From the NCBI RefSeq assembly GCF_000758625.1, contig NZ_CP009283.1, forward strand, positions 879,501 through 943,500: DNA of 64,000 nucleotides, written 5' to 3'. Position numbers and translations under genes: made by a program. The first letter of the stretch is position 1; the number at the start of each line of letters is the position of its first letter. The notes beneath the pieces were generated by a model. That model did no database searches and was not told the origin of the DNA. It saw nothing but the letters and a program-made list of their open reading frames with translations. Positions 1 to 64,000 of the stretch are shown piece by piece. The DNA is from Paenibacillus sp. FSL R7-0273 (GTDB lineage: Bacteria > Bacillota > Bacilli > Paenibacillales > Paenibacillaceae).

Positions 1-1
1 A

Positions 2-1792
2 GCACTGGGTCCCGGCTGGAATCTGGGCAATACCTTTGAGGCCAGCGGTGAGGAGACCTCCTGGGGCAACCCGCCGGTGACCAAGGCCTTTATTGACCAG
101 CTTGCCGCCGAGGGCTACAAAACAATCCGGCTTCCCATTACCTGGAGGCACCGGATGGGGGATGCCCCGGACTATGCCATCGATCCGGCCTTCATGGCGC
201 GCATTCAGGAGGTAGTTGACTGGTCGCTGGAGGCGAAAATGCATGTGATGATCAACCTCCACCACGATTCCAACTGGATTATGGACATGGCGGCGGAGCA
301 TGATGAGGTGATGGCCAGATTCAACGCCGCCTGGAAGCAGATTGCCGGCCATTTCAAGGCGTATCCGGATACCCTGATGTTCGAGAGCGTCAATGAGCCG
401 CGCTATTCCGACGACTGGAGTAAGGATGAGCCTGAATATTTCACGATGCTGGATGAGCTGAACGTCTCCTTCCACAGCATCGTCCGCAGCTCCGGCGGCA
501 ACAACGGCAAGCGTCCGCTGGTACTCTCTACCCTGACAGCCGCCCCGACCGAGGCCAGGCTGCAGGAGCTGTCCAAGACCATAAGTAAGCTCAAGGACAA
601 GCGGCTGATTGCAACATTCCATTACTACGGATATTATGCGTTCAGTGTGAACACAGCCGGCGCGATAACCTTTGATGATACCGCCAGGCAGGATTTGATT
701 CAGGCCTTCGACCGGGCATACGACATCTTTACCTCGAAGGGCATTCCGGTCATCGTCGGCGAATACGGCCTGCTGGGGTTCGATAAATCACTGGAGACGG
801 TGCAGCATGGCGAGATTCTGAAGTTTTTTGAATATATCGGCTACTATGCCCGGGAGAAAAAAATGCCGCTGCTGCTCTGGGACAACGGGCAGCACTTCGA
901 CAGGCGCACCTTCAAATGGGTGGATGAGGAGCTGCATCAGGTGATGGTGCAGGGCTGGAAGGGGCGTTCCTCCAATGCGCAAAGTGATTCGCTTTACATT
1001 AGAAAAGGCTCGCCGCTGCAGGATACCGCGCTGGAATTGAACATGAACGGCAACACCTTCAGGGAGCTGCTGGCCGGTGACAAGGTGCTTACAGAGGGCA
1101 CGGACTACAGGCTTGAGGGAGAAAAGCTGATTCTCACCCCCGCGCTGCTTGAGAGCCTGCTCACGGAGGAGTACGGGGTGAATGCGGTATTGACCGCGAA
1201 ATTTAGTGCCGGAGCTGACTGGCCCATCAAGCTGATCCATTACGATACTCCTGTTCTGCGAAGTTCGCAGGGGCCGCAAGGAATCTATTCCCTGCCGGTC
1301 CTGTTCAACGGGGACAGTCTGGCTACCCTGGAAGCAGTCTATACCGGCGGCGGCAATGCCGGTCCGGATGAGTGGACACCGTTCAAGGAATATATCCGCC
1401 ATTTCTTCCCGGATTACAAGACCGGTGAAATCAAGTTCACGGATGACTTCTGGAGCGGGGTGAAGGACGGGGAGCTGCAGCTGCGGATGCATTTCCGCAG
1501 CGGCGAAACCGTTCCTTATACGATAACCAAGGAGGGCTTCTCGATTGTTGGGGTATCTGCCGGGGATGCATTGGCAGAGGAGGCAATACAGCCGTCTCCG
1601 GCTCCGCAGCTTTCTGCTGAACCGGAGGCGTCAGCCGTTCCCGTACTGTCACCTGCCGCAGAGGAGGCCGAAGCTGTGCCGGGAAGCGGCAGCAGACTGA
1701 CGGTAATCATAGTGCTCATAACAGGATTGACTGTCCTGGCAGCGGCCGGAATCTATTGGGGCAGAAGAGGAAAACGGAAGCGCGGCAGATGA
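2..1792 (+). CDS. GH5 endo-beta-glucanase with X2 and CBM46-like modules, C-terminally membrane-anchored (5' end outside window)
   Basis: The reading frame is open from base 2, and the first visible residues (GPGWNLGNTFEA) are the typical beginning of a GH5 cellulase domain, so only the signal peptide and a short N-terminus are missing. Numbering from the Met at 77, the acid/base Glu lies in FESVNEPR (E107) and the nucleophile in VIVGEYG (E229). Residues about 303-396 look like an X2 Ig-like module and about 397-500 like a CBM46 module, the order known from Bacillus halodurans Cel5B. A Pro/Ala/Glu-rich linker leads to a C-terminal membrane segment (about 545-562) followed by Arg/Lys residues, without an LPXTG motif. 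I infer a cell-surface enzyme on beta-1,4-glucan or xyloglucan. The family is clear; the substrate is not. Confidence 0.9.
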   Translation, partial: ALGPGWNLGNTFEASGEETSWGNPPVTKAFIDQLAAEGYKTIRLPITWRHRMGDAPDYAIDPAFMARIQEVVDWSLEAKMHVMINLHHDSNWIMDMAAEHDEVMARFNAAWKQIAGHFKAYPDTLMFESVNEPRYSDDWSKDEPEYFTMLDELNVSFHSIVRSSGGNNGKRPLVLSTLTAAPTEARLQELSKTISKLKDKRLIATFHYYGYYAFSVNTAGAITFDDTARQDLIQAFDRAYDIFTSKGIPVIVGEYGLLGFDKSLETVQHGEILKFFEYIGYYAREKKMPLLLWDNGQHFDRRTFKWVDEELHQVMVQGWKGRSSNAQSDSLYIRKGSPLQDTALELNMNGNTFRELLAGDKVLTEGTDYRLEGEKLILTPALLESLLTEEYGVNAVLTAKFSAGADWPIKLIHYDTPVLRSSQGPQGIYSLPVLFNGDSLATLEAVYTGGGNAGPDEWTPFKEYIRHFFPDYKTGEIKFTDDFWSGVKDGELQLRMHFRSGETVPYTITKEGFSIVGVSAGDALAEEAIQPSPAPQLSAEPEASAVPVLSPAAEEAEAVPGSGSRLTVIIVLITGLTVLAAAGIYWGRRGKRKRGR

Positions 1793-1911
1793 TACGGCAG
1801 GGGTTCTGTTACGGGGACGGAGTAAGACCTTTTGGCTGCGCCTGATTCAAACGGTGTGAAGCGGGGCTATGGTATAGTAAGTACTAACTTATATTACATA
1901 GGAGGCCTCCC

Positions 1912-4074
1912 ATGCTGAAATCATTGCAAGCCATTGAAGCTTACCGCGAAGGCCGGCTGCAGCCTTCGGCCGGTCCGGCATGGCTTAATCTTATTGTGTC
2001 TGCCGAGATGCCGATCGTTAACCTGGAGCGGGTGGAATCGCTGCAGGAGCTGGATCAGCGCAATCCCGTGCTGGACTATGTGGAACGGAGCCTCAGGCTG
2101 CTTGACAGCCTGCAGCTGTCTTACTGGATTAAGGAGCTGGCCGAGGAGACACTGATCTGGTCAGAGACAGCCAAAGGCGGGACCCCGCGCCAGCGCCGGA
2201 GGTGGCAGGAGGAGGGCCTCAACTGCTTTGCCCATAATATAGGCTCTGCCCAGCTGTACTGGCAGCATACTGCAGAGGAGACGTTTGAGGTCGCCGGAAG
2301 GCCGCAGGCCTCTGCTCTCAGAGCGGCTGGTGTGCCGGACGCGGAAACGCTGGTCATTGTGCACCGCCTGATCGAGACGCACGGCCTGCTCGGCCAGCAG
2401 ATCCGCGGCGAGGTACCGCCGGAGGTCAACCGCCCTCTGGCGGTAATTATGGAGGAGGGGCTGCTGACCGCAGATGAGCTGGAACGGCTGCTGTTTGCGC
2501 TGAACCACTGCATTATCGGCGCCGTTTCGCCGGTGCTGTGGCAGGACGTGCGCAGCGAGATCATGGAGCTGATCGCTGCCGTCACATCCGGCGAGCCGGC
2601 TGAGCCGCTGCCGATGAAGGAGCGGCTGCGGCGCATGCGGTCCGGCCCGATTCTCCGCGGGGAGGATTTTGCAGCGGAATGGAGCCGTCTGGAGCAGGAA
2701 GGGCTGCCCGCAGAAAGGCTTGAAGAGCTGCAGCCGGCTACCTTCTGGTATGCGGAATCCGCACTGCAGACCTTCTCATTGGAGCAGTTCCTTAAGGTGC
2801 TGGCGCTGGCTGCCCGCAGCAGCAGCGGCGGCAACAGCAGCAATGGCAACGGCAATGGCCTAGGTCATCTCAGCTTTGAAGCCGTGATGAACAGCATCTA
2901 TTACGATTACAAGGGAACCAAGAAAATTAATGTATATAAGAAGCGGATTATTGAAAAATATCTGTCCGGCCTGAGCTGGAGGGATATTGCGGAGGGCAAG
3001 CTTGCCCCGGGCAATCCGCATCTGGTGCATAAGCTTCGGCGGCAGGGGCATCTGCCGGATACGGTATTTTTCGACTTCGAGTTCTCGCCTGCCGCAGAAA
3101 AGCTGATCGAATTCTGTATGGAAGCTGAGAAGTCGGTTCTGTATGAGCGGGCGGTGCTGATGCTGTTCGACCTGTTTGAGCTGCGGCGCGACGCCTTCGA
3201 CCGGTTCCATAATGAGGACAGCTATCTGAGCCAGATGAATGATACTGCAGATTATAAATCCGTCATTCTTGATTATATTACCGGCAGCACCGTGCTGGAC
3301 ATCGGACCGGGCGGCGGTGTGCTGCTTGATCTGATCGAAGAGCGGATGCCCGGGGTTACACCGGTCGGCATTGATATCTCGAGCAATGTAATTGAAGCCT
3401 TGCAGCAGCGGAAGGCCCGGGAAGGACGGCACTGGGAGGTGCTGCAGGGAGATGCGCTGAATCTGAAGGAGTACGTGGATGCGGGCAGGGTGGACACGGT
3501 TATTTTCTCGTCAATTCTGCATGAGCTATACTCCTATGTGCCGATGGATGGCCGGAAGTTTAACCACCGGACCGTTGCTGCAGCGTTAACGAGTGCTTTT
3601 GAGGTGCTGGCTGAAGGCGGAGTAATCATTATCCGTGACGGGATTATGACCGAGCCGGAAACGCAGCAGCGGAGAATCCGCTTCCTGGAGGAGAACGGGC
3701 TGGAGTGGCTGAAGCGTTATGCGGAGGATTTTGCCGGACGGGAGATTCAGTACCAGGTACTTTCAGAGCAGGAAGTACAGATGCCGGTGAACGATGCGAT
3801 GGAATTCTTATACACGTACACCTGGGGAGCCGAGGCTTACGTGCATGAGGTTCAGGAGCAGTTCGGTTACTTCACTCCGTCGCAGTATGAGGCTTTTATC
3901 CGCGAGCATTTAAGCGGCCGGGCGCAGCTTGAGGTGTTCCGCCACTATTTGCAGGAGGGCTACACCGAGGCGCTGCGCGGCCGGGTTAATGTGATGGATG
4001 AAGACGGAAACGGGGTGCCGCTGCCGGACAGCACCTGCTTTATTGTGATCCGCAAGGGGCAGGCGGCAGACTGA
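1912..4074 (+). CDS. Large class I SAM-dependent methyltransferase with unknown N-terminal half
   Basis: The ATG is preceded by GGAGGCCTCCC. The 720-aa product has a C-terminal Rossmann methyltransferase domain (about 440-640): motif I is VLDIGPGGGVLLDL, followed by VGIDIS, and an acidic/hydrophobic motif IV-like strand (VDTVIFSSILHEL). The first 300 residues are helical and I do not recognise them; a low-complexity Ser/Gly/Asn linker (about 303-320) separates them from a middle segment rich in basic and aromatic residues (about 325-430). The gene stands alone between the GH5 gene and a two-component/ABC module, and a strong hairpin follows it. Methyl acceptor and pathway are unknown. The methyltransferase fold is well supported; nothing further is. 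Confidence 0.8.
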   Translation: MLKSLQAIEAYREGRLQPSAGPAWLNLIVSAEMPIVNLERVESLQELDQRNPVLDYVERSLRLLDSLQLSYWIKELAEETLIWSETAKGGTPRQRRRWQEEGLNCFAHNIGSAQLYWQHTAEETFEVAGRPQASALRAAGVPDAETLVIVHRLIETHGLLGQQIRGEVPPEVNRPLAVIMEEGLLTADELERLLFALNHCIIGAVSPVLWQDVRSEIMELIAAVTSGEPAEPLPMKERLRRMRSGPILRGEDFAAEWSRLEQEGLPAERLEELQPATFWYAESALQTFSLEQFLKVLALAARSSSGGNSSNGNGNGLGHLSFEAVMNSIYYDYKGTKKINVYKKRIIEKYLSGLSWRDIAEGKLAPGNPHLVHKLRRQGHLPDTVFFDFEFSPAAEKLIEFCMEAEKSVLYERAVLMLFDLFELRRDAFDRFHNEDSYLSQMNDTADYKSVILDYITGSTVLDIGPGGGVLLDLIEERMPGVTPVGIDISSNVIEALQQRKAREGRHWEVLQGDALNLKEYVDAGRVDTVIFSSILHELYSYVPMDGRKFNHRTVAAALTSAFEVLAEGGVIIIRDGIMTEPETQQRRIRFLEENGLEWLKRYAEDFAGREIQYQVLSEQEVQMPVNDAMEFLYTYTWGAEAYVHEVQEQFGYFTPSQYEAFIREHLSGRAQLEVFRHYLQEGYTEALRGRVNVMDEDGNGVPLPDSTCFIVIRKGQAAD

Positions 4075-4087
4075 AACCGGTAGTTTA

Positions 4088-4155
4088 GAGCAACAATCAG
4101 GCCTGAGACTGTATTGGCATAATGCCGGTGCAGTTTCAGGCCTGTTGATTGTCCG
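4088..4155 (+). terminator. Stem-loop terminator after the methyltransferase gene
   Basis: CAATCAGGCCTGAGACTG and its near-complement CAGTTTCAGGCCTG..TGATTG form a long imperfect stem with a 3-nt bulge and a loop of about 20 nt. There is no strong T tract, so termination efficiency is uncertain. Confidence 0.5.
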
Positions 4156-4279
4156 GTCTACCAGTTAAATGGATAATACGTTAAGATTAATAGAGCAGAG
4201 CGTTCAAATGCAAATAGCACCCGCTGTAATCGAACTTGAAGTAATGGTAAGAGCAATAATCAGGCTGGAGGAAACAGAC

Positions 4280-4972
4280 ATGAACCCTAGTAATATAAAA
4301 GTGCTTGTCGTAGAAGACGATGCCGATATTAACCGGCTGCTGTGTCATATCCTTGCTGCTGAAGGATTAACCGCAATTCCGGCATTTTCGGGCAGTGAGG
4401 CGGAGCTCAGGCTGTCACTTGAAGCCTATCAGCTGGTGCTGATGGATCTGATGCTGCCCGGTATGGCAGGAGAGGCGCTGATTGGACGTATCCGCGGGCA
4501 GTCCACTGTTCCAATCATCGTCATTTCTGCAAAAAGCACGCTTGAGGATAAAGTAAGCCTGCTGCGCCATGGGGCAGATGACTATATTACCAAACCTTTT
4601 GACCAGGAAGAGGTCATGGCCAGAGTGCACGCACAGCTCCGCCGTCTGCAATATGCACCCGTACAGGAGCGGGGCGGGGAGACAGCACAGCTGCGCGGTC
4701 TGTTTATGGACAAGGGCCGGCATGAGGTTGTGCTGAACAATGAGCCGCTTGCTTTGACAAAATATGAATTTGAGATTCTGGCGCTGCTCCTGTCAAGGCC
4801 TGACCATATCTTTTCCAAAAGCGAGCTGTACCGGAATATCTGGCAAGGCACCTATCTCGGAGATGACAACACGATTAACGTACATATCAGCAATCTGCGG
4901 GCCAAATTCGCCGCGGTAACGGAAGAGGAGTATATCCGCACCGTCTGGGGAATCGGGTTCAAGCTTGTGTAG
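4280..4972 (+). CDS. OmpR/PhoB-family response regulator of an antimicrobial-peptide-type ABC module
   Basis: The start at 4280 is chosen over an upstream in-frame ATG (4169) because GGAGG lies 8 nt before it and the receiver domain starts right there (IKVLVVEDDADINRLL). The receiver has the phospho-acceptor Asp in LVLMDLMLPGM and the conserved Lys in YITKPF; residues about 130-230 form a winged-helix DNA-binding domain (TKYEFEILALLLSRP, NVHISNLRAKF). It is followed by an ABC ATPase, a permease and a sensor kinase, an arrangement known from peptide-antibiotic sensing and detoxification modules. It probably activates the promoter just upstream of the ATPase gene. Confidence 0.88.
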   Translation: MNPSNIKVLVVEDDADINRLLCHILAAEGLTAIPAFSGSEAELRLSLEAYQLVLMDLMLPGMAGEALIGRIRGQSTVPIIVISAKSTLEDKVSLLRHGADDYITKPFDQEEVMARVHAQLRRLQYAPVQERGGETAQLRGLFMDKGRHEVVLNNEPLALTKYEFEILALLLSRPDHIFSKSELYRNIWQGTYLGDDNTINVHISNLRAKFAAVTEEEYIRTVWGIGFKLV

Positions 4973-4990
4973 AGGAGCTTCTTTATCCTT

Positions 4991-5036
4991 TCTTAAGATT
5001 TCACTTAAAGCTTATTAAAAGTGGACTGGATACAAT
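4991..5036 (+). promoter_or_regulatory. Candidate response-regulator operator and promoter for the ABC genes
   Basis: Three TTAA cores (4993, 5005 and 5015) lie 10-12 bp apart, roughly one helical turn, as TCTTAAGATTT / CACTTAAAGCT / TATTAAAAGTG. A TACAAT hexamer at 5031-5036 fits a -10 box, while no good -35 box is found 17 bp upstream, as expected of an activator-dependent promoter. This fits binding of an OmpR-type dimer encoded just upstream. It is inference from pattern only. Confidence 0.45.
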
Positions 5037-5067
5037 GAAATTATCAAAGTGCAAGGGAGTCTTAGTG

Positions 5068-5991
5068 ATGATGCATTGTATACTGGAGATAGAGTCACTC
5101 GGCAAAACGTATAAGGATGTACCCGCGCTTCAGGATATTCAATTAAGTATTGCGGCAGGCGATATTGCTGCAGTCATCGGCAAGAACGGCGCAGGTAAAA
5201 CCACCCTGTTCAAATGTGTAACCGGGCAGGTGTTTCCGACCTCAGGCACAATTACCCTTTATGGAAAAAAGGATCCCGCCGGAGTAAGGCAGCAGCGCCG
5301 TAGAATCGGGGCGATGATTGAAGAACCGGCTTTTTTTCCGGATTTTACAGCCAGGCAGAACCTGGAGTATTTCCGCCAGCAGCGGGGTATTGCAGGTAAA
5401 GAAGCTATCGTGCAGGCCCTTAGGGACGTAAACCTGCTGGATACGGGTAAGAAGAAATTCAAAGCGTTCTCTCTCGGGATGAAGCAGCGTCTGGGATTGG
5501 CGCTGGCCCTGATGTCGCATCCGAACCTGCTGATTCTGGATGAGCCGACCAACGGGCTTGACCCTGAGGGGAAGGCTGAAATCAGGGAGCTGCTGCGGAC
5601 TTTAAATGAAGAGAAGAAGGTAACGATCCTGATCTCAAGTCATGTGCTGTCTGAGCTGCAAAGCGTGGCTACACGTTATATTTTTATGGACCGGGGGCGG
5701 ATCGTGGAGCAGCTGACGGCTGAGGAGCTCTTGCACAAGACACAGAGAGCTGTCGAGCTGGTTGTAGATAACAGCGGCAAAGCAGCTACAGTACTTGAGC
5801 AGCATTTTCCGGACATCCCGTACCGGATTCTGCCTGACAACCGGATCCGGCTGTCCGGCGGTACAGACAAGACAGAACAGTTGAACCGGGCGCTGTATAG
5901 CCACGGGGTCGGCGTGCGTTCGATTGCTGCCACAGGAGAAGATCTGGAAGCCTATTATCTGGGTCTGCTGGGAGGCGAGAAGCATGCTTAA
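5068..5991 (+). CDS. ABC transporter ATP-binding subunit (peptide antibiotic resistance type)
   Basis: AAGGGAG precedes ATG 5068 by 8 nt (a second ATG follows directly at 5071), so the first in-frame ATG at 5035 is unlikely. Walker A is GKNGAGKTTLFK, the ABC signature FSLGMKQRLGL, Walker B NLLILDEPTNGLDPEG, and the H-loop Ser-Ser-His follows. The C-terminal extension (about 220-307) is typical of BcrA/lantibiotic-immunity ATPases of about 300 aa. It overlaps the permease gene by 8 nt, so translation is probably coupled. The likely role is to energise export or removal of a membrane-active peptide; the substrate cannot be told from sequence. Confidence 0.9.
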   Translation: MMHCILEIESLGKTYKDVPALQDIQLSIAAGDIAAVIGKNGAGKTTLFKCVTGQVFPTSGTITLYGKKDPAGVRQQRRRIGAMIEEPAFFPDFTARQNLEYFRQQRGIAGKEAIVQALRDVNLLDTGKKKFKAFSLGMKQRLGLALALMSHPNLLILDEPTNGLDPEGKAEIRELLRTLNEEKKVTILISSHVLSELQSVATRYIFMDRGRIVEQLTAEELLHKTQRAVELVVDNSGKAATVLEQHFPDIPYRILPDNRIRLSGGTDKTEQLNRALYSHGVGVRSIAATGEDLEAYYLGLLGGEKHA

Positions 5992-6721
5992 TTTGATGAA
6001 AAGCGAGCAGTACCGCTTTGTACGGACATGGAATTATTATTACACAGGCTTGCTCTATATTCTGCTGATGGCTGCAGCAGCAATAACCCTGTATGGCTTC
6101 CAGCAGTTCGATCCCGGATTTCAATACGGTAATGAGCGTTTCTTCTACCGTAATATTCAAGCTATGATGCCGCTAATATTTCTGCTGCTCTTTACCTTCC
6201 CGCTGATTCTGATGGGCGAACATAAGCAGGTGCTTAAGAATACAGCAGCGTACGGCTACAGCAGACATCAGATTTATGCCGCTAAGCTCATGGTTACAAT
6301 GGCCGGATTTCTGTTGTTCGCACTTGCCCTGACGGGGGTGTCGGTTTTGTTTGGAGCGGCTCTGCTGAACCGCAGCCATGAGCATGCACTGGCGGAGTAC
6401 AGCAAAAGCCTGCTCAGCGTGCTGCCCGTAATGATCGCCGGTATCACTACCTACTATTGTCTGGCAGCGGTGATGAAGAAGAATACGCAGATTATGATCG
6501 CTTATTTGCTGATCTATTTCCTGCCCCATTATATTCTGGGTGCCCTTAAAGGCAAATTTGCCTGGGCAGCATGGCTTTACAGCCATAACCCTGTCTACTA
6601 TTTATTCAACCTTTATAAAGAAATGACTTATCCCGCCTGGGAGCCCTGGGTGTCAGGAGCAGCTTATACACTGATTTTTTGCGCGCTGGGCCTGTATCTA
6701 TTTAATAAAGAAGAATTCTGA
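5984..6721 (+). CDS. ABC transporter permease (ABC-2 / lantibiotic-immunity type)
   Basis: The start at 5984 has GGGAGGCGAG 5-10 nt upstream inside the preceding gene. The 245-aa product is very hydrophobic with about six membrane segments (first in YYYTGLLYILLMAAAAITL, last in GAAYTLIFCALGLYLF) and a long soluble stretch between the first two. It lacks an ATPase domain and pairs with the overlapping ATPase gene. Size and topology match BcrB/MutE/EpiE-like permeases. Its place between response regulator, ATPase and kinase genes suggests a peptide stress module. Confidence 0.8.
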   Translation: MLNLMKSEQYRFVRTWNYYYTGLLYILLMAAAAITLYGFQQFDPGFQYGNERFFYRNIQAMMPLIFLLLFTFPLILMGEHKQVLKNTAAYGYSRHQIYAAKLMVTMAGFLLFALALTGVSVLFGAALLNRSHEHALAEYSKSLLSVLPVMIAGITTYYCLAAVMKKNTQIMIAYLLIYFLPHYILGALKGKFAWAAWLYSHNPVYYLFNLYKEMTYPAWEPWVSGAAYTLIFCALGLYLFNKEEF

Positions 6722-6766
6722 CCATAGCAGTCATCTGCACGCTGGTCTAAGGAGGGAGGAGGAGGC

Positions 6767-7669
6767 ATGCACCCGGCTATTGCCATTCTGTTAGCGCTGG
6801 CTGCTGTCTTCCTGCTGATAGCGTATCTGCTGCAGCGGCACAGCATCATTCAGGTTAGACGGCAGCTTGCAGATGCAGACTCTCCTTCTGTACACCACCT
6901 TCATCTAAAGCTGCCGCTGCCCGGCCGTGAAATGGAGCAGCTGGTGGCAGCTGTCAACGGGCAGCTGGAGCAGCGCAGGAAGGAGCAGGTCCTTCATCGC
7001 TCAAGGGAGCGCGCTGTTAAGGAGGAGATTGCAAACCTTTCACATGATTTACGGACCCCGCTAACCTCACTGCAGGGCTATGCCCATCTGCTGAGGGATC
7101 CTGCTGTACCGGCGGCGGAGCGGGAGGAGTATCTGGCGATTATCCTGCGCAAGCTGGACGTAATGAATAATATTGTGGAATCCTTCTATGAATTGTCGAG
7201 TATAGATTCCGGAGATTATCCTTTGGATAGGCAGCCGCAATATCTGTACAGCCTGCTCACAGAAGTGATTCTGGCGTTCCACACAGATCTTGTGCGGAAG
7301 AACATTGAAGTTCAGCTCAATCTGGAGGAGTCGGTGAGGATGATTCCGCTGGATGAAAAAGCAATGATCCGCATCTTTTCCAATGTGCTGCAGAACGTGC
7401 TGCGCTACGGTAAAAGCCGGCTCGCAATCTCTCTGTTTACAGAAGCAGATAAGGTGAAAATGGTGTTCGCGAACGATACGGAGCATATCCGCAGGCAGGA
7501 TCTGCCCCGGCTGTTCGAACGGACCTACACCACTGATCCTTCACGCTCAAGCGGCCAGCTCGGACTGGGCCTTGCGATTGTGAAGCAGCTGGTGGAGAAG
7601 CAGGGAGGCAGCCTTGAGGCCGAACTTAACCATGGAGAGTTTCAGCTGATTCTTACATTTGGGGAATAA
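6767..7669 (+). CDS. Sensor histidine kinase with one N-terminal membrane segment
   Basis: AAGGAGGGAGGAGG precedes the ATG. Residues about 4-24 form a single membrane segment with almost no extracellular part; then comes a coiled linker, the dimerisation/phospho-acceptor motif (NLSHDLRTPLTSLQGY, His in position) and a HATPase domain with N box (IFSNVLQNVLRYG) and G box (QLGLGLAIVKQLV). A kinase without an extracellular sensor domain in an ABC operon often senses through its transporter partner. Cognate response regulator is the gene at 4280. An orphan kinase near 46 kb has the same architecture. Confidence 0.88.
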   Translation: MHPAIAILLALAAVFLLIAYLLQRHSIIQVRRQLADADSPSVHHLHLKLPLPGREMEQLVAAVNGQLEQRRKEQVLHRSRERAVKEEIANLSHDLRTPLTSLQGYAHLLRDPAVPAAEREEYLAIILRKLDVMNNIVESFYELSSIDSGDYPLDRQPQYLYSLLTEVILAFHTDLVRKNIEVQLNLEESVRMIPLDEKAMIRIFSNVLQNVLRYGKSRLAISLFTEADKVKMVFANDTEHIRRQDLPRLFERTYTTDPSRSSGQLGLGLAIVKQLVEKQGGSLEAELNHGEFQLILTFGE

Positions 7670-7673
7670 TAGA

Positions 7674-7697
7674 AGGGAGCCGCAGCTGCGGCTCCCT
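7674..7697. terminator. Perfect 24-bp palindrome, bidirectional terminator
   Basis: AGGGAGCCGCAGCTGCGGCTCCCT is an uninterrupted palindrome between two convergent genes and can form a GC-rich hairpin on either strand. T-rich sequence follows weakly on the plus strand. Confidence 0.65.
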
Positions 7698-7725
7698 TTA
7701 CTGTCCTCAGATGCAGGACCAGTGT

Positions 7726-8076
7726 TTATTTTAGCGTAACATCCAGCGAACTGATTTTACCCTTACGAATCCTGAAGTCATGTCTGAACAGCTGCGGGGC
7801 GGGCACCCGGTTCCGGTTAAATTCGCCCTCCATCTCTGCAGTTACAGCGATCCTGTCTCCGGACTCCTCGATTTCATTAATGGTGAAGCGGACCTTGGCG
7901 GAGAACAGCTCTGCTTCGCCCCAGGCCTGGATGGCCTCTTTGCCCTGAATCTGCTTTCCGTTATCCCTGACTACGGCTTCTTCAGCGAACAAATCGATAA
8001 AAGCCTCCGGCTGATATTGGTTGATCGTATTGTAATATTCCTGTACTTCACTCGGCATAGTGACATGCTGGTTCAT
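7726..8076 (-). CDS. SnoaL-like / NTF2-fold protein
   Basis: The 116-aa product has the SnoaL-like pattern: N-terminal helix YYNTINQYQPEAFIDLFAEE, then VVRDNGKQIQGKEAIQAW and beta strands with IAVTAEMEGEF and FRHDFRIRKGKISSLDV. The start has AGGAGG 8 nt upstream. Proteins of this fold bind or isomerise small ligands, but no catalytic residues can be assigned. It is convergent with the kinase gene and lies downstream of an AraC regulator on the same strand. Confidence 0.7.
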   Translation of the reverse strand: MNQHVTMPSEVQEYYNTINQYQPEAFIDLFAEEAVVRDNGKQIQGKEAIQAWGEAELFSAKVRFTINEIEESGDRIAVTAEMEGEFNRNRVPAPQLFRHDFRIRKGKISSLDVTLK

Positions 8077-8166
8077 GGGATCTGCCTCCTGTAAGTAAAT
8101 TTACCGGACGGGCGGACCCGTCCTTACAGGTACTTAACCGTATCGGGGAAGCGGTAAGCAGCTTTC

Positions 8167-9084
8167 TTACGGATGCAGCTGTCCCACACCCGCGATCTGC
8201 ACCGCCTCTTTACGGAACTCCGAAGGCGAGCAGTTCATTGCTTTGCGGAACACTTTAATGAAATAGCTTACGTTATCAAAGCCGACCTCCAGTGCGATGT
8301 CGGAGATTTTACGTTCAGTCTGCTGCAGCAGGGAAGCCGCCTGGCGGATGCGGTAGGAGTTAATATAATCCACCGGCGTTTTACGGGTCATGGCCTTGAA
8401 GAAACGGCAGAACTGGCCTTCGCTCATCGGAATCAGCCCCGACAGGTCACTGGTGCGGATGGGCTCCTTATAGTTCTCCTGAATATACAGGATAACCTTT
8501 TTAAGCCGGTTAACCTTGGCGTTATCCGCACCCGGCGACAGGCTATGGTTCACGGAACGGTCCGGTGCGGCAATCTGTGACAGCATAATCAGCAGGGTTC
8601 CTTTCATAAAGGCCTCAAATCCGGGCATTTTATTAGCATATGCGTCCATCATCCGCTCCAGCTGCAGCAGGAGCTCCTGCTGCCAGGGGATAGCCGGTGT
8701 AATATGGCGGGGAAAGCTCTGGCGCTTCTCCTGAAGCGGCAGAATAACCGTCTGCTGAATCGTATCGTACTGGGCACTGGCCAGCAGATCCGGATGAAAT
8801 ACCAGCGCGCAGAAGCGGCAAGGGCCTTCCTTCAGGACATGGGCGGCATGAATATCCCCTGACTCGATGAACACAGCTTCGCCCGCGCGGAGCGGGGAAT
8901 AATCGGTATCCACCTGGAACAGGATTTCCCCCTCAAGCAGCATAAAAAACTCTGCCTCCTCATGCCAGTGGGTATCAAGAATGTGGGTTCCGGCCGGAAG
9001 CTCGATCCAGTAGGCGGCCAGCGGAAACATGACATCGCCGTGTGCGCGGTCTTCTTTTAGCAATCGCTCTGATGTGCGGTCCAT
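8167..9084 (-). CDS. AraC-family regulator with N-terminal cupin, divergent from alpha-xylosidase
   Basis: The start at 9084 is chosen because AAGGAGG lies 7 nt upstream. The N-terminal half is a cupin (THWHEEAEFFMLLEGEILFQ, then FIESGDIHAAHVL), the usual sugar-sensing fold. The C-terminal 100 residues carry two helix-turn-helix motifs (IRTSDLSGLIPMSEGQFCRF and ISDIALEVGFDNVSYFIKVF). It is transcribed away from the alpha-xylosidase gene across 128 bp, so control of that gene by a xylosyl oligosaccharide is a reasonable inference. Confidence 0.88.
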   Translation of the reverse strand: MDRTSERLLKEDRAHGDVMFPLAAYWIELPAGTHILDTHWHEEAEFFMLLEGEILFQVDTDYSPLRAGEAVFIESGDIHAAHVLKEGPCRFCALVFHPDLLASAQYDTIQQTVILPLQEKRQSFPRHITPAIPWQQELLLQLERMMDAYANKMPGFEAFMKGTLLIMLSQIAAPDRSVNHSLSPGADNAKVNRLKKVILYIQENYKEPIRTSDLSGLIPMSEGQFCRFFKAMTRKTPVDYINSYRIRQAASLLQQTERKISDIALEVGFDNVSYFIKVFRKAMNCSPSEFRKEAVQIAGVGQLHP

Positions 9085-9212
9085 TATTATGCCTCCTTGG
9101 CAGGTAAACATCAAAATAGTGTTATAAATAAGCTATATTATAGTAGTTTTGTTGTTTTGTTATCGTTATAATGCAACTATAAACACCAAATTGAAGGGTG
9201 GCAAGCACACAC
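9085..9212. promoter_or_regulatory. AraC/alpha-xylosidase divergent promoter region
   Basis: This AT-rich 128-bp interval separates two divergent starts. TATAAT at 9167-9172 is a plausible plus-strand -10 box about 40 bp before the alpha-xylosidase start. No convincing -35 hexamer is seen at normal spacing, consistent with activator dependence. Confidence 0.4.
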
Positions 9213-11534
9213 ATGAAATTTACAGACGGCCTTTGGCTGGTTCGCGAAGGAATCAATATCAACGGCGCAGTACAGAACTATGTAGTGGAAAAGACTGCTG
9301 AGGGTCTGACTGCAATTACACAAACAACTCCAATCACAGGACGTGCAGCAACACTGAACTCCACGCTCCTTACTGTTAAATTCCATTCCCCGCTTCCAGG
9401 CGTGGTAGGCGTGAAGATCATTCACAATGACGGCGTTATTGACCGCGGACCGGCTTTTGAGCTGACCAAGGGAACGGGCGATCACGTACAAATCGAAGAA
9501 ACCGAAGCACAAACCGTGCTGATCAGCGGCGGACTCCGTGTTGTCATCAACAAAGGCACGCATTGGTCCGTGGACTTCTACCGCGGTGAAGAGCGCATTA
9601 CCGGCAGCGGTTTCAAATCGATGGCTTACATTACCGATCAGGACGGCAACACGTTCATGCGTGAAGAGCTGGATATCGGCGTAGGCGAATATGTATACGG
9701 GCTGGGCGAGCGCTTTACTCCATTTGTGAAGAACGGACAGGTTGTTGATCTCTGGAACAAGGATGGCGGTACCAGCTCGGAGCAGGCCTACAAGAACATT
9801 CCATTCTATGTGACCAGCAAAGGCTACGGCGTATTCGTTAACCACCCGGAACTCGTTTCGTATGAAATCGCTTCGGAAAAAGTGAAAAAGGCCCAGTTCA
9901 GCGTAGCTGGAGAGAGCCTTGAATATTTCGTAATTGAAGGACCTTCGATCAAAGAGGTTATCAGCAAATATACCTCCCTGACCGGTAAGCCTGCGCTTCC
10001 GCCGGCATGGACCTTTGGCCTGTGGCTGACGACTTCGTTCACCACTGACTACGATGAAGCAACGGTTAACTCCTTCGTAGAAGGTATGGCAGAGCGTGAT
10101 CTTCCGCTGCATGTATTCCATTTTGACTGCTTCTGGATGCGTGAATACCAGTGGACCGACTTCCAGTGGGACCCGCGCGTATTCCCGGACCCTGTCGGCA
10201 TGCTGAAACGCCTGAAGGAGAAAGGCCTGAAGATCTGTGTATGGATCAACTCCTATATCGGACAGCGTTCCCCGCTGTTTGAAGAAGGCAAGAAGAACGG
10301 CTATCTGATCAAAAAAGCAAACGGCGACGTATACCAGACTGACCTGTGGCAGGCCGGCATGGGCCTGGTGGACTTCACCAACCCTGCAGCGTGCGAATGG
10401 TATGCTGGTTACCTGCGTGACCTGGTGGACATGGGCGTGGACAGCTTCAAAACAGACTTCGGCGAGCGCATCCCTACGGATGTTGTATACTTCGACGGCT
10501 CTGACCCGCAGAAGATGCACAACTATTACACCCAAATGTACAACAAGGTTGTCTTTGATGTACTGGAAGAAAAGCTTGGCAAAAATGAAGCAGCAGTGTT
10601 CGCGCGTTCGGCTACAGCCGGCGGACAGATGTTCCCGGTACACTGGGGCGGCGACTGCTATGCAGACTACGAGTCGATGGCAGAAAGCCTGCGCGGCGGC
10701 CTGTCCCTCGGCCTATCCGGCTTCGGCTTCTGGAGCCATGATATCGGCGGCTTCGAGAATACGGCTCCGGCGCATGTATTCAAGCGCTGGCTGGCCTTCG
10801 GCCTGCTCTCCAGCCACAGCCGTCTGCACGGCAGCACCTCGTACCGTGTACCTTGGGCTTACGATGACGAAGCAGTGGATGTTACCCGTTTCTTCACCAA
10901 GCTCAAATGCAGCCTGATGCCTTATCTGTATGATGTTGCCGGACAGGCGCATGAAGAGGGCTGGGCTTCGATGCGGGCCATGGTGATGGAGTTCCCTGAA
11001 GATCCGACCTGTGAAGTGCTGGACCGCCAGTACATGCTTGGTGACAAGCTGCTGGTTGCTCCGATCTTCCAGGAGAACGGTGAAGTGAAATACTATCTGC
11101 CGGCCGGCCGCTGGACGCACCTGCTGAGCGGCGAAACCGTAACAGGCGGAGCATGGCGCAAAGAGAAGCATGACTTCTTCAGCCTGCCGCTGTTCGTCCG
11201 CCAGAACTCGCTGCTTGCTACAGGCAGTGAAGATACCCGTCCGGATTATGATTTTGCAGACGGCGTGAAGTTCGGCTTGTACTCACTGGAAGACGGAGCT
11301 GCTACAACTACGGTTGTCCGCGATATCAAGGGTGCGCCTGAGCTGACTGTGAAGGCTGAACGCCAGGGCAGCAAGGTAACTGTAACGGCTGAAGGCAGCG
11401 GCAAAGCGTTCTCGCTGGCTGTCAAGGACCTGGGTGCCATCGCATCCGTAGAAGGTGCTGAGCAGGCGGATGAAACCACTGTGAACGTGGCTGCCGGAGC
11501 GAAGTCTGTCTCCTTCACGATTACACTGAAATAA
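9213..11534 (+). CDS. yicI: Alpha-xylosidase, GH31 (YicI type)
   Basis: From the ATG at 9213 the protein is 773 aa and begins MKFTDGLWLV, matching the start and length of E. coli YicI (772 aa); a GTG at 9198 is possible but lies inside the Shine-Dalgarno region. The nucleophile is in SFKTDFGERIP (D415, cf. D416 in YicI) and the acid/base in HWGGDCYADYE. The order is N-terminal beta-sandwich, (beta/alpha)8 barrel and C-terminal beta domains. It should release alpha-1,6-xylose from isoprimeverose-like xyloglucan oligosaccharides in the cytoplasm (no signal peptide). It is divergent from an AraC regulator and followed by a terminator and an SGNH esterase gene. Confidence 0.95.
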   Translation: MKFTDGLWLVREGININGAVQNYVVEKTAEGLTAITQTTPITGRAATLNSTLLTVKFHSPLPGVVGVKIIHNDGVIDRGPAFELTKGTGDHVQIEETEAQTVLISGGLRVVINKGTHWSVDFYRGEERITGSGFKSMAYITDQDGNTFMREELDIGVGEYVYGLGERFTPFVKNGQVVDLWNKDGGTSSEQAYKNIPFYVTSKGYGVFVNHPELVSYEIASEKVKKAQFSVAGESLEYFVIEGPSIKEVISKYTSLTGKPALPPAWTFGLWLTTSFTTDYDEATVNSFVEGMAERDLPLHVFHFDCFWMREYQWTDFQWDPRVFPDPVGMLKRLKEKGLKICVWINSYIGQRSPLFEEGKKNGYLIKKANGDVYQTDLWQAGMGLVDFTNPAACEWYAGYLRDLVDMGVDSFKTDFGERIPTDVVYFDGSDPQKMHNYYTQMYNKVVFDVLEEKLGKNEAAVFARSATAGGQMFPVHWGGDCYADYESMAESLRGGLSLGLSGFGFWSHDIGGFENTAPAHVFKRWLAFGLLSSHSRLHGSTSYRVPWAYDDEAVDVTRFFTKLKCSLMPYLYDVAGQAHEEGWASMRAMVMEFPEDPTCEVLDRQYMLGDKLLVAPIFQENGEVKYYLPAGRWTHLLSGETVTGGAWRKEKHDFFSLPLFVRQNSLLATGSEDTRPDYDFADGVKFGLYSLEDGAATTTVVRDIKGAPELTVKAERQGSKVTVTAEGSGKAFSLAVKDLGAIASVEGAEQADETTVNVAAGAKSVSFTITLK

Positions 11535-11544
11535 GCTAATACCA

Positions 11545-11597
11545 GCTCTCTAATGACCGGGGACAGATTGTTCCCGGTTTATTAGGGAGTTTTTTTG
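11545..11597 (+). terminator. Rho-independent terminator after alpha-xylosidase gene
   Basis: An outer stem CTCTCTAAT.../...ATTAGGGAG encloses ACCGGGGACA/TGTTCCCGGT, and seven T follow directly. Confidence 0.85.
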
Positions 11598-11728
11598 GAG
11601 AGCGGAACCTGTAAGGGCTCAATCCCGCAACGGAGTGTTATTTCATCTGGTTAAATCTTAATCTTATTAAATGGGAAATTTGTGACCTGTTTCACTAAAA
11701 CCGCTGCCACAAAAGATGAGAAGTGAGG

Positions 11729-11757
11729 GAATTAGGTGGCGAAAATCCAACTAAATA
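11729..11757. repeat. Copy of a dispersed intergenic element (AATTAGGTGGCGAAAATC)
   Basis: AATTAGGTGGCGAAAATC followed by CAACTAA recurs with one substitution at 25233-25259, and related pieces lie at 25121-25208. Both sites are non-coding. No open frame or motif explains the conservation. Confidence 0.6.
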
Positions 11758-11814
11758 TTGGGGCCCGGTTAGAGGTTACTGGATCTGTAGCATAACAGAA
11801 TAGGAGCAATGATT

Positions 11815-12990
11815 ATGAACATTAAAGATAACGATGGGGTGCTCAGCCAGACCGCCTACTCATCGGCAACAGCAGTATCTACTGCTGCGAATTATATTAT
11901 GAATGCGGCGGAGCCGTTCACTCATACATACCGGACTTATGTGCGCCTGCGGGAGAACGGCAGCCTGACGCTGAAGCTCTGGCACAGTAATAGCGTGGAC
12001 TCCACCTGGGATCTGGGGCAGGAAGCCAAGGGCAGTGAGCCGGGCGGAGAGTGGGAGATCGAAGCCGCCTATATCGCTGACGGAGGACTTGTGCCCAATG
12101 GCACAGTTACGCCCGGGACGCAGGTGGCGGTTACATTCAACGGAGCAGGCTCCCGGCAGGTTGCTCCCGGTGAGTGCTTCTGGAGCGATGAGGTTCAGCT
12201 TGAGCTGCCGGAGGGTCACTATCTGGCGTTCACCTGGACGATTAAGACGCCGGCACCGGGCAAGTCCTTCCCGTACAACGTTGAGGGGATGCTGGTCAGC
12301 GGATTCGATGCTCCGGGCAGCCTGGCGGGCAGTGAAACGGCTGAGGGATTCACCGAATCAGATAAGCTGCTGGTAGCCCCGAGCTATATTGGCTATAAGA
12401 AACAGGTAGCCAAGAAGCTTGTCTTTCTGGGGGACTCCATTACCCAGGGTGTGCGTACGGAGAAGGACGCATATACCTACTGGGCGGCGCGCATTGCCGA
12501 AGGGCTGGGAACAGATTACGGCCTGTGGAACATCGGCTCAGGCTGGGGCAGGGCCTATGATGTGGCTGCAGACGGGCCATGGCTGAACAAGGCGAAGCAG
12601 GGCGACGAAGTATTGATGGTGCTGGGCGTCAATGATCTGGATATCGGCAAACGGACCGCAGATGAGCTGCTCGGTGATCTGGCGGCGATAGTCAGCACGA
12701 TCAAGGCAGCCAATCCGGCAGCCAAAGTTATACTCAGCACCGTGCCCCCGTTCAACTTTGCTGAAGAGCGGGAGACCTACTGGCGCGAGGTGAATGCAGT
12801 GATCCGCAATAATTCTCCCGCCTACGTAGACCGGGTATTCGATATAGCCGCTGTATTGGCAGAGCCTGCACCGCAGGAGCACCGGATCCGTCCGGAATAC
12901 ATGAGTAACGAGTTTGATCCGCATCCGAACGGTCACGCCGGCAAGGCGGTGGCTGAAGCCTTTTTAGCCTGGTACGGACAGGACAATTAA
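11815..12990 (+). CDS. SGNH/GDSL-family esterase with N-terminal beta domain
   Basis: ATG 11815 lies 8 nt after AGGAG; the ATG at 11809 is too close. The 391-aa protein has no signal peptide. Residues about 1-190 form a beta-rich domain; the SGNH domain starts at KKLVFLGDSITQGVRTEKD (block I, catalytic Ser), with WNIGSGWGRA (block II), VLMVLGVNDLDIG (block III, GxND) and DPHPNGHAGKAVAE (block V, Asp-x-x-His). Related two-domain enzymes deacetylate sugars or plant polysaccharides. Next to alpha-xylosidase it could remove acetyl groups from xyloglucan fragments; this is inference. Confidence 0.85.
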   Translation: MNIKDNDGVLSQTAYSSATAVSTAANYIMNAAEPFTHTYRTYVRLRENGSLTLKLWHSNSVDSTWDLGQEAKGSEPGGEWEIEAAYIADGGLVPNGTVTPGTQVAVTFNGAGSRQVAPGECFWSDEVQLELPEGHYLAFTWTIKTPAPGKSFPYNVEGMLVSGFDAPGSLAGSETAEGFTESDKLLVAPSYIGYKKQVAKKLVFLGDSITQGVRTEKDAYTYWAARIAEGLGTDYGLWNIGSGWGRAYDVAADGPWLNKAKQGDEVLMVLGVNDLDIGKRTADELLGDLAAIVSTIKAANPAAKVILSTVPPFNFAEERETYWREVNAVIRNNSPAYVDRVFDIAAVLAEPAPQEHRIRPEYMSNEFDPHPNGHAGKAVAEAFLAWYGQDN

Positions 12991-13046
12991 AGAACCCTTG
13001 AAGCATATTAGGCATACTATGGAGTACTTTAGATGAGGAAGGTAGT

Positions 13047-13361
13047 GTGCTTACAATGGGGATTCAGGCGGGGATGCAGCAGAGAGTGCTGTATCAGGCG
13101 GATAATCAATATGTGCAGAATCTGAAATCAGTCAGACATCATTTGCACAATGTATGCAGACAGCATGTCAATCAGCTTGTACAGGTGCAGACGATGGACG
13201 GACAGATTGTTACAGGGAGAATTCTGGGCTGTGACCGGGGATTGTTTTATCTGGGGGTACAGCAGCATGGGGGACAGCGGGCTTTTTTCGGCAGCAGTGA
13301 CGAGGCCATTCTTACCCTTGTGCTGTATGAGCTGCTGGTTATTACACTTCTGTACACTTAA
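13047..13361 (+). CDS. Small unrecognised protein with LSm/SH3-barrel-like central motif
   Basis: GAGGAAGG precedes a GTG at 13047 (4 nt) and an in-frame ATG at 13056 (13 nt); either may be used. The 104-aa product has a basic, His/Gln-rich N-terminus, then VNQLVQVQTMDGQIVTGRIL and GLFYLGV, a pattern of short strands and turns resembling an LSm-like barrel, and a hydrophobic end (ILTLVLYELLVITLLY). I do not recognise the family with certainty. It lies next to a YjcZ-type sporulation microprotein gene on the other strand, so a role in spore biology is possible but unproven. Confidence 0.55.
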   Translation: MLTMGIQAGMQQRVLYQADNQYVQNLKSVRHHLHNVCRQHVNQLVQVQTMDGQIVTGRILGCDRGLFYLGVQQHGGQRAFFGSSDEAILTLVLYELLVITLLYT

Positions 13362-13384
13362 TTTCGCTAATTCAATACTAGCCG

Positions 13385-13414
13385 AGCCAAGCAGCCGTTT
13401 GCGGCTGCCTGGCT
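13385..13414. terminator. GC-rich stem-loop between convergent small genes
   Basis: AGCCAAGCAGCCG and CGGCTGCCTGGCT pair over 12 of 13 positions with a 4-nt loop. It lies between two convergent genes and may terminate both, though T tracts are weak. Confidence 0.5.
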
Positions 13415-13437
13415 TCTTGCTGCTTAGCTCTTGGTTA

Positions 13438-13533
13438 CTAGAATGTTCTGAGGATAATTACCAGCAGAATGTAAAGTACCAGGATAGTAGTAGTGGAAGT
13501 GAACAGACCGCCTACATTTGCACAACCGCTCAT
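13438..13533 (-). CDS. YjcZ-family sporulation microprotein (31 aa)
   Basis: On the minus strand an ATG with GGAGGAGGT 6 nt upstream opens a 31-codon frame. Its product starts MSGCANVGGLFT, followed by a single hydrophobic helix (TILVLYILLVIILRTF) and then TAG. This short Gly/Ser/Cys head plus one membrane helix is the hallmark of YjcZ-like small sporulation proteins found in many copies in Bacillales. Expression during sporulation is expected from the family, not shown here. Confidence 0.8.
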   Translation of the reverse strand: MSGCANVGGLFTSTTTILVLYILLVIILRTF

Positions 13534-13670
13534 CGTATTACCTCCTCCGCAAGATCATCTTACAAACCCATCTTATGCATCACCCGCCTTCTGTGCATAG
13601 ACATTTGACCTGCTTGATTCACAATTGGAGAAGCAAATAGTGAGCTGGGCTGACTCCCGCCTGCCGGTCA

Positions 13671-15311
13671 TCAGAGGATAACCTGTACCCGGTAGTCCTT
13701 TGGCGTAACTCCGGTCTGCTTTTTGAACACCTTGCTGAAATACTTCACATCATGAAAGCCGACCATTTCTGAAATCTGCGACAGCTTCAGGTTCGGATTC
13801 TGCAGCAGCAGCTTGGCCTTTTCAATCCGCACAGTGCCGATATAGTCGGTAAAATTAATGCCATATTCCTGCTTGAACTTGCGGGAGATATACTCACGGC
13901 TGACAAAGAATTTGCCGGCAACCTCCTGCAGCGAGAGGTCGGACTGGTAGTTCTGGTCGATATATTTAACGATCTCTGTAAGCGGATTGCGTTCCTTGAC
14001 CTGTCCGGCTGACAGCACCCGGGACAGGCTCTGCATCAGAGCGAGGGACCAGTCGCGCCAGGCGAACAGGGAGAAGGAGTAGCCTCCGGCGTAAGGAGCA
14101 GGATTATCGCGGTCGGCCAGCTCCAGCTCTGCCAGAGCACCGTCGGCCCGGCTGCCCAGTGCTTCACGGACAAGCCTGGAGCGGAAGAGCAGGGCATCCG
14201 CCTTCCAGGAGCCGAGCATCTCCGGAGTGATGACACCGCTGCGGCTGAGCTCCTCGGTCCAATGCTGGGCGGCGTCGGACAGGGCGGCAGGATTGCCGCT
14301 GATAACGGCCATTTTCCAGTCCTCCTGAACATCGGCGAAGATCGGCTTTGCTCCGGCCGCGCCGACATCCTGCCGGTATTCTTCCGAAAATACACTGAAG
14401 TGGCAATAATCCTCATGCCGCAGCAGATTGCGGCGCAGCAGGGCTTCGGCAGCTTCTGTGCGCTGCGCAGCAAGCTTGCCGGGCAGGCTGCCGGCCGGGC
14501 TGATGCCGAAGTGCATCCGCAGCTGCAGGGTATGGAACAGGCCCTGATTGATTTTGCCGATCAGCTCTGTGACGGATTCCTGAACATCCCACAGCAGGAT
14601 GGCGATTTCCGGCGGACCGCCCCAGTAGCGGAAGGCAGTGCCTTTGCCTTGCGGCTGCAGAAATTCGTTGCAGATGTTAACGATGGCATAATAGAGCAGC
14701 TCGCTGTCTCCGCCGAAGCGCCGCAGCAGCGGGTTATTGCCGGCATCCGTCTGCACCAGCAGCAGGCGCGCAGCTCCTGCACTGCCGGGAATAACGCCCT
14801 CGGCAACCAGCCGGCGCAGCGTAGTCTCAGCGGTCACAGGATCATCAATCAGCGCCGATAGCAGCCGCTCGCCGTAGATCGGCTTGATCTCGTTCAGACG
14901 GATGCTCTGCCGCTGCTGCTGGCTGCGTTCTTCCGCCTCGGATCGCCAGGCGGCAACCGCCTTGGCGACAGCCGTATTGATGGCCTCCGGCTCAATAGGC
15001 TTGAGAATATAGTCAATCCCCCCGTGCCGGACTGTCTCGCGTACAAAGTCAAAATCATTATGCCCGCTGACAACAATAAACTTCGTGCTCCCGGCAAATT
15101 CATTGACCCAGGTCATCAGCTCAATGCCGCTGCCGGATTCCATCATCATATCCATAATGACGAGCCCGGGCTTGTGCTCACGGATCAGTTCTATCGCTTC
15201 ATTGCCGCTGCCGGCCTCCATAATTTCTCCGATCTGATGGGCGTCCCAGTCCACCAGCAGACGGACCGCCTTCCTGACTCTTGCCTCATCATCTACAATC
15301 AGCGCCTTCAT
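13671..15311 (-). CDS. yesN: YesN-like response regulator with AraC output domain
   Basis: The 546-aa protein has an N-terminal receiver (ALIVDDEARVRKAVRLLVDW, phospho-Asp in LVIMDMMMESGSG, Lys in YILKPIEPEA), a long central region (about 130-420), and an AraC-type DNA-binding end with two helix-turn-helix motifs (LSLQEVAGKFFVSREYISRK and LSQISEMVGFHDVKYFSKVF). Its ATG overlaps the stop of the kinase gene upstream (ATGA), so the pair is translationally coupled. It should control the divergent sugar importer. Confidence 0.93.
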   Translation of the reverse strand: MKALIVDDEARVRKAVRLLVDWDAHQIGEIMEAGSGNEAIELIREHKPGLVIMDMMMESGSGIELMTWVNEFAGSTKFIVVSGHNDFDFVRETVRHGGIDYILKPIEPEAINTAVAKAVAAWRSEAEERSQQQRQSIRLNEIKPIYGERLLSALIDDPVTAETTLRRLVAEGVIPGSAGAARLLLVQTDAGNNPLLRRFGGDSELLYYAIVNICNEFLQPQGKGTAFRYWGGPPEIAILLWDVQESVTELIGKINQGLFHTLQLRMHFGISPAGSLPGKLAAQRTEAAEALLRRNLLRHEDYCHFSVFSEEYRQDVGAAGAKPIFADVQEDWKMAVISGNPAALSDAAQHWTEELSRSGVITPEMLGSWKADALLFRSRLVREALGSRADGALAELELADRDNPAPYAGGYSFSLFAWRDWSLALMQSLSRVLSAGQVKERNPLTEIVKYIDQNYQSDLSLQEVAGKFFVSREYISRKFKQEYGINFTDYIGTVRIEKAKLLLQNPNLKLSQISEMVGFHDVKYFSKVFKKQTGVTPKDYRVQVIL

Positions 15312-17131
15312 ATGCGTTCACTCTCCGTTTGTATGTCAATTTCCAGTCTGACCATTACCCCGCCTTCAGGCAGATTGTCCACAGTAAGCGAAGCGTCCTC
15401 CCCGCAGACGAGCCGCAGGCGGGCCAGCACATTGCCGAGACCGATGCCTGCGCCGGGCGCATCACGTCTTTCTTCACTGTTTTTTAGCAGAGAAACGTCA
15501 AGCGGATCGGGCCGGGTAAGCTCCAGGCGCAGCCGCTCCAGCTTGGCTGAAGGGATGGCTGTACCGTTGTTCTGAATGATAAATTCCATCCGTCCCCCGT
15601 CCAGCGGGTTCGCTGAAATCTCAATCCATCCATCCGTCCGCGACAGATTGAAGCCGTGCTTGAAGTAATTCTCTACTATCGGCTGCAGGATCATCTTCGG
15701 CATCAGTGCACCGAGCAGCGGCTCATCCATATCGTAGCGGAAAGTGAACTTATTTTCAAAACGCTCGCGCTGCAGCTCAATATAGGCTTTGACATGCTCC
15801 AGCTCATCCTTGACCGTGACGATCTTTTCATCGTTATGCATGCTGTACCGCATCATCTTGGCCAGCGCGGAGAGCAGGGAGTAAATCTGCGGCACCTTCA
15901 TCTCAAGCGCCAGTGTACCGATAATCTGCAGCGTATTGTTCAAAAAATGCGGATTAATCTGCGACTGCAGCGCCCTCAGCTCATTGGTTTTGTTGGACAG
16001 CTCCAGCCGGTATTCCCGCAAAATAAGATTGTTGATCGTGTCCATCATGCTGCGGAAATGCTCGGTCAGCACACCGATCTCATCATTCCCCGCCGGACGG
16101 ATATCCACCTCCAGATTACCGGTCCGCACCTGGTTCATATACCGGGTCAGCTGCTTGATCGGGGCCGTGATCCGGAAGGAGATCAGGACTGTCAGGGCAA
16201 TAATCATGCTCATTAGCAGGAACAGCAGCATAATGTTGATGCCTGCGGCTTCCTTGGCCTCACGGAACAGATAGGAGACCGGAATCTGCTTGATCAGCGT
16301 CCAGCTCAGGCCGGTGCTCTCGATTTTCTGATAAATAAAGACAGAGCCGCCTTCCTCAAAATACCCCTGGGGTTCAGCATTTGCCTCAATCTGGCCGCTG
16401 TACCAGTCTGCCTTCAGCGCTTTGCCGGGCTCGGCTTCATCCCGTCCGTAGACGACGGTTCCATCGCCATCGACCAGATACAGGTTCTCCTGGTCCTGCT
16501 CGTACAGCTGCTCAACAATTTCAGTCAGCGCAGCCAGCTTGACGTCAACCGAAAGATAACCGAGTGCTTCCGAGGAAGGTATGCGTTCAATCCTGCGGTG
16601 GAATGTAAATACCGGCTCGGGAACAAACTGGGTCAGCGGAAGGCTCAGCCCGTACACATTGCTGATATGTGTGCTCTGCACCTTGACCGGGGAGCTGTCC
16701 GTCAGATGGGATTCCTGATAGGGAGGACTTCCCTGCCAGCGCTTAGGCGTAGTGTTGTCGGTAATCAGCGTGGCTTTGCCGTCCTTGACGCCGTATAAGT
16801 ACACCTGTGAGATATTGGGCAGTGAAGTGGAGATGTAGCTGAGCGAATTATAAATGGCGATATCGGAGGAGAGGTCATCATAACCGGCTTCCAGCAGGCG
16901 GTAAAAATCAGAGTCGGAATACACGCTCAGCGACAGCCGGTTGATCTCCTGAATCAGGCTGTCGATGTTTTTGTAGCCCTGATAGAGCAGATTTTTGTTC
17001 TCGTCGACAGCCCGTGTACGCAACGACTGGGTCGTGTAAGAATAGCTGATGTACATCGTTGCCATAATACAGACAAGGGTCGGGAGAAGTAAAAAAACGA
17101 TCAGTTTGGTGCGGATATTGTTCCATTTCAT
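15308..17131 (-). CDS. yesM: YesM-like sensor histidine kinase
   Basis: The 607-aa protein has an N-terminal membrane segment (about 9-30), a large extracellular sensor region (about 31-285), a second membrane segment (about 290-312), HAMP (about 312-365), a His-kinase_A-like LytS/YesM motif (ALQSQINPHFLNNTLQIIGT, His in NPHF) and a HATPase end (LGLGNVLARLRLV). It pairs with the overlapping YesN-type regulator. It probably senses an extracellular oligosaccharide, perhaps through the binding protein encoded nearby; the ligand is unknown. Confidence 0.93.
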   Translation of the reverse strand: MKWNNIRTKLIVFLLLPTLVCIMATMYISYSYTTQSLRTRAVDENKNLLYQGYKNIDSLIQEINRLSLSVYSDSDFYRLLEAGYDDLSSDIAIYNSLSYISTSLPNISQVYLYGVKDGKATLITDNTTPKRWQGSPPYQESHLTDSSPVKVQSTHISNVYGLSLPLTQFVPEPVFTFHRRIERIPSSEALGYLSVDVKLAALTEIVEQLYEQDQENLYLVDGDGTVVYGRDEAEPGKALKADWYSGQIEANAEPQGYFEEGGSVFIYQKIESTGLSWTLIKQIPVSYLFREAKEAAGINIMLLFLLMSMIIALTVLISFRITAPIKQLTRYMNQVRTGNLEVDIRPAGNDEIGVLTEHFRSMMDTINNLILREYRLELSNKTNELRALQSQINPHFLNNTLQIIGTLALEMKVPQIYSLLSALAKMMRYSMHNDEKIVTVKDELEHVKAYIELQRERFENKFTFRYDMDEPLLGALMPKMILQPIVENYFKHGFNLSRTDGWIEISANPLDGGRMEFIIQNNGTAIPSAKLERLRLELTRPDPLDVSLLKNSEERRDAPGAGIGLGNVLARLRLVCGEDASLTVDNLPEGGVMVRLEIDIQTESERI

Positions 17132-17265
17132 CGATTATTGTCACATCCGATCAATATTTTACACCTGAAAGATCACTTGCGTAGGTGTAAGCGGTCCGCA
17201 AAAAAACGGATAATATGAATAGATCATAAACAAGTAAGTGAGTAAAAGAAAGGGGGGGCCAATAT

Positions 17266-18147
17266 ATGCGCGGCAATAAGTTGTCCCATCTCGGTCAACA
17301 GCTTTTCTTCGTTGGCCCGGCATTATTGTTCTTTACGATCGTGATGATTATCCCGTTTGTGATGGGGATGTACTATTCATTCACCGACTGGAACGGCGTA
17401 TCCGGGAATGTGGCCTGGGTAGGCTTTGACAATTTTAAAATGATTTTTACAAATGATTCGGATTTCTGGTCATCCTTCTGGTTTACCGTGCGGTTTACGC
17501 TGCTGGGGGTTGTGCTGACCAACGTAGTAGGCTTTTTCCTGGCCTATTTCCTGACCAAGGCGCTAAAGACACGCAACATGCTCCGGACCATCTTTTTTAT
17601 GCCTAACGTAATCGGCGGCCTGTTGCTTGGATTTATATGGCAGTTTATCTTCATCAAGGGCTTCGCGACTATGGGCGATCTGACCGGCTGGTCCTTCTTC
17701 AATCTTCCATGGCTCGGCGATGCAACAACCGGCTTCTGGGCTATTGTCATTGTATTCGTCTGGCAGTCCTCCGGTTACCTGATGGTTATCTACATTGCTT
17801 CGCTCAACAACGTATCCAAAGAGGTGCTGGAAGCAGCGCAAATCGATGGCGCCTCACGTAACCAGGTGCTGCGCAACATCATTGTTCCGCTGATTATGCC
17901 TGCTGTAACAGTCGGACTGTTCCTGGCCATTTCCTGGTCCTTCAAAATGTTCGACCTCAACCTGTCTCTGACCAAGGGCGGACCGTTCAAATCTACTGAG
18001 TCTGTAGCGATGAACATCTATAACGAAGCCTTCCTGAACAACCGATATGGACTGGGTACGGCAAAAGCATTGCTGTTCTTCCTGATCGTTGCCATCATCA
18101 CAGTCATTCAGGTGCGGATTACGAAGAGCAAGGAGGTTGAAGCGTAA
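17266..18147 (+). CDS. Sugar ABC transporter permease (MalF type)
   Basis: A GGGGGGG ribosome site precedes the ATG. The 293-aa protein has six predicted membrane segments and the EAA loop EAAQIDGASRNQVLRNIIVP near residue 190, the contact site for the ATPase. It belongs to the CUT1 carbohydrate importers. Its TGA overlaps the ATG of the second permease. It is divergent from the YesM/YesN genes. Confidence 0.95.
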   Translation: MRGNKLSHLGQQLFFVGPALLFFTIVMIIPFVMGMYYSFTDWNGVSGNVAWVGFDNFKMIFTNDSDFWSSFWFTVRFTLLGVVLTNVVGFFLAYFLTKALKTRNMLRTIFFMPNVIGGLLLGFIWQFIFIKGFATMGDLTGWSFFNLPWLGDATTGFWAIVIVFVWQSSGYLMVIYIASLNNVSKEVLEAAQIDGASRNQVLRNIIVPLIMPAVTVGLFLAISWSFKMFDLNLSLTKGGPFKSTESVAMNIYNEAFLNNRYGLGTAKALLFFLIVAIITVIQVRITKSKEVEA

Positions 18148-18980
18148 TGAAAACCGAAGGCAAAGGCAAGTGGAATTACGGCCTGGAAATCATTATGATT
18201 CTCCTTGGCCTGCTGTTCCTGTCACCGTTCTATTTCCTGCTGGCTAACTCGGTGAAATCGTTCGGGGAAATTCTCAGTAATGCGGCGGCCTGGCCGTCCG
18301 AATTCGTCTGGTCCAACTACTCGCAGGCCTGGAAGCTGGCCCGTTTCTCGGAAGCCTTCCGGAACTCGATTATCATTACAGTGATCTGTGTAATCCTGAT
18401 CGCCCTGTTCGCTGCAATGGCGGCCTACCGGATGGTCCGTGCAGATTCGAAATTCAACCGGTTCCTGCTGCTGCTGTTCGTAGCGGCGATGGTTGTACCG
18501 TTCCAGACTATTATGATTCCGATCCTTCAGGTGGTTAACTTCCTGGGTGTCAATAATTCTATTCCCGGTCTGGTGATGGCCCAATTGGGTCTCAGTATTC
18601 CGATGGCAATCTTTCTGTTCCACGGGTTCATTAAATCCGTACCGCTGGAGATCGAAGAGGCGGCAACGGTTGACGGCTGCAATCCGCTGACTGTGTTCTT
18701 CCGGATCGTGCTTCCATTGCTCAAGCCGATGCTGATGACGATTATCGTACTAAATGCCCTGGGCATCTGGAATGACTATCTGCTTCCGTCCCTGATTCTG
18801 CAGGCACCTGAGCTGCGGACCATTCCGCTGGCAACGTTCTCGTTCTTCGGCCAGTATACGAAGCAGTGGGATATGGCGCTTCCGGCGCTGACACTGGGTG
18901 TAGCCCCAATTGTTGTGTTCTACCTGTTCATGCAGCGTTACATTGTTGAGGGAATCGCGGCGGGTTCGGTGAAGGGTTAA
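18147..18980 (+). CDS. Sugar ABC transporter permease (MalG type)
   Basis: The 277-aa protein has about six membrane segments and the EAA motif (IEEAATVDGCNPLTVFFRIV) and ends with the MalG-like tail QRYIVEGIAAGSVKG. It overlaps the first permease gene and is followed by the binding-protein gene. No ATPase gene is present; CUT1 systems of Bacillales commonly share an MsmX-type ATPase encoded elsewhere. Confidence 0.95.
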   Translation: MKTEGKGKWNYGLEIIMILLGLLFLSPFYFLLANSVKSFGEILSNAAAWPSEFVWSNYSQAWKLARFSEAFRNSIIITVICVILIALFAAMAAYRMVRADSKFNRFLLLLFVAAMVVPFQTIMIPILQVVNFLGVNNSIPGLVMAQLGLSIPMAIFLFHGFIKSVPLEIEEAATVDGCNPLTVFFRIVLPLLKPMLMTIIVLNALGIWNDYLLPSLILQAPELRTIPLATFSFFGQYTKQWDMALPALTLGVAPIVVFYLFMQRYIVEGIAAGSVKG

Positions 18981-19047
18981 TCCCTTCCCGAATCCTTCGT
19001 TCCATAGATTGTATCCAGCATTTAATTTTATCAAGGGGGAAAATAGA

Positions 19048-20355
19048 ATGAATAAGAAACGTACTGCTGTAATGATGTCCAGTGTAATGCTGATGTCTGT
19101 TGTGCTCGCGGCCTGCGGCGGCAATAACAATACCGCTTCAAATAACGCACAAAATGGAAGCGCTGGCAACTCCGCATCCGGAGATGTGAAAACGGTTAAA
19201 ATCTTCCAGTTCAAAACGGAAATCGTGGAAGGCCTGAACGAGCTGAAGGTTGAATTTGAAAAAGAGTATCCGAACATCAAGCTGGACATCCAGACCGTCG
19301 GCGGTGGTGCAGACTATGCGGCAGCCCTGAAGACGAAATTCGCTTCCGGTGATGCGCCTGATATTTTCTCAAACGGCGGTTATGCAGAAATGGAGCTGTG
19401 GGGTGATAAGCTCGAAGACCTGTCCGACCAGGCATGGGTTAAGGATCTGATTCCGCTGGCTGCTGAGCCAATGACCAAGGACGGCAAAACCTACGGGATG
19501 CCAATGAACCTTGAAGGTATCGGTTATGTCTACAACAAGGACCTGTTCGAAAAAGCAGGCATTGCTGAAACACCAAAAACCATCACTGAGCTGGAAGAAG
19601 CGGCTAAAAAGCTGCAGGCTATCGACGTTATTCCATTCGGTAACGCTTATCAGGAGTGGTGGCTGCTGGGTAACCAGGGGATCAGCGTAGCTTTTGCACA
19701 GCAGGATAATGTAGATGAGTTCATCGCCGGTCTGAACGGCGGAACAGCTTCAATCGTCGGCAACCAGGTATTTAAGGACTGGAGCGACCTGCTGAACCTG
19801 ACTGTGGAATATGGTCAAAAGAACCCGCTGACTACTGACGCTAACACCCACCTGGCTATGTTCGCTAACGGCGAAATCGCTATGATGCAGGAAGGTAACT
19901 GGGCACAGACGCTGGTCGATAACATCACTCCGGACATGAACATCGGTATGTTCCCTATGCCGATCAACGATGATGCCGAGAAGAACGACAAGATGACTGT
20001 AGGGATCCCGGCTAACCTGGTTGTGAACAAGGATTCCGCATCCAAGGAAGAAGCTAAAACGTTCTTGAACTGGCTCGTAACCTCCGACATGGGTAAAGAA
20101 TATATCACAAAAAAATGGAAATTCATCCCTGCCCTGTCCACTATCGAAGCTACACCTGAAGATATCGGCGACCTTGGTTCCGACGTATTCAAATACGTTC
20201 AGGAAGGCAAAGTTTACGGACTGCAGTCCTCCAAGTTCCCTGATGGTGTAACCCAGGAATTCGCAAGCGTAATCCAGCAGCTGATCGCAGGCAAGGTTGA
20301 TCAGGCAGGCTGGGAAACAGCTATGCAGGCCGCTTGGGACAAGCTGAAGAAGTAA
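19048..20355 (+). CDS. Extracellular sugar-binding lipoprotein of the ABC importer
   Basis: The start at 19048 follows AAGGGGGA and opens a lipoprotein signal peptide (MNKKRTAVMMSS..., lipobox VLAAC). After an Asn/Ser/Gly-rich tether comes a family 1 solute-binding protein of 435 aa with ANLVVNKDSASKEEAKTFLN and many aromatic residues in the likely binding cleft. It should deliver an oligosaccharide to the two permeases encoded directly upstream. The downstream beta-galactosidase hints at a galactosylated ligand. Confidence 0.95.
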   Translation: MNKKRTAVMMSSVMLMSVVLAACGGNNNTASNNAQNGSAGNSASGDVKTVKIFQFKTEIVEGLNELKVEFEKEYPNIKLDIQTVGGGADYAAALKTKFASGDAPDIFSNGGYAEMELWGDKLEDLSDQAWVKDLIPLAAEPMTKDGKTYGMPMNLEGIGYVYNKDLFEKAGIAETPKTITELEEAAKKLQAIDVIPFGNAYQEWWLLGNQGISVAFAQQDNVDEFIAGLNGGTASIVGNQVFKDWSDLLNLTVEYGQKNPLTTDANTHLAMFANGEIAMMQEGNWAQTLVDNITPDMNIGMFPMPINDDAEKNDKMTVGIPANLVVNKDSASKEEAKTFLNWLVTSDMGKEYITKKWKFIPALSTIEATPEDIGDLGSDVFKYVQEGKVYGLQSSKFPDGVTQEFASVIQQLIAGKVDQAGWETAMQAAWDKLKK

Positions 20356-20427
20356 AGGTTTATTGTAATAAAATATAGAGTCCTTTAAAGGACCGCTAAA
20401 GTTGGATGAAGTAAGTGGATTTGCCGG

Positions 20428-20475
20428 GGCGTTCCCGTCTTTCGCATCAGTGATGTGAGGCGGGGACGCCTTTTT
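20428..20475 (+). terminator. Rho-independent terminator between binding-protein and GH42 genes
   Basis: GGCGTTCCCGTCT pairs with AGGCGGGGACGCC (two G-U pairs) and five T follow. The GH42 gene begins 44 bp later, so it has its own promoter or depends on read-through. Confidence 0.8.
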
Positions 20476-20518
20476 GGTATGATGGAACTATGCAGGACAT
20501 GTGAGGGAGGGATTGGGA

Positions 20519-22537
20519 ATGAACGGATACGGTAAGGAAAAGAGTGATTACAGCAACGTTCAGATCGGTGTTGACTATTACCCTGAGCATTGGGATGAGT
20601 CCCTGTGGGAAGAGGATATGCGGTTAATGAAGGAAACGGGCGTGCGGGTGGTCAGGGTGGCTGAATTTGCCTGGAGCAGGCTTGAGCCGACGGAAGGACG
20701 CTTTGAGTTTGCATGGCTTGACCGGGCGATTGATCTGCTCCACAGCTATGGTATGCAGGTAGTTATCGGAACGCCTACAGCAACGCCGCCGCGCTGGCTG
20801 ACAACGGCGTATCCGGATGTACTGCCGGTATTTGCTGACGGGCAGGTTTATCATCCGGGTGTGCGTGGGCATCGCTGTTACAACAGCACTTCACTGCGAA
20901 TGTACGGCACGCGCATCGTTGAGAAGCTGGCCCGGCATTACAGCGGACATCCGGCTGTAATCGGCTGGCAGACTGACAATGAGTTCGGGATGATCGACTG
21001 CCATTGCGATGCCTGCAATACAGCGTTCCGCAGCTGGGTTCAGGACAAGTACGGCACCCTGGACCGGGTGAACGCCGAGTGGGGAACGGTGGTGTGGAGC
21101 GGGGAATACAGTGACTGGAAGGAGCTGACGGTACCGTATGGCGGATCAAAGTTCCAGAATCCCTCGCTGCTGCTGGATTTCCAGCGCTTCCAGTGGGATG
21201 CGGTAGTGAAGTTCCAGCAGACCCAGCTTGAGGTGCTGCGCGCTGAATGTCCAGGGCATTTCGTTACACACAACTTCCACAGCTATCCGCAGCGCCTGGA
21301 TCTGTATGCGGTCGGTGCAGATCTGGATGTGGCCTCCTTTGATTATTATCCGAACACCTCACCGGATAAGCAGGCGACGACTCCATACAGCGGGGCGCTG
21401 TCGCTGGATGTGACCCGCGGGATCAAGCGGAGTAATTTCTGGATTATGGAGCAGCTTAGCGGACCTCCGGGGTGCTGGATGCCGATGTGGCGAACGCCGC
21501 ATCCCGGATTTATCCGCGCTTATGCGTGGCAGAGCATTGCCAGAGGGGCAGATACGGTTGTTCATTTCCGCTGGAGAAGCGCGGTTGCGGGGGCCGAGCA
21601 GTACTGGCACGGGCTGATTGACCACAGCAATGTGCCGGGGCGCAGGTTCACCGAATTTGCACAGCTGTGCAGTGAGGTGAATCAGCTAAGCGGAAAGCTC
21701 AAGGGAACGGTACTGAAGCATGAAGTAGCAATCCTGCATTCTCACGAGCAGAAGGCAGCACTGGATATTCAGCCGCAGGCTGAAGGGTTCGATTACTATG
21801 AGAACATCAAGCTGATTCACCGCGCCCTGACCAAGTTGGGCATCGGCTGCGATGTGGTCCGGGCGGGCGAGCCGCTGGAGGGCTATAAGCTGGTCATCGC
21901 GCCAAGCCTGTATCTGCTTGGTGAAGAGCTGGCGGCACAGCTGGAGGAATTCGCGATTGCCGGCGGCACCCTGATCCTGACGAACCGGACAGGCGTGAAG
22001 AACCTGGATAATGTGTGCGTCATGCAGCCGCTGCCCGGTCTTCTGAGCCGCGCCGCCGGAGTCTGGGTGCACGAGTATGATCCGGTCGGCGGTGATGCTC
22101 ATGTAATCAGAGATCAGGAGAGTGACACCTTTGCCTGTAGCCAGTGGTGCGATCTGCTGACACCGGTGACCGCCGAGCCGATCGCCTGGTATAATGATGA
22201 TTTCTATGCCGGTACACCGGCTATCACTGTTAACCGGTTCGGTAAAGGTGAGGTTTACTACTTTGGCACCCAGGTCGAGGAACGTTACTGGTCCGGGCTG
22301 CTTGGCGGCCTGGCCGGCAGGTACGGGCTCCGGCGCTTCGCCGGTCTGCCGGACGGAGTCCAGGCTTCGGTGCGCAGCGGGGAGAACGGCAGCTTACTGT
22401 TCCTGCTGAATCTGAGCCGGACGGAGCAGGCTGTACCGCTGGACCGGGATTACCGCTGCGCGTTTAACGGAGAGGCACGCTCGGGCCTGCTGCTGCTTGC
22501 ACCTTACGGGGTGGAGATTCTGGAGCTGGAAGGGTAG
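20519..22537 (+). CDS. Beta-galactosidase, GH42, with zinc-binding cysteine cluster
   Basis: ATG 20519 has GGGAGGGA 7 nt upstream; the GTG at 20501 lies before it. The 672-aa protein carries the acid/base Glu in WQTDNEFG (E155) and the nucleophile in FWIMEQLSG (E311). Cysteines in GHRCYNS and in DCHCDACN match the structural zinc site of Thermus/Bacillus-type GH42 enzymes. No signal peptide is present, so it works in the cytoplasm on imported galactosides. It lies directly downstream of the sugar importer and probably processes its substrate. Confidence 0.95.
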   Translation: MNGYGKEKSDYSNVQIGVDYYPEHWDESLWEEDMRLMKETGVRVVRVAEFAWSRLEPTEGRFEFAWLDRAIDLLHSYGMQVVIGTPTATPPRWLTTAYPDVLPVFADGQVYHPGVRGHRCYNSTSLRMYGTRIVEKLARHYSGHPAVIGWQTDNEFGMIDCHCDACNTAFRSWVQDKYGTLDRVNAEWGTVVWSGEYSDWKELTVPYGGSKFQNPSLLLDFQRFQWDAVVKFQQTQLEVLRAECPGHFVTHNFHSYPQRLDLYAVGADLDVASFDYYPNTSPDKQATTPYSGALSLDVTRGIKRSNFWIMEQLSGPPGCWMPMWRTPHPGFIRAYAWQSIARGADTVVHFRWRSAVAGAEQYWHGLIDHSNVPGRRFTEFAQLCSEVNQLSGKLKGTVLKHEVAILHSHEQKAALDIQPQAEGFDYYENIKLIHRALTKLGIGCDVVRAGEPLEGYKLVIAPSLYLLGEELAAQLEEFAIAGGTLILTNRTGVKNLDNVCVMQPLPGLLSRAAGVWVHEYDPVGGDAHVIRDQESDTFACSQWCDLLTPVTAEPIAWYNDDFYAGTPAITVNRFGKGEVYYFGTQVEERYWSGLLGGLAGRYGLRRFAGLPDGVQASVRSGENGSLLFLLNLSRTEQAVPLDRDYRCAFNGEARSGLLLLAPYGVEILELEG

Positions 22538-22555
22538 CACCAGCCACGATTAATG

Positions 22556-22596
22556 TAAAAGAGCCCAAGCCTGGCTTATACCCGGCTGGGCTCTTT
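22556..22596. terminator. Bidirectional terminator after GH42 gene
   Basis: AAAGAGCCCAAGCC pairs with GGCTGGGCTCTTT with one bulge; A and T runs on both sides allow use on either strand. Confidence 0.75.
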
Positions 22597-22613
22597 ATGG
22601 ATTATGGCCGGAA

Positions 22614-22835
22614 TCAAGCTGAGGGATGGCGTCTTCTGCCTTTGCTGCCGAGTCGCCGTGAAAAGGGGAGAGGCGCAGTCTGCGGTCTTCTTTCAGTGCC
22701 GGGCTGCTGAACGTCTTCTTCACCGCGTATAGTGGCGAGCAATTCATATACACTTGTGATCTGGCTCATATCGATAGTCTTTTCGCTGCCTTCCTGGCCT
22801 CCGGGCACCTTAAAGCTCCAGCGTTTGTTATCCAT
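22614..22835 (-). CDS. Small basic hypothetical protein
   Basis: ATG 22835 lies 8 nt after AAGGAG; the GTG at 22844 is too close to it. The 73-aa product starts MDNKRWSFKVPGGQE, has a short helical middle (MSQITSVYELLATIRGEED) and an Arg/Lys-rich tail. I do not recognise the family. The good ribosome site and own terminator support a real gene. It is convergent with the GH42 gene and divergent from a LysR regulator gene. Confidence 0.6.
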   Translation of the reverse strand: MDNKRWSFKVPGGQEGSEKTIDMSQITSVYELLATIRGEEDVQQPGTERRPQTAPLPFSRRLGSKGRRRHPSA

Positions 22836-23052
22836 TTGGTTCACTCCTTAAAGTTTTGTAGGACAGCTAACAATCTCCTTAAAACTCAGTTCGGTAGCGA
22901 GAAATTAAGTTTTATAGGCACGTTTGATGCTGACAGCGCAGTCATCTTTTATATTTCCATCATATTCCTTGCGGCTTATCTTGTATAATGAAGGGAAATG
23001 ATGGAGGGCATCACTGGAACTGATGGCTGCTTCCGGAGGGAGAAATGCGGTT

Positions 23053-23976
23053 GTGGATATAGGTCTGCTTAAAGTATTTCAGGCAGTGGCTAAGGAAGGC
23101 AGCATTTCCAAAGCCGCGCAAAGCCTTAGCTATGTGCAATCCAATGTGACTGCGCGGATTCAGCAGCTGGAGCAGGAGCTGAAGACACCGCTTTTCTACC
23201 GGCACAGCCGGGGCATCACGCTCACCTCAGCAGGACAGACACTGCTTGAATATACAGTCCGGATCTTTAAACTGCTGGAGGAAGCGCAGCAGGCGGTGCT
23301 GGATTCTCCGGTTCCCAAAGGCACCATTATGATCGGCTCGGATACGACAGCAGCTGTCCGGCTGCCTGTCATCCTGTCTGCTTACCGCAGCTGCTATCCA
23401 GATGTTGAGGTGCAGCTGCAGATTTGCCGGCCGGCTGACCTTATTGAGGCTGTACTCCAGCATACTGTACACGGGGCTTTCCTGGACGGGCCGGTTGATC
23501 ATCCGGAAATTGTGCAGGAGCTGGTTATTAATGAGCAGCTGGGGCTGATTATTCCGGATAGTATGGGCTATGAGGGCCTGCATTCGGTTCAAGGCCAGAC
23601 GCTGCTGATGCTGAATGCGGAGTGTCTGTACCGGATGAGGCTGGAAGCGTGGCTCCGGGAGGATGGGCTCAAGCTGGGCAAGGTGATGGAATTCGGGACG
23701 ATGGAAGGCCTGATGGCCTGTGTCCGGGCCGGGATCGGGTATGCGGTGCTGCCGGTATCCTATTTCAAGCGGATGAACATCACGCAGGGGATCTCCTGCC
23801 ACCCGTTCCCGGACCGCTATGCAGAGGTACCTACCGTGTTCATCCGGCGGCGTGACCTGTATATGACCAGCGCCTTCCGCGAGTTCATCGAAGTAGTCAA
23901 GGTGCATCTGCCGGAGGCAGTCTGCAGCGATGAGCTTTCTGCTTCTGCGAGCAGGGCAGCGGATGCAGGCAAGTGA
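23053..23976 (+). CDS. LysR-family transcriptional regulator
   Basis: The GTG at 23053 gives the usual LysR start (DIGLLKVFQAVAKEGSISKA) and has GGAGGG 12 nt upstream; the ATG at 23023 would add ten residues. Winged helix-turn-helix residues are about 15-60 (SISKAAQSLSYVQSNVTARI), followed by the effector-binding domain (GTIMIGSDTTAAVRLPVILS onward). No enzyme gene is divergent from it except the 73-aa unknown, so the target is unclear. The product is about 307 aa, normal for the family. Confidence 0.9.
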   Translation: MDIGLLKVFQAVAKEGSISKAAQSLSYVQSNVTARIQQLEQELKTPLFYRHSRGITLTSAGQTLLEYTVRIFKLLEEAQQAVLDSPVPKGTIMIGSDTTAAVRLPVILSAYRSCYPDVEVQLQICRPADLIEAVLQHTVHGAFLDGPVDHPEIVQELVINEQLGLIIPDSMGYEGLHSVQGQTLLMLNAECLYRMRLEAWLREDGLKLGKVMEFGTMEGLMACVRAGIGYAVLPVSYFKRMNITQGISCHPFPDRYAEVPTVFIRRRDLYMTSAFREFIEVVKVHLPEAVCSDELSASASRAADAGK

Positions 23977-24009
23977 GCGAGCTTTGGTTTTGCAGAAAAT
24001 GAAGGATTG

Positions 24010-24063
24010 AAACAGGGCAACCCCCTCCCGGGGTTAGATATGCGGGTGGGAGCTGCCCTGTTT
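24010..24063 (+). terminator. Stem-loop terminator after LysR gene
   Basis: AACAGGGCA pairs with TGCCCTGTT across a structured GC-rich loop, followed by TGTTGTGTTT. Confidence 0.65.
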
Positions 24064-24128
24064 GTTGTGTTTACTGGGCTGGTTAGGCGTACCGCTCAGG
24101 TAGCGTACGCAGACGTGAACGTGATCGT

Positions 24129-24965
24129 GTGAAGGTCATGCGCAATGCTCCTGCAGAGGCGAACGGGTGAAGCTACTGTGTGAACTAAGGTGTGATGGAA
24201 GGTGTGGGGTCAACGTCCGCGCGAATGCAGAATGCTCCTGCAGAGACGAACGGTTGAAGCTACTGTGTGATAGGAATGTGATGCCTACATCTGCGCGAAT
24301 GCAGAATGCTCCTGCAGAGGCGAACGGGTGAGGCCAAAGTGTGATGGGAAGTGTGAAGCCTACGCCCGCGCGAATGCAGAATGCTCCTGAGAGGCGAACG
24401 GTTGAAGATAATGTGTGAACTACGGTGTGATGGGAAGTGTGAGGTCAACGTCCGCGCGAATGCAGAATGCTCCTGCAGAGGCAAACGGGTGAAGCTAATG
24501 TGTGATAGGAAGTGTGAAGCCTACGTCCGCGTTAACGCAGAATGCTCCTGCAGAGGCGAACGGGTGAGGCCAAAGTGTGATGGGAAGTGTGAAGCCTACG
24601 CCCGCGCGAATGCAGAATGCTCCTGCAGAGGCGAACGGGTGAAGCTACTGTGTGAACTAAGGTGTGATGGAAGGTGTGGGGTCAACGTCCGCGCGAATGC
24701 AGAATGCTCCTGAGAGGCGAACGGTTGAATATAATGTGTGAACTACGGTGTGATGGGAAGTGTGAGGTCAACGTCCGCGCGAATGCAGAATGCTCCTGCA
24801 GAGGCGAACGGATGGCTAAAGTGTGATAGGAATGTGATGCCTACATCTGCGCGAATGCAGAATGCTCCTGCAGAGGCGAACGGTTGAAGCTAATGTGTGA
24901 ACTAAGGTGTGATGGAAAGTGTGAAGCCTACGTCCGCGCGAATGAGTGAAGGTCATGCGCAATGC
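24129..24965. repeat. Tandem array: ten units of about 75 or 87 bp, bordered by a 20-bp direct repeat
   Basis: The motif AATGCTCCTGCAGAGGCGAA recurs at 24144, 24231, 24305, 24380, 24466, 24541, 24616, 24703, 24789 and 24861 (small variations). Distances are 87, 74, 75, 86, 75, 75, 87, 86 and 72 bp, so there are two unit types that differ by a 12-bp insert (AACTAAGGTGTG type). Each unit can form a small hairpin, TGCAG-7 nt-CTGCA. The array is bordered on both sides by the same 20 bp, GTGAAGGTCATGCGCAATGC (24129-24148 and 24946-24965). Single-base deletions break any continuous frame, so it is most likely non-coding. Confidence 0.85.
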
Positions 24966-25116
24966 GCACGCAGAATACTCACTCGCGACACTCATAGAGT
25001 TTGCTTAAACGAACAAGTATACTAATTCCCAACTCAGTCGGGATCAGCAGTTTAATGTGTGCGTTCTCAGAATAAGTGGATTTAGGTCACCTAATTCTCC
25101 CGCTAAGTGACACTTG

Positions 25117-25262
25117 AGGACATTAGTTGGAAAAAGGATACTTAATTTCGCCTAATTTGCCTTCAAACAGGTTTTCGGTCATATTAGGTGTCATATTTCC
25201 AACTAATTACTCTAAAAGGTGAGTTTTACTCAAATTAGGTGGCGAAAATCAAACTAATTATT
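25117..25262. repeat. AT-rich inverted and direct repeat region
   Basis: ATTAGTTGG (25122) faces CCAACTAAT (25199), and ATTAGGT occurs at 25193 and 25234. The last unit (25233-25259) is the dispersed element also seen at 11729. The interval 24966-25350 holds no gene that I can support. Confidence 0.55.
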
Positions 25263-25353
25263 CTTGAATGAATTGGGCATGCTAGCCCAGGCATTTGTGC
25301 GCCTGTTTACTCAAGCAAAAGTCCAACCAAGGGAGAAGAAAACTAGCCGTTTG

Positions 25354-25454
25354 CCCGGCCCAGCCAAAATCAAAGGCCTTTCTGCCTTTGAATCAGCGCA
25401 ATCCCCGGCCCAGCCGAAATCAAAGGCATATCTGCCTTCGAATCAGCTCAATCG
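25354..25454. repeat. Two tandem 50-bp units, each with a stem-loop, downstream of AraC gene
   Basis: CCCGGCCCAGCC...CAATC is repeated at 25354 and 25404, and a third copy begins at 25455. Each unit contains an inverted repeat, CAAAGGC-6 nt-GCCTTTG (second copy 6 of 7 pairs). They lie just after the stop of the minus-strand AraC gene and may act as its 3' end, although no T tract is present. Confidence 0.6.
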
Positions 25455-25489
25455 CCCGGCCAGTCCGCCAACTCCGCGGAACATCCCCG

Positions 25490-26326
25490 TCAATGCAGCC
25501 GCCGGAACTGATCTGGCGTTGTGCCGGATTGCTTGCGGAAGGTGGCGACGAAGTGGCTGACATCGCGGAAGCCGACAAGCCCCGAGATGGTCTTGACTGT
25601 CATCGCCGGCTTGCTTACGAGCAGCTCCTTGCTTTTGCGGATCCGCAGGCGTACGAAATAAGCATACGGGGAGAGCCCGAAGGTCTGCAGGAACAGGCTG
25701 TTGAGATAACGGCCGGACACATCAAGCTGTGCAGCAAGATCATACAGGCCGATAGAGGGGTCGCCGTAATGGATATCCATCCATTTAAGAAGCGGCTGCA
25801 GCTTGTCGATGTTGCGGGAGATGGAGGTGTTGTTGTGCAGATGCCCGTATTTGTTAAGCGTCAGCATAAACCGGTAGGCATCGGCGGACACGCCCAGGCT
25901 GAACATATCGGCAGCCGCATCATGACGGTCCAGCATCTCCTGCAGCATACCGGTCAACGGCGACTCGTGCTCCCAGCGGTAAAAGGAGTTCGAATGCATG
26001 CCGGCTGACTCCAGAATATGCCGGGCTGAGCTGCCGCCGAAGGTGAGATAATAGGTGCACCAGTTCTGCGGGGATAGGGCCTCATACTTATGCGGGGTAC
26101 CCGGCAGGAGCAGCACACCGCTGCCCTCTGACAGCGTAAGCTTCTTGTTCTCGAAGTGAATGATCCCTTCACCGGAGGTTGTCTGCAGCCAGTGATATAC
26201 ATAATAGCCGTCCGGCCGTGTCACTGCCTCCTGATCCGGATTATAGCCCATGCTGTCCAGTGTAATCGGCAGATGCTCGCCGCCCTCGCGGGCGAATACA
26301 ATTCTGCGCGGGAGTGAAGTTATCAT
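25490..26326 (-). CDS. AraC-family regulator, divergent from second GH42 gene
   Basis: The 278-aa protein has an N-terminal cupin-like ligand domain (YHWLQTTSGEGIIHFENKKL, VLLLPGTPHKYEAL) and a C-terminal double helix-turn-helix (IGLYDLAAQLDVSGRYLNSL and VKTISGLVGFRDVSHFVATF). AGAGGTGG lies about 7 nt before the ATG. It is divergent from a GH42 gene over 120 bp and probably controls it in response to a galactoside. Confidence 0.9.
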   Translation of the reverse strand: MITSLPRRIVFAREGGEHLPITLDSMGYNPDQEAVTRPDGYYVYHWLQTTSGEGIIHFENKKLTLSEGSGVLLLPGTPHKYEALSPQNWCTYYLTFGGSSARHILESAGMHSNSFYRWEHESPLTGMLQEMLDRHDAAADMFSLGVSADAYRFMLTLNKYGHLHNNTSISRNIDKLQPLLKWMDIHYGDPSIGLYDLAAQLDVSGRYLNSLFLQTFGLSPYAYFVRLRIRKSKELLVSKPAMTVKTISGLVGFRDVSHFVATFRKQSGTTPDQFRRLH

Positions 26327-26394
26327 TTGAGGCCACCTCTTTGTAGTGCCATATTATTATATGGTTCAACGTAAATTTTATATATATTGCGGTA

Positions 26395-26411
26395 AGTTTA
26401 AAGGTTAAACT
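26395..26411. promoter_or_regulatory. Palindromic operator candidate between AraC and GH42 genes
   Basis: AGTTTAAAGGTTAAACT is a perfect 7-3-7 inverted repeat about 36 bp before the GH42 start in an AT-rich divergent intergenic region. The perfect dyad suits a dimeric repressor more than an AraC protein, which usually binds direct repeats. Confidence 0.45.
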
Positions 26412-26446
26412 AAGTATATATTTATACTATAAAGGAAGTGCGAGAA

Positions 26447-28477
26447 GTGATCAATAATAAATTACCGAAGATATGGTACGGCGGCGATTATAATCCTGAG
26501 CAATGGGATGCTCCGGTATGGGCAGAGGATGAACGGATGTTCAAGCTGGCCGGAATTGATGTAGCTACCATTAACGTATTTTCGTGGGCGATGATTCAGC
26601 CTTCGGAAGATACCTATGATTTCTCAGAGCTGGACGAGCTAATGGACCGTCTATATAAAAATGGAACGTATGTCTGTCTCGCTACAGGGACAGGGGCTCA
26701 TCCTGCGTGGATGGCTCACCGCTATCCGGAGGTAACCCGTGTCGATGTCCAGGGCCGCAAACGCAAATTCGGCGGACGCCATAACTCCAATCCGAACAGC
26801 CAGGTATACCGTAAATATTCGGCCAGACTGGCCGGTAAGCTGGCAGAGCGCTATAAGGACCATCCTGCGCTGCTGATCTGGCATATCTCCAACGAGTATG
26901 GCGGCTATGATTATTCCGAGGAATCTGCAGCGGCCTTCCGGGTCTGGCTGAAGGAGCGGTACGGCTCGCTGGACAGGCTGAACAAAGCCTGGAATACCAA
27001 GTTCTGGGGCCATGTCTTCTATGACTGGGAAGAGATTGTGGTGCCGAATGAGCTTAGTGAGGAGTGGAACGGCAACCGGACCAACTTCCAGGGCATTTCG
27101 CTGGATTACCGCAGATTCATGTCCCACAGCCTGCTGGAATGCTACAAGCTGGAGAAGGAAGCGATCAGGGAGCACAGCACCAACATTCCCGTGACGACCA
27201 ACCTGATGGGCTTCTATCCGGAGCTGGATTATTTTGAGTGGGCCAAGCATATGGACGTGATCTCGTGGGACAACTATCCGGCCCTCGATACTCCGGTCAG
27301 CTATACAGCGATGACGCATGATCTGATGCGCGGGCTGAAGAACGGCCAGCCGTTCATGCTGATGGAGCAAACACCGGCTCAGCAGAACTGGATGCCGTAC
27401 AACTCCGTGAAACGCCCGGGCGTGATGCGGCTGTGGAGCTATCAGGCTGTGGCGCGCGGTGCGGACACCGTGCTGTTCTTCCAGCTGCGCCGCTCCATCG
27501 GTGCGTGCGAGAAGTATCATGGCGCCGTTATTGAGCATGTGGGCCATGAGCATACCCGCGTATTCCGTGAATGTGCGGAGCTCGGCCGGGAGCTGGAGCT
27601 GCTCGGGGATGAGCTGCTGGATGCAGTCAGCGCGGCACAGATCGGCATCCTCTATGACTGGGAGAACCGCTGGGCGCTTGACCTGTCGAGCGGACCGACT
27701 GTGGCCCTCGATTATGTAAAAGAAGTCCATAAATACTACGACGCGCTCTATCAGCAGAATATCGAAGCCGATATTATCGGCGTTGAAGAAGACCTCTTCA
27801 AGTACAAAGTAGTTATCGCACCGGTAATGTATATGATCAAGCCGGGCTTTGCCGCAAAGGTTGAGGCTTTCGTTAAGGCAGGAGGTACGTTCGTAACCAC
27901 CTTCTTCAGCGGAATCGTTAATGAGAACGATCTGGTTACAGTGGGCGGGTATCCGGGAGAGCTTCGCAAGGTGCTTGGCATCTGGGCGGAAGAGATTGAC
28001 GCGCTGCTGCCGGAGATGAGCAATGAAATCGTAATGAATAGCGACTGGGGAGCACTGAGCGGGTCATACACATGCAATCTGCTCTGTGATCTTATCCATT
28101 CTGAGGGTGCAGAGGTGCTGGCACGTTATGGCTCTGATTTCTACAAAGGAATGCCTGTATTGACTGCTAACAGCTTCGGCGAAGGCAAAGCTTATTATGT
28201 GGCATCCAGCCCGGAAGCGGGCTTCCTGCATGGCTTCCTTGCCAATCTGGCCAAGGAGAACGGCATTGAGCCGCTGGTTAGCGCACCGGAAGGCGTCGAA
28301 TCCGTTCAGCGGGTGAAGGATGGCGTATCCTATCTGTTCCTGCTGAACCACAATGAAGGAGAAAGCATTGCAGATATCGGCGGAGCAACACGTACCGATC
28401 TGCTCACGGGCAAGGCTTACAGCGGGACAGCTGTGGTTCCGGGCCGTGGTGTGCTGATTCTGTCCGATAAGAATTAG
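26447..28477 (+). CDS. Beta-galactosidase, GH42, without zinc cysteine cluster
   Basis: GTG 26447 lies 8 nt after AAGGAAG; an in-frame GTG at 26438 is inside the ribosome site. The 676-aa protein has the acid/base Glu in WHISNEYGG (E150) and the nucleophile in FMLMEQTPAQ (E307). The Cys positions of the zinc site are replaced (FGGRHNSN, GGYDYSEESA), so it belongs to a different GH42 subgroup from the enzyme at 20.5 kb. It is cytoplasmic (no signal peptide). It is divergent from an AraC regulator and followed by a terminator. Confidence 0.95.
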   Translation: MINNKLPKIWYGGDYNPEQWDAPVWAEDERMFKLAGIDVATINVFSWAMIQPSEDTYDFSELDELMDRLYKNGTYVCLATGTGAHPAWMAHRYPEVTRVDVQGRKRKFGGRHNSNPNSQVYRKYSARLAGKLAERYKDHPALLIWHISNEYGGYDYSEESAAAFRVWLKERYGSLDRLNKAWNTKFWGHVFYDWEEIVVPNELSEEWNGNRTNFQGISLDYRRFMSHSLLECYKLEKEAIREHSTNIPVTTNLMGFYPELDYFEWAKHMDVISWDNYPALDTPVSYTAMTHDLMRGLKNGQPFMLMEQTPAQQNWMPYNSVKRPGVMRLWSYQAVARGADTVLFFQLRRSIGACEKYHGAVIEHVGHEHTRVFRECAELGRELELLGDELLDAVSAAQIGILYDWENRWALDLSSGPTVALDYVKEVHKYYDALYQQNIEADIIGVEEDLFKYKVVIAPVMYMIKPGFAAKVEAFVKAGGTFVTTFFSGIVNENDLVTVGGYPGELRKVLGIWAEEIDALLPEMSNEIVMNSDWGALSGSYTCNLLCDLIHSEGAEVLARYGSDFYKGMPVLTANSFGEGKAYYVASSPEAGFLHGFLANLAKENGIEPLVSAPEGVESVQRVKDGVSYLFLLNHNEGESIADIGGATRTDLLTGKAYSGTAVVPGRGVLILSDKN

Positions 28478-28526
28478 TGCCGTTTGAATAGCGAATTTGC
28501 TTAGGGCTCATTCGTAAAGCTTCCAT

Positions 28527-28571
28527 AAAAGAACGTCAGGCTTCCAAAATAAGGAGGCCTGACGTTTTTTC
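28527..28571. terminator. Terminator between convergent GH42 and gerAC-like genes
   Basis: AACGTCAGGC pairs with GCCTGACGTT and T6 follows on the plus strand; an A-rich 5' flank allows use on the minus strand too. Confidence 0.85.
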
Positions 28572-28582
28572 ATAGAAGCGTA

Positions 28583-29770
28583 CTATTCGGTAAATGAGCC
28601 GAAATCCGTAATGCTGAGATCAAATTTGATCTTGATAGTGGAGCTGCTGAACGTTTCGTCCCAGTGATCTTTGACTTTTCTCCAGGTCTTGGGCTGCTGG
28701 ATGCTGAGCGCCTTCCCAAAGCCGGCCACATCTGCCTTGTACTCCTTTTGAAGCTTAACGATAAGATGATCCATCATCTCCTTCAGCTTCTTTTCAAAGA
28801 TCTCGCTGGTTTTTTTTGCATATTCTCCAGTGGAAGGTACGCCGGAGCTGTTCCAGGTTTCAATCAGCCGGCCCTCCGTTTCAATAGATACGTTGAAGGT
28901 AATTTCATCTCCGTCTACCCGGGCTTTGATTTTACTGTTCATTGCTTTCATTTCATAGGTCATTGGCTCGTTGTCCCAGTCATAGGCCTTGATCACACCG
29001 GAGGAGCTTTTTTTAGTCAGCCAGGATAGACATTCCGTGTCCTCCTGATTCAGATTGCCGACCCAGTGTCCTGTACTTCCCTTAATCACTGCTGCTCCGG
29101 CAAACTCGGTTTCACCATCGGCGGTAACCAGGTTTTGCAGCGCGAAGCTGCGCTTAGCATGCATAAGAGCATCCATATGGGACAAAATCACCGGACTCAT
29201 CACCTTACTGGTCCGTATTTGATTGCGGATCATCTGCCGGATGTGGAAGGAGGGCACCTCATCATTGTTTGAGATCATCGTATCCTTTGCCCGGCCCTGG
29301 CTGATAAAAACCAATGTACTGGGACGGATATCATTATCACGCAATACAAAATCCATCAGCTGATCGATGCTCTGCCGCTTCAGCAGCTCAGCTGAGACAA
29401 CGATGACTTTAAGATGATGGCCGACAATCGGGCGGTCGTTCCGGATAGAGAACTGGCGAAAAATTTCAAGCACGGAATCCCCGGTGCCGGAGACATTATG
29501 ATAGGGTGCAGCCTGCTGGGTGCCTTGCTTATCCTTAATGCCTATGGTCTTTACCGGGACAATCTGGACCGTTGCCGTAATCTTATTCTCTTTGGAGTAA
29601 TGAACCCCTTTTTCTTCCAGCTCCTGCTCCGCCTTGGTCAGCTCCCCGAGATCCAGGGCGAGGCCGGTGTACAGCGCCAGATCCTCTATCTCCTTGCTGC
29701 TCCAGCATCCGGTTATGGCAGTAGTGAGCAGAGAGAGGCAGAGGATAAGCGGCAATAACCGCTTATACAT
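28583..29770 (-). CDS. gerAC: Ger(x)C-family germinant receptor lipoprotein (C subunit)
   Basis: The 395-aa protein begins with a lipoprotein signal (lipobox TAITGCWSSKEIEDL, the typical Ger(x)C start) and contains the conserved DFVLRDNDIRPS region and a C-terminal domain with FEKKLKEMMDHLIVKLQKEY. It overlaps the B-subunit gene by 8 nt. It is anchored in the outer face of the spore inner membrane and needed for receptor function in this family. The symbol denotes the family position, not orthology. Confidence 0.93.
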   Translation of the reverse strand: MYKRLLPLILCLSLLTTAITGCWSSKEIEDLALYTGLALDLGELTKAEQELEEKGVHYSKENKITATVQIVPVKTIGIKDKQGTQQAAPYHNVSGTGDSVLEIFRQFSIRNDRPIVGHHLKVIVVSAELLKRQSIDQLMDFVLRDNDIRPSTLVFISQGRAKDTMISNNDEVPSFHIRQMIRNQIRTSKVMSPVILSHMDALMHAKRSFALQNLVTADGETEFAGAAVIKGSTGHWVGNLNQEDTECLSWLTKKSSSGVIKAYDWDNEPMTYEMKAMNSKIKARVDGDEITFNVSIETEGRLIETWNSSGVPSTGEYAKKTSEIFEKKLKEMMDHLIVKLQKEYKADVAGFGKALSIQQPKTWRKVKDHWDETFSSSTIKIKFDLSITDFGSFTE

Positions 29771-30866
29771 GCTGCTTCAGTCCTTTCGTGCGGATCAGCC
29801 AAATGATGGAGAGCAGCACCGGCAGCAGCAGGAACAGCACGAGCCCTGATTTTCCGATGAAATCCCCCAGGCTAAATACCTCACTAACGGATTTGGGAAT
29901 CATGGCTGAGATAAAAATCACCGGAACCAGCATATAAATCACCGGATGCACCTTCAGCCGGAAGATTTGCGAAATGCCCAGCGAGGCCTGGAAAAAGAAG
30001 CTGCAGAAGTTGCAGAACATTTGCATCAGCCAGATGACCATCAGGGGAAACTCCATCCGTTCGAACAGAAAGCCCGTGATTTCAAAGCTGCGGATCAGGT
30101 CGATGGTCGGCCAGGTGCTCGTCACAACCGAATCAATGGATAAACCGCCGATAACCATGACGACTGTGACAAAATACAATCCGACCGGAATGCCGATGCC
30201 GATCAGCATTGCTTTGACTGCTTTTTCAGGCCTCTGCATAAAGGCCACAAGTGTCATGACAACCTCACAGCCGCTGTAGACCAGCACTGTCGATTTCAGG
30301 CCTCGAATGACAGGGAGAATCCCCTCTCCCAGGACAGGACGAAGATTATCGATATCAAATAGCCGTAGACTAAGTGTATAGCAGATAATCAGAATCATAA
30401 TGCTGATAGGAAAAGCAATCTGATAAACCCTGGCGATGGCGTTGATTCCGCCGTATACGAGATAGGTTCCCGCCCATATAAAAGGCAGAATGATTGCCCA
30501 GATCGGCGTGCCCTCCAGCAGGAAGAACAAAGTGACCTCAGCCAGCGAACGGATTTCAAAGCCCGCCAGCACCAGAAAGTAGAGAACCAGCAGCAGGCAG
30601 AGCAGTGCGCCGGGTACCCGTCCGACAATTTTTCCTGCATACTGAAATATGGTTTTGCCCGGAAACTGCTGACTGATCTTTACCATCAAGGTGACAACCG
30701 CCATCACAATAACTCCGCCGAGCAGGACGGACAGCCAGGAATCAGGCGTCTTTACAGCTTCGCTTACTCCCCGTGGCAGGGTTAGAATCCCGGCCCCAAG
30801 CACGGTGTTATTAAGGAATACTGCGGCTTGTGTAGCGGTAATTTTGTCGTCTGTACGGGAAAACAT
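29763..30866 (-). CDS. gerAB: GerAB-type germinant receptor permease-like subunit
   Basis: The 367-aa protein has about ten membrane segments and starts DKITATQAAVFLNNTVLGAG, typical of the spore germination (amino acid permease-like) family. GGAGG precedes the ATG. In studied systems the B subunit binds the germinant. It is the middle gene of an A-B-C operon. Confidence 0.95.
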   Translation of the reverse strand: MFSRTDDKITATQAAVFLNNTVLGAGILTLPRGVSEAVKTPDSWLSVLLGGVIVMAVVTLMVKISQQFPGKTIFQYAGKIVGRVPGALLCLLLVLYFLVLAGFEIRSLAEVTLFFLLEGTPIWAIILPFIWAGTYLVYGGINAIARVYQIAFPISIMILIICYTLSLRLFDIDNLRPVLGEGILPVIRGLKSTVLVYSGCEVVMTLVAFMQRPEKAVKAMLIGIGIPVGLYFVTVVMVIGGLSIDSVVTSTWPTIDLIRSFEITGFLFERMEFPLMVIWLMQMFCNFCSFFFQASLGISQIFRLKVHPVIYMLVPVIFISAMIPKSVSEVFSLGDFIGKSGLVLFLLLPVLLSIIWLIRTKGLKQHV

Positions 30867-30894
30867 GATATGGCCTCCTTCCGGTGGTACAAGA

Positions 30895-32559
30895 TTAGGA
30901 CTTACGCCTGTTGTTCTGCGTTTTCATCATAATGGGTCTGCGTTTCATCAGGCTGAGCGGTGCCCGTAAGAACAGGTCCTTCCAGTCTGCCAGCCGGTAG
31001 GGTGTCACTGGAGTAAGGTAGGGCACCCCGAAGCTTTTCAGCTTGGTGAGATGGCTGCAGAGCAGCAGGAAAAATAATATGGTCCCGAACATTCCCAGAA
31101 GCGCAGCAAAGCCCATGCCGACAAAGCGGAGCATACGAAGCGTAAGACCGGCACTGTACATCGGAATGGAGAATGACGAGATGGCAGTTACTGCAACAAC
31201 AATGACGAGAAACGGGCTGACAATGCCTGCGTTAACAGCGGCGTCTCCGATAATCAGACCGCCGACAATGCCCATCGCAGGACCTACCGGCTTAGGCAGC
31301 CGGATGCCGGCCTCGCGCAGGATTTCAATGGAGATTTCCAGAATCAGTACCTCTATAATCGATGGAAAGGGAACCCCCTGCCGGGTCTCGATGATTGACA
31401 GCGCCAGCTCTGTCGGAATCAGACCCGGATGGAAGGAGATGAAAGAGATGTACAGAGCTGGGGCCATCAGCGCCATAAAAGAGGCGGCGAAGCGCAGCAG
31501 CCGGATCATGGAGCCGGGCAGCCAGCGTTCATAATAATCCTCCGGTGACTGGAGCAGCATGCTGAAGGTGACTGGAACAATCAGGGCAAAAGGTGTACCG
31601 TCCAGCAGTATGGCGATTCTTCCCTCCAGCAGGGCGCTGATCACCCGGTCAGGGCGCTCGGTATTCTGCACCTGCTGAAACGGGCTTAAATAGTTATCCT
31701 CAATTAGCTGCTCAATATAGCCTGATTCTGCCAGAAAATCGATATCCAGCTTGCTGATGCGCGTCTCAACTTCCTTGAGCACCTCCGGATTAACAATGTC
31801 CTTCATGTAGGCAAGGACAATATCCCTCCGAATCCTGGATCCCGCCTGGTATGAGCGCATCTCCAGCTGATCACAGAGACCCTGGCGTCGTAAGATGGAG
31901 GTATTCTCACTCAGTACCTCCGAGAAGCCGAGCCTTGGCCCGCGCAGCAGCGCTTCTGATACCGGCTCGCCAAGCGTACGATCGATGCTGTCAGGCGGTT
32001 CAATAAGAAGGACTCGCGGCATTCCTTCAACAAGCAGCCCGGCATGCCCGAACAGCACGGACTGATTAAACATGGTCAGATCACTGGCTTCGGTGAGATG
32101 AATGAAAGGCAGCTCCGACAAGGCCTTTTCGGGATCTGACAGCGAGTCCGTTGCCGTTTCGGACATCAGATACTGCATGATCTCCAGATTCAGCTGACGG
32201 TCATTCTGCATACCGTCTACGAAGATGAGTACAGCCTGCTTCTGCAGCCCGCTTATGGTAAACTCCTTGAAATGAAGATCGGAGTTGCTGCCGATTGAAT
32301 CTTTAATAAATTTGAGATCGGAAGCGTAATCGCCGCTGAAGCATCGCGGGGACGGGGCAGCTCCGGTATCTGCAGCAGCCTGAAGCCCTTTGTTCGGATC
32401 AGAATTTTTGGTTCCCGGTGATTCCACGGCTCTCCCGCTGCCAACCAGAGAGTACAAGGCCTTGTAAAGGCCATGCCCGGCAAGAGGGAACAGCAGGGCG
32501 ATGCCTGCCTGTCCGAAGATTGCCCAGCCCGGGATATAGGATATGATGGTAGCAAGCAA
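30895..32559 (-). CDS. gerAA: GerAA-type germinant receptor subunit A
   Basis: A TTG at 32559, 5 nt after GAGGTGA, is preferred; a GTG at 32568 overlaps that ribosome site. The 554-aa protein has a large soluble N-terminal domain (about 75-290, with FISG-like DGMQNDRQLNLEIMQYL and LLRGPRLGFSE...RR motifs) and four to five membrane segments (about 290-510), including PFPSIIEVLILEISIEILREAG and PVGPAMGIVGGLIIGDAAV. The short hydrophobic stretch at the very N-terminus is unusual. First gene of the receptor operon. Confidence 0.93.
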   Translation of the reverse strand: MLATIISYIPGWAIFGQAGIALLFPLAGHGLYKALYSLVGSGRAVESPGTKNSDPNKGLQAAADTGAAPSPRCFSGDYASDLKFIKDSIGSNSDLHFKEFTISGLQKQAVLIFVDGMQNDRQLNLEIMQYLMSETATDSLSDPEKALSELPFIHLTEASDLTMFNQSVLFGHAGLLVEGMPRVLLIEPPDSIDRTLGEPVSEALLRGPRLGFSEVLSENTSILRRQGLCDQLEMRSYQAGSRIRRDIVLAYMKDIVNPEVLKEVETRISKLDIDFLAESGYIEQLIEDNYLSPFQQVQNTERPDRVISALLEGRIAILLDGTPFALIVPVTFSMLLQSPEDYYERWLPGSMIRLLRFAASFMALMAPALYISFISFHPGLIPTELALSIIETRQGVPFPSIIEVLILEISIEILREAGIRLPKPVGPAMGIVGGLIIGDAAVNAGIVSPFLVIVVAVTAISSFSIPMYSAGLTLRMLRFVGMGFAALLGMFGTILFFLLLCSHLTKLKSFGVPYLTPVTPYRLADWKDLFLRAPLSLMKRRPIMMKTQNNRRKS

Positions 32560-32741
32560 TGCGATCACCTCACTTTCCTGAAGTAGACAGCTGTGTATAT
32601 GAAGTTTTCCAAAGTCTGCTTCAATTTAGTCATTTATGCTAAAAATATGTTGGACCCGCAGACGGTAACTGAGACATAGCGGCAATTGGTATATAATTAG
32701 GAGGAATATATATAACGAGCATTTTTGGAAAAGAGGAGCAC

Positions 32742-33299
32742 ATGACAACTTTACTGGTTACAGGCTACCGTGCGCATGAGCTCGGGATTTTTGATAATAA
32801 GCATCAAGGAATTCCATATATCAGAAAAGCGCTGGAGAACAGGCTCATTCCGCTCATTGAAGACGGTGTGGACTGGGTGATTACGCCGGGACAATATGGT
32901 GTGGATCTCTGGGCCTGCGAGGTAGTGCTGGAGCTGAAGCGGCAGTATCCGCAGCTGAAGCTGGGGATTATTACGGCACATGCCAATCCGGAAGAAAAGT
33001 GGAAGGAGGACAAGCAGAATGAGTACCGGCGGATCGTGGCGGGGGCGGATTATTACGGTGCGGTCAGTAATGCTCCGTATGACGGGAGCTGGCAGTTCCG
33101 GGCCAGAGATGATCTCCTGTTCCGCAAAAGCGATGCGATTCTTCTGTTCTATGACGAGGAAGCGGCTGAAGGCAGCTCGAAATTTGTGAAGGAACGGGCG
33201 CTGAAGCTGCATGCGGAGAGCGACTTCGGATTCCACCTGATGCTGGCGGAAGAGATTCAGAATATTGCCGATGAGGAAAGCCGGAGCGATTATGAATAG
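32742..33299 (+). CDS. ypsA: YpsA / DUF1273 SLOG-family protein
   Basis: The 185-aa protein begins TTLLVTGYRAHELGIF and has VITPGQYGVDLWACEVVLEL and a later AILLFYDEEAAEGSSK, the Rossmann-like signature of the SLOG/YpsA family. It has normal length and a GAGGAG ribosome site. In B. subtilis YpsA affects cell division and cell shape; the ligand is thought to be a nucleotide but is not settled. The gene is divergent from the germination operon and followed by a YciI-like gene. Confidence 0.88.
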   Translation: MTTLLVTGYRAHELGIFDNKHQGIPYIRKALENRLIPLIEDGVDWVITPGQYGVDLWACEVVLELKRQYPQLKLGIITAHANPEEKWKEDKQNEYRRIVAGADYYGAVSNAPYDGSWQFRARDDLLFRKSDAILLFYDEEAAEGSSKFVKERALKLHAESDFGFHLMLAEEIQNIADEESRSDYE

Positions 33300-33335
33300 G
33301 ACCTTTTAGCCGGAAAAAGAGAGGAGGGGTTGAGT

Positions 33336-33656
33336 ATGGAAGCAAAGGAGACGCAGGAGGATATTTGTTATGTCATCTTGCTCAGTCCTACGGAGCACGA
33401 CCGCAGGGATATGGAGATTATCCGTGCGCATGTAAGGCATCTGCAGGAGCTGGAGCACAGCGGACAGCTGGTGCTGTGCGGGCCGTTCAGCGATTATCCG
33501 GGAGGAATGGTTATAATCCGGGCGGCCTCGCGTGAAGAAGCCGTCCGAATTGCCGAGCGGGATCCCTATGTTACCACGGGGATCCGCAGCTATGAGCTTC
33601 GTACCTGGGGCCTGTCGCATGCAGGCAACAGGCATATGGGCATAGCTGCGGAGTAA
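33336..33656 (+). CDS. YciI-like protein
   Basis: GAGGAGGGG stands 6 nt before ATG 33336. The 106-aa product has the ferredoxin-like YciI pattern: CYVILLSPTEHDRRDMEIIR, HVRHLQELEHSGQLVLCGPF with conserved His and Gly-Pro, and AVRIAERDPYVTTGIRSYEL. Family members are small putative enzymes of unknown substrate. It may be co-transcribed with ypsA (36 bp gap). Confidence 0.8.
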   Translation: MEAKETQEDICYVILLSPTEHDRRDMEIIRAHVRHLQELEHSGQLVLCGPFSDYPGGMVIIRAASREEAVRIAERDPYVTTGIRSYELRTWGLSHAGNRHMGIAAE

Positions 33657-33673
33657 GCTTATTGGCTGCCGGC

Positions 33674-35131
33674 TTAAACAAAGCTGCGCAGTGAAGGCGG
33701 CTTACGCACTTTATAATGCTGCTCGTAGGCATAGGCCAGCTTGATCAGCAGCGGCTCCTGATAGGCCTGCGCCGAGAAGGTCACTCCGAACGGGGCTCCG
33801 GCCGGGGTGTAGCCGGATGGAACAACAATTGAAGGATAACCCGATCTTGAAGTAATTCTGGCGCCAAAATCAGCAGGGAACAGCAGCGCATCCAGCTCGT
33901 ATTCCTTCATGGTAGCGTCAATGCCCAGCTCCTTGCAGAGCCGCAGGTCGGTGATACGGTCGCGCAGGTAATTCGGTTCAGTCATTGTACCGGATGAGGT
34001 GTATTCGGCATCGATCAGGGTCGATTGCCCATAGCGCAGCGTCTCCTGCGGATGGGCATGGTTGAAGTCTATAATATCCTTCAGCGTCCGCATCTTAGCG
34101 CCAGGGCCAAGCCCGGCAAGATAGGCATTGAGGGAAGTCTTGAATTCATTCAATACAACAGAGGAATATTTAATCTCCCGCGCGGTGCGGATTTCAGCCG
34201 GATCTATGATTACAGCCCCCAGCTCCCGCATCTTCTCAACAGAAGCATTGAACAGCGCAAGCTGCTCCTCTGTCAGCTCTTCAAAATAATAATCGCGCGG
34301 AATTCCGATCCGCGCCCCCTTCAGGCCGTCCGGGTCGAGAAAGACGGTATAGTCCTCATGGACTCTGCCGGTGCCGGTGCCCATCGCAGCATCATTGTCA
34401 TCCTGCCCAAGCATGGCATTCAGCAGCAGGACCGCATCGCGTACGGTTCTGCCCATCGGGCCGGCAGTGTCCTGGGTGTTGGACAGCGGCAGAATGCCTG
34501 ATCGGCTGAGCAGGCCGACAGTCGGCTTGATGCCTACGATCGAGCCGAGATTACCGGGATTAAGAATGGACCCGGATGTTTCTGTGCCCACCGATACTGT
34601 GCAGAAATTGCAGGCAACGGCTACAGCTGAGCCGGCGCTGGAGCCGCCGGTCGGTGTTGAGATATTGTAGGGATTCAGCACCTGTCCGCCTCGGGAGCTA
34701 TAGCCTGAGGGCATACCGTTCGTCATAAAATTGGCGAACTCCGTCATGTTAGCCTTGCCCATTATAATGGCCCCGGCCTTACGGAGCCTCTTCACAATAA
34801 AGGCATCCTCCCCGGCAAAGGAATCCGCCAGCGCCAGTGAGCCGGCGCTGGTATGCATTTTATCCCCTGTATTGATATTGTCCTTGAGCAGGACCGGAAT
34901 TCCGTGCATCGGCCCGCGCGGACCCAGCAGCTCACGTTCCCTGTCCAAAGCTTCGGCGATGAACAGCGCATCCGGATTGATCTCCAGCACAGAGTTAATG
35001 GTCAGGCCGTTTTTGTCATGCTCGGCGATGCGCTCGTAATACAGGAGAACCAGCTGTCTGGAAGTAATGTCTCCGGCGGCAATTGCCGCCCCAATCTCCG
35101 GAATAGTAGCCTCTACAATTTCAAAGCTCAT
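33674..35131 (-). CDS. Amidase (amidase signature family)
   Basis: The 485-aa protein has the amidase signature region: catalytic Lys in GIPVLLKDNINTGDK, the Gly/Ser-rich GGSSAGSAVAVAC with the cis-Ser, and the nucleophile Ser in SVGTETSGSILNPG. No signal peptide. This family hydrolyses varied amides; closest architecture is to stand-alone amidases rather than GatA, which would sit with gatB/gatC. Convergent with the YciI-like gene; ribosome site is weak. Confidence 0.9.
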   Translation of the reverse strand: MSFEIVEATIPEIGAAIAAGDITSRQLVLLYYERIAEHDKNGLTINSVLEINPDALFIAEALDRERELLGPRGPMHGIPVLLKDNINTGDKMHTSAGSLALADSFAGEDAFIVKRLRKAGAIIMGKANMTEFANFMTNGMPSGYSSRGGQVLNPYNISTPTGGSSAGSAVAVACNFCTVSVGTETSGSILNPGNLGSIVGIKPTVGLLSRSGILPLSNTQDTAGPMGRTVRDAVLLLNAMLGQDDNDAAMGTGTGRVHEDYTVFLDPDGLKGARIGIPRDYYFEELTEEQLALFNASVEKMRELGAVIIDPAEIRTAREIKYSSVVLNEFKTSLNAYLAGLGPGAKMRTLKDIIDFNHAHPQETLRYGQSTLIDAEYTSSGTMTEPNYLRDRITDLRLCKELGIDATMKEYELDALLFPADFGARITSRSGYPSIVVPSGYTPAGAPFGVTFSAQAYQEPLLIKLAYAYEQHYKVRKPPSLRSFV

Positions 35132-35309
35132 GCGGGTCCACGCTTCTTTCTCTCTTTGGAATGGCCTTCTCCTTCATCTAACCATAGTTTGCAGAAGGTT
35201 GATAGAGTGGTGTCAGGAATTTTTTTACGGACAGTCTAAATGGCTGCTGACCTATAAGTGGTGTATAATTCCATATAAAGGTTGGCTAAACACACGGGAG
35301 GACTGTATT

Positions 35310-36122
35310 TTGACTAGATGGGGAAAAGGTGTACTGGCCTTGCTTGTTGCATTAAGCGTGGCGGGCTGTACGAATGATGGAGCAACCAAGGGGCAAACGG
35401 CAGCAAAAGCCGATCTTCCGGGCGCAGAAGAGCTGATAGACAGAATCGCTGAAGCGGGACGCGGGCTGAACAGCTATGTGCAGGAGTCGCAGGCCTGGAT
35501 TGCAACCGGGATTCCGGCGGACGGCGGGGAGGCCAGCTTCACCTCGGATACCACGATGACGACGGAGTATATTTTGGACCCGCTGCAGATGCACCAGACG
35601 GGCTCCATGATAATCGGAGATAAGGAGCCTGCGGAGACAGAGGCGTATTTTAAAGAGGACAGCTATTATATGCTATTGGAAGGCTTGTGGCGGAAGATGC
35701 CGGACTCCTTTTTGGAAGATTTAAGGCTTACAGTACAGGTGCAGTCCAGTCCCGTGCGGCGGATGGAGATGCTCAAGACAATCTTGCCTTACGTGAACGT
35801 ATCGGAAGCGGGGGAGGAGTACGTATTAAATGTGGCGTTGTCCGGTGAGGAGACGAAGGACCTGGAGAGCTTTTACGAGCTTCAGTACAGTAGTAGGGAA
35901 GTAGCAGCAGAGATGCTTCAGCTGCTCAAAAGCATGAGCCTGGAATACCGCGTGAGTAAGGAGACTTACTGGCCTACCGGAACTAGTGAGGAGCTGGTGA
36001 CCGAAGAGATGCTGGACGGGGACGGCGCATACAGGGAAGTGAAGCAGAAGGCCACCATGAGCCAGTATAACAGCGTTAAGGAAATAGCAGTTCCCGTGGA
36101 AGCGCTGCAGGCGGCAGAGTAG
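35310..36122 (+). CDS. Secreted lipoprotein, LolA/LppX-like (DUF6612-type)
   Basis: TTG 35310 lies 7 nt after GGGAGGA and starts a lipoprotein signal (MTRWGKGVLALLVALSVAGC). The mature protein (about 250 aa) has a helix ending GLNSYVQESQAWI, then beta-strand pairs (TMTTEYILDPLQMHQTG, EAYFKEDSYYMLLEGLWRKM) as in DUF6612 proteins of LolA-like fold. The family likely binds lipid or another hydrophobic ligand on the outer membrane face; no function is proven. It is divergent from the amidase gene. Confidence 0.7.
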   Translation: MTRWGKGVLALLVALSVAGCTNDGATKGQTAAKADLPGAEELIDRIAEAGRGLNSYVQESQAWIATGIPADGGEASFTSDTTMTTEYILDPLQMHQTGSMIIGDKEPAETEAYFKEDSYYMLLEGLWRKMPDSFLEDLRLTVQVQSSPVRRMEMLKTILPYVNVSEAGEEYVLNVALSGEETKDLESFYELQYSSREVAAEMLQLLKSMSLEYRVSKETYWPTGTSEELVTEEMLDGDGAYREVKQKATMSQYNSVKEIAVPVEALQAAE

Positions 36123-36148
36123 ATGGCGGGACTGTCTAGGCTGGGGGG

Positions 36149-36225
36149 ATAACGGTAAAAGTACCGTTGATTATGTGGAACTGGGCCGGGCGGCTGGAAT
36201 TAACGGTAAAAGTACCGTTGATTAT
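36149..36225. repeat. Duplicated palindromic element (51-bp period)
   Basis: TAACGGTAAAAGTACCGTTG and its continuation ATTATG occur at 36150 and 36201. The core AACGGTA-AAAG-TACCGTT is an inverted repeat with 7-bp arms. The 25-bp spacer differs. It lies in the 3' region of the lipoprotein gene. Confidence 0.75.
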
Positions 36226-36260
36226 GCGCATTCCGGCTCCACGCCTCCCATAGCCAAAAT

Positions 36261-36305
36261 AAAAAACCTGTACCCGCAGCATCTGCTGCAGTGTACAGGT
36301 TTTTT
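36261..36305. terminator. Bidirectional terminator between convergent genes
   Basis: AAAAAACCTGTAC pairs with GTACAGGTTTTTT around an inner CTGCAG-rich loop; T/A runs on both sides. Confidence 0.85.
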
Positions 36306-36322
36306 GGTGTCACAGCGGAGGT

Positions 36323-36823
36323 TTAGTTTCCGGCCGGCCGGAAGCCTTCCTCTGCCAGATACTCCTCAGCCTCCTCAATGGTTTCAAAAGCCATTTCGAG
36401 CTGCAGCCCGGCGTAGAGATACCACAGGTCCTCTTCAAATTTCAGGCTCAGTGTGTTGCCGTCGGCATTTGTCCAAAGGGTCTCAGCACCGGCAGACGCC
36501 GCTGCTTTTTTCTTGCGTTTGCTTGGTGCAGGAGCATCGGGAATGTACATCGACAAAGAGGAGATGGAGGCACTGATCAGCTCACGCAGATCAGCCTCGG
36601 AATAGTCGCGGATATTCACCAGGCCCTTGCCGTCCGTTTCATAGCCCCGCAGCAGACCGGCATAGACAAAGCCGTTGCCGTTCGGGTGCAGATGGGAGGC
36701 GACGGTCTTTTTATCATGCCGGCTTTCCTCAAAGTGGTAGTTCACCCGGCCGAGTGAGACATCTCTGCGCTCAAGCTCAGGATAGGAATCAAAGATCGCT
36801 AATTTTTGTTCAAAAGTAAGCAT
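36323..36823 (-). CDS. Hypothetical protein, 166 aa
   Basis: ATG 36823 follows GGAGG by 6 nt. The product starts MLTFEQKLAIFDSYPELERR, has FVYAGLLRGYETDGKGLVNI and a basic SKRKKKA linker (about 108-115) before a C-terminal domain with ETLWTNADGNTLSLKFEEDL and IEEAEEYLAEEG. I do not recognise a characterised family. Codon use and ribosome site support a real gene, probably monocistronic with its own terminator. Confidence 0.65.
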   Translation of the reverse strand: MLTFEQKLAIFDSYPELERRDVSLGRVNYHFEESRHDKKTVASHLHPNGNGFVYAGLLRGYETDGKGLVNIRDYSEADLRELISASISSLSMYIPDAPAPSKRKKKAAASAGAETLWTNADGNTLSLKFEEDLWYLYAGLQLEMAFETIEEAEEYLAEEGFRPAGN

Positions 36824-36987
36824 ATACAGCCTCCGGTTCACGGTTCATCTAATTTACAGCTTGCGCTAGTGATTATACCATGCACACAGGCTGCGGCACT
36901 ACTGCTTTGCCTGCGTGGTGCCACCACCCGCGAATATGGCGATGAGCTGCCTGTTACACTGCTGCTTCCGCCTCTGCTCCCGGCGTG

Positions 36988-38397
36988 CTATGGCTGAAGC
37001 GGCAGCGTCAGCACAAAGGTGCAGCCTTCAGCCGGAGGCTCACCGAGCACCAGGCTTCCGCCCATAGCCTCTGCCAGCAGGCGGCTGAAGGTCAGGCCGA
37101 GTCCGAGGCCGCGCAGCTGGCTCTGCTTGCTGCTGCTGCGGAAGAAGGCCTCGAAGACCCTGTCCCTGATATCAGGGGAGATGCCCGGTCCGTCATCAGC
37201 GATGCAAAGCTCCGCGTACTCCTGCGAGATTGCAGTAAGCCGGACTGTCAGCTGCAGCGGCTGTCCCGCCGGCGCAGCCTGCACGCTGTTGTTCAGCAGA
37301 TTAACGATAATCTGCTGAATGCGCAGCGGGTCGCCCCGCACAAAGAGCGGCTTGTCCGGCAGCTCAAGCAGAGGCTCCTTAACCTCTTCAGCCTGTGTCA
37401 GCCCCCATTGGTAGACGATTTCTGACAGTAGCGGAACTGCATCTATCCGGTCATGACGGACTGCAACAATGCCAGCGGTCAAGGCATTGTAATCAAGCAG
37501 ATCGGCGACCATGCGCTGCAGCCGGCCCGCTTCCTGCAGGGCGATATCGAGGAACTCATCTGCCTCGTCACCCTCAACAACACCCTCCCGGACGGCGTGG
37601 ACCAGTCCTTTAATAGAAGTGACCGGTGTTTTCAGCTCATGGGATACCCCGGCCAGCATAACGGCCCGGGACTGCTCGAACTGCTGCAGCTTGCCGGACA
37701 TCTCCTGGAAGGAGACAAGCAGCTCATGGATCTCCCGCTCTTTAGCCCCCGTATCCAGTATGATGTTATATTCCCCGTTGCTGATCTGCGAAGCGGCGGC
37801 GGCTACCCGCTGAATGGGCTTGGCCAGCTTGCCGGATAACAGATAGATGGTCAGCCAGCTGAGAATAATGAGGAACAGGATAATAATGGAGAAGAAAAGA
37901 ATCTCCTCCTGCGGAATATGCCGCAGTGAACGTTTAGACTGAAGCACGATAACCTGTCCTAATGTCTCGCTGCCTTCCTGAATCTGGGCAACGGCGGCCT
38001 TAAATTCCGGACTGCGGGCATCGGTCAAGGTGTCGTTAAGCTTATAGTGCATCTCTTCCTGGGTCAGCGGTGGATCAGAGAACAGCAGCTTGCCCGCGGG
38101 GTCCGTAACAATAACGCACATCTCCAGTGATACCTTGAAGAACCGCTTCCGGTCCTCCACCAGCTTGGCCAGCGTCGGGCTGATCTGCATCGTTCCGTCA
38201 CTGGCTAAGCTGCGGTCAGCAATTTCCTGGGCCAGCAGGCCGGTCGTTTGCATCCGGTTGTTCATCGCCTCCTGCTGGATCCACCAGAAGGTGAGCAGCG
38301 CAGTCAGCAGCAGCCCGGTGCTGATAATAATAATGTAGCGGAGCGTCCAGTAGGTAAGGATGGAGGTGCGTTTCCGCGGTTTTTTCATTCGGTCCAT
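36988..38397 (-). CDS. Sensor histidine kinase with extracellular domain and HAMP
   Basis: The 469-aa protein has membrane segments at about 22-42 and 168-190, an extracellular domain of about 125 aa between them, HAMP (about 190-245), the phospho-acceptor motif MLAGVSHELKTPVTSIKG, and ATP-binding boxes (IVNLLNNSVQAA, LRGLGLGLTFSRLLAEAMGG). The start overlaps the response-regulator gene by 13 nt. Layout resembles CssS-like envelope stress kinases, but the signal is unknown. Confidence 0.92.
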   Translation of the reverse strand: MDRMKKPRKRTSILTYWTLRYIIIISTGLLLTALLTFWWIQQEAMNNRMQTTGLLAQEIADRSLASDGTMQISPTLAKLVEDRKRFFKVSLEMCVIVTDPAGKLLFSDPPLTQEEMHYKLNDTLTDARSPEFKAAVAQIQEGSETLGQVIVLQSKRSLRHIPQEEILFFSIIILFLIILSWLTIYLLSGKLAKPIQRVAAAASQISNGEYNIILDTGAKEREIHELLVSFQEMSGKLQQFEQSRAVMLAGVSHELKTPVTSIKGLVHAVREGVVEGDEADEFLDIALQEAGRLQRMVADLLDYNALTAGIVAVRHDRIDAVPLLSEIVYQWGLTQAEEVKEPLLELPDKPLFVRGDPLRIQQIIVNLLNNSVQAAPAGQPLQLTVRLTAISQEYAELCIADDGPGISPDIRDRVFEAFFRSSSKQSQLRGLGLGLTFSRLLAEAMGGSLVLGEPPAEGCTFVLTLPLQP

Positions 38398-39071
38398 AGC
38401 TGATACCCCGTCCCGCGCAGTGTGCGGATTTCCCCTTCTGAGGCAGGCCAGTGCGAAAGGGCCTGCCTCAGCCGCTTGATCGACAGGTCAACAGCGCGGT
38501 CGCTGCCGTCATAGTCCATCTCCCATACCTGCTCGATCAGCTGGTCTCTTGTGCAAATCTGATTCGGCCGTTCCGCTAGGAACAGCAGAACGGACATATC
38601 ACGCGGACTCAGATTGACCTCTGCGCCGTTGAGAAAGATGCTGCGCGCGCTGAAGTCAACAAACAGGCTGCCAAAATGGCGTTTGCCGCTTCCGTCAGAC
38701 CACTGGGAGGGGCGGCGCAGCACTGCATTTACACGGGCGACAACCTCCTCGGGAATGAACGGCTTGGACATATAGTCGTCAGCACCGCCGTCGAGCCCGG
38801 CCAGCCGGTCCTTGATGCCGTCTCTGGCGGTCAGCATGATGACTGGACAGCTGCTGATTTTGCGGATCTGGTCCAGCAGCTCAAAGCCGTCCATCTCCGG
38901 CAGCATGATGTCGAGCAATATAAGGGAAGGGGGCGAAACCCCGAACACTTCCAGTGCAGTCCGCCCGTCGGCGGCACGGGTGACGTGGTAGCCCGCTTTT
39001 TTCAGATAGGCGCTGAGCACGCGGGCAATGGCCTCCTCATCTTCAACAATCAGAATCGATTTCAAAGTCAT
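38385..39071 (-). CDS. OmpR-family response regulator
   Basis: The 228-aa protein has a receiver (ILIVEDEEAIARVLSAYLKK, Asp in LILLDIMLPEMDGF, Lys in YMSKPF) and a winged-helix output domain (LSPRDMSVLLFLAERPNQIC, VDLSIKRLRQALS). It is upstream of and overlaps the kinase gene. The divergent neighbour encodes a membrane-anchored YceI-like protein, which could be a target. Confidence 0.93.
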   Translation of the reverse strand: MTLKSILIVEDEEAIARVLSAYLKKAGYHVTRAADGRTALEVFGVSPPSLILLDIMLPEMDGFELLDQIRKISSCPVIMLTARDGIKDRLAGLDGGADDYMSKPFIPEEVVARVNAVLRRPSQWSDGSGKRHFGSLFVDFSARSIFLNGAEVNLSPRDMSVLLFLAERPNQICTRDQLIEQVWEMDYDGSDRAVDLSIKRLRQALSHWPASEGEIRTLRGTGYQLWTE

Positions 39072-39235
39072 AGCCCTCCTTTTTGCGGACTGAAAATCCG
39101 GAATTACTTAAAATCACGATCATTTTACCACATTCCACCGCAGGGTGCTTCGACTTATTCCCGACATATTGCTTTGCTAGAATGGGTTCAAGCCGGACAA
39201 GGCATAGAGAAAATATAGGGATGGAGGCAATAATA

Positions 39236-39952
39236 ATGAAGAAAAAAACATGGATATGGGCAGCCGCTGGTGTCGTTGCCGCAGGAGCAATCACAGCCTT
39301 TGTACTTTTCAACAACAGCTTGGGCAATAACGTGGAGATCGAGTCGGTTATTCCTGCACAGGAGCAGACGTCAGCTAACTCGGGTGCAGCTGCTGCGAAT
39401 GCGCCGGAGGCGGCAGGCGCTGCGGTTACCGCAGAGCAATTGAACGGGGCATGGAGCGTAGCGGACACCTCGAAGGTATACTGGTCGGTTACAACCTCCC
39501 AGGAAACAGTGAATTTCGTGAATCCGTCGGTTACAGGTACATGGAATGTTAATCTGGAGGATGCAGCCGCAATGACAGGTGAAGGCTCCATTGAGATGAG
39601 TGCGCTGGATTCCGGCAACGGACAACGGGACGAGCATGTAAAAGCAGCTGACTTCCTGGATGCAGCCCAGTTCCCGCAATCGACCTTTGTGGTAAGCTCC
39701 TTCTCCGAGCTGCCGGCCGAATGGACGGAAGGTACAGCAGTGCCTGTCCAGATGCAGGGAACGCTTACCGTCAAGGGAATCGACAAGGACGTTATTTTTG
39801 ACTCGCAGGTGGTATACAGCGGAGGACAGCTTATGCTGTCAGGAACGACAACGGTCACCTTTGCCGACTTCGGCCTGACCAGTCCGCATAACATTGTAAT
39901 GGAAACGGAGAATGACCTTGAGGTGCGTCTGGAGCTTGTGCTGAACAAGTAA
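39236..39952 (+). CDS. YceI-family lipid-binding protein with N-terminal membrane anchor
   Basis: GGAGG lies 8 nt before ATG 39236. The 238-aa protein has an N-terminal hydrophobic helix (KKKTWIWAAAGVVAAGAITA), an Ala/Ser-rich tether, and a YceI lipocalin-like domain (about 70-235): SVADTSKVYWSVTTSQETVN, HVKAADFLDAAQFPQSTFVV and LTVKGIDKDVIF. YceI proteins bind isoprenoid-type lipids. It is extracytoplasmic. A strong terminator follows. It is divergent from a two-component pair. Confidence 0.85.
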   Translation: MKKKTWIWAAAGVVAAGAITAFVLFNNSLGNNVEIESVIPAQEQTSANSGAAAANAPEAAGAAVTAEQLNGAWSVADTSKVYWSVTTSQETVNFVNPSVTGTWNVNLEDAAAMTGEGSIEMSALDSGNGQRDEHVKAADFLDAAQFPQSTFVVSSFSELPAEWTEGTAVPVQMQGTLTVKGIDKDVIFDSQVVYSGGQLMLSGTTTVTFADFGLTSPHNIVMETENDLEVRLELVLNK

Positions 39953-39993
39953 GGTTTAATATAAATGAACCCTTTAATAAAATAGTGTAAGAC

Positions 39994-40032
39994 AGACAAG
40001 CCCGTTCCGCTTCGGAATGGGCTTGTCTCTGT
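39994..40032. terminator. Strong stem-loop between convergent YceI and PBP genes
   Basis: AGACAAGCCCGTTCC and GGAATGGGCTTGTCT form a 15-bp stem (one G-U pair) with a short CGCTTC-type loop. Confidence 0.85.
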
Positions 40033-40101
40033 TTAATTCTGTGAATCCTGCGAACAGTTGTGCATCTGCTGGCTAACAGATAACCATATTGGCGGGTCCG
40101 G

Positions 40102-42258
40102 CTAATCTGTCTGCTCTTGATCGGCCCCGTCTCCTGCTTCCACGTCCGCCGTGCTCTCCGGCTGCGGAAGGCTTTTCTTCGGAATGCTGTCCAGGCCATA
40201 CTCCCAGTCATAGGCATCAAAAATTTTGCGCGCTACCGGAGCAGCACTGTTGGAGCCGAAGCCGCCCTCTGGAATGACTACAGCAACCGCCAGTTTGGGC
40301 TTGTCACGCGGGGCGAAGGCGATGAATACGCCGTTGTCGGCCAGATGGCTGCTGCGCTTCCCGTTCACCGTTATGCCATACTGCTGCTGGGAAGTACCCG
40401 TTTTGCGGGCGAAATCATAGGGGAAATCGTTAAATGCAGTAACGCTTGTGTTCATCCCCTTGATCACCTCACGCCAGTAGGCCTTATCAAATTTCACCTC
40501 ATTCAGGACCTCCCTGCCGAAGGTTTTGACTGTATTTCCGGCCTGATCCGTTATTTTGCTGACAAGCTGCGGTTTGATACGCACACCCTGGTTGGCCAGA
40601 GTGGAGGCATACTGGGCGAGCTGAAGCACCGTATACTGGCCCTGCTGTCCAAATGATGCATAAACCAGTGCAGATTGGGCACCGCCCCCGCCGCTGTCCG
40701 TATCGGCCTCATTAAAATAATTGATCAGCCCCTTATGCTCCCCTGGAAGCCCGCTGCCCGGCTTTTCACCCAGCCCGAACTCTCTCATATATTTATCCCA
40801 GACCTTGACCCCTTCGGAACCGTACTTCACGAAGAGCTTTTTGCCAATCTCATCAATCATAAAGACGTTAGAGGATTTCTCGATAGCCATTGCCGGAGTT
40901 TTAAAATAACCGTACGCATGACCGCCTGAATTGCGGACAGTGGTCTCGTGTCCGGCCCGGCCGAAGGTTGTGCTGCCTTTGTCGGTGTATGATGTGTGTG
41001 TGGTGATGAAGCCTTCATTTAATCCGATTAAAACCGTCAGCGGCTTGATGACAGACCCCAGAAATACCGTGGAGCTGAAATTATGCCCGGATCGTCCGGA
41101 GGAGATAGGGGTTATCGCACCATTCTGGTAATTAAGCTGTATTGCGTTATACACCTCGGTAGGAAGTGTCCCTGTGGTCCACAGATTAGTATCATAATCC
41201 TCCATACTGGCCATCGCTACAACATTTCCTGTGTCCACTTCCATAGCCACCGCATAGCCGGTTAAGGCATCCCGATGAACCTTCCCCTGCACCGGATTGC
41301 TGTGGACCCATTTGATCTGATCCAGGATGGCCTGCTCGGTCTTCATCTGAATGGTTTTGTCGATGGTGGTCCACAGGTTGTTGCCTTTGACAGGAGGCAC
41401 CGTCTCCACGATGCCCTCGGCCATATTCTTGGCATTAACAGCTACGCTCAGGTAGCCGTTGCGTCCCCGCAGCTCGCGCTGGTACTGCAGCTCAAGCCCG
41501 TCGACCCCTACAAATTCATCGTCCCGGTAGGCCAGGCTCGGGTCTGCTTCATTTCTCATGGCAGCTTGAATGTTCAGATACATATCAAAGCTTTCCTTTG
41601 ATTTTTTGAAGGGCTTAATGTATCCGACCGTCTGTACAGCAACGGTGTCCGGATCATAATGGCGCTCGTCCTCTTCGCTAACCGTCAGATTCGGATACTT
41701 GTCCTTGTTTTCCATGAAGTAGGCAATTTCCTCATTGCTCAGACCCCGTTTGACCGGACGCGGCATGAAGCCGGAATACACCTTGGAATCCAGATCCATT
41801 GCCTTGAGTATGGCTTCCTTGGTCAGGGCTTCCCCTTCGGGCAGCTTAGCCCCGTATTTAACGAAGCTGGCCGCCAGATCAGCAGCGAGCTGATCCGCTT
41901 TGGCGGCAGCCTCAGGCGCCCGGCTGGTAATCCGGGTCTCTTTGTCCGTTACAGTCTGGGTAAATTCACTTGTCAGGGAAAAATAAAGCGTCTGCACCGA
42001 GGTTGAATAGGCCAGCTTCTCCCCGCCTTTTGCGAAAATGGTTCCGCGGATGGAGGCAAGGGGGACATTTTTGGTATCCCGGCTGGCTTCGGCCTCAGTG
42101 AGTGTGGAGCCCTCCACAAATTGAATGATGGCAAGACGGACAATAATAATGCAGAATATAATAAACGTGCTGAAGAAAAAGATATTGATGCGCAGACTGA
42201 GTGACTGGTTAGGCTTCGGATCGTCTTCCATGGCATTTGGCCTGAAAATATCTTTCAC
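40102..42258 (-). CDS. Class B penicillin-binding protein (PBP2/MrdA-like transpeptidase)
   Basis: GTG 42258 follows GGGAGGCTAGCA. The 718-aa protein has an N-terminal membrane segment (about 25-45), a dimerisation/pedestal domain (about 55-320) and a transpeptidase domain with SxxK in FLGSVIKPL, SxN in IEKSSNVFM and KTG in ARKTGTSQ. It therefore cross-links peptidoglycan on the outer face of the membrane. Its acidic C-terminal tail (TADVEAGDGADQEQTD) is probably disordered. It is monocistronic; a role in elongation or in spore wall synthesis cannot be separated from sequence. Confidence 0.93.
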   Translation of the reverse strand: MKDIFRPNAMEDDPKPNQSLSLRINIFFFSTFIIFCIIIVRLAIIQFVEGSTLTEAEASRDTKNVPLASIRGTIFAKGGEKLAYSTSVQTLYFSLTSEFTQTVTDKETRITSRAPEAAAKADQLAADLAASFVKYGAKLPEGEALTKEAILKAMDLDSKVYSGFMPRPVKRGLSNEEIAYFMENKDKYPNLTVSEEDERHYDPDTVAVQTVGYIKPFKKSKESFDMYLNIQAAMRNEADPSLAYRDDEFVGVDGLELQYQRELRGRNGYLSVAVNAKNMAEGIVETVPPVKGNNLWTTIDKTIQMKTEQAILDQIKWVHSNPVQGKVHRDALTGYAVAMEVDTGNVVAMASMEDYDTNLWTTGTLPTEVYNAIQLNYQNGAITPISSGRSGHNFSSTVFLGSVIKPLTVLIGLNEGFITTHTSYTDKGSTTFGRAGHETTVRNSGGHAYGYFKTPAMAIEKSSNVFMIDEIGKKLFVKYGSEGVKVWDKYMREFGLGEKPGSGLPGEHKGLINYFNEADTDSGGGGAQSALVYASFGQQGQYTVLQLAQYASTLANQGVRIKPQLVSKITDQAGNTVKTFGREVLNEVKFDKAYWREVIKGMNTSVTAFNDFPYDFARKTGTSQQQYGITVNGKRSSHLADNGVFIAFAPRDKPKLAVAVVIPEGGFGSNSAAPVARKIFDAYDWEYGLDSIPKKSLPQPESTADVEAGDGADQEQTD

Positions 42259-42397
42259 TGCTAGCCTCCCTGCAGAAATATCTGCTCTATAAATCTATGA
42301 ACCTTTTAATGATATTCAAATTATATTTTACCATATTAAGCCACTATCTGGAATCTGGAGCGGATGCCGGAATTTTTTAAAAAAGGAGCAAAAATCG

Positions 42398-42781
42398 ATG
42401 ATTGACGTGGCCGCAGCCATTATACACAATGAAGAGGGGAAGCTGCTGATTGCCCGGAGAAAGCCGGGTAAAGCACAGGCGGGGCTATGGGAGTTCCCGG
42501 GCGGCAAGCTGGAGCCGGGTGAGGATACCGTGCAGTGCCTGGTCAGAGAGCTGATGGAAGAGATGAATATAGAGATTAGGCCATACGAGTACTTTGACTG
42601 TCATGAGCATGACTACGGTACGGTCCAGATCAGGCTGATTGCCTGGAAAGCGGAATTTGTGGGCGGTACTTTTGAGCTCACCGATCATGATGCCTGGAGC
42701 TGGGCGGAGCGAAGTGAACTGGCAGAGTATGATTTTGCGCCGGCGGATGTGCCCTTTGTAAAGAGGCTGATGGAAGAATAG
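42398..42781 (+). CDS. Nudix hydrolase (MutT-like NTP pyrophosphohydrolase)
   Basis: The 127-aa protein begins MIDVAAAIIHNEEGKLLIAR and contains the Nudix box GGKLEPGEDTVQCLVREL with MEEM following (GX5EX7REUXEE pattern). Size and start resemble MutT/CTP-pyrophosphohydrolases that clean oxidised or odd nucleotides. The next gene encodes a MazG-like NTP pyrophosphohydrolase, so the two form a nucleotide house-cleaning pair. Confidence 0.9.
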   Translation: MIDVAAAIIHNEEGKLLIARRKPGKAQAGLWEFPGGKLEPGEDTVQCLVRELMEEMNIEIRPYEYFDCHEHDYGTVQIRLIAWKAEFVGGTFELTDHDAWSWAERSELAEYDFAPADVPFVKRLMEE

Positions 42782-42801
42782 AGGAGAGGCGGCTGATTAA
42801 T

Positions 42802-43125
42802 GTGATTAAATATAACAAGCTGGTCAGGGACGGGATTCCGGCACTGATAGCTTCGCAGGGAAAGGCCTGCACCACAAGGGTTATGGATAATGGAGAATAC
42901 ATAGAAGCATTGCGGGCGAAGCTGCGCGAAGAGGCTGAAGAATATTTCAAGACGGAGCAGGACAAGCAGTCGCTGGAGGAGCTTGCTGATCTGCTGGAGG
43001 TAATCCATGCGCTGGCTGCGGTACATGGCGGTGACCGTGAGCAGCTGGAGCAGATACGCACAGAGAAAGCGGAGCGCCGCGGTGCATTCACTGAACGTAT
43101 TTTTCTGCTGCAGGCGGAGGAGTAG
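42802..43125 (+). CDS. MazG/HisE-like nucleotide pyrophosphohydrolase
   Basis: A GTG start is used, GAGGAGAGG being 12 nt upstream. The 107-aa product has the all-alpha NTP pyrophosphatase pattern: YNKLVRDGIPALIASQGKAC, then KLREEAEEYF and EELADLLEVIHAL (acidic metal-binding residues ExxE and ExxD). It is related to phosphoribosyl-ATP pyrophosphatase but lies outside any his operon. Likely co-transcribed with the Nudix gene and the DUF1648 gene (4 bp gap). Confidence 0.85.
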   Translation: MIKYNKLVRDGIPALIASQGKACTTRVMDNGEYIEALRAKLREEAEEYFKTEQDKQSLEELADLLEVIHALAAVHGGDREQLEQIRTEKAERRGAFTERIFLLQAEE

Positions 43126-43129
43126 CCAG

Positions 43130-43480
43130 ATGTTCAAGAACAAGATGACATTTTCGCTTAGCATTGTTGCTGCTACCGTTCCGGTCTTCTTCTATATGTA
43201 TCTATACCGTTCGATGCCTGATTTTGTGCCTGTGCACTACGATGGTGCAGTGGCAGACCGGTTTGCATTAAAAGGGAGCTATGAGATTATTCTGATCAGT
43301 CTGCTCGGCTGGCTCGGCTTCGGTCTGATCAAGCTGCTTCAGCTGCTGCTGCGCAGGCTGTTTCTGCGCAGCTATATTGAGAATCTGGCTGTGGTCCACC
43401 GGGTCTGGAACGCGGCTACACTGCTGGTAACAGCAGGCTTTTCTGTACTGGCCATATATACGCTGCTGGCTATGGTGTAA
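43130..43480 (+). CDS. DUF1648 membrane protein
   Basis: GGAGG precedes ATG 43130. The 116-aa protein has three membrane segments and the DUF1648 signature DFVPVHYDGAVADRFALKGS (P..HY...G..D....K). Members include the N-terminal part of SdpI-type immunity proteins, but this one is short and lacks the SdpI domain. Function unknown. Third gene of a probable operon with the Nudix and MazG-like genes. Confidence 0.8.
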   Translation: MFKNKMTFSLSIVAATVPVFFYMYLYRSMPDFVPVHYDGAVADRFALKGSYEIILISLLGWLGFGLIKLLQLLLRRLFLRSYIENLAVVHRVWNAATLLVTAGFSVLAIYTLLAMV

Positions 43481-43563
43481 GCCGGCAGCTTTCTTTTACA
43501 CATGAAGCGCAGTTTGATAGAATCAATAGGAGTAAAACTATTCTTGGGCAGGAGGGAATAACA

Positions 43564-44565
43564 ATGACTAACGATAACGCTTTCAAGATAAAATGGGGTA
43601 TTCTGAGCACCGGCTGGATTGCCCACAAATTCGCAACCGATCTGGCCCATGCCGCTAACGGTATCGCTTATGCTGTCGGCTCGCGTACACAGGAAAGTGC
43701 GGACGAATTTGCCCGGAACCACGGCATTCCGGTAGCCTACGCCACCTATGAAGAGCTGGTTAGCGATCCTGAGGTGGATGCCATCTACATCGGAACTCCG
43801 CATCCGTTCCATAAAGAGAATGCGCTGCTGGCCCTGCGCGCCGGTAAGGCGGTCTTGTGTGAGAAGCCGTTCACGGTGAACAGTGCAGAGCTGGAGGAGA
43901 TTGTGGCTTATGCCCGGGAGCACAAGCTGTTCCTGATGGAGGCGATGTGGAGCCGCTATATTCCGGCCAATGCCAAGGTCAGAGAATGGGTTGCAGCAGG
44001 ACGGATCGGGGATGTGCGGCTGGTCAAGGCAGACCTCGGCTTCCGTGCGGACTGGAATCCGCAAGGGCGGCTGCTGAACCCCGAGCTGGGCGGCGGCGCA
44101 CTGCTGGATGTCGGTATTTATCCGGTATCCTTTGCTTCGATGATTCTGGGCCCGCATCCGGAGTCGGTGTCGAGTACCGTCCATATCGGAGAAACCGGTG
44201 TGGATGAGCACTTCTCGCTGCTGCTGTCCTACGAGGGCGGCAAAAGCGCCTCGCTGAACGGCGGAATCCGCCTCAAATTGACCGAGGAGGCTCATGTGTT
44301 CGGTACGGACGGGCATATCGTCGTCAAAGGCACACTGGTAAATCCGCGGTCGGCTGAGCTGTACGTCGGCGGCGAGCTGGTAGAGGTCTTTGAAGATGAC
44401 CGTACTTCTGACGGGTACTGCTTTGAAGCAGAGGAAGTGGGCCGCTGCCTGCAGGCCGGACTGACGGAAAGTCCGGTTATGACGCTGGATGAGTCCGTTG
44501 CCATTATGAAGCTGCTGGATCAGGTCCGGGCCGAGTGGGGACTTAAATATCCCGGGGAACAATAA
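43564..44565 (+). CDS. Gfo/Idh/MocA-family NAD(P)-dependent oxidoreductase
   Basis: The 333-aa protein has an N-terminal Rossmann domain (GILSTGWIAHKFATDL, AVGSRTQESADEFA, YIGTPHPFHKENAL), the catalytic EKPFTVN (Lys) and GGGALLDVGIYPVSF (Asp...Tyr region). These enzymes oxidise or reduce sugars, inositols or dihydrodiols. A good ribosome site (GGAGGG) and a following terminator suggest a single-gene unit. Substrate unknown. Confidence 0.92.
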   Translation: MTNDNAFKIKWGILSTGWIAHKFATDLAHAANGIAYAVGSRTQESADEFARNHGIPVAYATYEELVSDPEVDAIYIGTPHPFHKENALLALRAGKAVLCEKPFTVNSAELEEIVAYAREHKLFLMEAMWSRYIPANAKVREWVAAGRIGDVRLVKADLGFRADWNPQGRLLNPELGGGALLDVGIYPVSFASMILGPHPESVSSTVHIGETGVDEHFSLLLSYEGGKSASLNGGIRLKLTEEAHVFGTDGHIVVKGTLVNPRSAELYVGGELVEVFEDDRTSDGYCFEAEEVGRCLQAGLTESPVMTLDESVAIMKLLDQVRAEWGLKYPGEQ

Positions 44566-44586
44566 TCTCATGCTCTTATAATATCT

Positions 44587-44634
44587 GCGGCGGCTCTCAG
44601 AGAATGTGTTTAATAGCTCTGAGGGCCGCTTTAT
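44587..44634 (+). terminator. Stem-loop terminator after oxidoreductase gene
   Basis: GCGGCGGCTCTCAGAG pairs imperfectly with CTCTGAGGGCCGC, followed by TTTATTA. Confidence 0.7.
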
Positions 44635-44661
44635 TACATCAGCCCTAAGGAGGAGGATTTA

Positions 44662-45597
44662 ATGGCATTAATTAAAGACCGCTATCAAGGCTGCCTGCAC
44701 GGGCTGGCCGCCGGAGATGCGCTTGGAACCACGGTGGAATTCAAGGCTCCCGGAACCTTTGCGCTTATGGAGGATATGATCGGGGGAGGGGTGTTCGGAC
44801 TGCAGCCGGGGCAATGGACGGACGATACGTCTATGGCGCTCTGTCTGGCAGAAAGCCTGCTGGAGCAGCAGGGCTTTGATCCCGCTGACCAGATGCAGCG
44901 GTACCTGAGTTGGTTCCGCGAGGGCCACCTGAGCAGCACCGGGGAATGCTTCGACATCGGCAATGCTACGCGCGAGGCACTGCTGAAGTATGAAGCCGGT
45001 GGAGCTGCCTACAGCGGGTCGGCCGATCCGCTGGCTGCCGGGAACGGCTCGATTATGCGGCTGGCTCCTGTTGTGCTGTATTATGCGGCTAATCCGGCAG
45101 AGGCTATCCGCTATGCGGCGCTCAGCTCCAGGACAACCCACGGGGCAGCGGAATGTCTTAGCGCCTGCCGCCTGATGGCCGCATATATTCTGGCTGGCCT
45201 GCACGGCTGGAGCAAGCAGGAAATGCTGGCTCCGGGAGCCTTCGGCGGCTGGCTTAAAGAGGAGGAGCTGACCCCGCACATCCTGGATATCAAGCGCGGC
45301 TCCTACAAGCATAAGGAGCCGCCGGAAATTCAGGGCAGCGGCTATGTTGTGGAATCTCTGGAGGCGGCGCTGTGGGCGTTCCACCACTCAGAGAGCTTTG
45401 CTGAGGGGGCGCTGCTCGCTGTCAATCTGGGCAATGATGCTGATACGACAGGGGCCGTGTACGGCCAGATTGCCGGGGCCTATTACGGGCTCAGCGGCAT
45501 CCCGGAAGGCTGGGTGTCCAAACTTGCCATGCGCAGCCTGATCGACGATTACTCGTTAAGACTGTTGGATACAAAGAAGAACCTTAGGGAAAATTAG
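44662..45597 (+). CDS. ADP-ribosylglycohydrolase family protein
   Basis: AAGGAGGAGG precedes the ATG. The 311-aa protein has the DraG-type dimetal signature: GLAAGDALGTTVEF, QWTDDTSMALCLAESL (Thr-Asp-Asp) and LGNDADTTGAVYGQIAGAYY. It should remove ADP-ribose from protein or a small acceptor in the cytoplasm. No ADP-ribosyltransferase gene is adjacent, so the acceptor cannot be inferred. Confidence 0.92.
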   Translation: MALIKDRYQGCLHGLAAGDALGTTVEFKAPGTFALMEDMIGGGVFGLQPGQWTDDTSMALCLAESLLEQQGFDPADQMQRYLSWFREGHLSSTGECFDIGNATREALLKYEAGGAAYSGSADPLAAGNGSIMRLAPVVLYYAANPAEAIRYAALSSRTTHGAAECLSACRLMAAYILAGLHGWSKQEMLAPGAFGGWLKEEELTPHILDIKRGSYKHKEPPEIQGSGYVVESLEAALWAFHHSESFAEGALLAVNLGNDADTTGAVYGQIAGAYYGLSGIPEGWVSKLAMRSLIDDYSLRLLDTKKNLREN

Positions 45598-45628
45598 AAC
45601 CAATAACCCTAAGGGAGAGTGAAGCAGG

Positions 45629-45913
45629 ATGGCAAGAAGAAACCGGAAGTATGCAGTACCGGGGGCGGCACAGGGAATGCAGAGCTTCAAGGCTGAGGTT
45701 ATGAGACGGGAAGGCTACCCGGTGGACCCGAATCATCCGGATGACGTTAAATATGAGGTAGCCAAGGAGCTTGGGATTCCTCTGCAGCCGGGCAATAACG
45801 GTAACCTGACAACCGAAGAGGCCGGACATATCGGCGGCAGAATCGGCGGCTCCATGGTCCGGGAAATGATCCGTCTGGCCCAGGAGCAGCTTGCCGAGAA
45901 AGGGCAGTCCTGA
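45629..45913 (+). CDS. Alpha/beta-type small acid-soluble spore protein
   Basis: The 94-aa protein shows the SASP pattern: MQSFKAEVMRREG, VKYEVAKELGIPL (the GPR protease cleavage region is normally YEIA) and AGHIGGRIGGSMVREMI, the second helix with its conserved glycines. Such proteins coat DNA in the spore core. The N-terminal ARRNRKYAVPGAAQG is typical of the longer Paenibacillus forms. Expression in the forespore is expected. Confidence 0.88.
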   Translation: MARRNRKYAVPGAAQGMQSFKAEVMRREGYPVDPNHPDDVKYEVAKELGIPLQPGNNGNLTTEEAGHIGGRIGGSMVREMIRLAQEQLAEKGQS

Positions 45914-45922
45914 ATAGCAGGC

Positions 45923-46858
45923 TTAACAGCATGAATCAAGCGCAGCTGTACCTGCTCTGCCGGATAGCGGCAGCTCGACCCGGATCTCAAGAATCCCGTC
46001 CTGTAAGGCGGCTCCGGCCGTGCCGCCCATCTGCTCCGAGAGCAGGCGGACAATGGACAAGCCTAGTCCTGAGCCGCTGCGTCTGGCCTGATCGCCGGTG
46101 TAAAATCGCTCAAACAGCCGCCCTGCGTCAACAGAAGAGGAGCTGCTAACCGGATTGCTGAACGATAAAACGCCCCTGCTGCCATCCTCAGACAGTGTAA
46201 CCTTTACAGTCAAGCCTCCGTCAGCATGCTGAATACCGTTACGGATCAGGTTATGTATAATTCTGGACAGGGGTTCTTTATCTGCATACACGAATACTGG
46301 CGCTGCTTCCACAAGCTCAACTCCAAGCCGGTGCTCCTCCAGTACAGCGACGGAAGCGGCAAGGAAATCAGCCGTGTAATTGCTCAGGTTTATCTCCTGT
46401 ATCTTCAGCTCAGGCTCAGTCTGCAGCAGATAGGAGTATTCAAAAAAATGATCAATCAGCTGCCCCAGCGCCTGAGCATGCTTTTGCGCTGTCTGCAGCT
46501 TTTTCTGCTGTCCGGGGGTCAGACCCTCGTCCATCATCAGCTGCTGATATCCCCTGATCGCTGTCAGCGGAGTACGCAAATCGTGAGAGAGGTTCGCGAT
46601 CAGCTCCCGGAGCTCCTGCTCCTCCTGAATGCCTTGAAGACGGAGCGTTTCCTCCGCCTTCAGGCATTTATTCATGTGACTCGCGAGCAGTGTCAGCTCC
46701 TTGTTCATCAGCTCAAGCCGGAGTGGTTGGCGGGTATTCTCCCTCAGGCGTTTATCCAGCTGCCGGTTGATGCTCTGCAGCTGCCGCCGGATCAGCAGAT
46801 TATACCAGGCAAGCCCGGTTATTAAGATAACGGCAGTTATTCCGGCGGCAAGAAGCAA
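45923..46858 (-). CDS. Orphan sensor histidine kinase, TTG start
   Basis: The frame begins with TTG 46858, about 12 nt after AAGGAAGGG. The 311-aa protein has one membrane segment (about 3-22), a coiled linker (about 30-85), the motif ANLSHDLRTPLTAIRGY, and N and G boxes (RIIHNLIRNGIQHA, GSGLGLSIVRLLSEQMGG). Its architecture equals the kinase at 6.8 kb, but no response regulator or ABC genes are adjacent; a repeat array and a possible gene remnant lie upstream instead. It may be the survivor of a broken module. Confidence 0.85.
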   Translation of the reverse strand: MLLAAGITAVILITGLAWYNLLIRRQLQSINRQLDKRLRENTRQPLRLELMNKELTLLASHMNKCLKAEETLRLQGIQEEQELRELIANLSHDLRTPLTAIRGYQQLMMDEGLTPGQQKKLQTAQKHAQALGQLIDHFFEYSYLLQTEPELKIQEINLSNYTADFLAASVAVLEEHRLGVELVEAAPVFVYADKEPLSRIIHNLIRNGIQHADGGLTVKVTLSEDGSRGVLSFSNPVSSSSSVDAGRLFERFYTGDQARRSGSGLGLSIVRLLSEQMGGTAGAALQDGILEIRVELPLSGRAGTAALDSCC

Positions 46859-46866
46859 TTAGCCCA

Positions 46867-47046
46867 CAACCCTTCCTTATCATTGCCGCTTTTCTGCCAA
46901 GCACGGTAAACCGGCTGTACCCGCTCACAACCGCATCATGGATTGTTTTGTGCAGCTCCAGAATGCCTGCAACCTTCTCCGGCTGGTCACTGCCGATACT
47001 GAGGTACTGCCTGCAGTTTTCATCCAGCTGCTCCAGGGTTGCGAAA
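46867..47046 (-). pseudogene. Coding-like remnant of an unrecognised gene
   Basis: In one minus-strand frame about 60 codons between the 51-bp repeats and the orphan kinase read like a real protein end (EQLDENCRQYLSIGSDQ, then IHDAVVSGYSRFTVLGRKAA), with normal codon bias. There is no start with a ribosome site, because the repeat array replaces the 5' part, and the frame runs on into the kinase start. I do not recognise the family. A truncated gene is the best explanation; chance cannot be excluded. Confidence 0.35.
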
Positions 47047-47310
47047 GGAGAGGCAAAAATGCCTTTGATTCTTGCGCATTTGACTAAACGGGCGAAATGA
47101 GAGGCAAAAGTGCCCTTGAATCCGGCGCATTTGGCTAAATGGGCGAAAGGAGAGGCATAAGTGCCTCTGAATCCGGCACATTTAGCTAAATGGGCAGAAT
47201 GAGAGGCAAAAGTGCCCTTGAATCCGGCACGTTTAGCTAAACGGGCGAAATAAGAGGCAAAAGTGCCCTTGAATCCGGCCCGTTTAGCTAAACGGGCGAA
47301 ATAAGAGGCA
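47041..47310. repeat. Tandem array of a 51-bp unit (about five copies)
   Basis: AGGCAAAA/AGGCATAA marks the units at 47051, 47102, 47153, 47204, 47255 and 47306, exactly 51 bp apart. The consensus contains CGGGCGAAAT.AGAGGCAAAA, then GTGCCCTTGAATCCGGC and a TTTAGCTAAA palindrome. On the minus strand the 51 bp read as a 17-aa repeat, but no ribosome site or start is seen. The remaining interval 47311-47457 shows only the promoter region of the following gene. Confidence 0.85.
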
Positions 47311-47457
47311 AGAATGCCCCAAACGTCCGGATTCCACCGCCAAAGGTCCGGATAATGCCGCCAAAACATTTTAATATTAAAGTGCTTCCGCAATACGCGT
47401 TCATATTCTATGATCCGCAGGCAGCACTCAGATTGTTACACACAGGAGGGAAGTATA

Positions 47458-50187
47458 ATGTTAAAAAGGTTAAGCACCGGCAAGTTTCTGATTTATCTTC
47501 TGGTACTGGCGCTTGTGGCGCTGCAGTTTCCGGTCACTCCAAAAGCACTGGCGGCGGCACAAGTGTATGAAGCGGAGTCGGCTGTACTGTCCGGGGGAGC
47601 GGCGTCAGCGTTTGACCATACCGGGTACACCGGGACGGGATTCGCCGGCGGGTTCACGGACAGCAACAAAGGAAATGCTTCTGCGAAGTTTAATGTAAGC
47701 GTTTCACCTGCCGGTAATTACACAGCTGCCTTGAGATATGCCAACGGCACGGGCTCAGCCAAAACCTTAAGCCTGTACGTGAACGGCACCAAGCTGAAGC
47801 AAATTTCGCTTCCGGCCACAGCCGGCTGGAGCAGCTGGGCCATTGCCTCAGAGACGGTTGCCCTGAGTGCAGGCAGCGGCACAATCACCTACAAATTTGA
47901 TACAGCGGACAGCGGCAACGTTAATCTGGACAATCTGTCGCTGGATCTGTCCCAGGGAGCCAATCTGGCTCTTAACAAAAGCGTTACCGCAAACAACACC
48001 GTCTCCGGTTTTCCCGCAGCTAATGCGGTGGACGGAAATGCATCCAGCTATTACGAGGGGGCAGCTAACAGCTACCCTAACACGCTGACCGTTGATCTGG
48101 GCAGCACGCAGACGGTTCATACCGTTCAGCTCAAGCTTCCATCCGGCTGGGGGACCAGAACGCAGACCCTGTCTGTACAGGGCAGCACGAATAATACCTC
48201 CTACAGCACGCTTGCCGGTTCCCAGACTTACACCTTTAACCCCGCTGCAAACAATACGGTATCTATTACCTTTACAGCAGCTTCAGCCAGATATATCAGA
48301 GTGAATTTCACAGCAAACAGCGGGGCAACAGGCGGCCAGGCTGCCGAGCTTGAGGTATACGGCTCAGGCACAGTCACTCCGACCCCGGCACCGACGGCGA
48401 CAGCCACACCTGCCCCAACGGCCGTACCGACAGCGACACCAGTGCCGACCGCAACACCAGTACCAACCGCCACGCCGGTTCCTACACCAGCGCCTTCGGC
48501 GGGAGCTTTTGGAGCAAATATGCCGTATGACACCTACGAAGCTGAAAATGCTGCCTACACCGGAGCACTCATCGGCCCGTCAACTACAGCCGGAGAGCTT
48601 GCATCCGAAGCCTCAGGCCGAAAAGCGGTCAAGCTGACCGCAGCAGGGCAGTACGTGCAGATCACGCTCGCCAAGCCTGCGCAGGGTATAACAATCCGCT
48701 ATGCCATCCCGGATAATGCGTCCGGAACGGGCTTAGAGTCGGCGGTCAGCATGTACGTGGGCGGAACGCTTTTCAAAGACATCAATCTCACCTCCAAATA
48801 TAGCTGGAACTACGGGGAATGGGGGACAGAGGGGGGAGAGGTCCGCTGGTCCAACAACCCGAATGCGGCTTCGACCACACCTGCACATATGTACGATGAA
48901 GTGTCTGTTCTGCTCGATAAAACCTATCCGGCCGGAACGGTCATCAAGCTGGAGCGGAATGCGTCCAATTTGAATTTTGGCTCAACCGCTTATGTCACAG
49001 TAGATTTGCTAGAAACAGAAGCCGTTCCTGCGGCGCTTACTATGCCATCTAACTACGTTGCTGTTACCTCATATGGTGCTGTAGCAAACGACGGTGTAGA
49101 TGATACGGCAGCTTTTAACAACGCAATTGCTGCTGTCAAAAACTCCGGCGGTACCTACAAGGGCGTATGGATTTCTGCGGGAACCTTTCATCTGAACAAC
49201 GGCAGCAAGGGCGCCGGCTATGACGGCAGCGGAACAAGACTGTACCTCGACAGCGGCGTGTCCGTAAAAGGGGCAGGCATCTGGCATTCTACCCTGTCCG
49301 GCAATTATGCGGGCTTTTATCTGAGGGGCGGAAATGTAACCCTGTCCGATTTCAAAATCAGCGGCAGCGACATCATCCGCGACGATTACAACGGGCTTAC
49401 TGCGGTTGAGGGCAACGGTACGAACTCGGTTATCAGCAATCTGTGGATCGAGCATGTAAAAGTAGGCTTCTGGTTCACGAATCAGACGGATAACGTTACC
49501 GCATCCAATTCCAGAATCCGCAATGTCTGGGCGGACGGCGTCAACCTGCACCGGGGCACTTCAAACTCTACCGTTACGAACAACTCGGTGCGCAACAGCG
49601 GCGACGACGGCATGGCTATGTGGTCCGACACGTTCCTCAATACCAATAACACGTTCAGCTACAATACGGTGCAGCTTCCGACATTGGCCAACAACATCGC
49701 CATTTACGGCGGCAAGGACAACAAGGTGATCGGCAACCTGCTTACGGACACTGTGCGGACAGGCGGCGGGATCTCTTTTGGCACCAATTTCAATCCTCCG
49801 TCCATGACCGGCACGCTGACCATTCAGGGGAACAAGCTGCTGCGTACCGGCTCAGCCCACCGTGACTACGGCTATCAGATCGGGGCAATCTGGGCTTACT
49901 GGCTGAACAACAGCGGTAAGGCACAGAACCTCACGGTTAACGTATCCGGAAATACGATCCAGGACAGCACGTACTCGGGGATTTTTGTGGAGGAACCGGC
50001 TCCGAATATTGCAGTCACGTATGCCAATAACACAATCCTGAATTCCGGAACCTACGGTGTATACATCAACGGCTCGGCAACCGGCAGCTCGGTGTTCAGC
50101 AGCAATACGGTTACTGGTGCGCCAGCAGGTGAATTTGTGAATGCTTCTGCCAGCTTCACCGCCACAGGTTCGGGGAACAACTGGTAA
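47458..50187 (+). CDS. Secreted modular alpha-1,3-glucanase / mycodextranase, GH87 type
   Basis: ATG 47458 follows AGGAGGG and opens a signal peptide (LIYLLVLALVALQFPVTPKALA). Order of modules in the 909-aa protein: CBM6/35-like (about 30-160), F5/8-type C discoidin-like (about 165-305), a Thr/Pro/Ala-rich linker (about 308-350), a second CBM-like domain (about 355-520), and a right-handed beta-helix catalytic domain (about 525-905). NVWADGVNLHRG (D693) and NSGDDGMAMWS (D716, D717) match the Asp triad known for GH87 enzymes such as Bacillus circulans Agl-KA. It should act outside the cell on fungal or bacterial alpha-1,3-glucan. Confidence 0.88.
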   Translation: MLKRLSTGKFLIYLLVLALVALQFPVTPKALAAAQVYEAESAVLSGGAASAFDHTGYTGTGFAGGFTDSNKGNASAKFNVSVSPAGNYTAALRYANGTGSAKTLSLYVNGTKLKQISLPATAGWSSWAIASETVALSAGSGTITYKFDTADSGNVNLDNLSLDLSQGANLALNKSVTANNTVSGFPAANAVDGNASSYYEGAANSYPNTLTVDLGSTQTVHTVQLKLPSGWGTRTQTLSVQGSTNNTSYSTLAGSQTYTFNPAANNTVSITFTAASARYIRVNFTANSGATGGQAAELEVYGSGTVTPTPAPTATATPAPTAVPTATPVPTATPVPTATPVPTPAPSAGAFGANMPYDTYEAENAAYTGALIGPSTTAGELASEASGRKAVKLTAAGQYVQITLAKPAQGITIRYAIPDNASGTGLESAVSMYVGGTLFKDINLTSKYSWNYGEWGTEGGEVRWSNNPNAASTTPAHMYDEVSVLLDKTYPAGTVIKLERNASNLNFGSTAYVTVDLLETEAVPAALTMPSNYVAVTSYGAVANDGVDDTAAFNNAIAAVKNSGGTYKGVWISAGTFHLNNGSKGAGYDGSGTRLYLDSGVSVKGAGIWHSTLSGNYAGFYLRGGNVTLSDFKISGSDIIRDDYNGLTAVEGNGTNSVISNLWIEHVKVGFWFTNQTDNVTASNSRIRNVWADGVNLHRGTSNSTVTNNSVRNSGDDGMAMWSDTFLNTNNTFSYNTVQLPTLANNIAIYGGKDNKVIGNLLTDTVRTGGGISFGTNFNPPSMTGTLTIQGNKLLRTGSAHRDYGYQIGAIWAYWLNNSGKAQNLTVNVSGNTIQDSTYSGIFVEEPAPNIAVTYANNTILNSGTYGVYINGSATGSSVFSSNTVTGAPAGEFVNASASFTATGSGNNW

Positions 50188-50203
50188 GAGCTAATTTTAT
50201 AGA

Positions 50204-50234
50204 AAAGGCCATCCGGCTCCGGGTGGTCTTTTTG
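50204..50234 (+). terminator. Terminator after GH87 gene
   Basis: GGCCATCCG pairs with CGGGTGGTC (G-U pairs) and is followed by TTTTT. Confidence 0.75.
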
Positions 50235-50326
50235 GGCTGAAATAGACGGATTCGTCCAGAGGATGGTATGTTATTACATATTAGGGAAAAGAGCCTGCAC
50301 TGCTAGTGGAGAGGGAGTGAGCATGC

Positions 50327-50605
50327 TTGAGTGCCCGTTTACAGAGAAAATCTGCTACAACGGCCTTGGTGGTAACTGCTGTTCTGTTGATTACGGATCT
50401 GTTTTTTATTTTTTATGACCACCCGCTTGACGGAGTAGGCATTCTCAGTACATTCATTTTGCCGCCTGCCGGGATACTCTTTGGCTTATCAGCTTATAAA
50501 ATGACGCGTTCGCGCAAAGACATCATTCTTATCCTGCTAAATGCTGCCGCTTTTGTTAGCTATTTTGCCTATATGTTCTTTGGAACCTTAATTCTCGGGC
50601 CGTAA
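50327..50605 (+). CDS. Small membrane protein, unrecognised
   Basis: TTG 50327 lies 9 nt after GAGAGGGAG. The 92-aa product has three hydrophobic segments (TALVVTAVLLITDLFFIF, LSTFILPPAGILFGLSAYKM and IILILLNAAAFVSYFAYMFF) and short basic loops. I do not recognise the family. It lies upstream of the DUF4097/two-component operon but probably has its own promoter. Confidence 0.55.
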   Translation: MSARLQRKSATTALVVTAVLLITDLFFIFYDHPLDGVGILSTFILPPAGILFGLSAYKMTRSRKDIILILLNAAAFVSYFAYMFFGTLILGP

Positions 50606-50607
50606 GC

Positions 50608-50627
50608 TTCTAATCAAACTCTAATCC
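50608..50627 (+). promoter_or_regulatory. Direct-repeat operator candidate upstream of DUF4097/two-component operon
   Basis: CTAATC occurs at 50610 and 50621, 11 bp apart, in TTCTAATCAAACTCTAATCC. One-turn direct repeats are typical binding sites of OmpR-type regulators. The operon 77 bp downstream encodes such a regulator, so autoregulation is possible. Confidence 0.35.
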
Positions 50628-50703
50628 GGCTGCAAAGCCTTTCTCATCCTTTGTGGTTTACCATTAAGCCGAACATACACAAGGGATGGGAGGAATCAGG
50701 TTT

Positions 50704-51729
50704 ATGAAAAGCTCTATAAAAGTGGCAGCATCAGGATTCTTGGCGGCGGCGCTGCTGCTGTACGCAGGCTCGGGGTTTGGCAGAGAGGCGCTTGCCCGGC
50801 ATCTGAATGAGACTGATTTTGAAGCAAAGCAGGCGGAGCAGGTGAAGGCACAGGTGAAGGCTGAGGCGACGGGGTCCGGATTTTCTTTTGACAAAGGGAC
50901 TACCGGCATTAAATTGGGCGCTGACACAGAGAGGATTGCCATTACCGGCGTGAATGGGTCGATTGAACTGAAGCAGGGCAGCGGTACACAGATAGAGGTA
51001 CATACAAGGGTGGTGGTCGATCATGCATCCCGCACAGAAGCGGAAGCTATCGCAGCCAGAAGCGGAATTAAGGTACAAAAAGGCAAGGAGCTCAGCATCA
51101 AAACCTACGGGGAAGCAGCCAGCAGCCGCTATAATATCAGCATTCATCTGACGGTTACGCTGCCTAAGGTTGTTAAAGCCGGTTTGCAGGCAGAGCTTAC
51201 TAATGGAAACGTGCTTTTGTCAAAAGTGACGGCGGGCGGGCCCATTACATTAGCTGCGGATAACGGAAACATTACGGTAAAAGAGAGCGGGAGCGATCTG
51301 GTCCTCCATACCGACAACGGGGTTGTTACTATAGCAGGCGTCCAAAAAAGTGCAGCAGCCTCTGTGGTGAACGGAAACATTGATGCTAACAAGGTTACGG
51401 GACCGCTGGATATCCGGACTGTAAACGGCAATCTGACTGTTAAGAATGCTTACTCGTCTATTAAGGCAGAAAGTGTAGCAGGCAATATTCATATTGAGTC
51501 TTCAAAAGTCGGCGGCCACTGGGATGTGTCCAATACCGCAGGTAATGTCAGTCTGGCCTGGCCTGAGCAGGCGGATGTGCAGGTAGAGGCCAGTGCAACG
51601 TTCGGAAAGCCGGAAACGGAGTTCCCGTTAACAGTAAAGGGCGGGAGAGTCAGCGGAACCCTCGGCGCCGGAACGTATCGCATTGAGGCTTCCTCGCTGG
51701 CAGGCTTGTCTCTTAAGATCAGCAATTAA
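50704..51729 (+). CDS. Extracytoplasmic DUF4097 beta-repeat protein
   Basis: ATG 50704 is preceded by GGGAGG. The 341-aa protein has an N-terminal membrane/signal helix (SGFLAAALLLYAGSGFG) and a repetitive beta-rich domain (about 80-340) with recurring NGNI/NGNV turns (LTNGNVLLSKV, ADNGNITVKES, VNGNIDANKV, VNGNLTVKNA), the DUF4097 'adhesin-like' pattern. It is the first gene of an operon with a response regulator and kinase and may modulate or be an output of that system. Confidence 0.85.
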   Translation: MKSSIKVAASGFLAAALLLYAGSGFGREALARHLNETDFEAKQAEQVKAQVKAEATGSGFSFDKGTTGIKLGADTERIAITGVNGSIELKQGSGTQIEVHTRVVVDHASRTEAEAIAARSGIKVQKGKELSIKTYGEAASSRYNISIHLTVTLPKVVKAGLQAELTNGNVLLSKVTAGGPITLAADNGNITVKESGSDLVLHTDNGVVTIAGVQKSAAASVVNGNIDANKVTGPLDIRTVNGNLTVKNAYSSIKAESVAGNIHIESSKVGGHWDVSNTAGNVSLAWPEQADVQVEASATFGKPETEFPLTVKGGRVSGTLGAGTYRIEASSLAGLSLKISN

Positions 51730-51758
51730 TTTTATAGCGTGAGAAGGTGGAGTACCGT

Positions 51759-52442
51759 TTGAGTATGAAGGAGCATGTCCTGATTATTGAGGATGAAGCT
51801 GCCATGGTCCGGCTGCTGGAGCTGGAGCTGGCTTATGAGGGCTATGACATTACCGTTGCCAGAGACGGGCTCGCCGGTGCAGAGCAGGCCATACAGGGCA
51901 GCTATGATCTTATTCTGCTTGATCTGAACCTGCCGGGGATTAACGGAATTGAGGTCTGCAAAAGAATCCGCGCCGTCAAGCAGACACCGATCATTATGAT
52001 CACCGCGCGCGATACCATCAGCGAACGGGTGCGGGGGCTGGATACCGGTGCAGACGATTACGTGCCCAAGCCGTTCGCCATTGAGGAGCTGCTCGCCCGC
52101 ATGCGTTCCCTGCAGCGGCGGCTGCAGCAGAGCCGGGAGCCGGAGGATCTGCTGGAGGCCAAGGACCTGTCGCTCAGTGCGGCTTCGCACAGGGTAACCC
52201 GCGCCGGGCAGGATATCGAGCTGTCGCAGCGTGAATTTGAGCTGCTCCGCTGCCTGCTGCAGAACAAGAACCGGCTGATGAACCGGGAGGCGCTGCTGAA
52301 TCTGGTCTGGGGCTATTCCTATGAGGGAGAAACCAATGTTGTGGATGTCTATATCCGCTATCTGCGCATGAAGGTGGATGAGGGCTACGGGGAGAAGCTG
52401 ATCCATACGGTCCGCGGCAGCGGCTACATTCTAAGGGAGTGA
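51759..52442 (+). CDS. OmpR-family response regulator
   Basis: TTG 51759 lies 8 nt after AAGGTGG; the ATG at 51765 is also in frame. The 227-aa product has a receiver (HVLIIEDEAAMVRLLELELA, Asp in LILLDLNLPGI, Lys in YVPKPF) and a winged helix (LSQREFELLRCLLQNKNRLM, VDVYIRYLRMKVD). It is followed after 18 bp by its kinase gene. Confidence 0.93.
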   Translation: MSMKEHVLIIEDEAAMVRLLELELAYEGYDITVARDGLAGAEQAIQGSYDLILLDLNLPGINGIEVCKRIRAVKQTPIIMITARDTISERVRGLDTGADDYVPKPFAIEELLARMRSLQRRLQQSREPEDLLEAKDLSLSAASHRVTRAGQDIELSQREFELLRCLLQNKNRLMNREALLNLVWGYSYEGETNVVDVYIRYLRMKVDEGYGEKLIHTVRGSGYILRE

Positions 52443-52460
52443 CGGGGAGGGGAACGGCAA

Positions 52461-53924
52461 ATGAAGGGGTGGACATTCTCCCGCAAGGTCAGCGCCTCGA
52501 TCGCCCTGGCTTCCCTGGTTGTGGCGGCAGTGCTTGGCGGCTTTGTGTATATTACCTTCAGCCAATGGACGCAGAAGCAGGAGAAGGAGCTGCTTACCGA
52601 AAAGCTGAAGCAGTTCGAGCTGCAGATTAAGGAGGTTACCTTCCTGCCCTCGCTGCTAAGACCCGGCTTCGGCAGAGGGAGCGGGGCGGCGGCGGTGCTG
52701 AAGCCGGACCTGTCTTCCTTTGCCGCTGATCTGGATGAAGGCCAGACGCTGCAGCTGCTGGATGCCAAGGGGCGGGTGCTTGCGGAGGAGGGCGCGTCAT
52801 TGGGAGCAGAGGCGGGGAAGGACACGGCGATGCCGGATGGTGCAGAAGCCGCGCAGTTTGAAGCAGTAAGCAGCCTGACGCTGCCGGCATTTGGCACGGT
52901 AACCCTGCGGCTGGCTGACAGCGGGTATTCTGCAGCGGCCGCAGCCTCGCGCGAGGTAGGCCGGCTGCTGCTGCTAGGCCTGCTGCTGGCTGCCGGGGCA
53001 GCAGCGCTGGCCGGATGGCTGGTCGCCCGCTCCGCCTTGAAGCCGATCCGCAGCATGATCGGCGAGGTGCAGAGCATCGGGGCAGACAATCTGTCGCACC
53101 GGCTTGCGCTGCCTGCAGCGCAGGATGAGCTGCACCAGCTAGGGGCGACCTTTAATGCGCTGCTGCAAAAGCTCAGTGTGTCCTTTGACCAGCAGCGGCG
53201 TTTTGTGGCAGATGCTTCCCATGAGCTGAAGACACCGCTGGCTATCATTGAGGGGCATACCCATATGATCCAGCGCTGGGGCAAGCAGTCGCCGGAGGTG
53301 CTGGAGGAATCCCTGGGCTTCATGATGGATGAGGCGGGCCGGATGAGGCAGCTGATTGCCCAGCTGCTGCTGCTGGCCGAGACGGAAGAGCCGGTACAGG
53401 AAGGTACCGGGGAAGAATGCGAGGTACAGCAGGTTTTGCACGAGCTACTGCCCCAGACCGTGCACGTAGGTCCCGGTGTTACTTTAAGTGCCGGTGAAGC
53501 CGGGAATACCGGTCCATTGATGGTCCGGATGCCGGCGGGTGCCTGTTACCAGGTGCTGCGCAATATAGTGGAGAATGCGCTGAAATATACACCGGAAGGC
53601 GGCAGTGTGCACATTGCATATCAAGCAGACCCTGATCGGGTTATTGTATCCGTGACAGATACAGGAATCGGGATTTCCTCTGAGCAGCTTCCGCATATTT
53701 TTGACCGTTTTTACCGTGCCGAAGGGTCGCGGAGCCGGGCAAAGGGCGGATCGGGACTGGGGCTGGCCATCGCCAAGGCGATCATGGAGCGGTACGGAGG
53801 CTCGATCGCCATTGAGAGTATAGAGGGGGCAGGCACCAAAGCGGTGCTGTCGTTTGTGCGGGGATCGGGGGCAGAGAGCAAGGGGGCAGGAATTAGGGAG
53901 CAGGGAGTAAGGAGTAGTGAGTAA
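52461..53924 (+). CDS. Sensor histidine kinase with HAMP domain
   Basis: GGGGAGGGG precedes the ATG. The 487-aa protein has membrane segments at about 10-32 and 168-190, an extracellular part with an Ala/Gly-rich stretch, HAMP (about 190-240), the motif FVADASHELKTPLAIIEGH, N box (LRNIVENALKYTPEGG) and G boxes (FYRAEGSRSRAKGGSGLGLA). The last 20 codons run into a purine-rich run of AGGGAG/AGTAAGG repeats and may be a recent extension of the C-terminus. Confidence 0.92.
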   Translation: MKGWTFSRKVSASIALASLVVAAVLGGFVYITFSQWTQKQEKELLTEKLKQFELQIKEVTFLPSLLRPGFGRGSGAAAVLKPDLSSFAADLDEGQTLQLLDAKGRVLAEEGASLGAEAGKDTAMPDGAEAAQFEAVSSLTLPAFGTVTLRLADSGYSAAAAASREVGRLLLLGLLLAAGAAALAGWLVARSALKPIRSMIGEVQSIGADNLSHRLALPAAQDELHQLGATFNALLQKLSVSFDQQRRFVADASHELKTPLAIIEGHTHMIQRWGKQSPEVLEESLGFMMDEAGRMRQLIAQLLLLAETEEPVQEGTGEECEVQQVLHELLPQTVHVGPGVTLSAGEAGNTGPLMVRMPAGACYQVLRNIVENALKYTPEGGSVHIAYQADPDRVIVSVTDTGIGISSEQLPHIFDRFYRAEGSRSRAKGGSGLGLAIAKAIMERYGGSIAIESIEGAGTKAVLSFVRGSGAESKGAGIREQGVRSSE

Positions 53925-54445
53925 GGAATAGGTAGTAGTACAGTAAGCTGATTCGGGGGCTGTAACGATTGTCAGAGCGGAGAGTGCTGCAAGCAGTCTG
54001 AGATAACCAGCATCGCCCCAGCGGAGAAGGCGCATTATAATGAGCGGATTTCCTTCAGAAGCGGAGCTGGTCTTAGCAAGCACAGCATACCGGTTGTTCA
54101 TTGTAATAGTTCTTTCGAGATGATGACCATTGCCGGGTTTTAGCTGTACGTGGTGTGAGTGTGACTCTCGCCAGCCTGCGGCTATATGAGCCTGCAAACA
54201 CTGCCGGACGGACCCAGGTGACGTTATCTGTCCATTTTCCGGCAGTGGGAGCTTCTAACGGACCCAGTTGCCGTTATTGCAACGAAAAGGCTGTGATTTC
54301 TGCGAAGTTGTGCTAAATAACGCCTGTGGTGTCCGTCCCTCGTATTTAAGAGTTTCTCTCACAAATACTCACTCATTCGCAGGATTTCAACGTACTGGAG
54401 TAACAGGGAGTGCGAGTTAATGGTGGGGGTTGAGCTGCCAGGAGC
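53925..54445. other. Gene-poor interval left of the IS element
   Basis: No gene could be supported in these 520 bp. They contain short purine-rich repeats after the kinase gene, the structured repeat pair at 54.2 kb, and AT-rich sequence up to the IS boundary. Confidence 0.6.
54199..54280. repeat. Hairpin and 50-bp tandem duplication
   Basis: CACTGCCGG (54199) and CCGGCAGTG (54239) form a 9-bp stem. ACGGACCCAG occurs at 54208 and 54258, exactly 50 bp apart, each followed by GTGACGTTAT or TTGCCGTTAT. The second copy is itself an inverted repeat, TAACGG-9 nt-CCGTTA. Confidence 0.65.
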
Positions 54446-54459
54446 GCTAGGGGCATGCA

Positions 54460-54709
54460 GGAACAAAAGCAGCGTATGACGTGCTTTAATCCAAGGATAT
54501 CCTGCATACTCCACTTGGCCCATGGAGGTTCACCCTCCCAGATCTCTACGGGTCTATGCCCTCACATTCCTTCGTTACACCTGTCCATGGCGTGGAGACC
54601 GATAGCGTTTAGTTAACGGGTCAAGGCCCTTCCGGACACACACACTCGGTTCTCTTATACATGCAATGTTGTAGAATCCTGCGAACAAGTCAATTCTCGT
54701 GGTTCCAAT
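54460..54709 (-). ncRNA. Candidate bridge/seek RNA region of the IS110-type element
   Basis: Downstream of the transposase stop lie about 250 non-coding bases with several potential stems, for example CTCCA-9 nt-TGGAG (54505-54523), GAGGTTCACCCTC (54525-54537) and the AGGATATCCT palindrome (54493-54502). IS1111-group members carry a guide RNA in the 3' non-coding end, while IS110-group members carry it in the 5' end. The long 3' segment and short 5' leader favour the first arrangement. Exact RNA ends and loops are not determined. Confidence 0.4.
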
Positions 54710-55987
54710 TTATGCGGCAACTGGGGCTGCAGATGCACTTTGGTATGATTCCCCTCGCTGGACCATACCGATCAGGATACGAGCCAGCTTGCCAATCAGT
54801 TTAAAAAGCGACGCCTGCTTCTTCATGCCCCGTTCCTGGTTGTGCGTATGCCACCGCTTAAAATCCGGGTTTTGCCGCACCAGATTCAGCATTCCCCAGT
54901 AGAAGTGCTTGCGGAGCATGCTGTCCCCCCGCTTGGAGAGCTTGATTTGCCCTTTGAACTTACCGGAGGTACACTCAGCCAGATTCAAACCGGCTCGTCG
55001 TAACAATTGCCTGCCGTGCGCATACAGGCGCAGGTCGCCCGCTGAGGCTAGAATGGCTGCCAGCGTCATCGTGCCAAGACCCGGGATACTTCGTAATTGC
55101 TCAGCCAAAGGAATTTCTTGCAGGATCCGCCCGAGGGCCTCCTCTATTTCACCGAGCATGACGGTTACCTGCTTGTAGGTTTGAATCAGGCGGTAGAGGT
55201 CTTGCCGTGCTTCTTCCGTTGCTCTCGTATCCCCAATACTGCGCGCTGCTGCTGCAAGTAACGCGCCTGCTTTCGCTCTGCCACTGACGCCGGAGGCCCG
55301 TTTCATCCCTTGCTTGCGCCAAAGTTTAATCACCTCATCCACACTCAGTCTCTTTAGATCACATGGCAAAGGACAAGCGTGGAGCGATGCTAGCGAACGA
55401 AGCACTGTCCAGTCCGGAAAGACTTGGCGGAATTCGGGGAAATAAAGGTCGATCCAGCGGACGATTCGATTGCCCAAGCTTATCGATTGCTTTACCCAGT
55501 ACTCTCTGTCACTCATGAGTGTCTTTAGACGCTCAAAAGTGGCTTCCTGAGTCACATAGTCTGTGTAGTAGCCGCGACTGACCACGTCTGCAATGACAAG
55601 CGCATCCTTGGGGTCATTCTTGGATGGGCTATTGTCCCGGTTTTCCTTATTACGGTGGGTGGTCACCGGGTTCACCAACACCACCTCAATCCCTTGTTGA
55701 AGCAGCCAATTGGCAAGGTTAAACCAGTAATGCCCCGTAGGTTCAAGTCCAATAAGAAGGGATGTTAGCCGGTGCTTGCTCTGGGCTTCTTTTACCCAAC
55801 GCAAAAGCTTCTCAAAGCCTTCTAGCGTATTGGGAAAAGACAGATGGCGGGGAGTAAGCGAACGCCCGCGAAAATCGGTCATCTGCGCGGCGTGCATATC
55901 CTTAGCAATGTCGATCCCAACCACTACATGCTGCACCGTAATTCGCTCAATACGTTGATTCGTTGTTTCGTTTCGGTTAAACTTCAT
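54710..55987 (-). CDS. IS110-family transposase (DEDD and Tnp_20 domains)
   Basis: The 425-aa protein has the RuvC-like DEDD residues in VVGIDIAKDMHA, LIGLEPTGHYW and NDPKDALVIADV, then a coiled middle region and a C-terminal Tnp_20 domain with IPGLGTMTLAAILASAGDLR and AECTSGKFKG, where the Ser is the likely covalent nucleophile. AGGAGG 8 nt before ATG 55987 is buried in a hairpin. It is complete and shows no frameshift. Confidence 0.93.
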   Translation of the reverse strand: MKFNRNETTNQRIERITVQHVVVGIDIAKDMHAAQMTDFRGRSLTPRHLSFPNTLEGFEKLLRWVKEAQSKHRLTSLLIGLEPTGHYWFNLANWLLQQGIEVVLVNPVTTHRNKENRDNSPSKNDPKDALVIADVVSRGYYTDYVTQEATFERLKTLMSDREYWVKQSISLGNRIVRWIDLYFPEFRQVFPDWTVLRSLASLHACPLPCDLKRLSVDEVIKLWRKQGMKRASGVSGRAKAGALLAAAARSIGDTRATEEARQDLYRLIQTYKQVTVMLGEIEEALGRILQEIPLAEQLRSIPGLGTMTLAAILASAGDLRLYAHGRQLLRRAGLNLAECTSGKFKGQIKLSKRGDSMLRKHFYWGMLNLVRQNPDFKRWHTHNQERGMKKQASLFKLIGKLARILIGMVQRGESYQSASAAPVAA

Positions 55988-55991
55988 AGTA

Positions 55992-56051
55992 AGCGCCTCC
56001 TGATGAGTTTTTGGGCTTCCGACCCCTTATACTCTCATCATACGAGGCGCT
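55992..56051 (-). promoter_or_regulatory. Hairpin hiding the transposase ribosome-binding site
   Basis: In the minus-strand transcript AGCGCCTC-GTA-TGATGAG pairs with CTCATCA-G-GAGGCGCT around a loop of about 26 nt. The AGGAGG site (55996-56001) is in the 3' arm, so the start of a transcript entering from outside the element would be masked. Such control against read-through expression is known in several IS families. Confidence 0.6.
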
Positions 56052-56174
56052 CTTGTTTTTGTCTAAGCCAATAACTTAGCGAATACAGGAATGTTTAGCT
56101 AACGCAAATACCGGCATTTCGAACAATAAGGTCGTCTCAGTCCGTTAGAGCTGCGCGGATTGATCTTCGGCAAC

Positions 56175-56222
56175 AAAAGGGCATCCTAACAGCCATATCC
56201 CGGCTGTTAGGATGCCCTTTTC
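56175..56222. terminator. Strong bidirectional terminator after the IF-3-like gene
   Basis: AAAGGGCATCCTAACAGCC and GGCTGTTAGGATGCCCTTT form a 19-bp stem with a 7-nt loop, flanked by A and T runs. Confidence 0.9.
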
Positions 56223-56236
56223 ACTTGCCCCGTTGC

Positions 56237-56764
56237 TCAGCGCGGATTCAGCTGCACCTTTGAGCCTTTGCCGCCGCTCTGGACACCGGTGTCCTTGACT
56301 CCGGCATCCTTCAGATCGGCGACCAGCCGCTCGATAACGGTCTTGGCTGCGGCCGCTTCTTTGGCGCCGGAGGCCTGGACATTCAGCAGCACCGGCTTGC
56401 CGGAGCGCAGATGCTTGTCCGCCTGGCGCAGCTTCGTGTCGTAATCATGCTCCTCGATGTGGGCAGTGAAGCGCAGCTCCTTCACCTTGACCTTGTCTTT
56501 GCCGCCGCTCCGCCCGGCGGTCTGGCTGGAGCCGGTCTTACGTGCGGATGCTGCTTCCTTCTGGGCCGAAGCCTTTGCTTTGCCCTTGGGCATCAGGGTG
56601 CAGGGCGGCGGGCTGCTCATCAGTGAGGTGCAGACCAGATCCGCCCCTTGTGACCGGGCCATCGCCAGCGCTTCCTCCCTGGAGACAATGCCCAGCTTCT
56701 CGCCCCGGAGACCGGTAAGTACAACCTCGGACGCCCGTATTTGTTCGTTCATGAATACTGCCAT
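56237..56764 (-). CDS. Divergent translation initiation factor IF-3 paralogue
   Basis: AGGAGG lies 10 nt before the ATG. The 175-aa protein keeps the IF-3 frame: NEQIRASEVVLTGLRGEKLG (N-domain start), a Lys/Ala linker, then VKELRFTAHIEEHDYDTKLR and ADKHLRSGKPVLL (C-domain). It differs at hallmark sites: the DYGKF-type linker motif is PKGKAKAS, and the RFRGRE strand is NVQASGAKE. A Gly/Ser/Lys insert (about 75-90) lengthens the linker. It is not in an infC-rpmI-rplT operon, so it is a second, degenerate copy. It probably binds the small ribosomal subunit or RNA, with altered activity. Confidence 0.8.
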   Translation of the reverse strand: MAVFMNEQIRASEVVLTGLRGEKLGIVSREEALAMARSQGADLVCTSLMSSPPPCTLMPKGKAKASAQKEAASARKTGSSQTAGRSGGKDKVKVKELRFTAHIEEHDYDTKLRQADKHLRSGKPVLLNVQASGAKEAAAAKTVIERLVADLKDAGVKDTGVQSGGKGSKVQLNPR

Positions 56765-56876
56765 TGATCGTTAACCTCCTGCAAACATGGATACTGTTAT
56801 CATAACGGGAAGTGGCCTGCCAGTTCAATCAGCAGAATGGAGCCCCGCATGAAATCCCCGCCCAAACTCCCGGGAG

Positions 56877-56907
56877 AACAAAAAGAACCCGGCAGTCTCT
56901 GCCGGGT
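56877..56907 (-). terminator. Terminator-like structure in the leader of the IF-3-like gene
   Basis: On the minus strand ACCCGGCAG-AGA-CTGCCGGGT is followed by TCTTTTTGTT, a standard intrinsic terminator. It lies about 115 nt upstream of the IF-3-like start and no minus-strand gene lies between it and 61 kb, so it may be a transcription attenuator in that gene's leader. A direct repeat AAATCCGTTG (56918 and 56935) lies just upstream of it. Confidence 0.5.
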
Positions 56908-57096
56908 CCACGTATATAAATCCGTTGCATGATAAAATCCGTTGTGATATAGTTAAACAGCGTCACTATTTTCATTTAAATTAAGACATAAGTATAACAT
57001 CTTATTTACACCTTAATCTTACCATAGGCTTTGCAGCTTTGTCAAACCCGATTTTTGCAGAAGGCAGACCAGATTAATAGAGGAGCGTGTCAGCGG

Positions 57097-59532
57097 ATGA
57101 TTCATGCGGAGGAATGGCAGCGGGAGCAGGAGCGGCTGGATTTGGTAACGGAGGAGCTGCAGACAGCCATTGCCGGAATTGAACCGGAAGTGTCCGGACT
57201 GCGGGAGCAGGTAACGGAGATCCGTAAGCGGTTCTGGGAGGAAGTGACCGTTAATACCAGCACTGACGAGGATTTTGAAGAGACCTTTTACAGCATCAAG
57301 CAGCAGGAGGCGCTGCTGTCCGAGCGGGAGCGCAGCCACCGGGTGCGGATGCAGCGTTACAAGAGCATGAAGCGGCTGCTGCCGTCCCCGTACTTTGGAC
57401 GCATTGATTTTCAGGAAGAGGGACAGGGCAGCAGAGAACAAGTCTACATCGGCGTAGCCTCTTTTGCCACTGAAGACGGTCTGGACTTCCTGGTCTATGA
57501 CTGGCGCACCCCCATTGCCAGCATGTACTATGACCACTCACCCGGCGCTGCTGTCTACGATACACCGGGCGGAGAGATTGCCGGGACGATGACGCTGAAG
57601 CGGCAGTATCAGATCCGCGCTGCCAGGCTCCAGAATGTGTTCGATACAAGCCTGACCATCGGTGATGAGCTGCTGCAGCAGGTGCTCGGCAAAGGTGCCG
57701 ATTCACAGATGAAGAGCATTGTAGCTACAATCCAGAAGGAGCAGAATGCGATTATCCGTGATGACAAAAGCCGCATGCTTATTGTCCAGGGGGCGGCCGG
57801 CAGCGGCAAAACCTCCGCAGCGCTGCAGCGGGTAGCCTATCTGCTGTATAAGCACCGCGACCGGATCACGGCAGATCAGATCGTGCTTTTTTCGCCGAAT
57901 CCGATGTTTAACAGCTATGTCTCCACCGTCCTGCCTGAGCTTGGTGAGGAGAACATGCAGCAGACGACCTTTCAGGAATATCTGGAGCACTGGCTTGGGG
58001 CGGAGTTCCGGCTGGAGGACCCGTTCGCGCAGATCGAGTATGCGATGAGTCCGGGGGCGGCACCGGCTTATGAAGCGCGGATGAGCGGGATGACCTATAA
58101 GGCTTCCGGTGATTTTTTGCAGGCACTCCGGAGCTACGCGCTGTGGCTGGGACAGGAGGGCATGTTGTTCCGCAGCATCCGCTTCCGGGACCGTGAGCTG
58201 ATTACGGCTGCACAGATGAAATTGCAGTTCTACAGCTACGCTCCTACTATACGTCTGGCTAACCGGATTACCCTGCTGCGGGATTGGCTGCTGCGGGAGC
58301 TGGCGGCGCTCGAAGTCAAGGAGCTGGAGGCAGACTGGGCCCGGGATGAGCTGGATTATCTCGATACCGAGCAATATGCCGAAGCCTACAGCACCTTGCT
58401 CAAAAAAGTGCAGCGGCAGTCGGCAGTCTTCGATTTCGCTGAACAATACGAGGAGCTCTACGGGGAGCTGCGCGGACAAGAGCAGGGTGAAGAGAATGTA
58501 TTCGACTACGCCGAACAGGAGGAAGAGCTGCTGCTGCGGCTGATTGTAAAGGAGAGCTTCAAGCCGCTGCGACGGGAGGCCAGACGCCTGAAATTTATAG
58601 ATGTAACCGGACTTTACAGCCAGCTGTTTGCGGAGGATGCGGAGGCTTACCGGCAAATGACGGGGACTGCAGCTGTACCGGAGCTGTGGGTGGACATTTG
58701 CGCGCAGACGAAGGAGAAGCTGGAGCGGTTTGAGCTTTTCTATGAGGATGCAACCCCGTTACTGTACCTGAAGGAGCTCATTGAAGGCACCCGGACGAAT
58801 ACAATTGTCAGACATCTCTTTATAGATGAAGGCCAGGATTACTCGCCGTTTCAGTATGCTTTTCTGAAGCAGCTGTTTCCAAGGGCGCGGATGACTGTGC
58901 TTGGTGACTTCGGGCAGGCGATTTTTCCGCAGGCGACGAATCTGGCCGAAGCAGGTCCGTCTCTGACAGGGCTATATGGCAAAGAAGAAACCGCGCTGAT
59001 AACGCTTGTCCGCAGCTACCGCTCCACCCGCCAGATTGTGGAGTTTACGAAATCGCTGCTGCCGGAGGCAGGGATCATCCCGTTTGAGCGGGAGGGCAGG
59101 AAGCCATGTCTTACCCGTACCGGCAGCGGCGGAGACCGGGCGGGGCGGATGATGCAGGATATTGCTGCGCTCAAGGCGGAAGGCCTTGATTCCATCGCAG
59201 TCATTACCAAAACAGCCGACGAAAGCCGTGAAGCCTATGAGGCGCTCCTTTCACATGGCGTTGAAGGCCTGCGGCTGATTACGAAGGATACACTCACTTT
59301 TGAAAAAGGAATCCTGGTCCTTCCCGCCTACCTCGCCAAAGGTGTCGAATTCGACGCCGTGCTGATCTATGATGCTTCTGCGCAGACGTACCGGCGGGAG
59401 AGTGAGCGGAAGCTTTTTTATACAGCATGTACGCGTGCGATGCATCAATTGATGCTCTATTCGTCCGGGGACTGGACACCTTTTATTAAGGGGATCGATC
59501 AATCCTTATATGACTCGGTGACTCTTGATTAA
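57097..59532 (+). CDS. helD: HelD-like superfamily 1 helicase (RNA polymerase recycling factor)
   Basis: ATG 57097 follows AGGAG by 11 nt and begins the usual coiled N-terminal arm (EEWQREQERLDLVTEELQTA). The 811-aa protein has Walker A VQGAAGSGKTSAALQR (about 227-242), Walker B HLFIDEGQDYS, motif LGDFGQAIFP and VRSYRSTRQIVEF, and a C-terminal motif VEFDAVLIYDAS / FYTACTRAMHQL. HelD proteins bind RNA polymerase through two arms and release stalled complexes. It is divergent from the IF-3 paralogue. No rifampicin-associated promoter element was recognised. Confidence 0.93.
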   Translation: MIHAEEWQREQERLDLVTEELQTAIAGIEPEVSGLREQVTEIRKRFWEEVTVNTSTDEDFEETFYSIKQQEALLSERERSHRVRMQRYKSMKRLLPSPYFGRIDFQEEGQGSREQVYIGVASFATEDGLDFLVYDWRTPIASMYYDHSPGAAVYDTPGGEIAGTMTLKRQYQIRAARLQNVFDTSLTIGDELLQQVLGKGADSQMKSIVATIQKEQNAIIRDDKSRMLIVQGAAGSGKTSAALQRVAYLLYKHRDRITADQIVLFSPNPMFNSYVSTVLPELGEENMQQTTFQEYLEHWLGAEFRLEDPFAQIEYAMSPGAAPAYEARMSGMTYKASGDFLQALRSYALWLGQEGMLFRSIRFRDRELITAAQMKLQFYSYAPTIRLANRITLLRDWLLRELAALEVKELEADWARDELDYLDTEQYAEAYSTLLKKVQRQSAVFDFAEQYEELYGELRGQEQGEENVFDYAEQEEELLLRLIVKESFKPLRREARRLKFIDVTGLYSQLFAEDAEAYRQMTGTAAVPELWVDICAQTKEKLERFELFYEDATPLLYLKELIEGTRTNTIVRHLFIDEGQDYSPFQYAFLKQLFPRARMTVLGDFGQAIFPQATNLAEAGPSLTGLYGKEETALITLVRSYRSTRQIVEFTKSLLPEAGIIPFEREGRKPCLTRTGSGGDRAGRMMQDIAALKAEGLDSIAVITKTADESREAYEALLSHGVEGLRLITKDTLTFEKGILVLPAYLAKGVEFDAVLIYDASAQTYRRESERKLFYTACTRAMHQLMLYSSGDWTPFIKGIDQSLYDSVTLD

Positions 59533-59654
59533 GAAGCATCTGATTGTTATAAACAGCGGGTAAACTCGGTTAAAATCAAACTCTACATTGGCACATGCCG
59601 GCGAACCGGATTATGCTTAGCTCATATTGCCTGAAAGAAACGGGAGGAATGGCT

Positions 59655-60233
59655 ATGATTGAGGCTTTAGCCGTAATGCGTCTGGAAACGGAGCGGCTGA
59701 TTATCCGCCCATATATCCAAAGCGATCTGCAGGAATCGTTTGAGCTGATGCAGGACCCGGAAGTGCTTACGTATATGCATATGGATGTCTTTTCCGCTGA
59801 GGAGTATCAGGGGGTTTTTGACTGGCTGATCAGCAGCTACGATATACCGTTTGATGAAGCCTTTAAATATTCGTTCGCCATCCGGGAAAAAAAGTCCGGT
59901 GCATTCATCGGCTGGTGCGGTGCAGGCACACTCGACTTCTGTCCGCCTGACAAAGAGCTGTACTATCTGATCGGACGGCAGTACTGGGGCCGGGGGTATG
60001 CTGCTGAAGCGGCTTCGGCCTTGGCGGAATATAGCTTTGGGGTAATCGGGCTGGACCGGTTATACGCCAAAGCCGACCCGCGAAATACAGCTTCAGCTAA
60101 GGTGCTTGGCCGGCTCGGCTTCACATTGGACCGTGTGCTCGAAGGCCTGACCGGAGATTACGCGGACTGTAACGGAGAAGAGATGTATGTGCTGTCCAGA
60201 AAACATTGGATTAGGGGTGTGCATCAACAATGA
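59655..60233 (+). CDS. GNAT acetyltransferase (RimJ/RimL type)
   Basis: ATG 59655 lies 7 nt after GGGAGG; the ATG at 59649 is too close. The 192-aa protein starts IEALAVMRLETERLIIRPYI and contains YYLIGRQYWGRGYAAEAASA (acetyl-CoA binding, Q/RxxGxG/A) and LYAKADPRNTASAKVLGRLG. This is the pattern of ribosomal-protein or small-molecule N-acetyltransferases. Its TGA overlaps the ATG of the kinase-like gene by 4 nt, so the two are translationally coupled. Confidence 0.9.
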   Translation: MIEALAVMRLETERLIIRPYIQSDLQESFELMQDPEVLTYMHMDVFSAEEYQGVFDWLISSYDIPFDEAFKYSFAIREKKSGAFIGWCGAGTLDFCPPDKELYYLIGRQYWGRGYAAEAASALAEYSFGVIGLDRLYAKADPRNTASAKVLGRLGFTLDRVLEGLTGDYADCNGEEMYVLSRKHWIRGVHQQ

Positions 60234-60895
60234 CAACCCGTCCTAAACAGTTAATCATCATCGACGGCATGCCGGGCTCCGGTAAAACAACCTGTGCCTC
60301 CTCCGCTGCAGAGCTGCTGACATCCCGGGGAGTGGCAAACAGATGTATTTTGGAGCTGGAGGAGAATCATCCGCTGTTTATCCGGGGGTATGAATTCACC
60401 TCCCTGGCGGATGAGGATCAGGCGGAGCTGTTCACAATACAGCTTGAGGCTGTGTTCCGGAGATTTGTGGAGGAGCGGCTGGGAAGCGGTGATGAAGTAA
60501 CGGTTATTGAAAGTGTGCTTTTTCAGGACGCCGTCAGCTGCGCTCATCATATGGGAATGGCTCTACCTGAACTGATTAAGCTCACCGCGTCGCTGCAGGA
60601 GATATTGGCTGCGCTGAATCCGGTGCTGATCTATTTTTACCAGCCTGATGTGGAGGCCCAGTGGCGGTTTATCTGCAGTGTGCGCGGCAATGAATGGGGG
60701 CCCGTCTCGCTGCATACGGATGAGGATTTCCGGGAGGCTGCGGCGTTATGGAGCGGCAGTCAGGCGTTCGTCCGGTCGGTAGTGGACGTATGGGATATCC
60801 CGAAGCTGGTTATTGAAAATAAGGATTACCGGTGGGCTGAATACAAGCAACGTGTTGGCGGATTTATTGAGGAGCAGGTTATTAACGTTTACTGA
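60230..60895 (+). CDS. P-loop NTPase / kinase-like protein
   Basis: The 221-aa protein begins with a P-loop (LIIIDGMPGSGKTTCASSAA) and has a possible Walker B/switch segment (EVTVIESVLFQDAV) and a lid-like region with VEAQWRFICSVRGN. It resembles small-molecule or nucleotide kinases, but no substrate-specific motif is clear. It overlaps the GNAT gene, which suggests joint modification (acetylation and phosphorylation) of related substrates, as in some drug-modification pairs; this is only a possibility. Confidence 0.75.
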   Translation: MTTRPKQLIIIDGMPGSGKTTCASSAAELLTSRGVANRCILELEENHPLFIRGYEFTSLADEDQAELFTIQLEAVFRRFVEERLGSGDEVTVIESVLFQDAVSCAHHMGMALPELIKLTASLQEILAALNPVLIYFYQPDVEAQWRFICSVRGNEWGPVSLHTDEDFREAAALWSGSQAFVRSVVDVWDIPKLVIENKDYRWAEYKQRVGGFIEEQVINVY

Positions 60896-60917
60896 GCAGA
60901 AACTCTGTGTAATGATG

Positions 60918-60951
60918 AAACACCCCTGCAGTTATGCTGCAGGGGTGTTTA
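60918..60951. terminator. Bidirectional terminator between kinase-like and thyX genes
   Basis: AAACACCCCTGCA and TGCAGGGGTGTTT form a 13-bp perfect stem with a short loop between convergent genes. Confidence 0.9.
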
Positions 60952-61011
60952 AGTACGTGCTTGCTTGAGGAATCTCCGCAGAGAGAGGATATTTCACAGT
61001 CAGCATAACGG

Positions 61012-61713
61012 TCAGCGTGACAGCAGCTCGTCCACAGTAACCGGGAATAACGTTTTTACCATACTGAGAATGGCTTTGGCATAATCCTGAATTTCCTTCT
61101 GGGCATCATGCTCCAGCCGCTGCTGCAGGAAGTGGGCGGCCGATTGCAGGGACGCCGTCCAGTACCAGCGGACATACAGGCCGTAGGCAGGGAGAAACAG
61201 GCGCGCCTGCTCTGCACAGATGCCGTCCGCGAGGGCGGCTTCGTATTTTTGCATACCCAGCTCGGTGTAATCCATCAGCTCTTTCGTATATTTCTCCCCA
61301 AGCTCCCAGGCAATCAGGCTGCCGCTGCCCTGCTTGGAATTCTCCGGCGCGCTCCGCCATTCTCCGCCCGAAGGCAGATAAAAGGCCGGCTCCTCCGTAA
61401 TATACCTGCGGCTGGACTCATTCCAGGCCTCAAGACTGTCCCCTGTACCCTCGTAATGGGCCGAGCCCACCACATACTTCCACCACTGCCTGGCAACCAT
61501 CAGCGGCGCATAGATTTCAAACTGGATGACAGCGTGCCTGAACGGTGAAGTATGGCCTTCCCGGGCCAGAAACCGGATCAGCCGGATGTCCTTTTCGCTA
61601 AGCTCCTCTGACTGTTTGGCATAGGATACCCGCGCTGCATTCACAACAGTCAGGTCACTGCCCATATGATTTACCAGCCGGACATACCCTTTGTCGAGCA
61701 CATTGATCAACAT
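61012..61713 (-). CDS. thyX: Flavin-dependent thymidylate synthase (variant signature)
   Basis: ATG 61713 starts MLINVLDKGYVRLVNHMGSD; a longer frame to 61782 lacks a ribosome site. The 233-aa protein follows the ThyX pattern: AARVSYAKQSEELSEKDIRL, HTSPFRHAVIQFEIYAPLMV, ARQWWKYVVGSAH and EAWNESSRRYI. The usual RHRX7S signature after QW is replaced by WKYVVGSAHYEGTGDS plus a short insert. It makes dTMP from dUMP with methylene-tetrahydrofolate and FAD. Whether a ThyA is also present lies outside the window. Confidence 0.88.
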   Translation of the reverse strand: MLINVLDKGYVRLVNHMGSDLTVVNAARVSYAKQSEELSEKDIRLIRFLAREGHTSPFRHAVIQFEIYAPLMVARQWWKYVVGSAHYEGTGDSLEAWNESSRRYITEEPAFYLPSGGEWRSAPENSKQGSGSLIAWELGEKYTKELMDYTELGMQKYEAALADGICAEQARLFLPAYGLYVRWYWTASLQSAAHFLQQRLEHDAQKEIQDYAKAILSMVKTLFPVTVDELLSR

Positions 61714-61866
61714 TGTTATAACCCCCACTTGGAAATTAAGCCTCTGCTTTCTATTCAACTGGCAGGAATACTTTTCCTGCATATGCCTTTTTTAGCTTAT
61801 CGGCAGGGAATGACCGTGGTATAATTTTCCTGTGTGTTCGTATTCCGGGGCTGGGGTGATCTAGAT

Positions 61867-62376
61867 ATGCGGCTTAGGCAGATGGCGGTAGCTTTTTTAT
61901 TTAATGAAGCTCAGGATGTGTTATTTCTGCAAAAAAAGAAAGGCAGCCGTTTTCTTGCCGGGCATCTGGTTCCCGTTGGGGGTCACATCGAAGACGGGGA
62001 ATACAGCGACCCCCGGATTGCCTGTTTACGGGAGGTTACTGAGGAAACAGGACTTACCGGGCAGGATATTGGCGGCTTGACGCTCCGTTACATTATTAAC
62101 CGGCTCAAGGCCGGACAGGAGATTCGTATACAGTACATCTTTATGGGCAATGTTGCACCTGGAAGCCGGCTGGTTCCCGGTGAAGAAGGAGAACTGCTGT
62201 GGCTGGAAGCCGGCAGGGCTGGCGGCATGCAGGCCACGGCGTCAACACGCGCGGTGCTGCAGCATTATTTGGAGACAGGAATACATAACAATCACATTTA
62301 TACCGGTACCATGCATTCGCAGCAGGGGGATCCTGCGGTAAGCTGGAGTGTACTGGAGGACTGGGAGGAATATTAA
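61867..62376 (+). CDS. Nudix hydrolase
   Basis: ATG 61867 follows GGGGTGA by about 8 nt. The 169-aa protein begins MRLRQMAVAFLFNEAQDVLF and has the Nudix box GGHIEDGEYSDPRIACLREV with TEETGL following. It is longer than MutT, with a C-terminal extension (SWSVLEDWEEY). Substrate unknown; the divergent thyX could hint at nucleotide metabolism, but this is weak. Confidence 0.88.
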   Translation: MRLRQMAVAFLFNEAQDVLFLQKKKGSRFLAGHLVPVGGHIEDGEYSDPRIACLREVTEETGLTGQDIGGLTLRYIINRLKAGQEIRIQYIFMGNVAPGSRLVPGEEGELLWLEAGRAGGMQATASTRAVLQHYLETGIHNNHIYTGTMHSQQGDPAVSWSVLEDWEEY

Positions 62377-62410
62377 TTGATGAGGACGATGATCCGGAAA
62401 GGGAGTTAAG

Positions 62411-62947
62411 ATGATACGGGAATATAGCTTAGTAAAGCCCGTGTACAGGGGAAGCACCAAATCAATAACCATCTATGGCGCTAATCATATCCCAGTCGGC
62501 TCGATTCAAAGAGTGTACAAAAACTGGCTGCAGCAGGCTTGTGATTTTATTTTTAACGCAACCTTTTTTGTGAATGTGCAGGCGTTTGATAACAGCGGGC
62601 AGCCGGTCTGCAGCATCAGTGAGCAGCTTGGGCGGGATAGTCTTGTAAGGTCCAAGTGGACGGGCAGCTCCATTCATCTGGGGGAGTTTACGGTCAGTGA
62701 TGCTACGAAGATTAAGGCGAATCCGAGAATGAATGTTCAGCTCGAAAGAGATTTTACTATAAGGCTAAAAAAGAACATCGGCAACAAGGGTGTCTATATG
62801 ATGGATGAAGAGGATCAGGTGCTGGCGGAAATCAGCTATCAGAATCTGATATTTCGGCGAAACATAACGGTAAAGCTGGAGTCGGCGGACATTCACATTT
62901 TAGATGCGGCGGCGTTATATTATATTTTTGACAGCCGGAATCATTGA
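62411..62947 (+). CDS. Tubby C-terminal-like domain protein
   Basis: The 178-aa protein begins MIREYSLVKPVYRGSTKSIT and has alternating beta strands (IPVGSIQRVYKNW, ATFFVNVQAFDNSGQPVCSI, FTVSDATKIKANPRMN, ITVKLESADIHILDAAALYY) in the manner of bacterial tubby/LURP-one-like proteins (YxjI-type). No signal peptide or catalytic residues are seen. It is followed directly by a GNAT gene. The family call is tentative. Confidence 0.6.
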   Translation: MIREYSLVKPVYRGSTKSITIYGANHIPVGSIQRVYKNWLQQACDFIFNATFFVNVQAFDNSGQPVCSISEQLGRDSLVRSKWTGSSIHLGEFTVSDATKIKANPRMNVQLERDFTIRLKKNIGNKGVYMMDEEDQVLAEISYQNLIFRRNITVKLESADIHILDAAALYYIFDSRNH

Positions 62948-62967
62948 GGTTAGAAGAAGGAGCGCGC

Positions 62968-63828
62968 ATGATGGAAGAGCGGAACAAAAGGATTTTGCGG
63001 CTTATAGCACAAATCTCTACCGGAGCATTGGAATTTGTACGGTCTGCCTTTGAACGCAATGGAGTTACAATACTGTTTTATGCAGAATCCGGGAACAACC
63101 AGGGAGTGTTATGTCTGGCGGAGGATAACAGCTGTGTGATAGCCTACGCTGCATTCAGCGTATGCGGGGAGCCAGATATGCTGCTGGATTTAATAGATGA
63201 CAGAATCTTTCCTTATCTGCAGTCAAGTGAGCACCGGGAGATCTGCTTTAATGTATATGGAGATAATACAGAAATTATAGAATTTGTAAGGGAGCATGGA
63301 TTTGTATCTGATCTGGAGGGTTATCAGCTGAAGTATACGGGCGGACCGCCGGATCAAGCGGATAGCTTGTTACTGCAGGAGCAGGGATTTATACCGGAGA
63401 TGCTGGATGCCTTTATTATGCTTTTTGATACAGCTTACGAGCAGCTTTGTGTTGAGAATGGCTGGGAGACAGGCGGATACCGCAGGCAGGCGGAATGGTT
63501 TGGGCAGAGGCTTGAAGCATACGAGGCTGCAGGCCGGGTCCGTTCATTTTGGCTCCAGGAGAAATTGGCGGGTGCATATATCACAGAAGGTGATTATATC
63601 CGTGATCTTGTAGTAGCGCCGAAGCTGCAGAATAGAGGGTATGGAAGAATTATACTAAACCAATGCATAAGCCATATGATCAAAAATCAGGGAACCGGGG
63701 GCGTCTACCTGCGGGTGGCTGCCAGTAATGAAGATGCTCTCAGGTTTTATGAGCGGAATCAGTTTGTAATGACAGCGAGTTTTGCCGAACATACCTATCC
63801 GTCAGTAGCAGTAGTAAGTCCATCATAG
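62968..63828 (+). CDS. GNAT acetyltransferase with two halves
   Basis: ATG 62968 (a second ATG follows directly) lies 5 nt after AAGGAG. The 286-aa protein has an N-terminal GNAT-like half that is degenerate (IAQISTGALEFVRSAFERNG, EIIEFVREHGFVSDLEGYQL) and an active-looking C-terminal half with YIRDLVVAPKLQNRGYGRII and VYLRVAASNEDALRFYERNQ. Tandem GNAT proteins often act on aminoglycosides, mycothiol-like or amino acid substrates. Substrate unknown. Confidence 0.85.
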   Translation: MMEERNKRILRLIAQISTGALEFVRSAFERNGVTILFYAESGNNQGVLCLAEDNSCVIAYAAFSVCGEPDMLLDLIDDRIFPYLQSSEHREICFNVYGDNTEIIEFVREHGFVSDLEGYQLKYTGGPPDQADSLLLQEQGFIPEMLDAFIMLFDTAYEQLCVENGWETGGYRRQAEWFGQRLEAYEAAGRVRSFWLQEKLAGAYITEGDYIRDLVVAPKLQNRGYGRIILNQCISHMIKNQGTGGVYLRVAASNEDALRFYERNQFVMTASFAEHTYPSVAVVSPS

Positions 63829-63843
63829 TTAAGGATGAGTGCC

Positions 63844-64000
63844 ATGGAATTAACCGACAGCAGCAAAAGGATCGGCCTGATTAAGGATACTGTCTATTGC
63901 TTTATCTCCCCCGAAGCCGAAGTGCTGAGTGTAGAGAGCGTACCTGTGCATGCGGGGTCACGGGCTGTTGAGCTGATGCGCAATAAAGTGTGGCTGCAGT
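63844..64000 (+). CDS. Start of an unrecognised gene (cut by window end)
   Basis: AAGGA lies 8 nt before ATG 63844; an in-frame ATG at 63835 is also possible. The visible 52 residues begin MELTDSSKRIGLIKDTVYCF and continue GSRAVELMRNKVWLQ. Nothing diagnostic is visible. It is 13 bp after the GNAT gene and probably in the same operon. Confidence 0.55.
   Translation, partial: MELTDSSKRIGLIKDTVYCFISPEAEVLSVESVPVHAGSRAVELMRNKVWLQ

Follow-up and report, generated by a model that had tools for sequence, protein, structure and literature searches.

The RNA-guide principle is already known for elements of the IS110 family. In IS621, a bridge RNA encoded upstream of the transposase gene presents a target loop followed by a donor loop, each with two guide segments, of which the donor loop is the more conserved and the 5' guide side pairs with the bottom strand (PMC11208160, as far as consulted). 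For the IS1111 elements with seekRNA, ISEc11, ISPa11 and ISKpn4, the consulted text of PMC11187229 describes a downstream non-coding region, a top-strand guide located 5' of the bottom-strand guide (the IS110 order being the opposite), peak seekRNAs of 82-96 nt, no target duplication, and, for the group, transposases of 330-350 aa with subterminal inverted repeats; right-end bridge RNAs for IS1111 members are predicted in PMC11208160. A downstream non-coding region is also noted for some IS110-type elements (the 'green group' of Fig. 1b in PMC11187229), for which the consulted text gives no guides, and among the papers listed, preprints aside, none described guides for long-transposase IS110 elements with downstream RNA. 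Finally, ISPpu9 and ISPpu10 of Pseudomonas putida, likewise of the IS110 family, enter one fixed position of REP sequences and leave a 2-bp direct repeat (consulted parts of PMC8450116 and PMC1525189).

The element analyzed here resides in a window of 64,000 nt (the whole stretch of DNA considered) from Paenibacillus sp. FSL R7-0273. Comparative sequence analysis reveals its ends, precise insertion, a covarying structure, and covariation of putative guides with both the target and the left end. We estimate at roughly 90% the probability that the 3' non-coding region of this IS110-family element encodes a bridge/seek-type guide RNA, as proposed in the initial annotation. As one loop changes in step with the insertion site among relatives, the data point to a naturally reprogrammed RNA-guided insertion system.

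The host genome (7.29 Mb, single contig) contains four copies that are letter-identical over the whole element, with flanks differing from copy to copy. The orthologous locus is empty in two related genomes, G095 and G063, reading ...AAGCTAACGGACACTACAGGCGTTATT (L097) and ...AAGTTAACGGACACCACAGGCGTTATT (L098), as compared to CTAA[ACATTCC...GAGGGA]CGGACACCACAGGCGTTATT at the filled site of the window. Copies and empty sites fix ends that take in the 3' segment, at 54336 and 56094, a shared A leaving 1 nt of uncertainty, and indicate a precise insertion where, apart from that A, target duplication is absent. The arrangement differs in this respect from ISPpu9 and ISPpu10, as do the hosts, which are Pseudomonas for the latter. 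The resulting element comprises a leader of 107 nt, a transposase of 425 aa and a 3' non-coding region of 374 nt. Accordingly, the boundaries first assigned, 54450..56060, and the attached lengths of about 250 bp for the 3' end and about 70 bp for the leader need correction, the earlier interval stopping 114 nt short and missing the 3' arm of stem P1 and the right end, while the 3' non-coding end indeed exceeds the leader in length. In one related locus, L045, about 25 nt of the right end stand in tandem directly after the first GAGGGA (GAGGGAGATAAACCCTTAAAACCGAGGGA), for which a faulty excision or a second event may be responsible. Outside the element, an inverted repeat at 56170-56228 of the window, GGGCATCCTAACAGCC...GGCTGTTAGGATGCCC between A and T runs, is probably a two-way terminator, and returned weak Rfam matches (ctRNA_p42d, 27 bits against a gathering score of 50).

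Table 1. Coordinates of the element, its surroundings and its predicted RNA features within the window.
Feature	Position	Strand	Basis
Whole element, 1759 bp	54336..56094	-	identity of all four copies despite differing flanks; orthologous empty sites L097, L098
Left target flank CTAA	56095..56098	-	empty orthologous sites; own copies
Right target flank CGGACACCACAGGCGTTATT, remainder of interrupted REP-like unit	54316..54335	-	empty sites
Neighbouring REP-like unit, intact, at 50 nt from the interrupted unit	56126..56147	-	pattern scan
Intact REP-like unit on the opposite side, inverted	54256..54277	+	pattern scan
Left end ACATTCCTGTA	56084..56094	-	conserved in kin
Right end GAGGGA	54336..54341	-	comparison of kin and own copies
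Leader, with promoter-like TAGACA (56060-56065) and TATGAT (56037-56042)	55988..56094	-	promoter match within chance
Leader hairpin over ribosome-binding site, arms 56034-56051 and 55992-56007	55992..56051	-	aligned leaders
Transposase, 425 aa, DEDD_Tnp_IS110 and Transposase_20	54710..55987	-	ORF and domain matches
3' non-coding region with guide RNA, 374 nt	54336..54709	-	alignment, consensus fold, covariation
P1, 5' arm	54675..54691	-	consensus fold, covariation, inverted-repeat scan
P1, 3' arm	54368..54386	-	consensus fold, covariation, inverted-repeat scan
Target-loop stem, 5' strand ACCGA	54646..54650	-	two-sided changes in 4 of 5 pairs
Right target guide GTGTGTCCG, complementary to CGGACAC	54633..54641	-	guide-flank comparison over loci
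Target-loop hairpin AAGGGCCTTGACCCG	54617..54631	-	consensus fold, covariation
Left target guide TAACTAAACG	54606..54615	-	guide-flank comparison over loci
Target-loop stem, 3' strand TCGGT	54598..54602	-	covariation
Donor-loop stem, 5' strand	54585..54597	-	covariation
Right donor guide AAGGAATGT, complementary to left end ACATTCCT	54564..54572	-	guide-end comparison over loci
Donor-loop hairpin GAGGGCATAGACCCG, motif shared with target-loop hairpin	54549..54563	-	consensus fold, covariation
Possible left donor guide TCTGGGAGGG, resembles right end GAGGGA	54533..54542	-	resemblance only; nearly invariant
Donor-loop stem, 3' strand	54509..54525	-	covariation

The gene product is, as originally noted, a complete DEDD/Tnp_20 transposase (Pfam DEDD_Tnp_IS110 matched over 1-155 of 155 positions and Transposase_20 over 2-84 of 87), scoring 199.8 bits against NCBIfam NF033542 (cut-off 140), and these DEDD (RuvC-like) and Transposase_20 domains place it in the broad IS110 family by sequence. 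Of the C-terminal motif G--P----SG, the SG is kept as GLNLAECTSG, with the P position being L in this clade. In the tree, the protein clusters with sequences from Sporomusa, Priestia, a phage record and, more loosely, Roseomonas (95/95), separate from the IS4321 branch; references are few, branches long and the deeper forks not settled, including the placement relative to the IS110 group, and three transposases with internal stops were excluded. IS4321 is the sole named IS1111 reference, because neither the plasmid search (at least 5000 records, all counted ones at least 90% identical) nor the class-level search (1 of 151 genomes) yielded broader ones.

Expression was addressed by a promoter scan, which found no separate promoter for the RNA, solely the leader match at chance level (1 found, 1.3 expected). 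By eye, the arms of the leader hairpin covary among 43 aligned leaders, for example GAGCTCCTC/GAGGAGCTC in L049 and L060. Since the promoter-like -10 element sits in the left arm, a read-through transcript rather than the element's own would hide the ribosome-binding site.

We then turned to the 3' region, which was suggested to be rich in structure; indeed, its minimum free energy of -124.9 kcal/mol (z -3.61) was not reached by any of 100 shuffles. RNAalifold applied to the 3' regions of 38 kin (alignment A1) returned a long closing stem, P1, connecting the beginning of the 3' region with the right end, a short stem, P2, a donor stem, and one GGG/CCC hairpin per loop. Once the target stem is included, pairing covers 96.3% of the 1777 alignment cells, and two-sided changes are seen in 22 of 47 pairs, compared to 10.8 in shuffles, none of 500 attaining the observed number. 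When the partners are slid, pairing falls to 26-46% and the two-sided changes to 3-6; this control flatters the structure because part of it came from the same alignment, and the two-sided changes are the stronger evidence. Such changes affect 7 of 16 pairs in the long helix of P1 and 2 of 5 in P2, while one pair of the target stem does not form in 21 of the 38 sequences. A helix of 264-269 with 324-329 in place of P2 pairs 92.5% of the cells, yet was rejected with zero two-sided changes. Folded by itself, the minimum-energy structure of the window RNA retains P1 and loses the consensus donor stem. The 10-bp palindrome of the initial annotation, AGGATATCCT at 54494-54503, is present but not conserved in the aligned kin. 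Provided that P1 bounds it, the modeled guide RNA would measure about 320 nt including the donor loop, as opposed to the far shorter peak seekRNAs of ISEc11, ISPa11 and ISKpn4. Rfam returned nothing inside the element at E <= 1, nor in six related loci at E <= 0.1. The 3' region of Aneurinibacillus tyrosinisolvens (L044, L066) spans 513 nt against the usual ~380, that is roughly 130 nt extra.

To compare loop segments with flanks and ends, 121 loci were scanned (L001-L081, L126-L165), of which 45 lacked a match to the core pattern, resulting in 76 rows; 6 without right flank and 11 without a usable left end were left out of the respective counts. The segment preceding AAGGGC in the first loop complements the right flank: GTGTCCG pairs with CGGACAC in L001, TGAGTCCG with CGGACTCA in L006, CGTTCCCC with GGGGAACG in L042, and AACCCTCAC with GTGAGGGTT in L058. 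The 40 distinct guides, which come from 70 loci and form 55 distinct guide-target pairs, match on average at 6.8 of 8 positions, as compared to a mean of 3.50 and a maximum of 4.475 over 20,000 shuffles of partners (0 as high as observed), with the better of two registers scored for own and shuffled pairs alike; the shuffles overstate independence because the kin are related. Five of the 40 guides match at 5 of 8 or fewer positions, and L059 fits in a third register only. Position by position, complementarity exceeds the shuffles mainly on one diagonal per register group, the expected one, which adjoins a nearly fixed C-G pair, with z of 4.0-8.2 for 7 positions (29 pairs) and 2.8-6.8 (24 pairs), and with some off-diagonal cells reaching up to z 4.0. 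Across the entire 3' region, the single best complement of the right flank falls within the guide for 32 of 47 distinct elements, the remaining 15 showing ties or a better match elsewhere.

On the other side, the segment following GACCCGT matches the left flank at 4.94 of 7 positions (18 distinct guides; shuffled 3.11, highest 4.22), with L013 and L071 reaching merely 2 of 7. Genome G007 harbors two element versions with different guides and correspondingly different targets, GTAGTTTCG with CGAAACTAC in L010, and CCAGTTTCG with CGAAACTGG in L130 and L131. Judged by sequence, the target-binding loop thus covaries with its target on both flanks.

Congruent with a bridge-type donor loop, AAGGAATGT of the second loop complements the left end ACATTCC(T). 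Complementarity extends over 7 of 7 nt in 35 of 65 loci and over the inner five in 64 of 65, the exception being L013, although many of the loci counted hold copies of one and the same element. Left ends reading ACAATCC are accompanied by GGATTGT in 5 of 5 loci, and ACCTTCC by GGAAGGT in two of three and GGAAGGC in the third, so that in sequence terms the donor-loop part for the left end holds for three end types. Loop segments hence match both target flanks and the left end. At the right end, GGGAG of the donor loop and GAGGGA are both nearly invariant, rendering covariation uninformative; no left donor guide match was found in the register of the left target guide, leaving the resemblance of GGGAG to GAGGGA.

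By sequence, the target belongs to a dispersed REP-like repeat, of which it forms one unit. This genome contains 99 exact matches to TAACGGAC-N10-TTAT (reversed control 1), with units in direct pairs about 50 nt apart that face inverted pairs with differing spacers, an arrangement similar to BIME/REPIN clusters. All four own copies have the CGGACACC version as right flank, which is found in only 4 of 99 intact units; a random choice of units would give this outcome with a probability of about 1.6e-5, a rough value because the right half departs from the exact pattern in two of the four interrupted units. The sequence of the predicted RNA accounts for the preference for this REP-like repeat.

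We also considered that insertion into CTAA-AC-GGAC might duplicate AC as a dinucleotide core. As a general rule it is not favoured, because the two orthologous empty sites read CTAACGGAC or TTAACGGAC, and because in G068, where a related element is present in two copies, CTAACGGGCAG occurs 28 times (reversed control 2) and CTAAACGGGCAG 0 times. For the window element an AC core is possible because its own genome has four sites CTAAACGGAC[T/A]C (reversed control pattern 8), all within REP-like units. Subgroups with AG at the ends are consistent alike with no duplication and with an AG core.

How, then, should the conserved 3' end be understood? That the protein alone reads the repeat, with the 3' structure serving as a regulatory or stabilising RNA, has a precedent in ISPpu9, also REP-inserted and equipped with two regulatory sRNAs (consulted part of PMC8450116), and a structured 3' end could stabilise an mRNA. 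However, such a role leaves unexplained the covariation of the loops with right flank, left flank and left end, as well as the matched guide and target changes of the two G007 versions, and we consider it highly improbable. A narrower alternative, that the transposase binds P1 and part of the conserved 3' end as inverted repeats in the DNA, with the two loops alone acting as RNA, deserves more weight, although we regard it as rather unlikely: no inverted repeat of the element is longer than P1, and the same paired changes would arise in an inverted DNA site, but P1 includes G-T/G-U type pairs (for instance 8 G-U at columns 77-404), unexpected for a DNA site, and one of its arms adjoins the transposase gene rather than an end.

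It is also improbable that the element is an ordinary IS1111-group member with seekRNA. The longer non-coding region lies downstream of the transposase gene as in that group, and the segment for the top strand sits 5' of that for the bottom strand (in transposase orientation, taken as the usage of the consulted text of PMC11187229), matching the IS1111 order. Nevertheless, subterminal inverted repeats of 7-17 bp went undetected in 41 of 42 distinct element ends (ungapped test, p <= 0.05), and a repeat finder detected no inverted pair linking both ends of the window element, while the IS4321 control gave an 11-bp perfect pair flanking the gene. Furthermore, the transposase, with its 425 aa, exceeds the IS1111 range described and falls outside the IS4321 branch in a tree of few references and long branches, and a search of this genome with IS4321 gave nothing at E <= 1e-20. 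The IS1111-like location put forward initially therefore holds, and the guide order is IS1111-like as well, but membership of the group finds no support. Neither does the narrow IS110 group, with non-coding RNA upstream of the transposase gene, accommodate the element, the guides being downstream. The element instead joins an IS110-length transposase to an IS1111-like RNA position and guide order. Set against the consulted description of IS621, a bridge-type RNA here shares the order of the loops, the stronger conservation of the donor loop and, if the possible left donor guide is counted, the two guide segments per loop, with position and strand assignment reversed, and adds the conserved stems P1 and P2 and one hairpin module per loop; the 'green group', compared by description only, is similar in combining a long IS110-type transposase with a downstream non-coding region.

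The initial annotation further supposed a system specific to one lineage, which does not hold, as the RNA core is present in Paenibacillus, Aneurinibacillus, Alicyclobacillus and Cohnella loci. A DNA search of the genus gave some match, often a fragment, in 49 of 100 genomes (own included), and a protein search returned 47 loci, mostly of Paenibacillus, but also of Aneurinibacillus, Alicyclobacillus, Cohnella, a Bacillus sp. and two MAGs. A diverged core form is found on a Sporomusa plasmid and a Priestia plasmid, and a sequence HMM recovers the core in 31 of 48 sequences (the 45 pattern-negative loci plus three plasmid or phage loci), one of which, L012, was part of the model. In a divergent subgroup kept out of the model definition (L029, L140-L148, L150, L155), the left guide is AAAGGAG in 9 of 12 members, others having TAGGAG, AAGGAG or, once, a version cut at GGAG, and the left flank ends in GGAG in 7 of 8 readable cases. 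At 9 of 12 right junctions an ATG follows 7-13 nt past the end GGGAGG (GGGGGG in L150). The right guides match only partly, and all of these are raw counts. From these sequences, the subgroup appears to be aimed at Shine-Dalgarno sequences by its guide, restoring one (GGGAGG) on the other side.

The left guide of the window element, CTAAACG, in turn differs from the untouched site, CTAACGG. Its extra bases equal the first two of the element (AC), and are GC or GA in subgroups starting with GC or GA; agreement extends to 60 of 65 loci, the exceptions being L013, L026 and the L014 group (by eye). Four sites CTAAACGGAC exist in the own genome, two of them followed by ACC. At the first of these two, the G087 ortholog (L182) reads CTAACGGACACC; at the second, two A's are present in G077, G063 and G087, and three in G095, which is without a DNA match to the element. 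The remaining two extra-A sites have CGGACTC instead, which does not correspond to the guide of this element. In L084 and L085 of the own genome the extra A is located at the insertion point, CTAAACGGACACC, while most orthologs (among L182, L192, L193, L195 and L201) have CTAACGGACACC. Although the case is small, these two units look like candidate excision scars, fitting the left guide perfectly; an emptied site would then read CTAAACGG rather than the restored CTAACGG.

Returning to the favored bridge/seek-type reading, a plausible sequence of events can be outlined by analogy with the reports on IS621 and ISEc11. The guide RNA would be transcribed and bound by the transposase, its first loop pairing with both strands of a REP-like unit, and the second reading the left end of the element, perhaps the right end as well. 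Together, transposase and RNA may then link CTAA|CGGACACC, the repeat unit, to a presumed excised circle, and strand exchange, with catalysis as assumed from those two elements, would place the element between CTAA and CGGACACC.

More tentatively, and at somewhat less than even odds, the observations can be combined into a third architecture of RNA-guided IS110 recombinases, having long transposases and a P1-closed 3' guide RNA with a hairpin module per loop, in which the guide order is IS1111-like and so follows RNA position, not transposase clade; excision in the window subgroup would leave an extra A (CTAA-A-CGGAC), and the related subgroup would be guided to Shine-Dalgarno sequences (AAAGGAG), inserting just before start codons with its right end supplying the new GGGAGG. 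Under this combined scheme, the left guide CTAAACG fits the scar better than the untouched site, and used sites would thus become better targets. Aggregated, candidate guides are now mapped for a clade of long IS110-family transposases with downstream RNA, where guide order and transposase group, so far reported together, come apart. Taken with their targets, the 40 distinct natural guides offer a ready pairing code, and this code and the combination of features are useful and partly unexpected.
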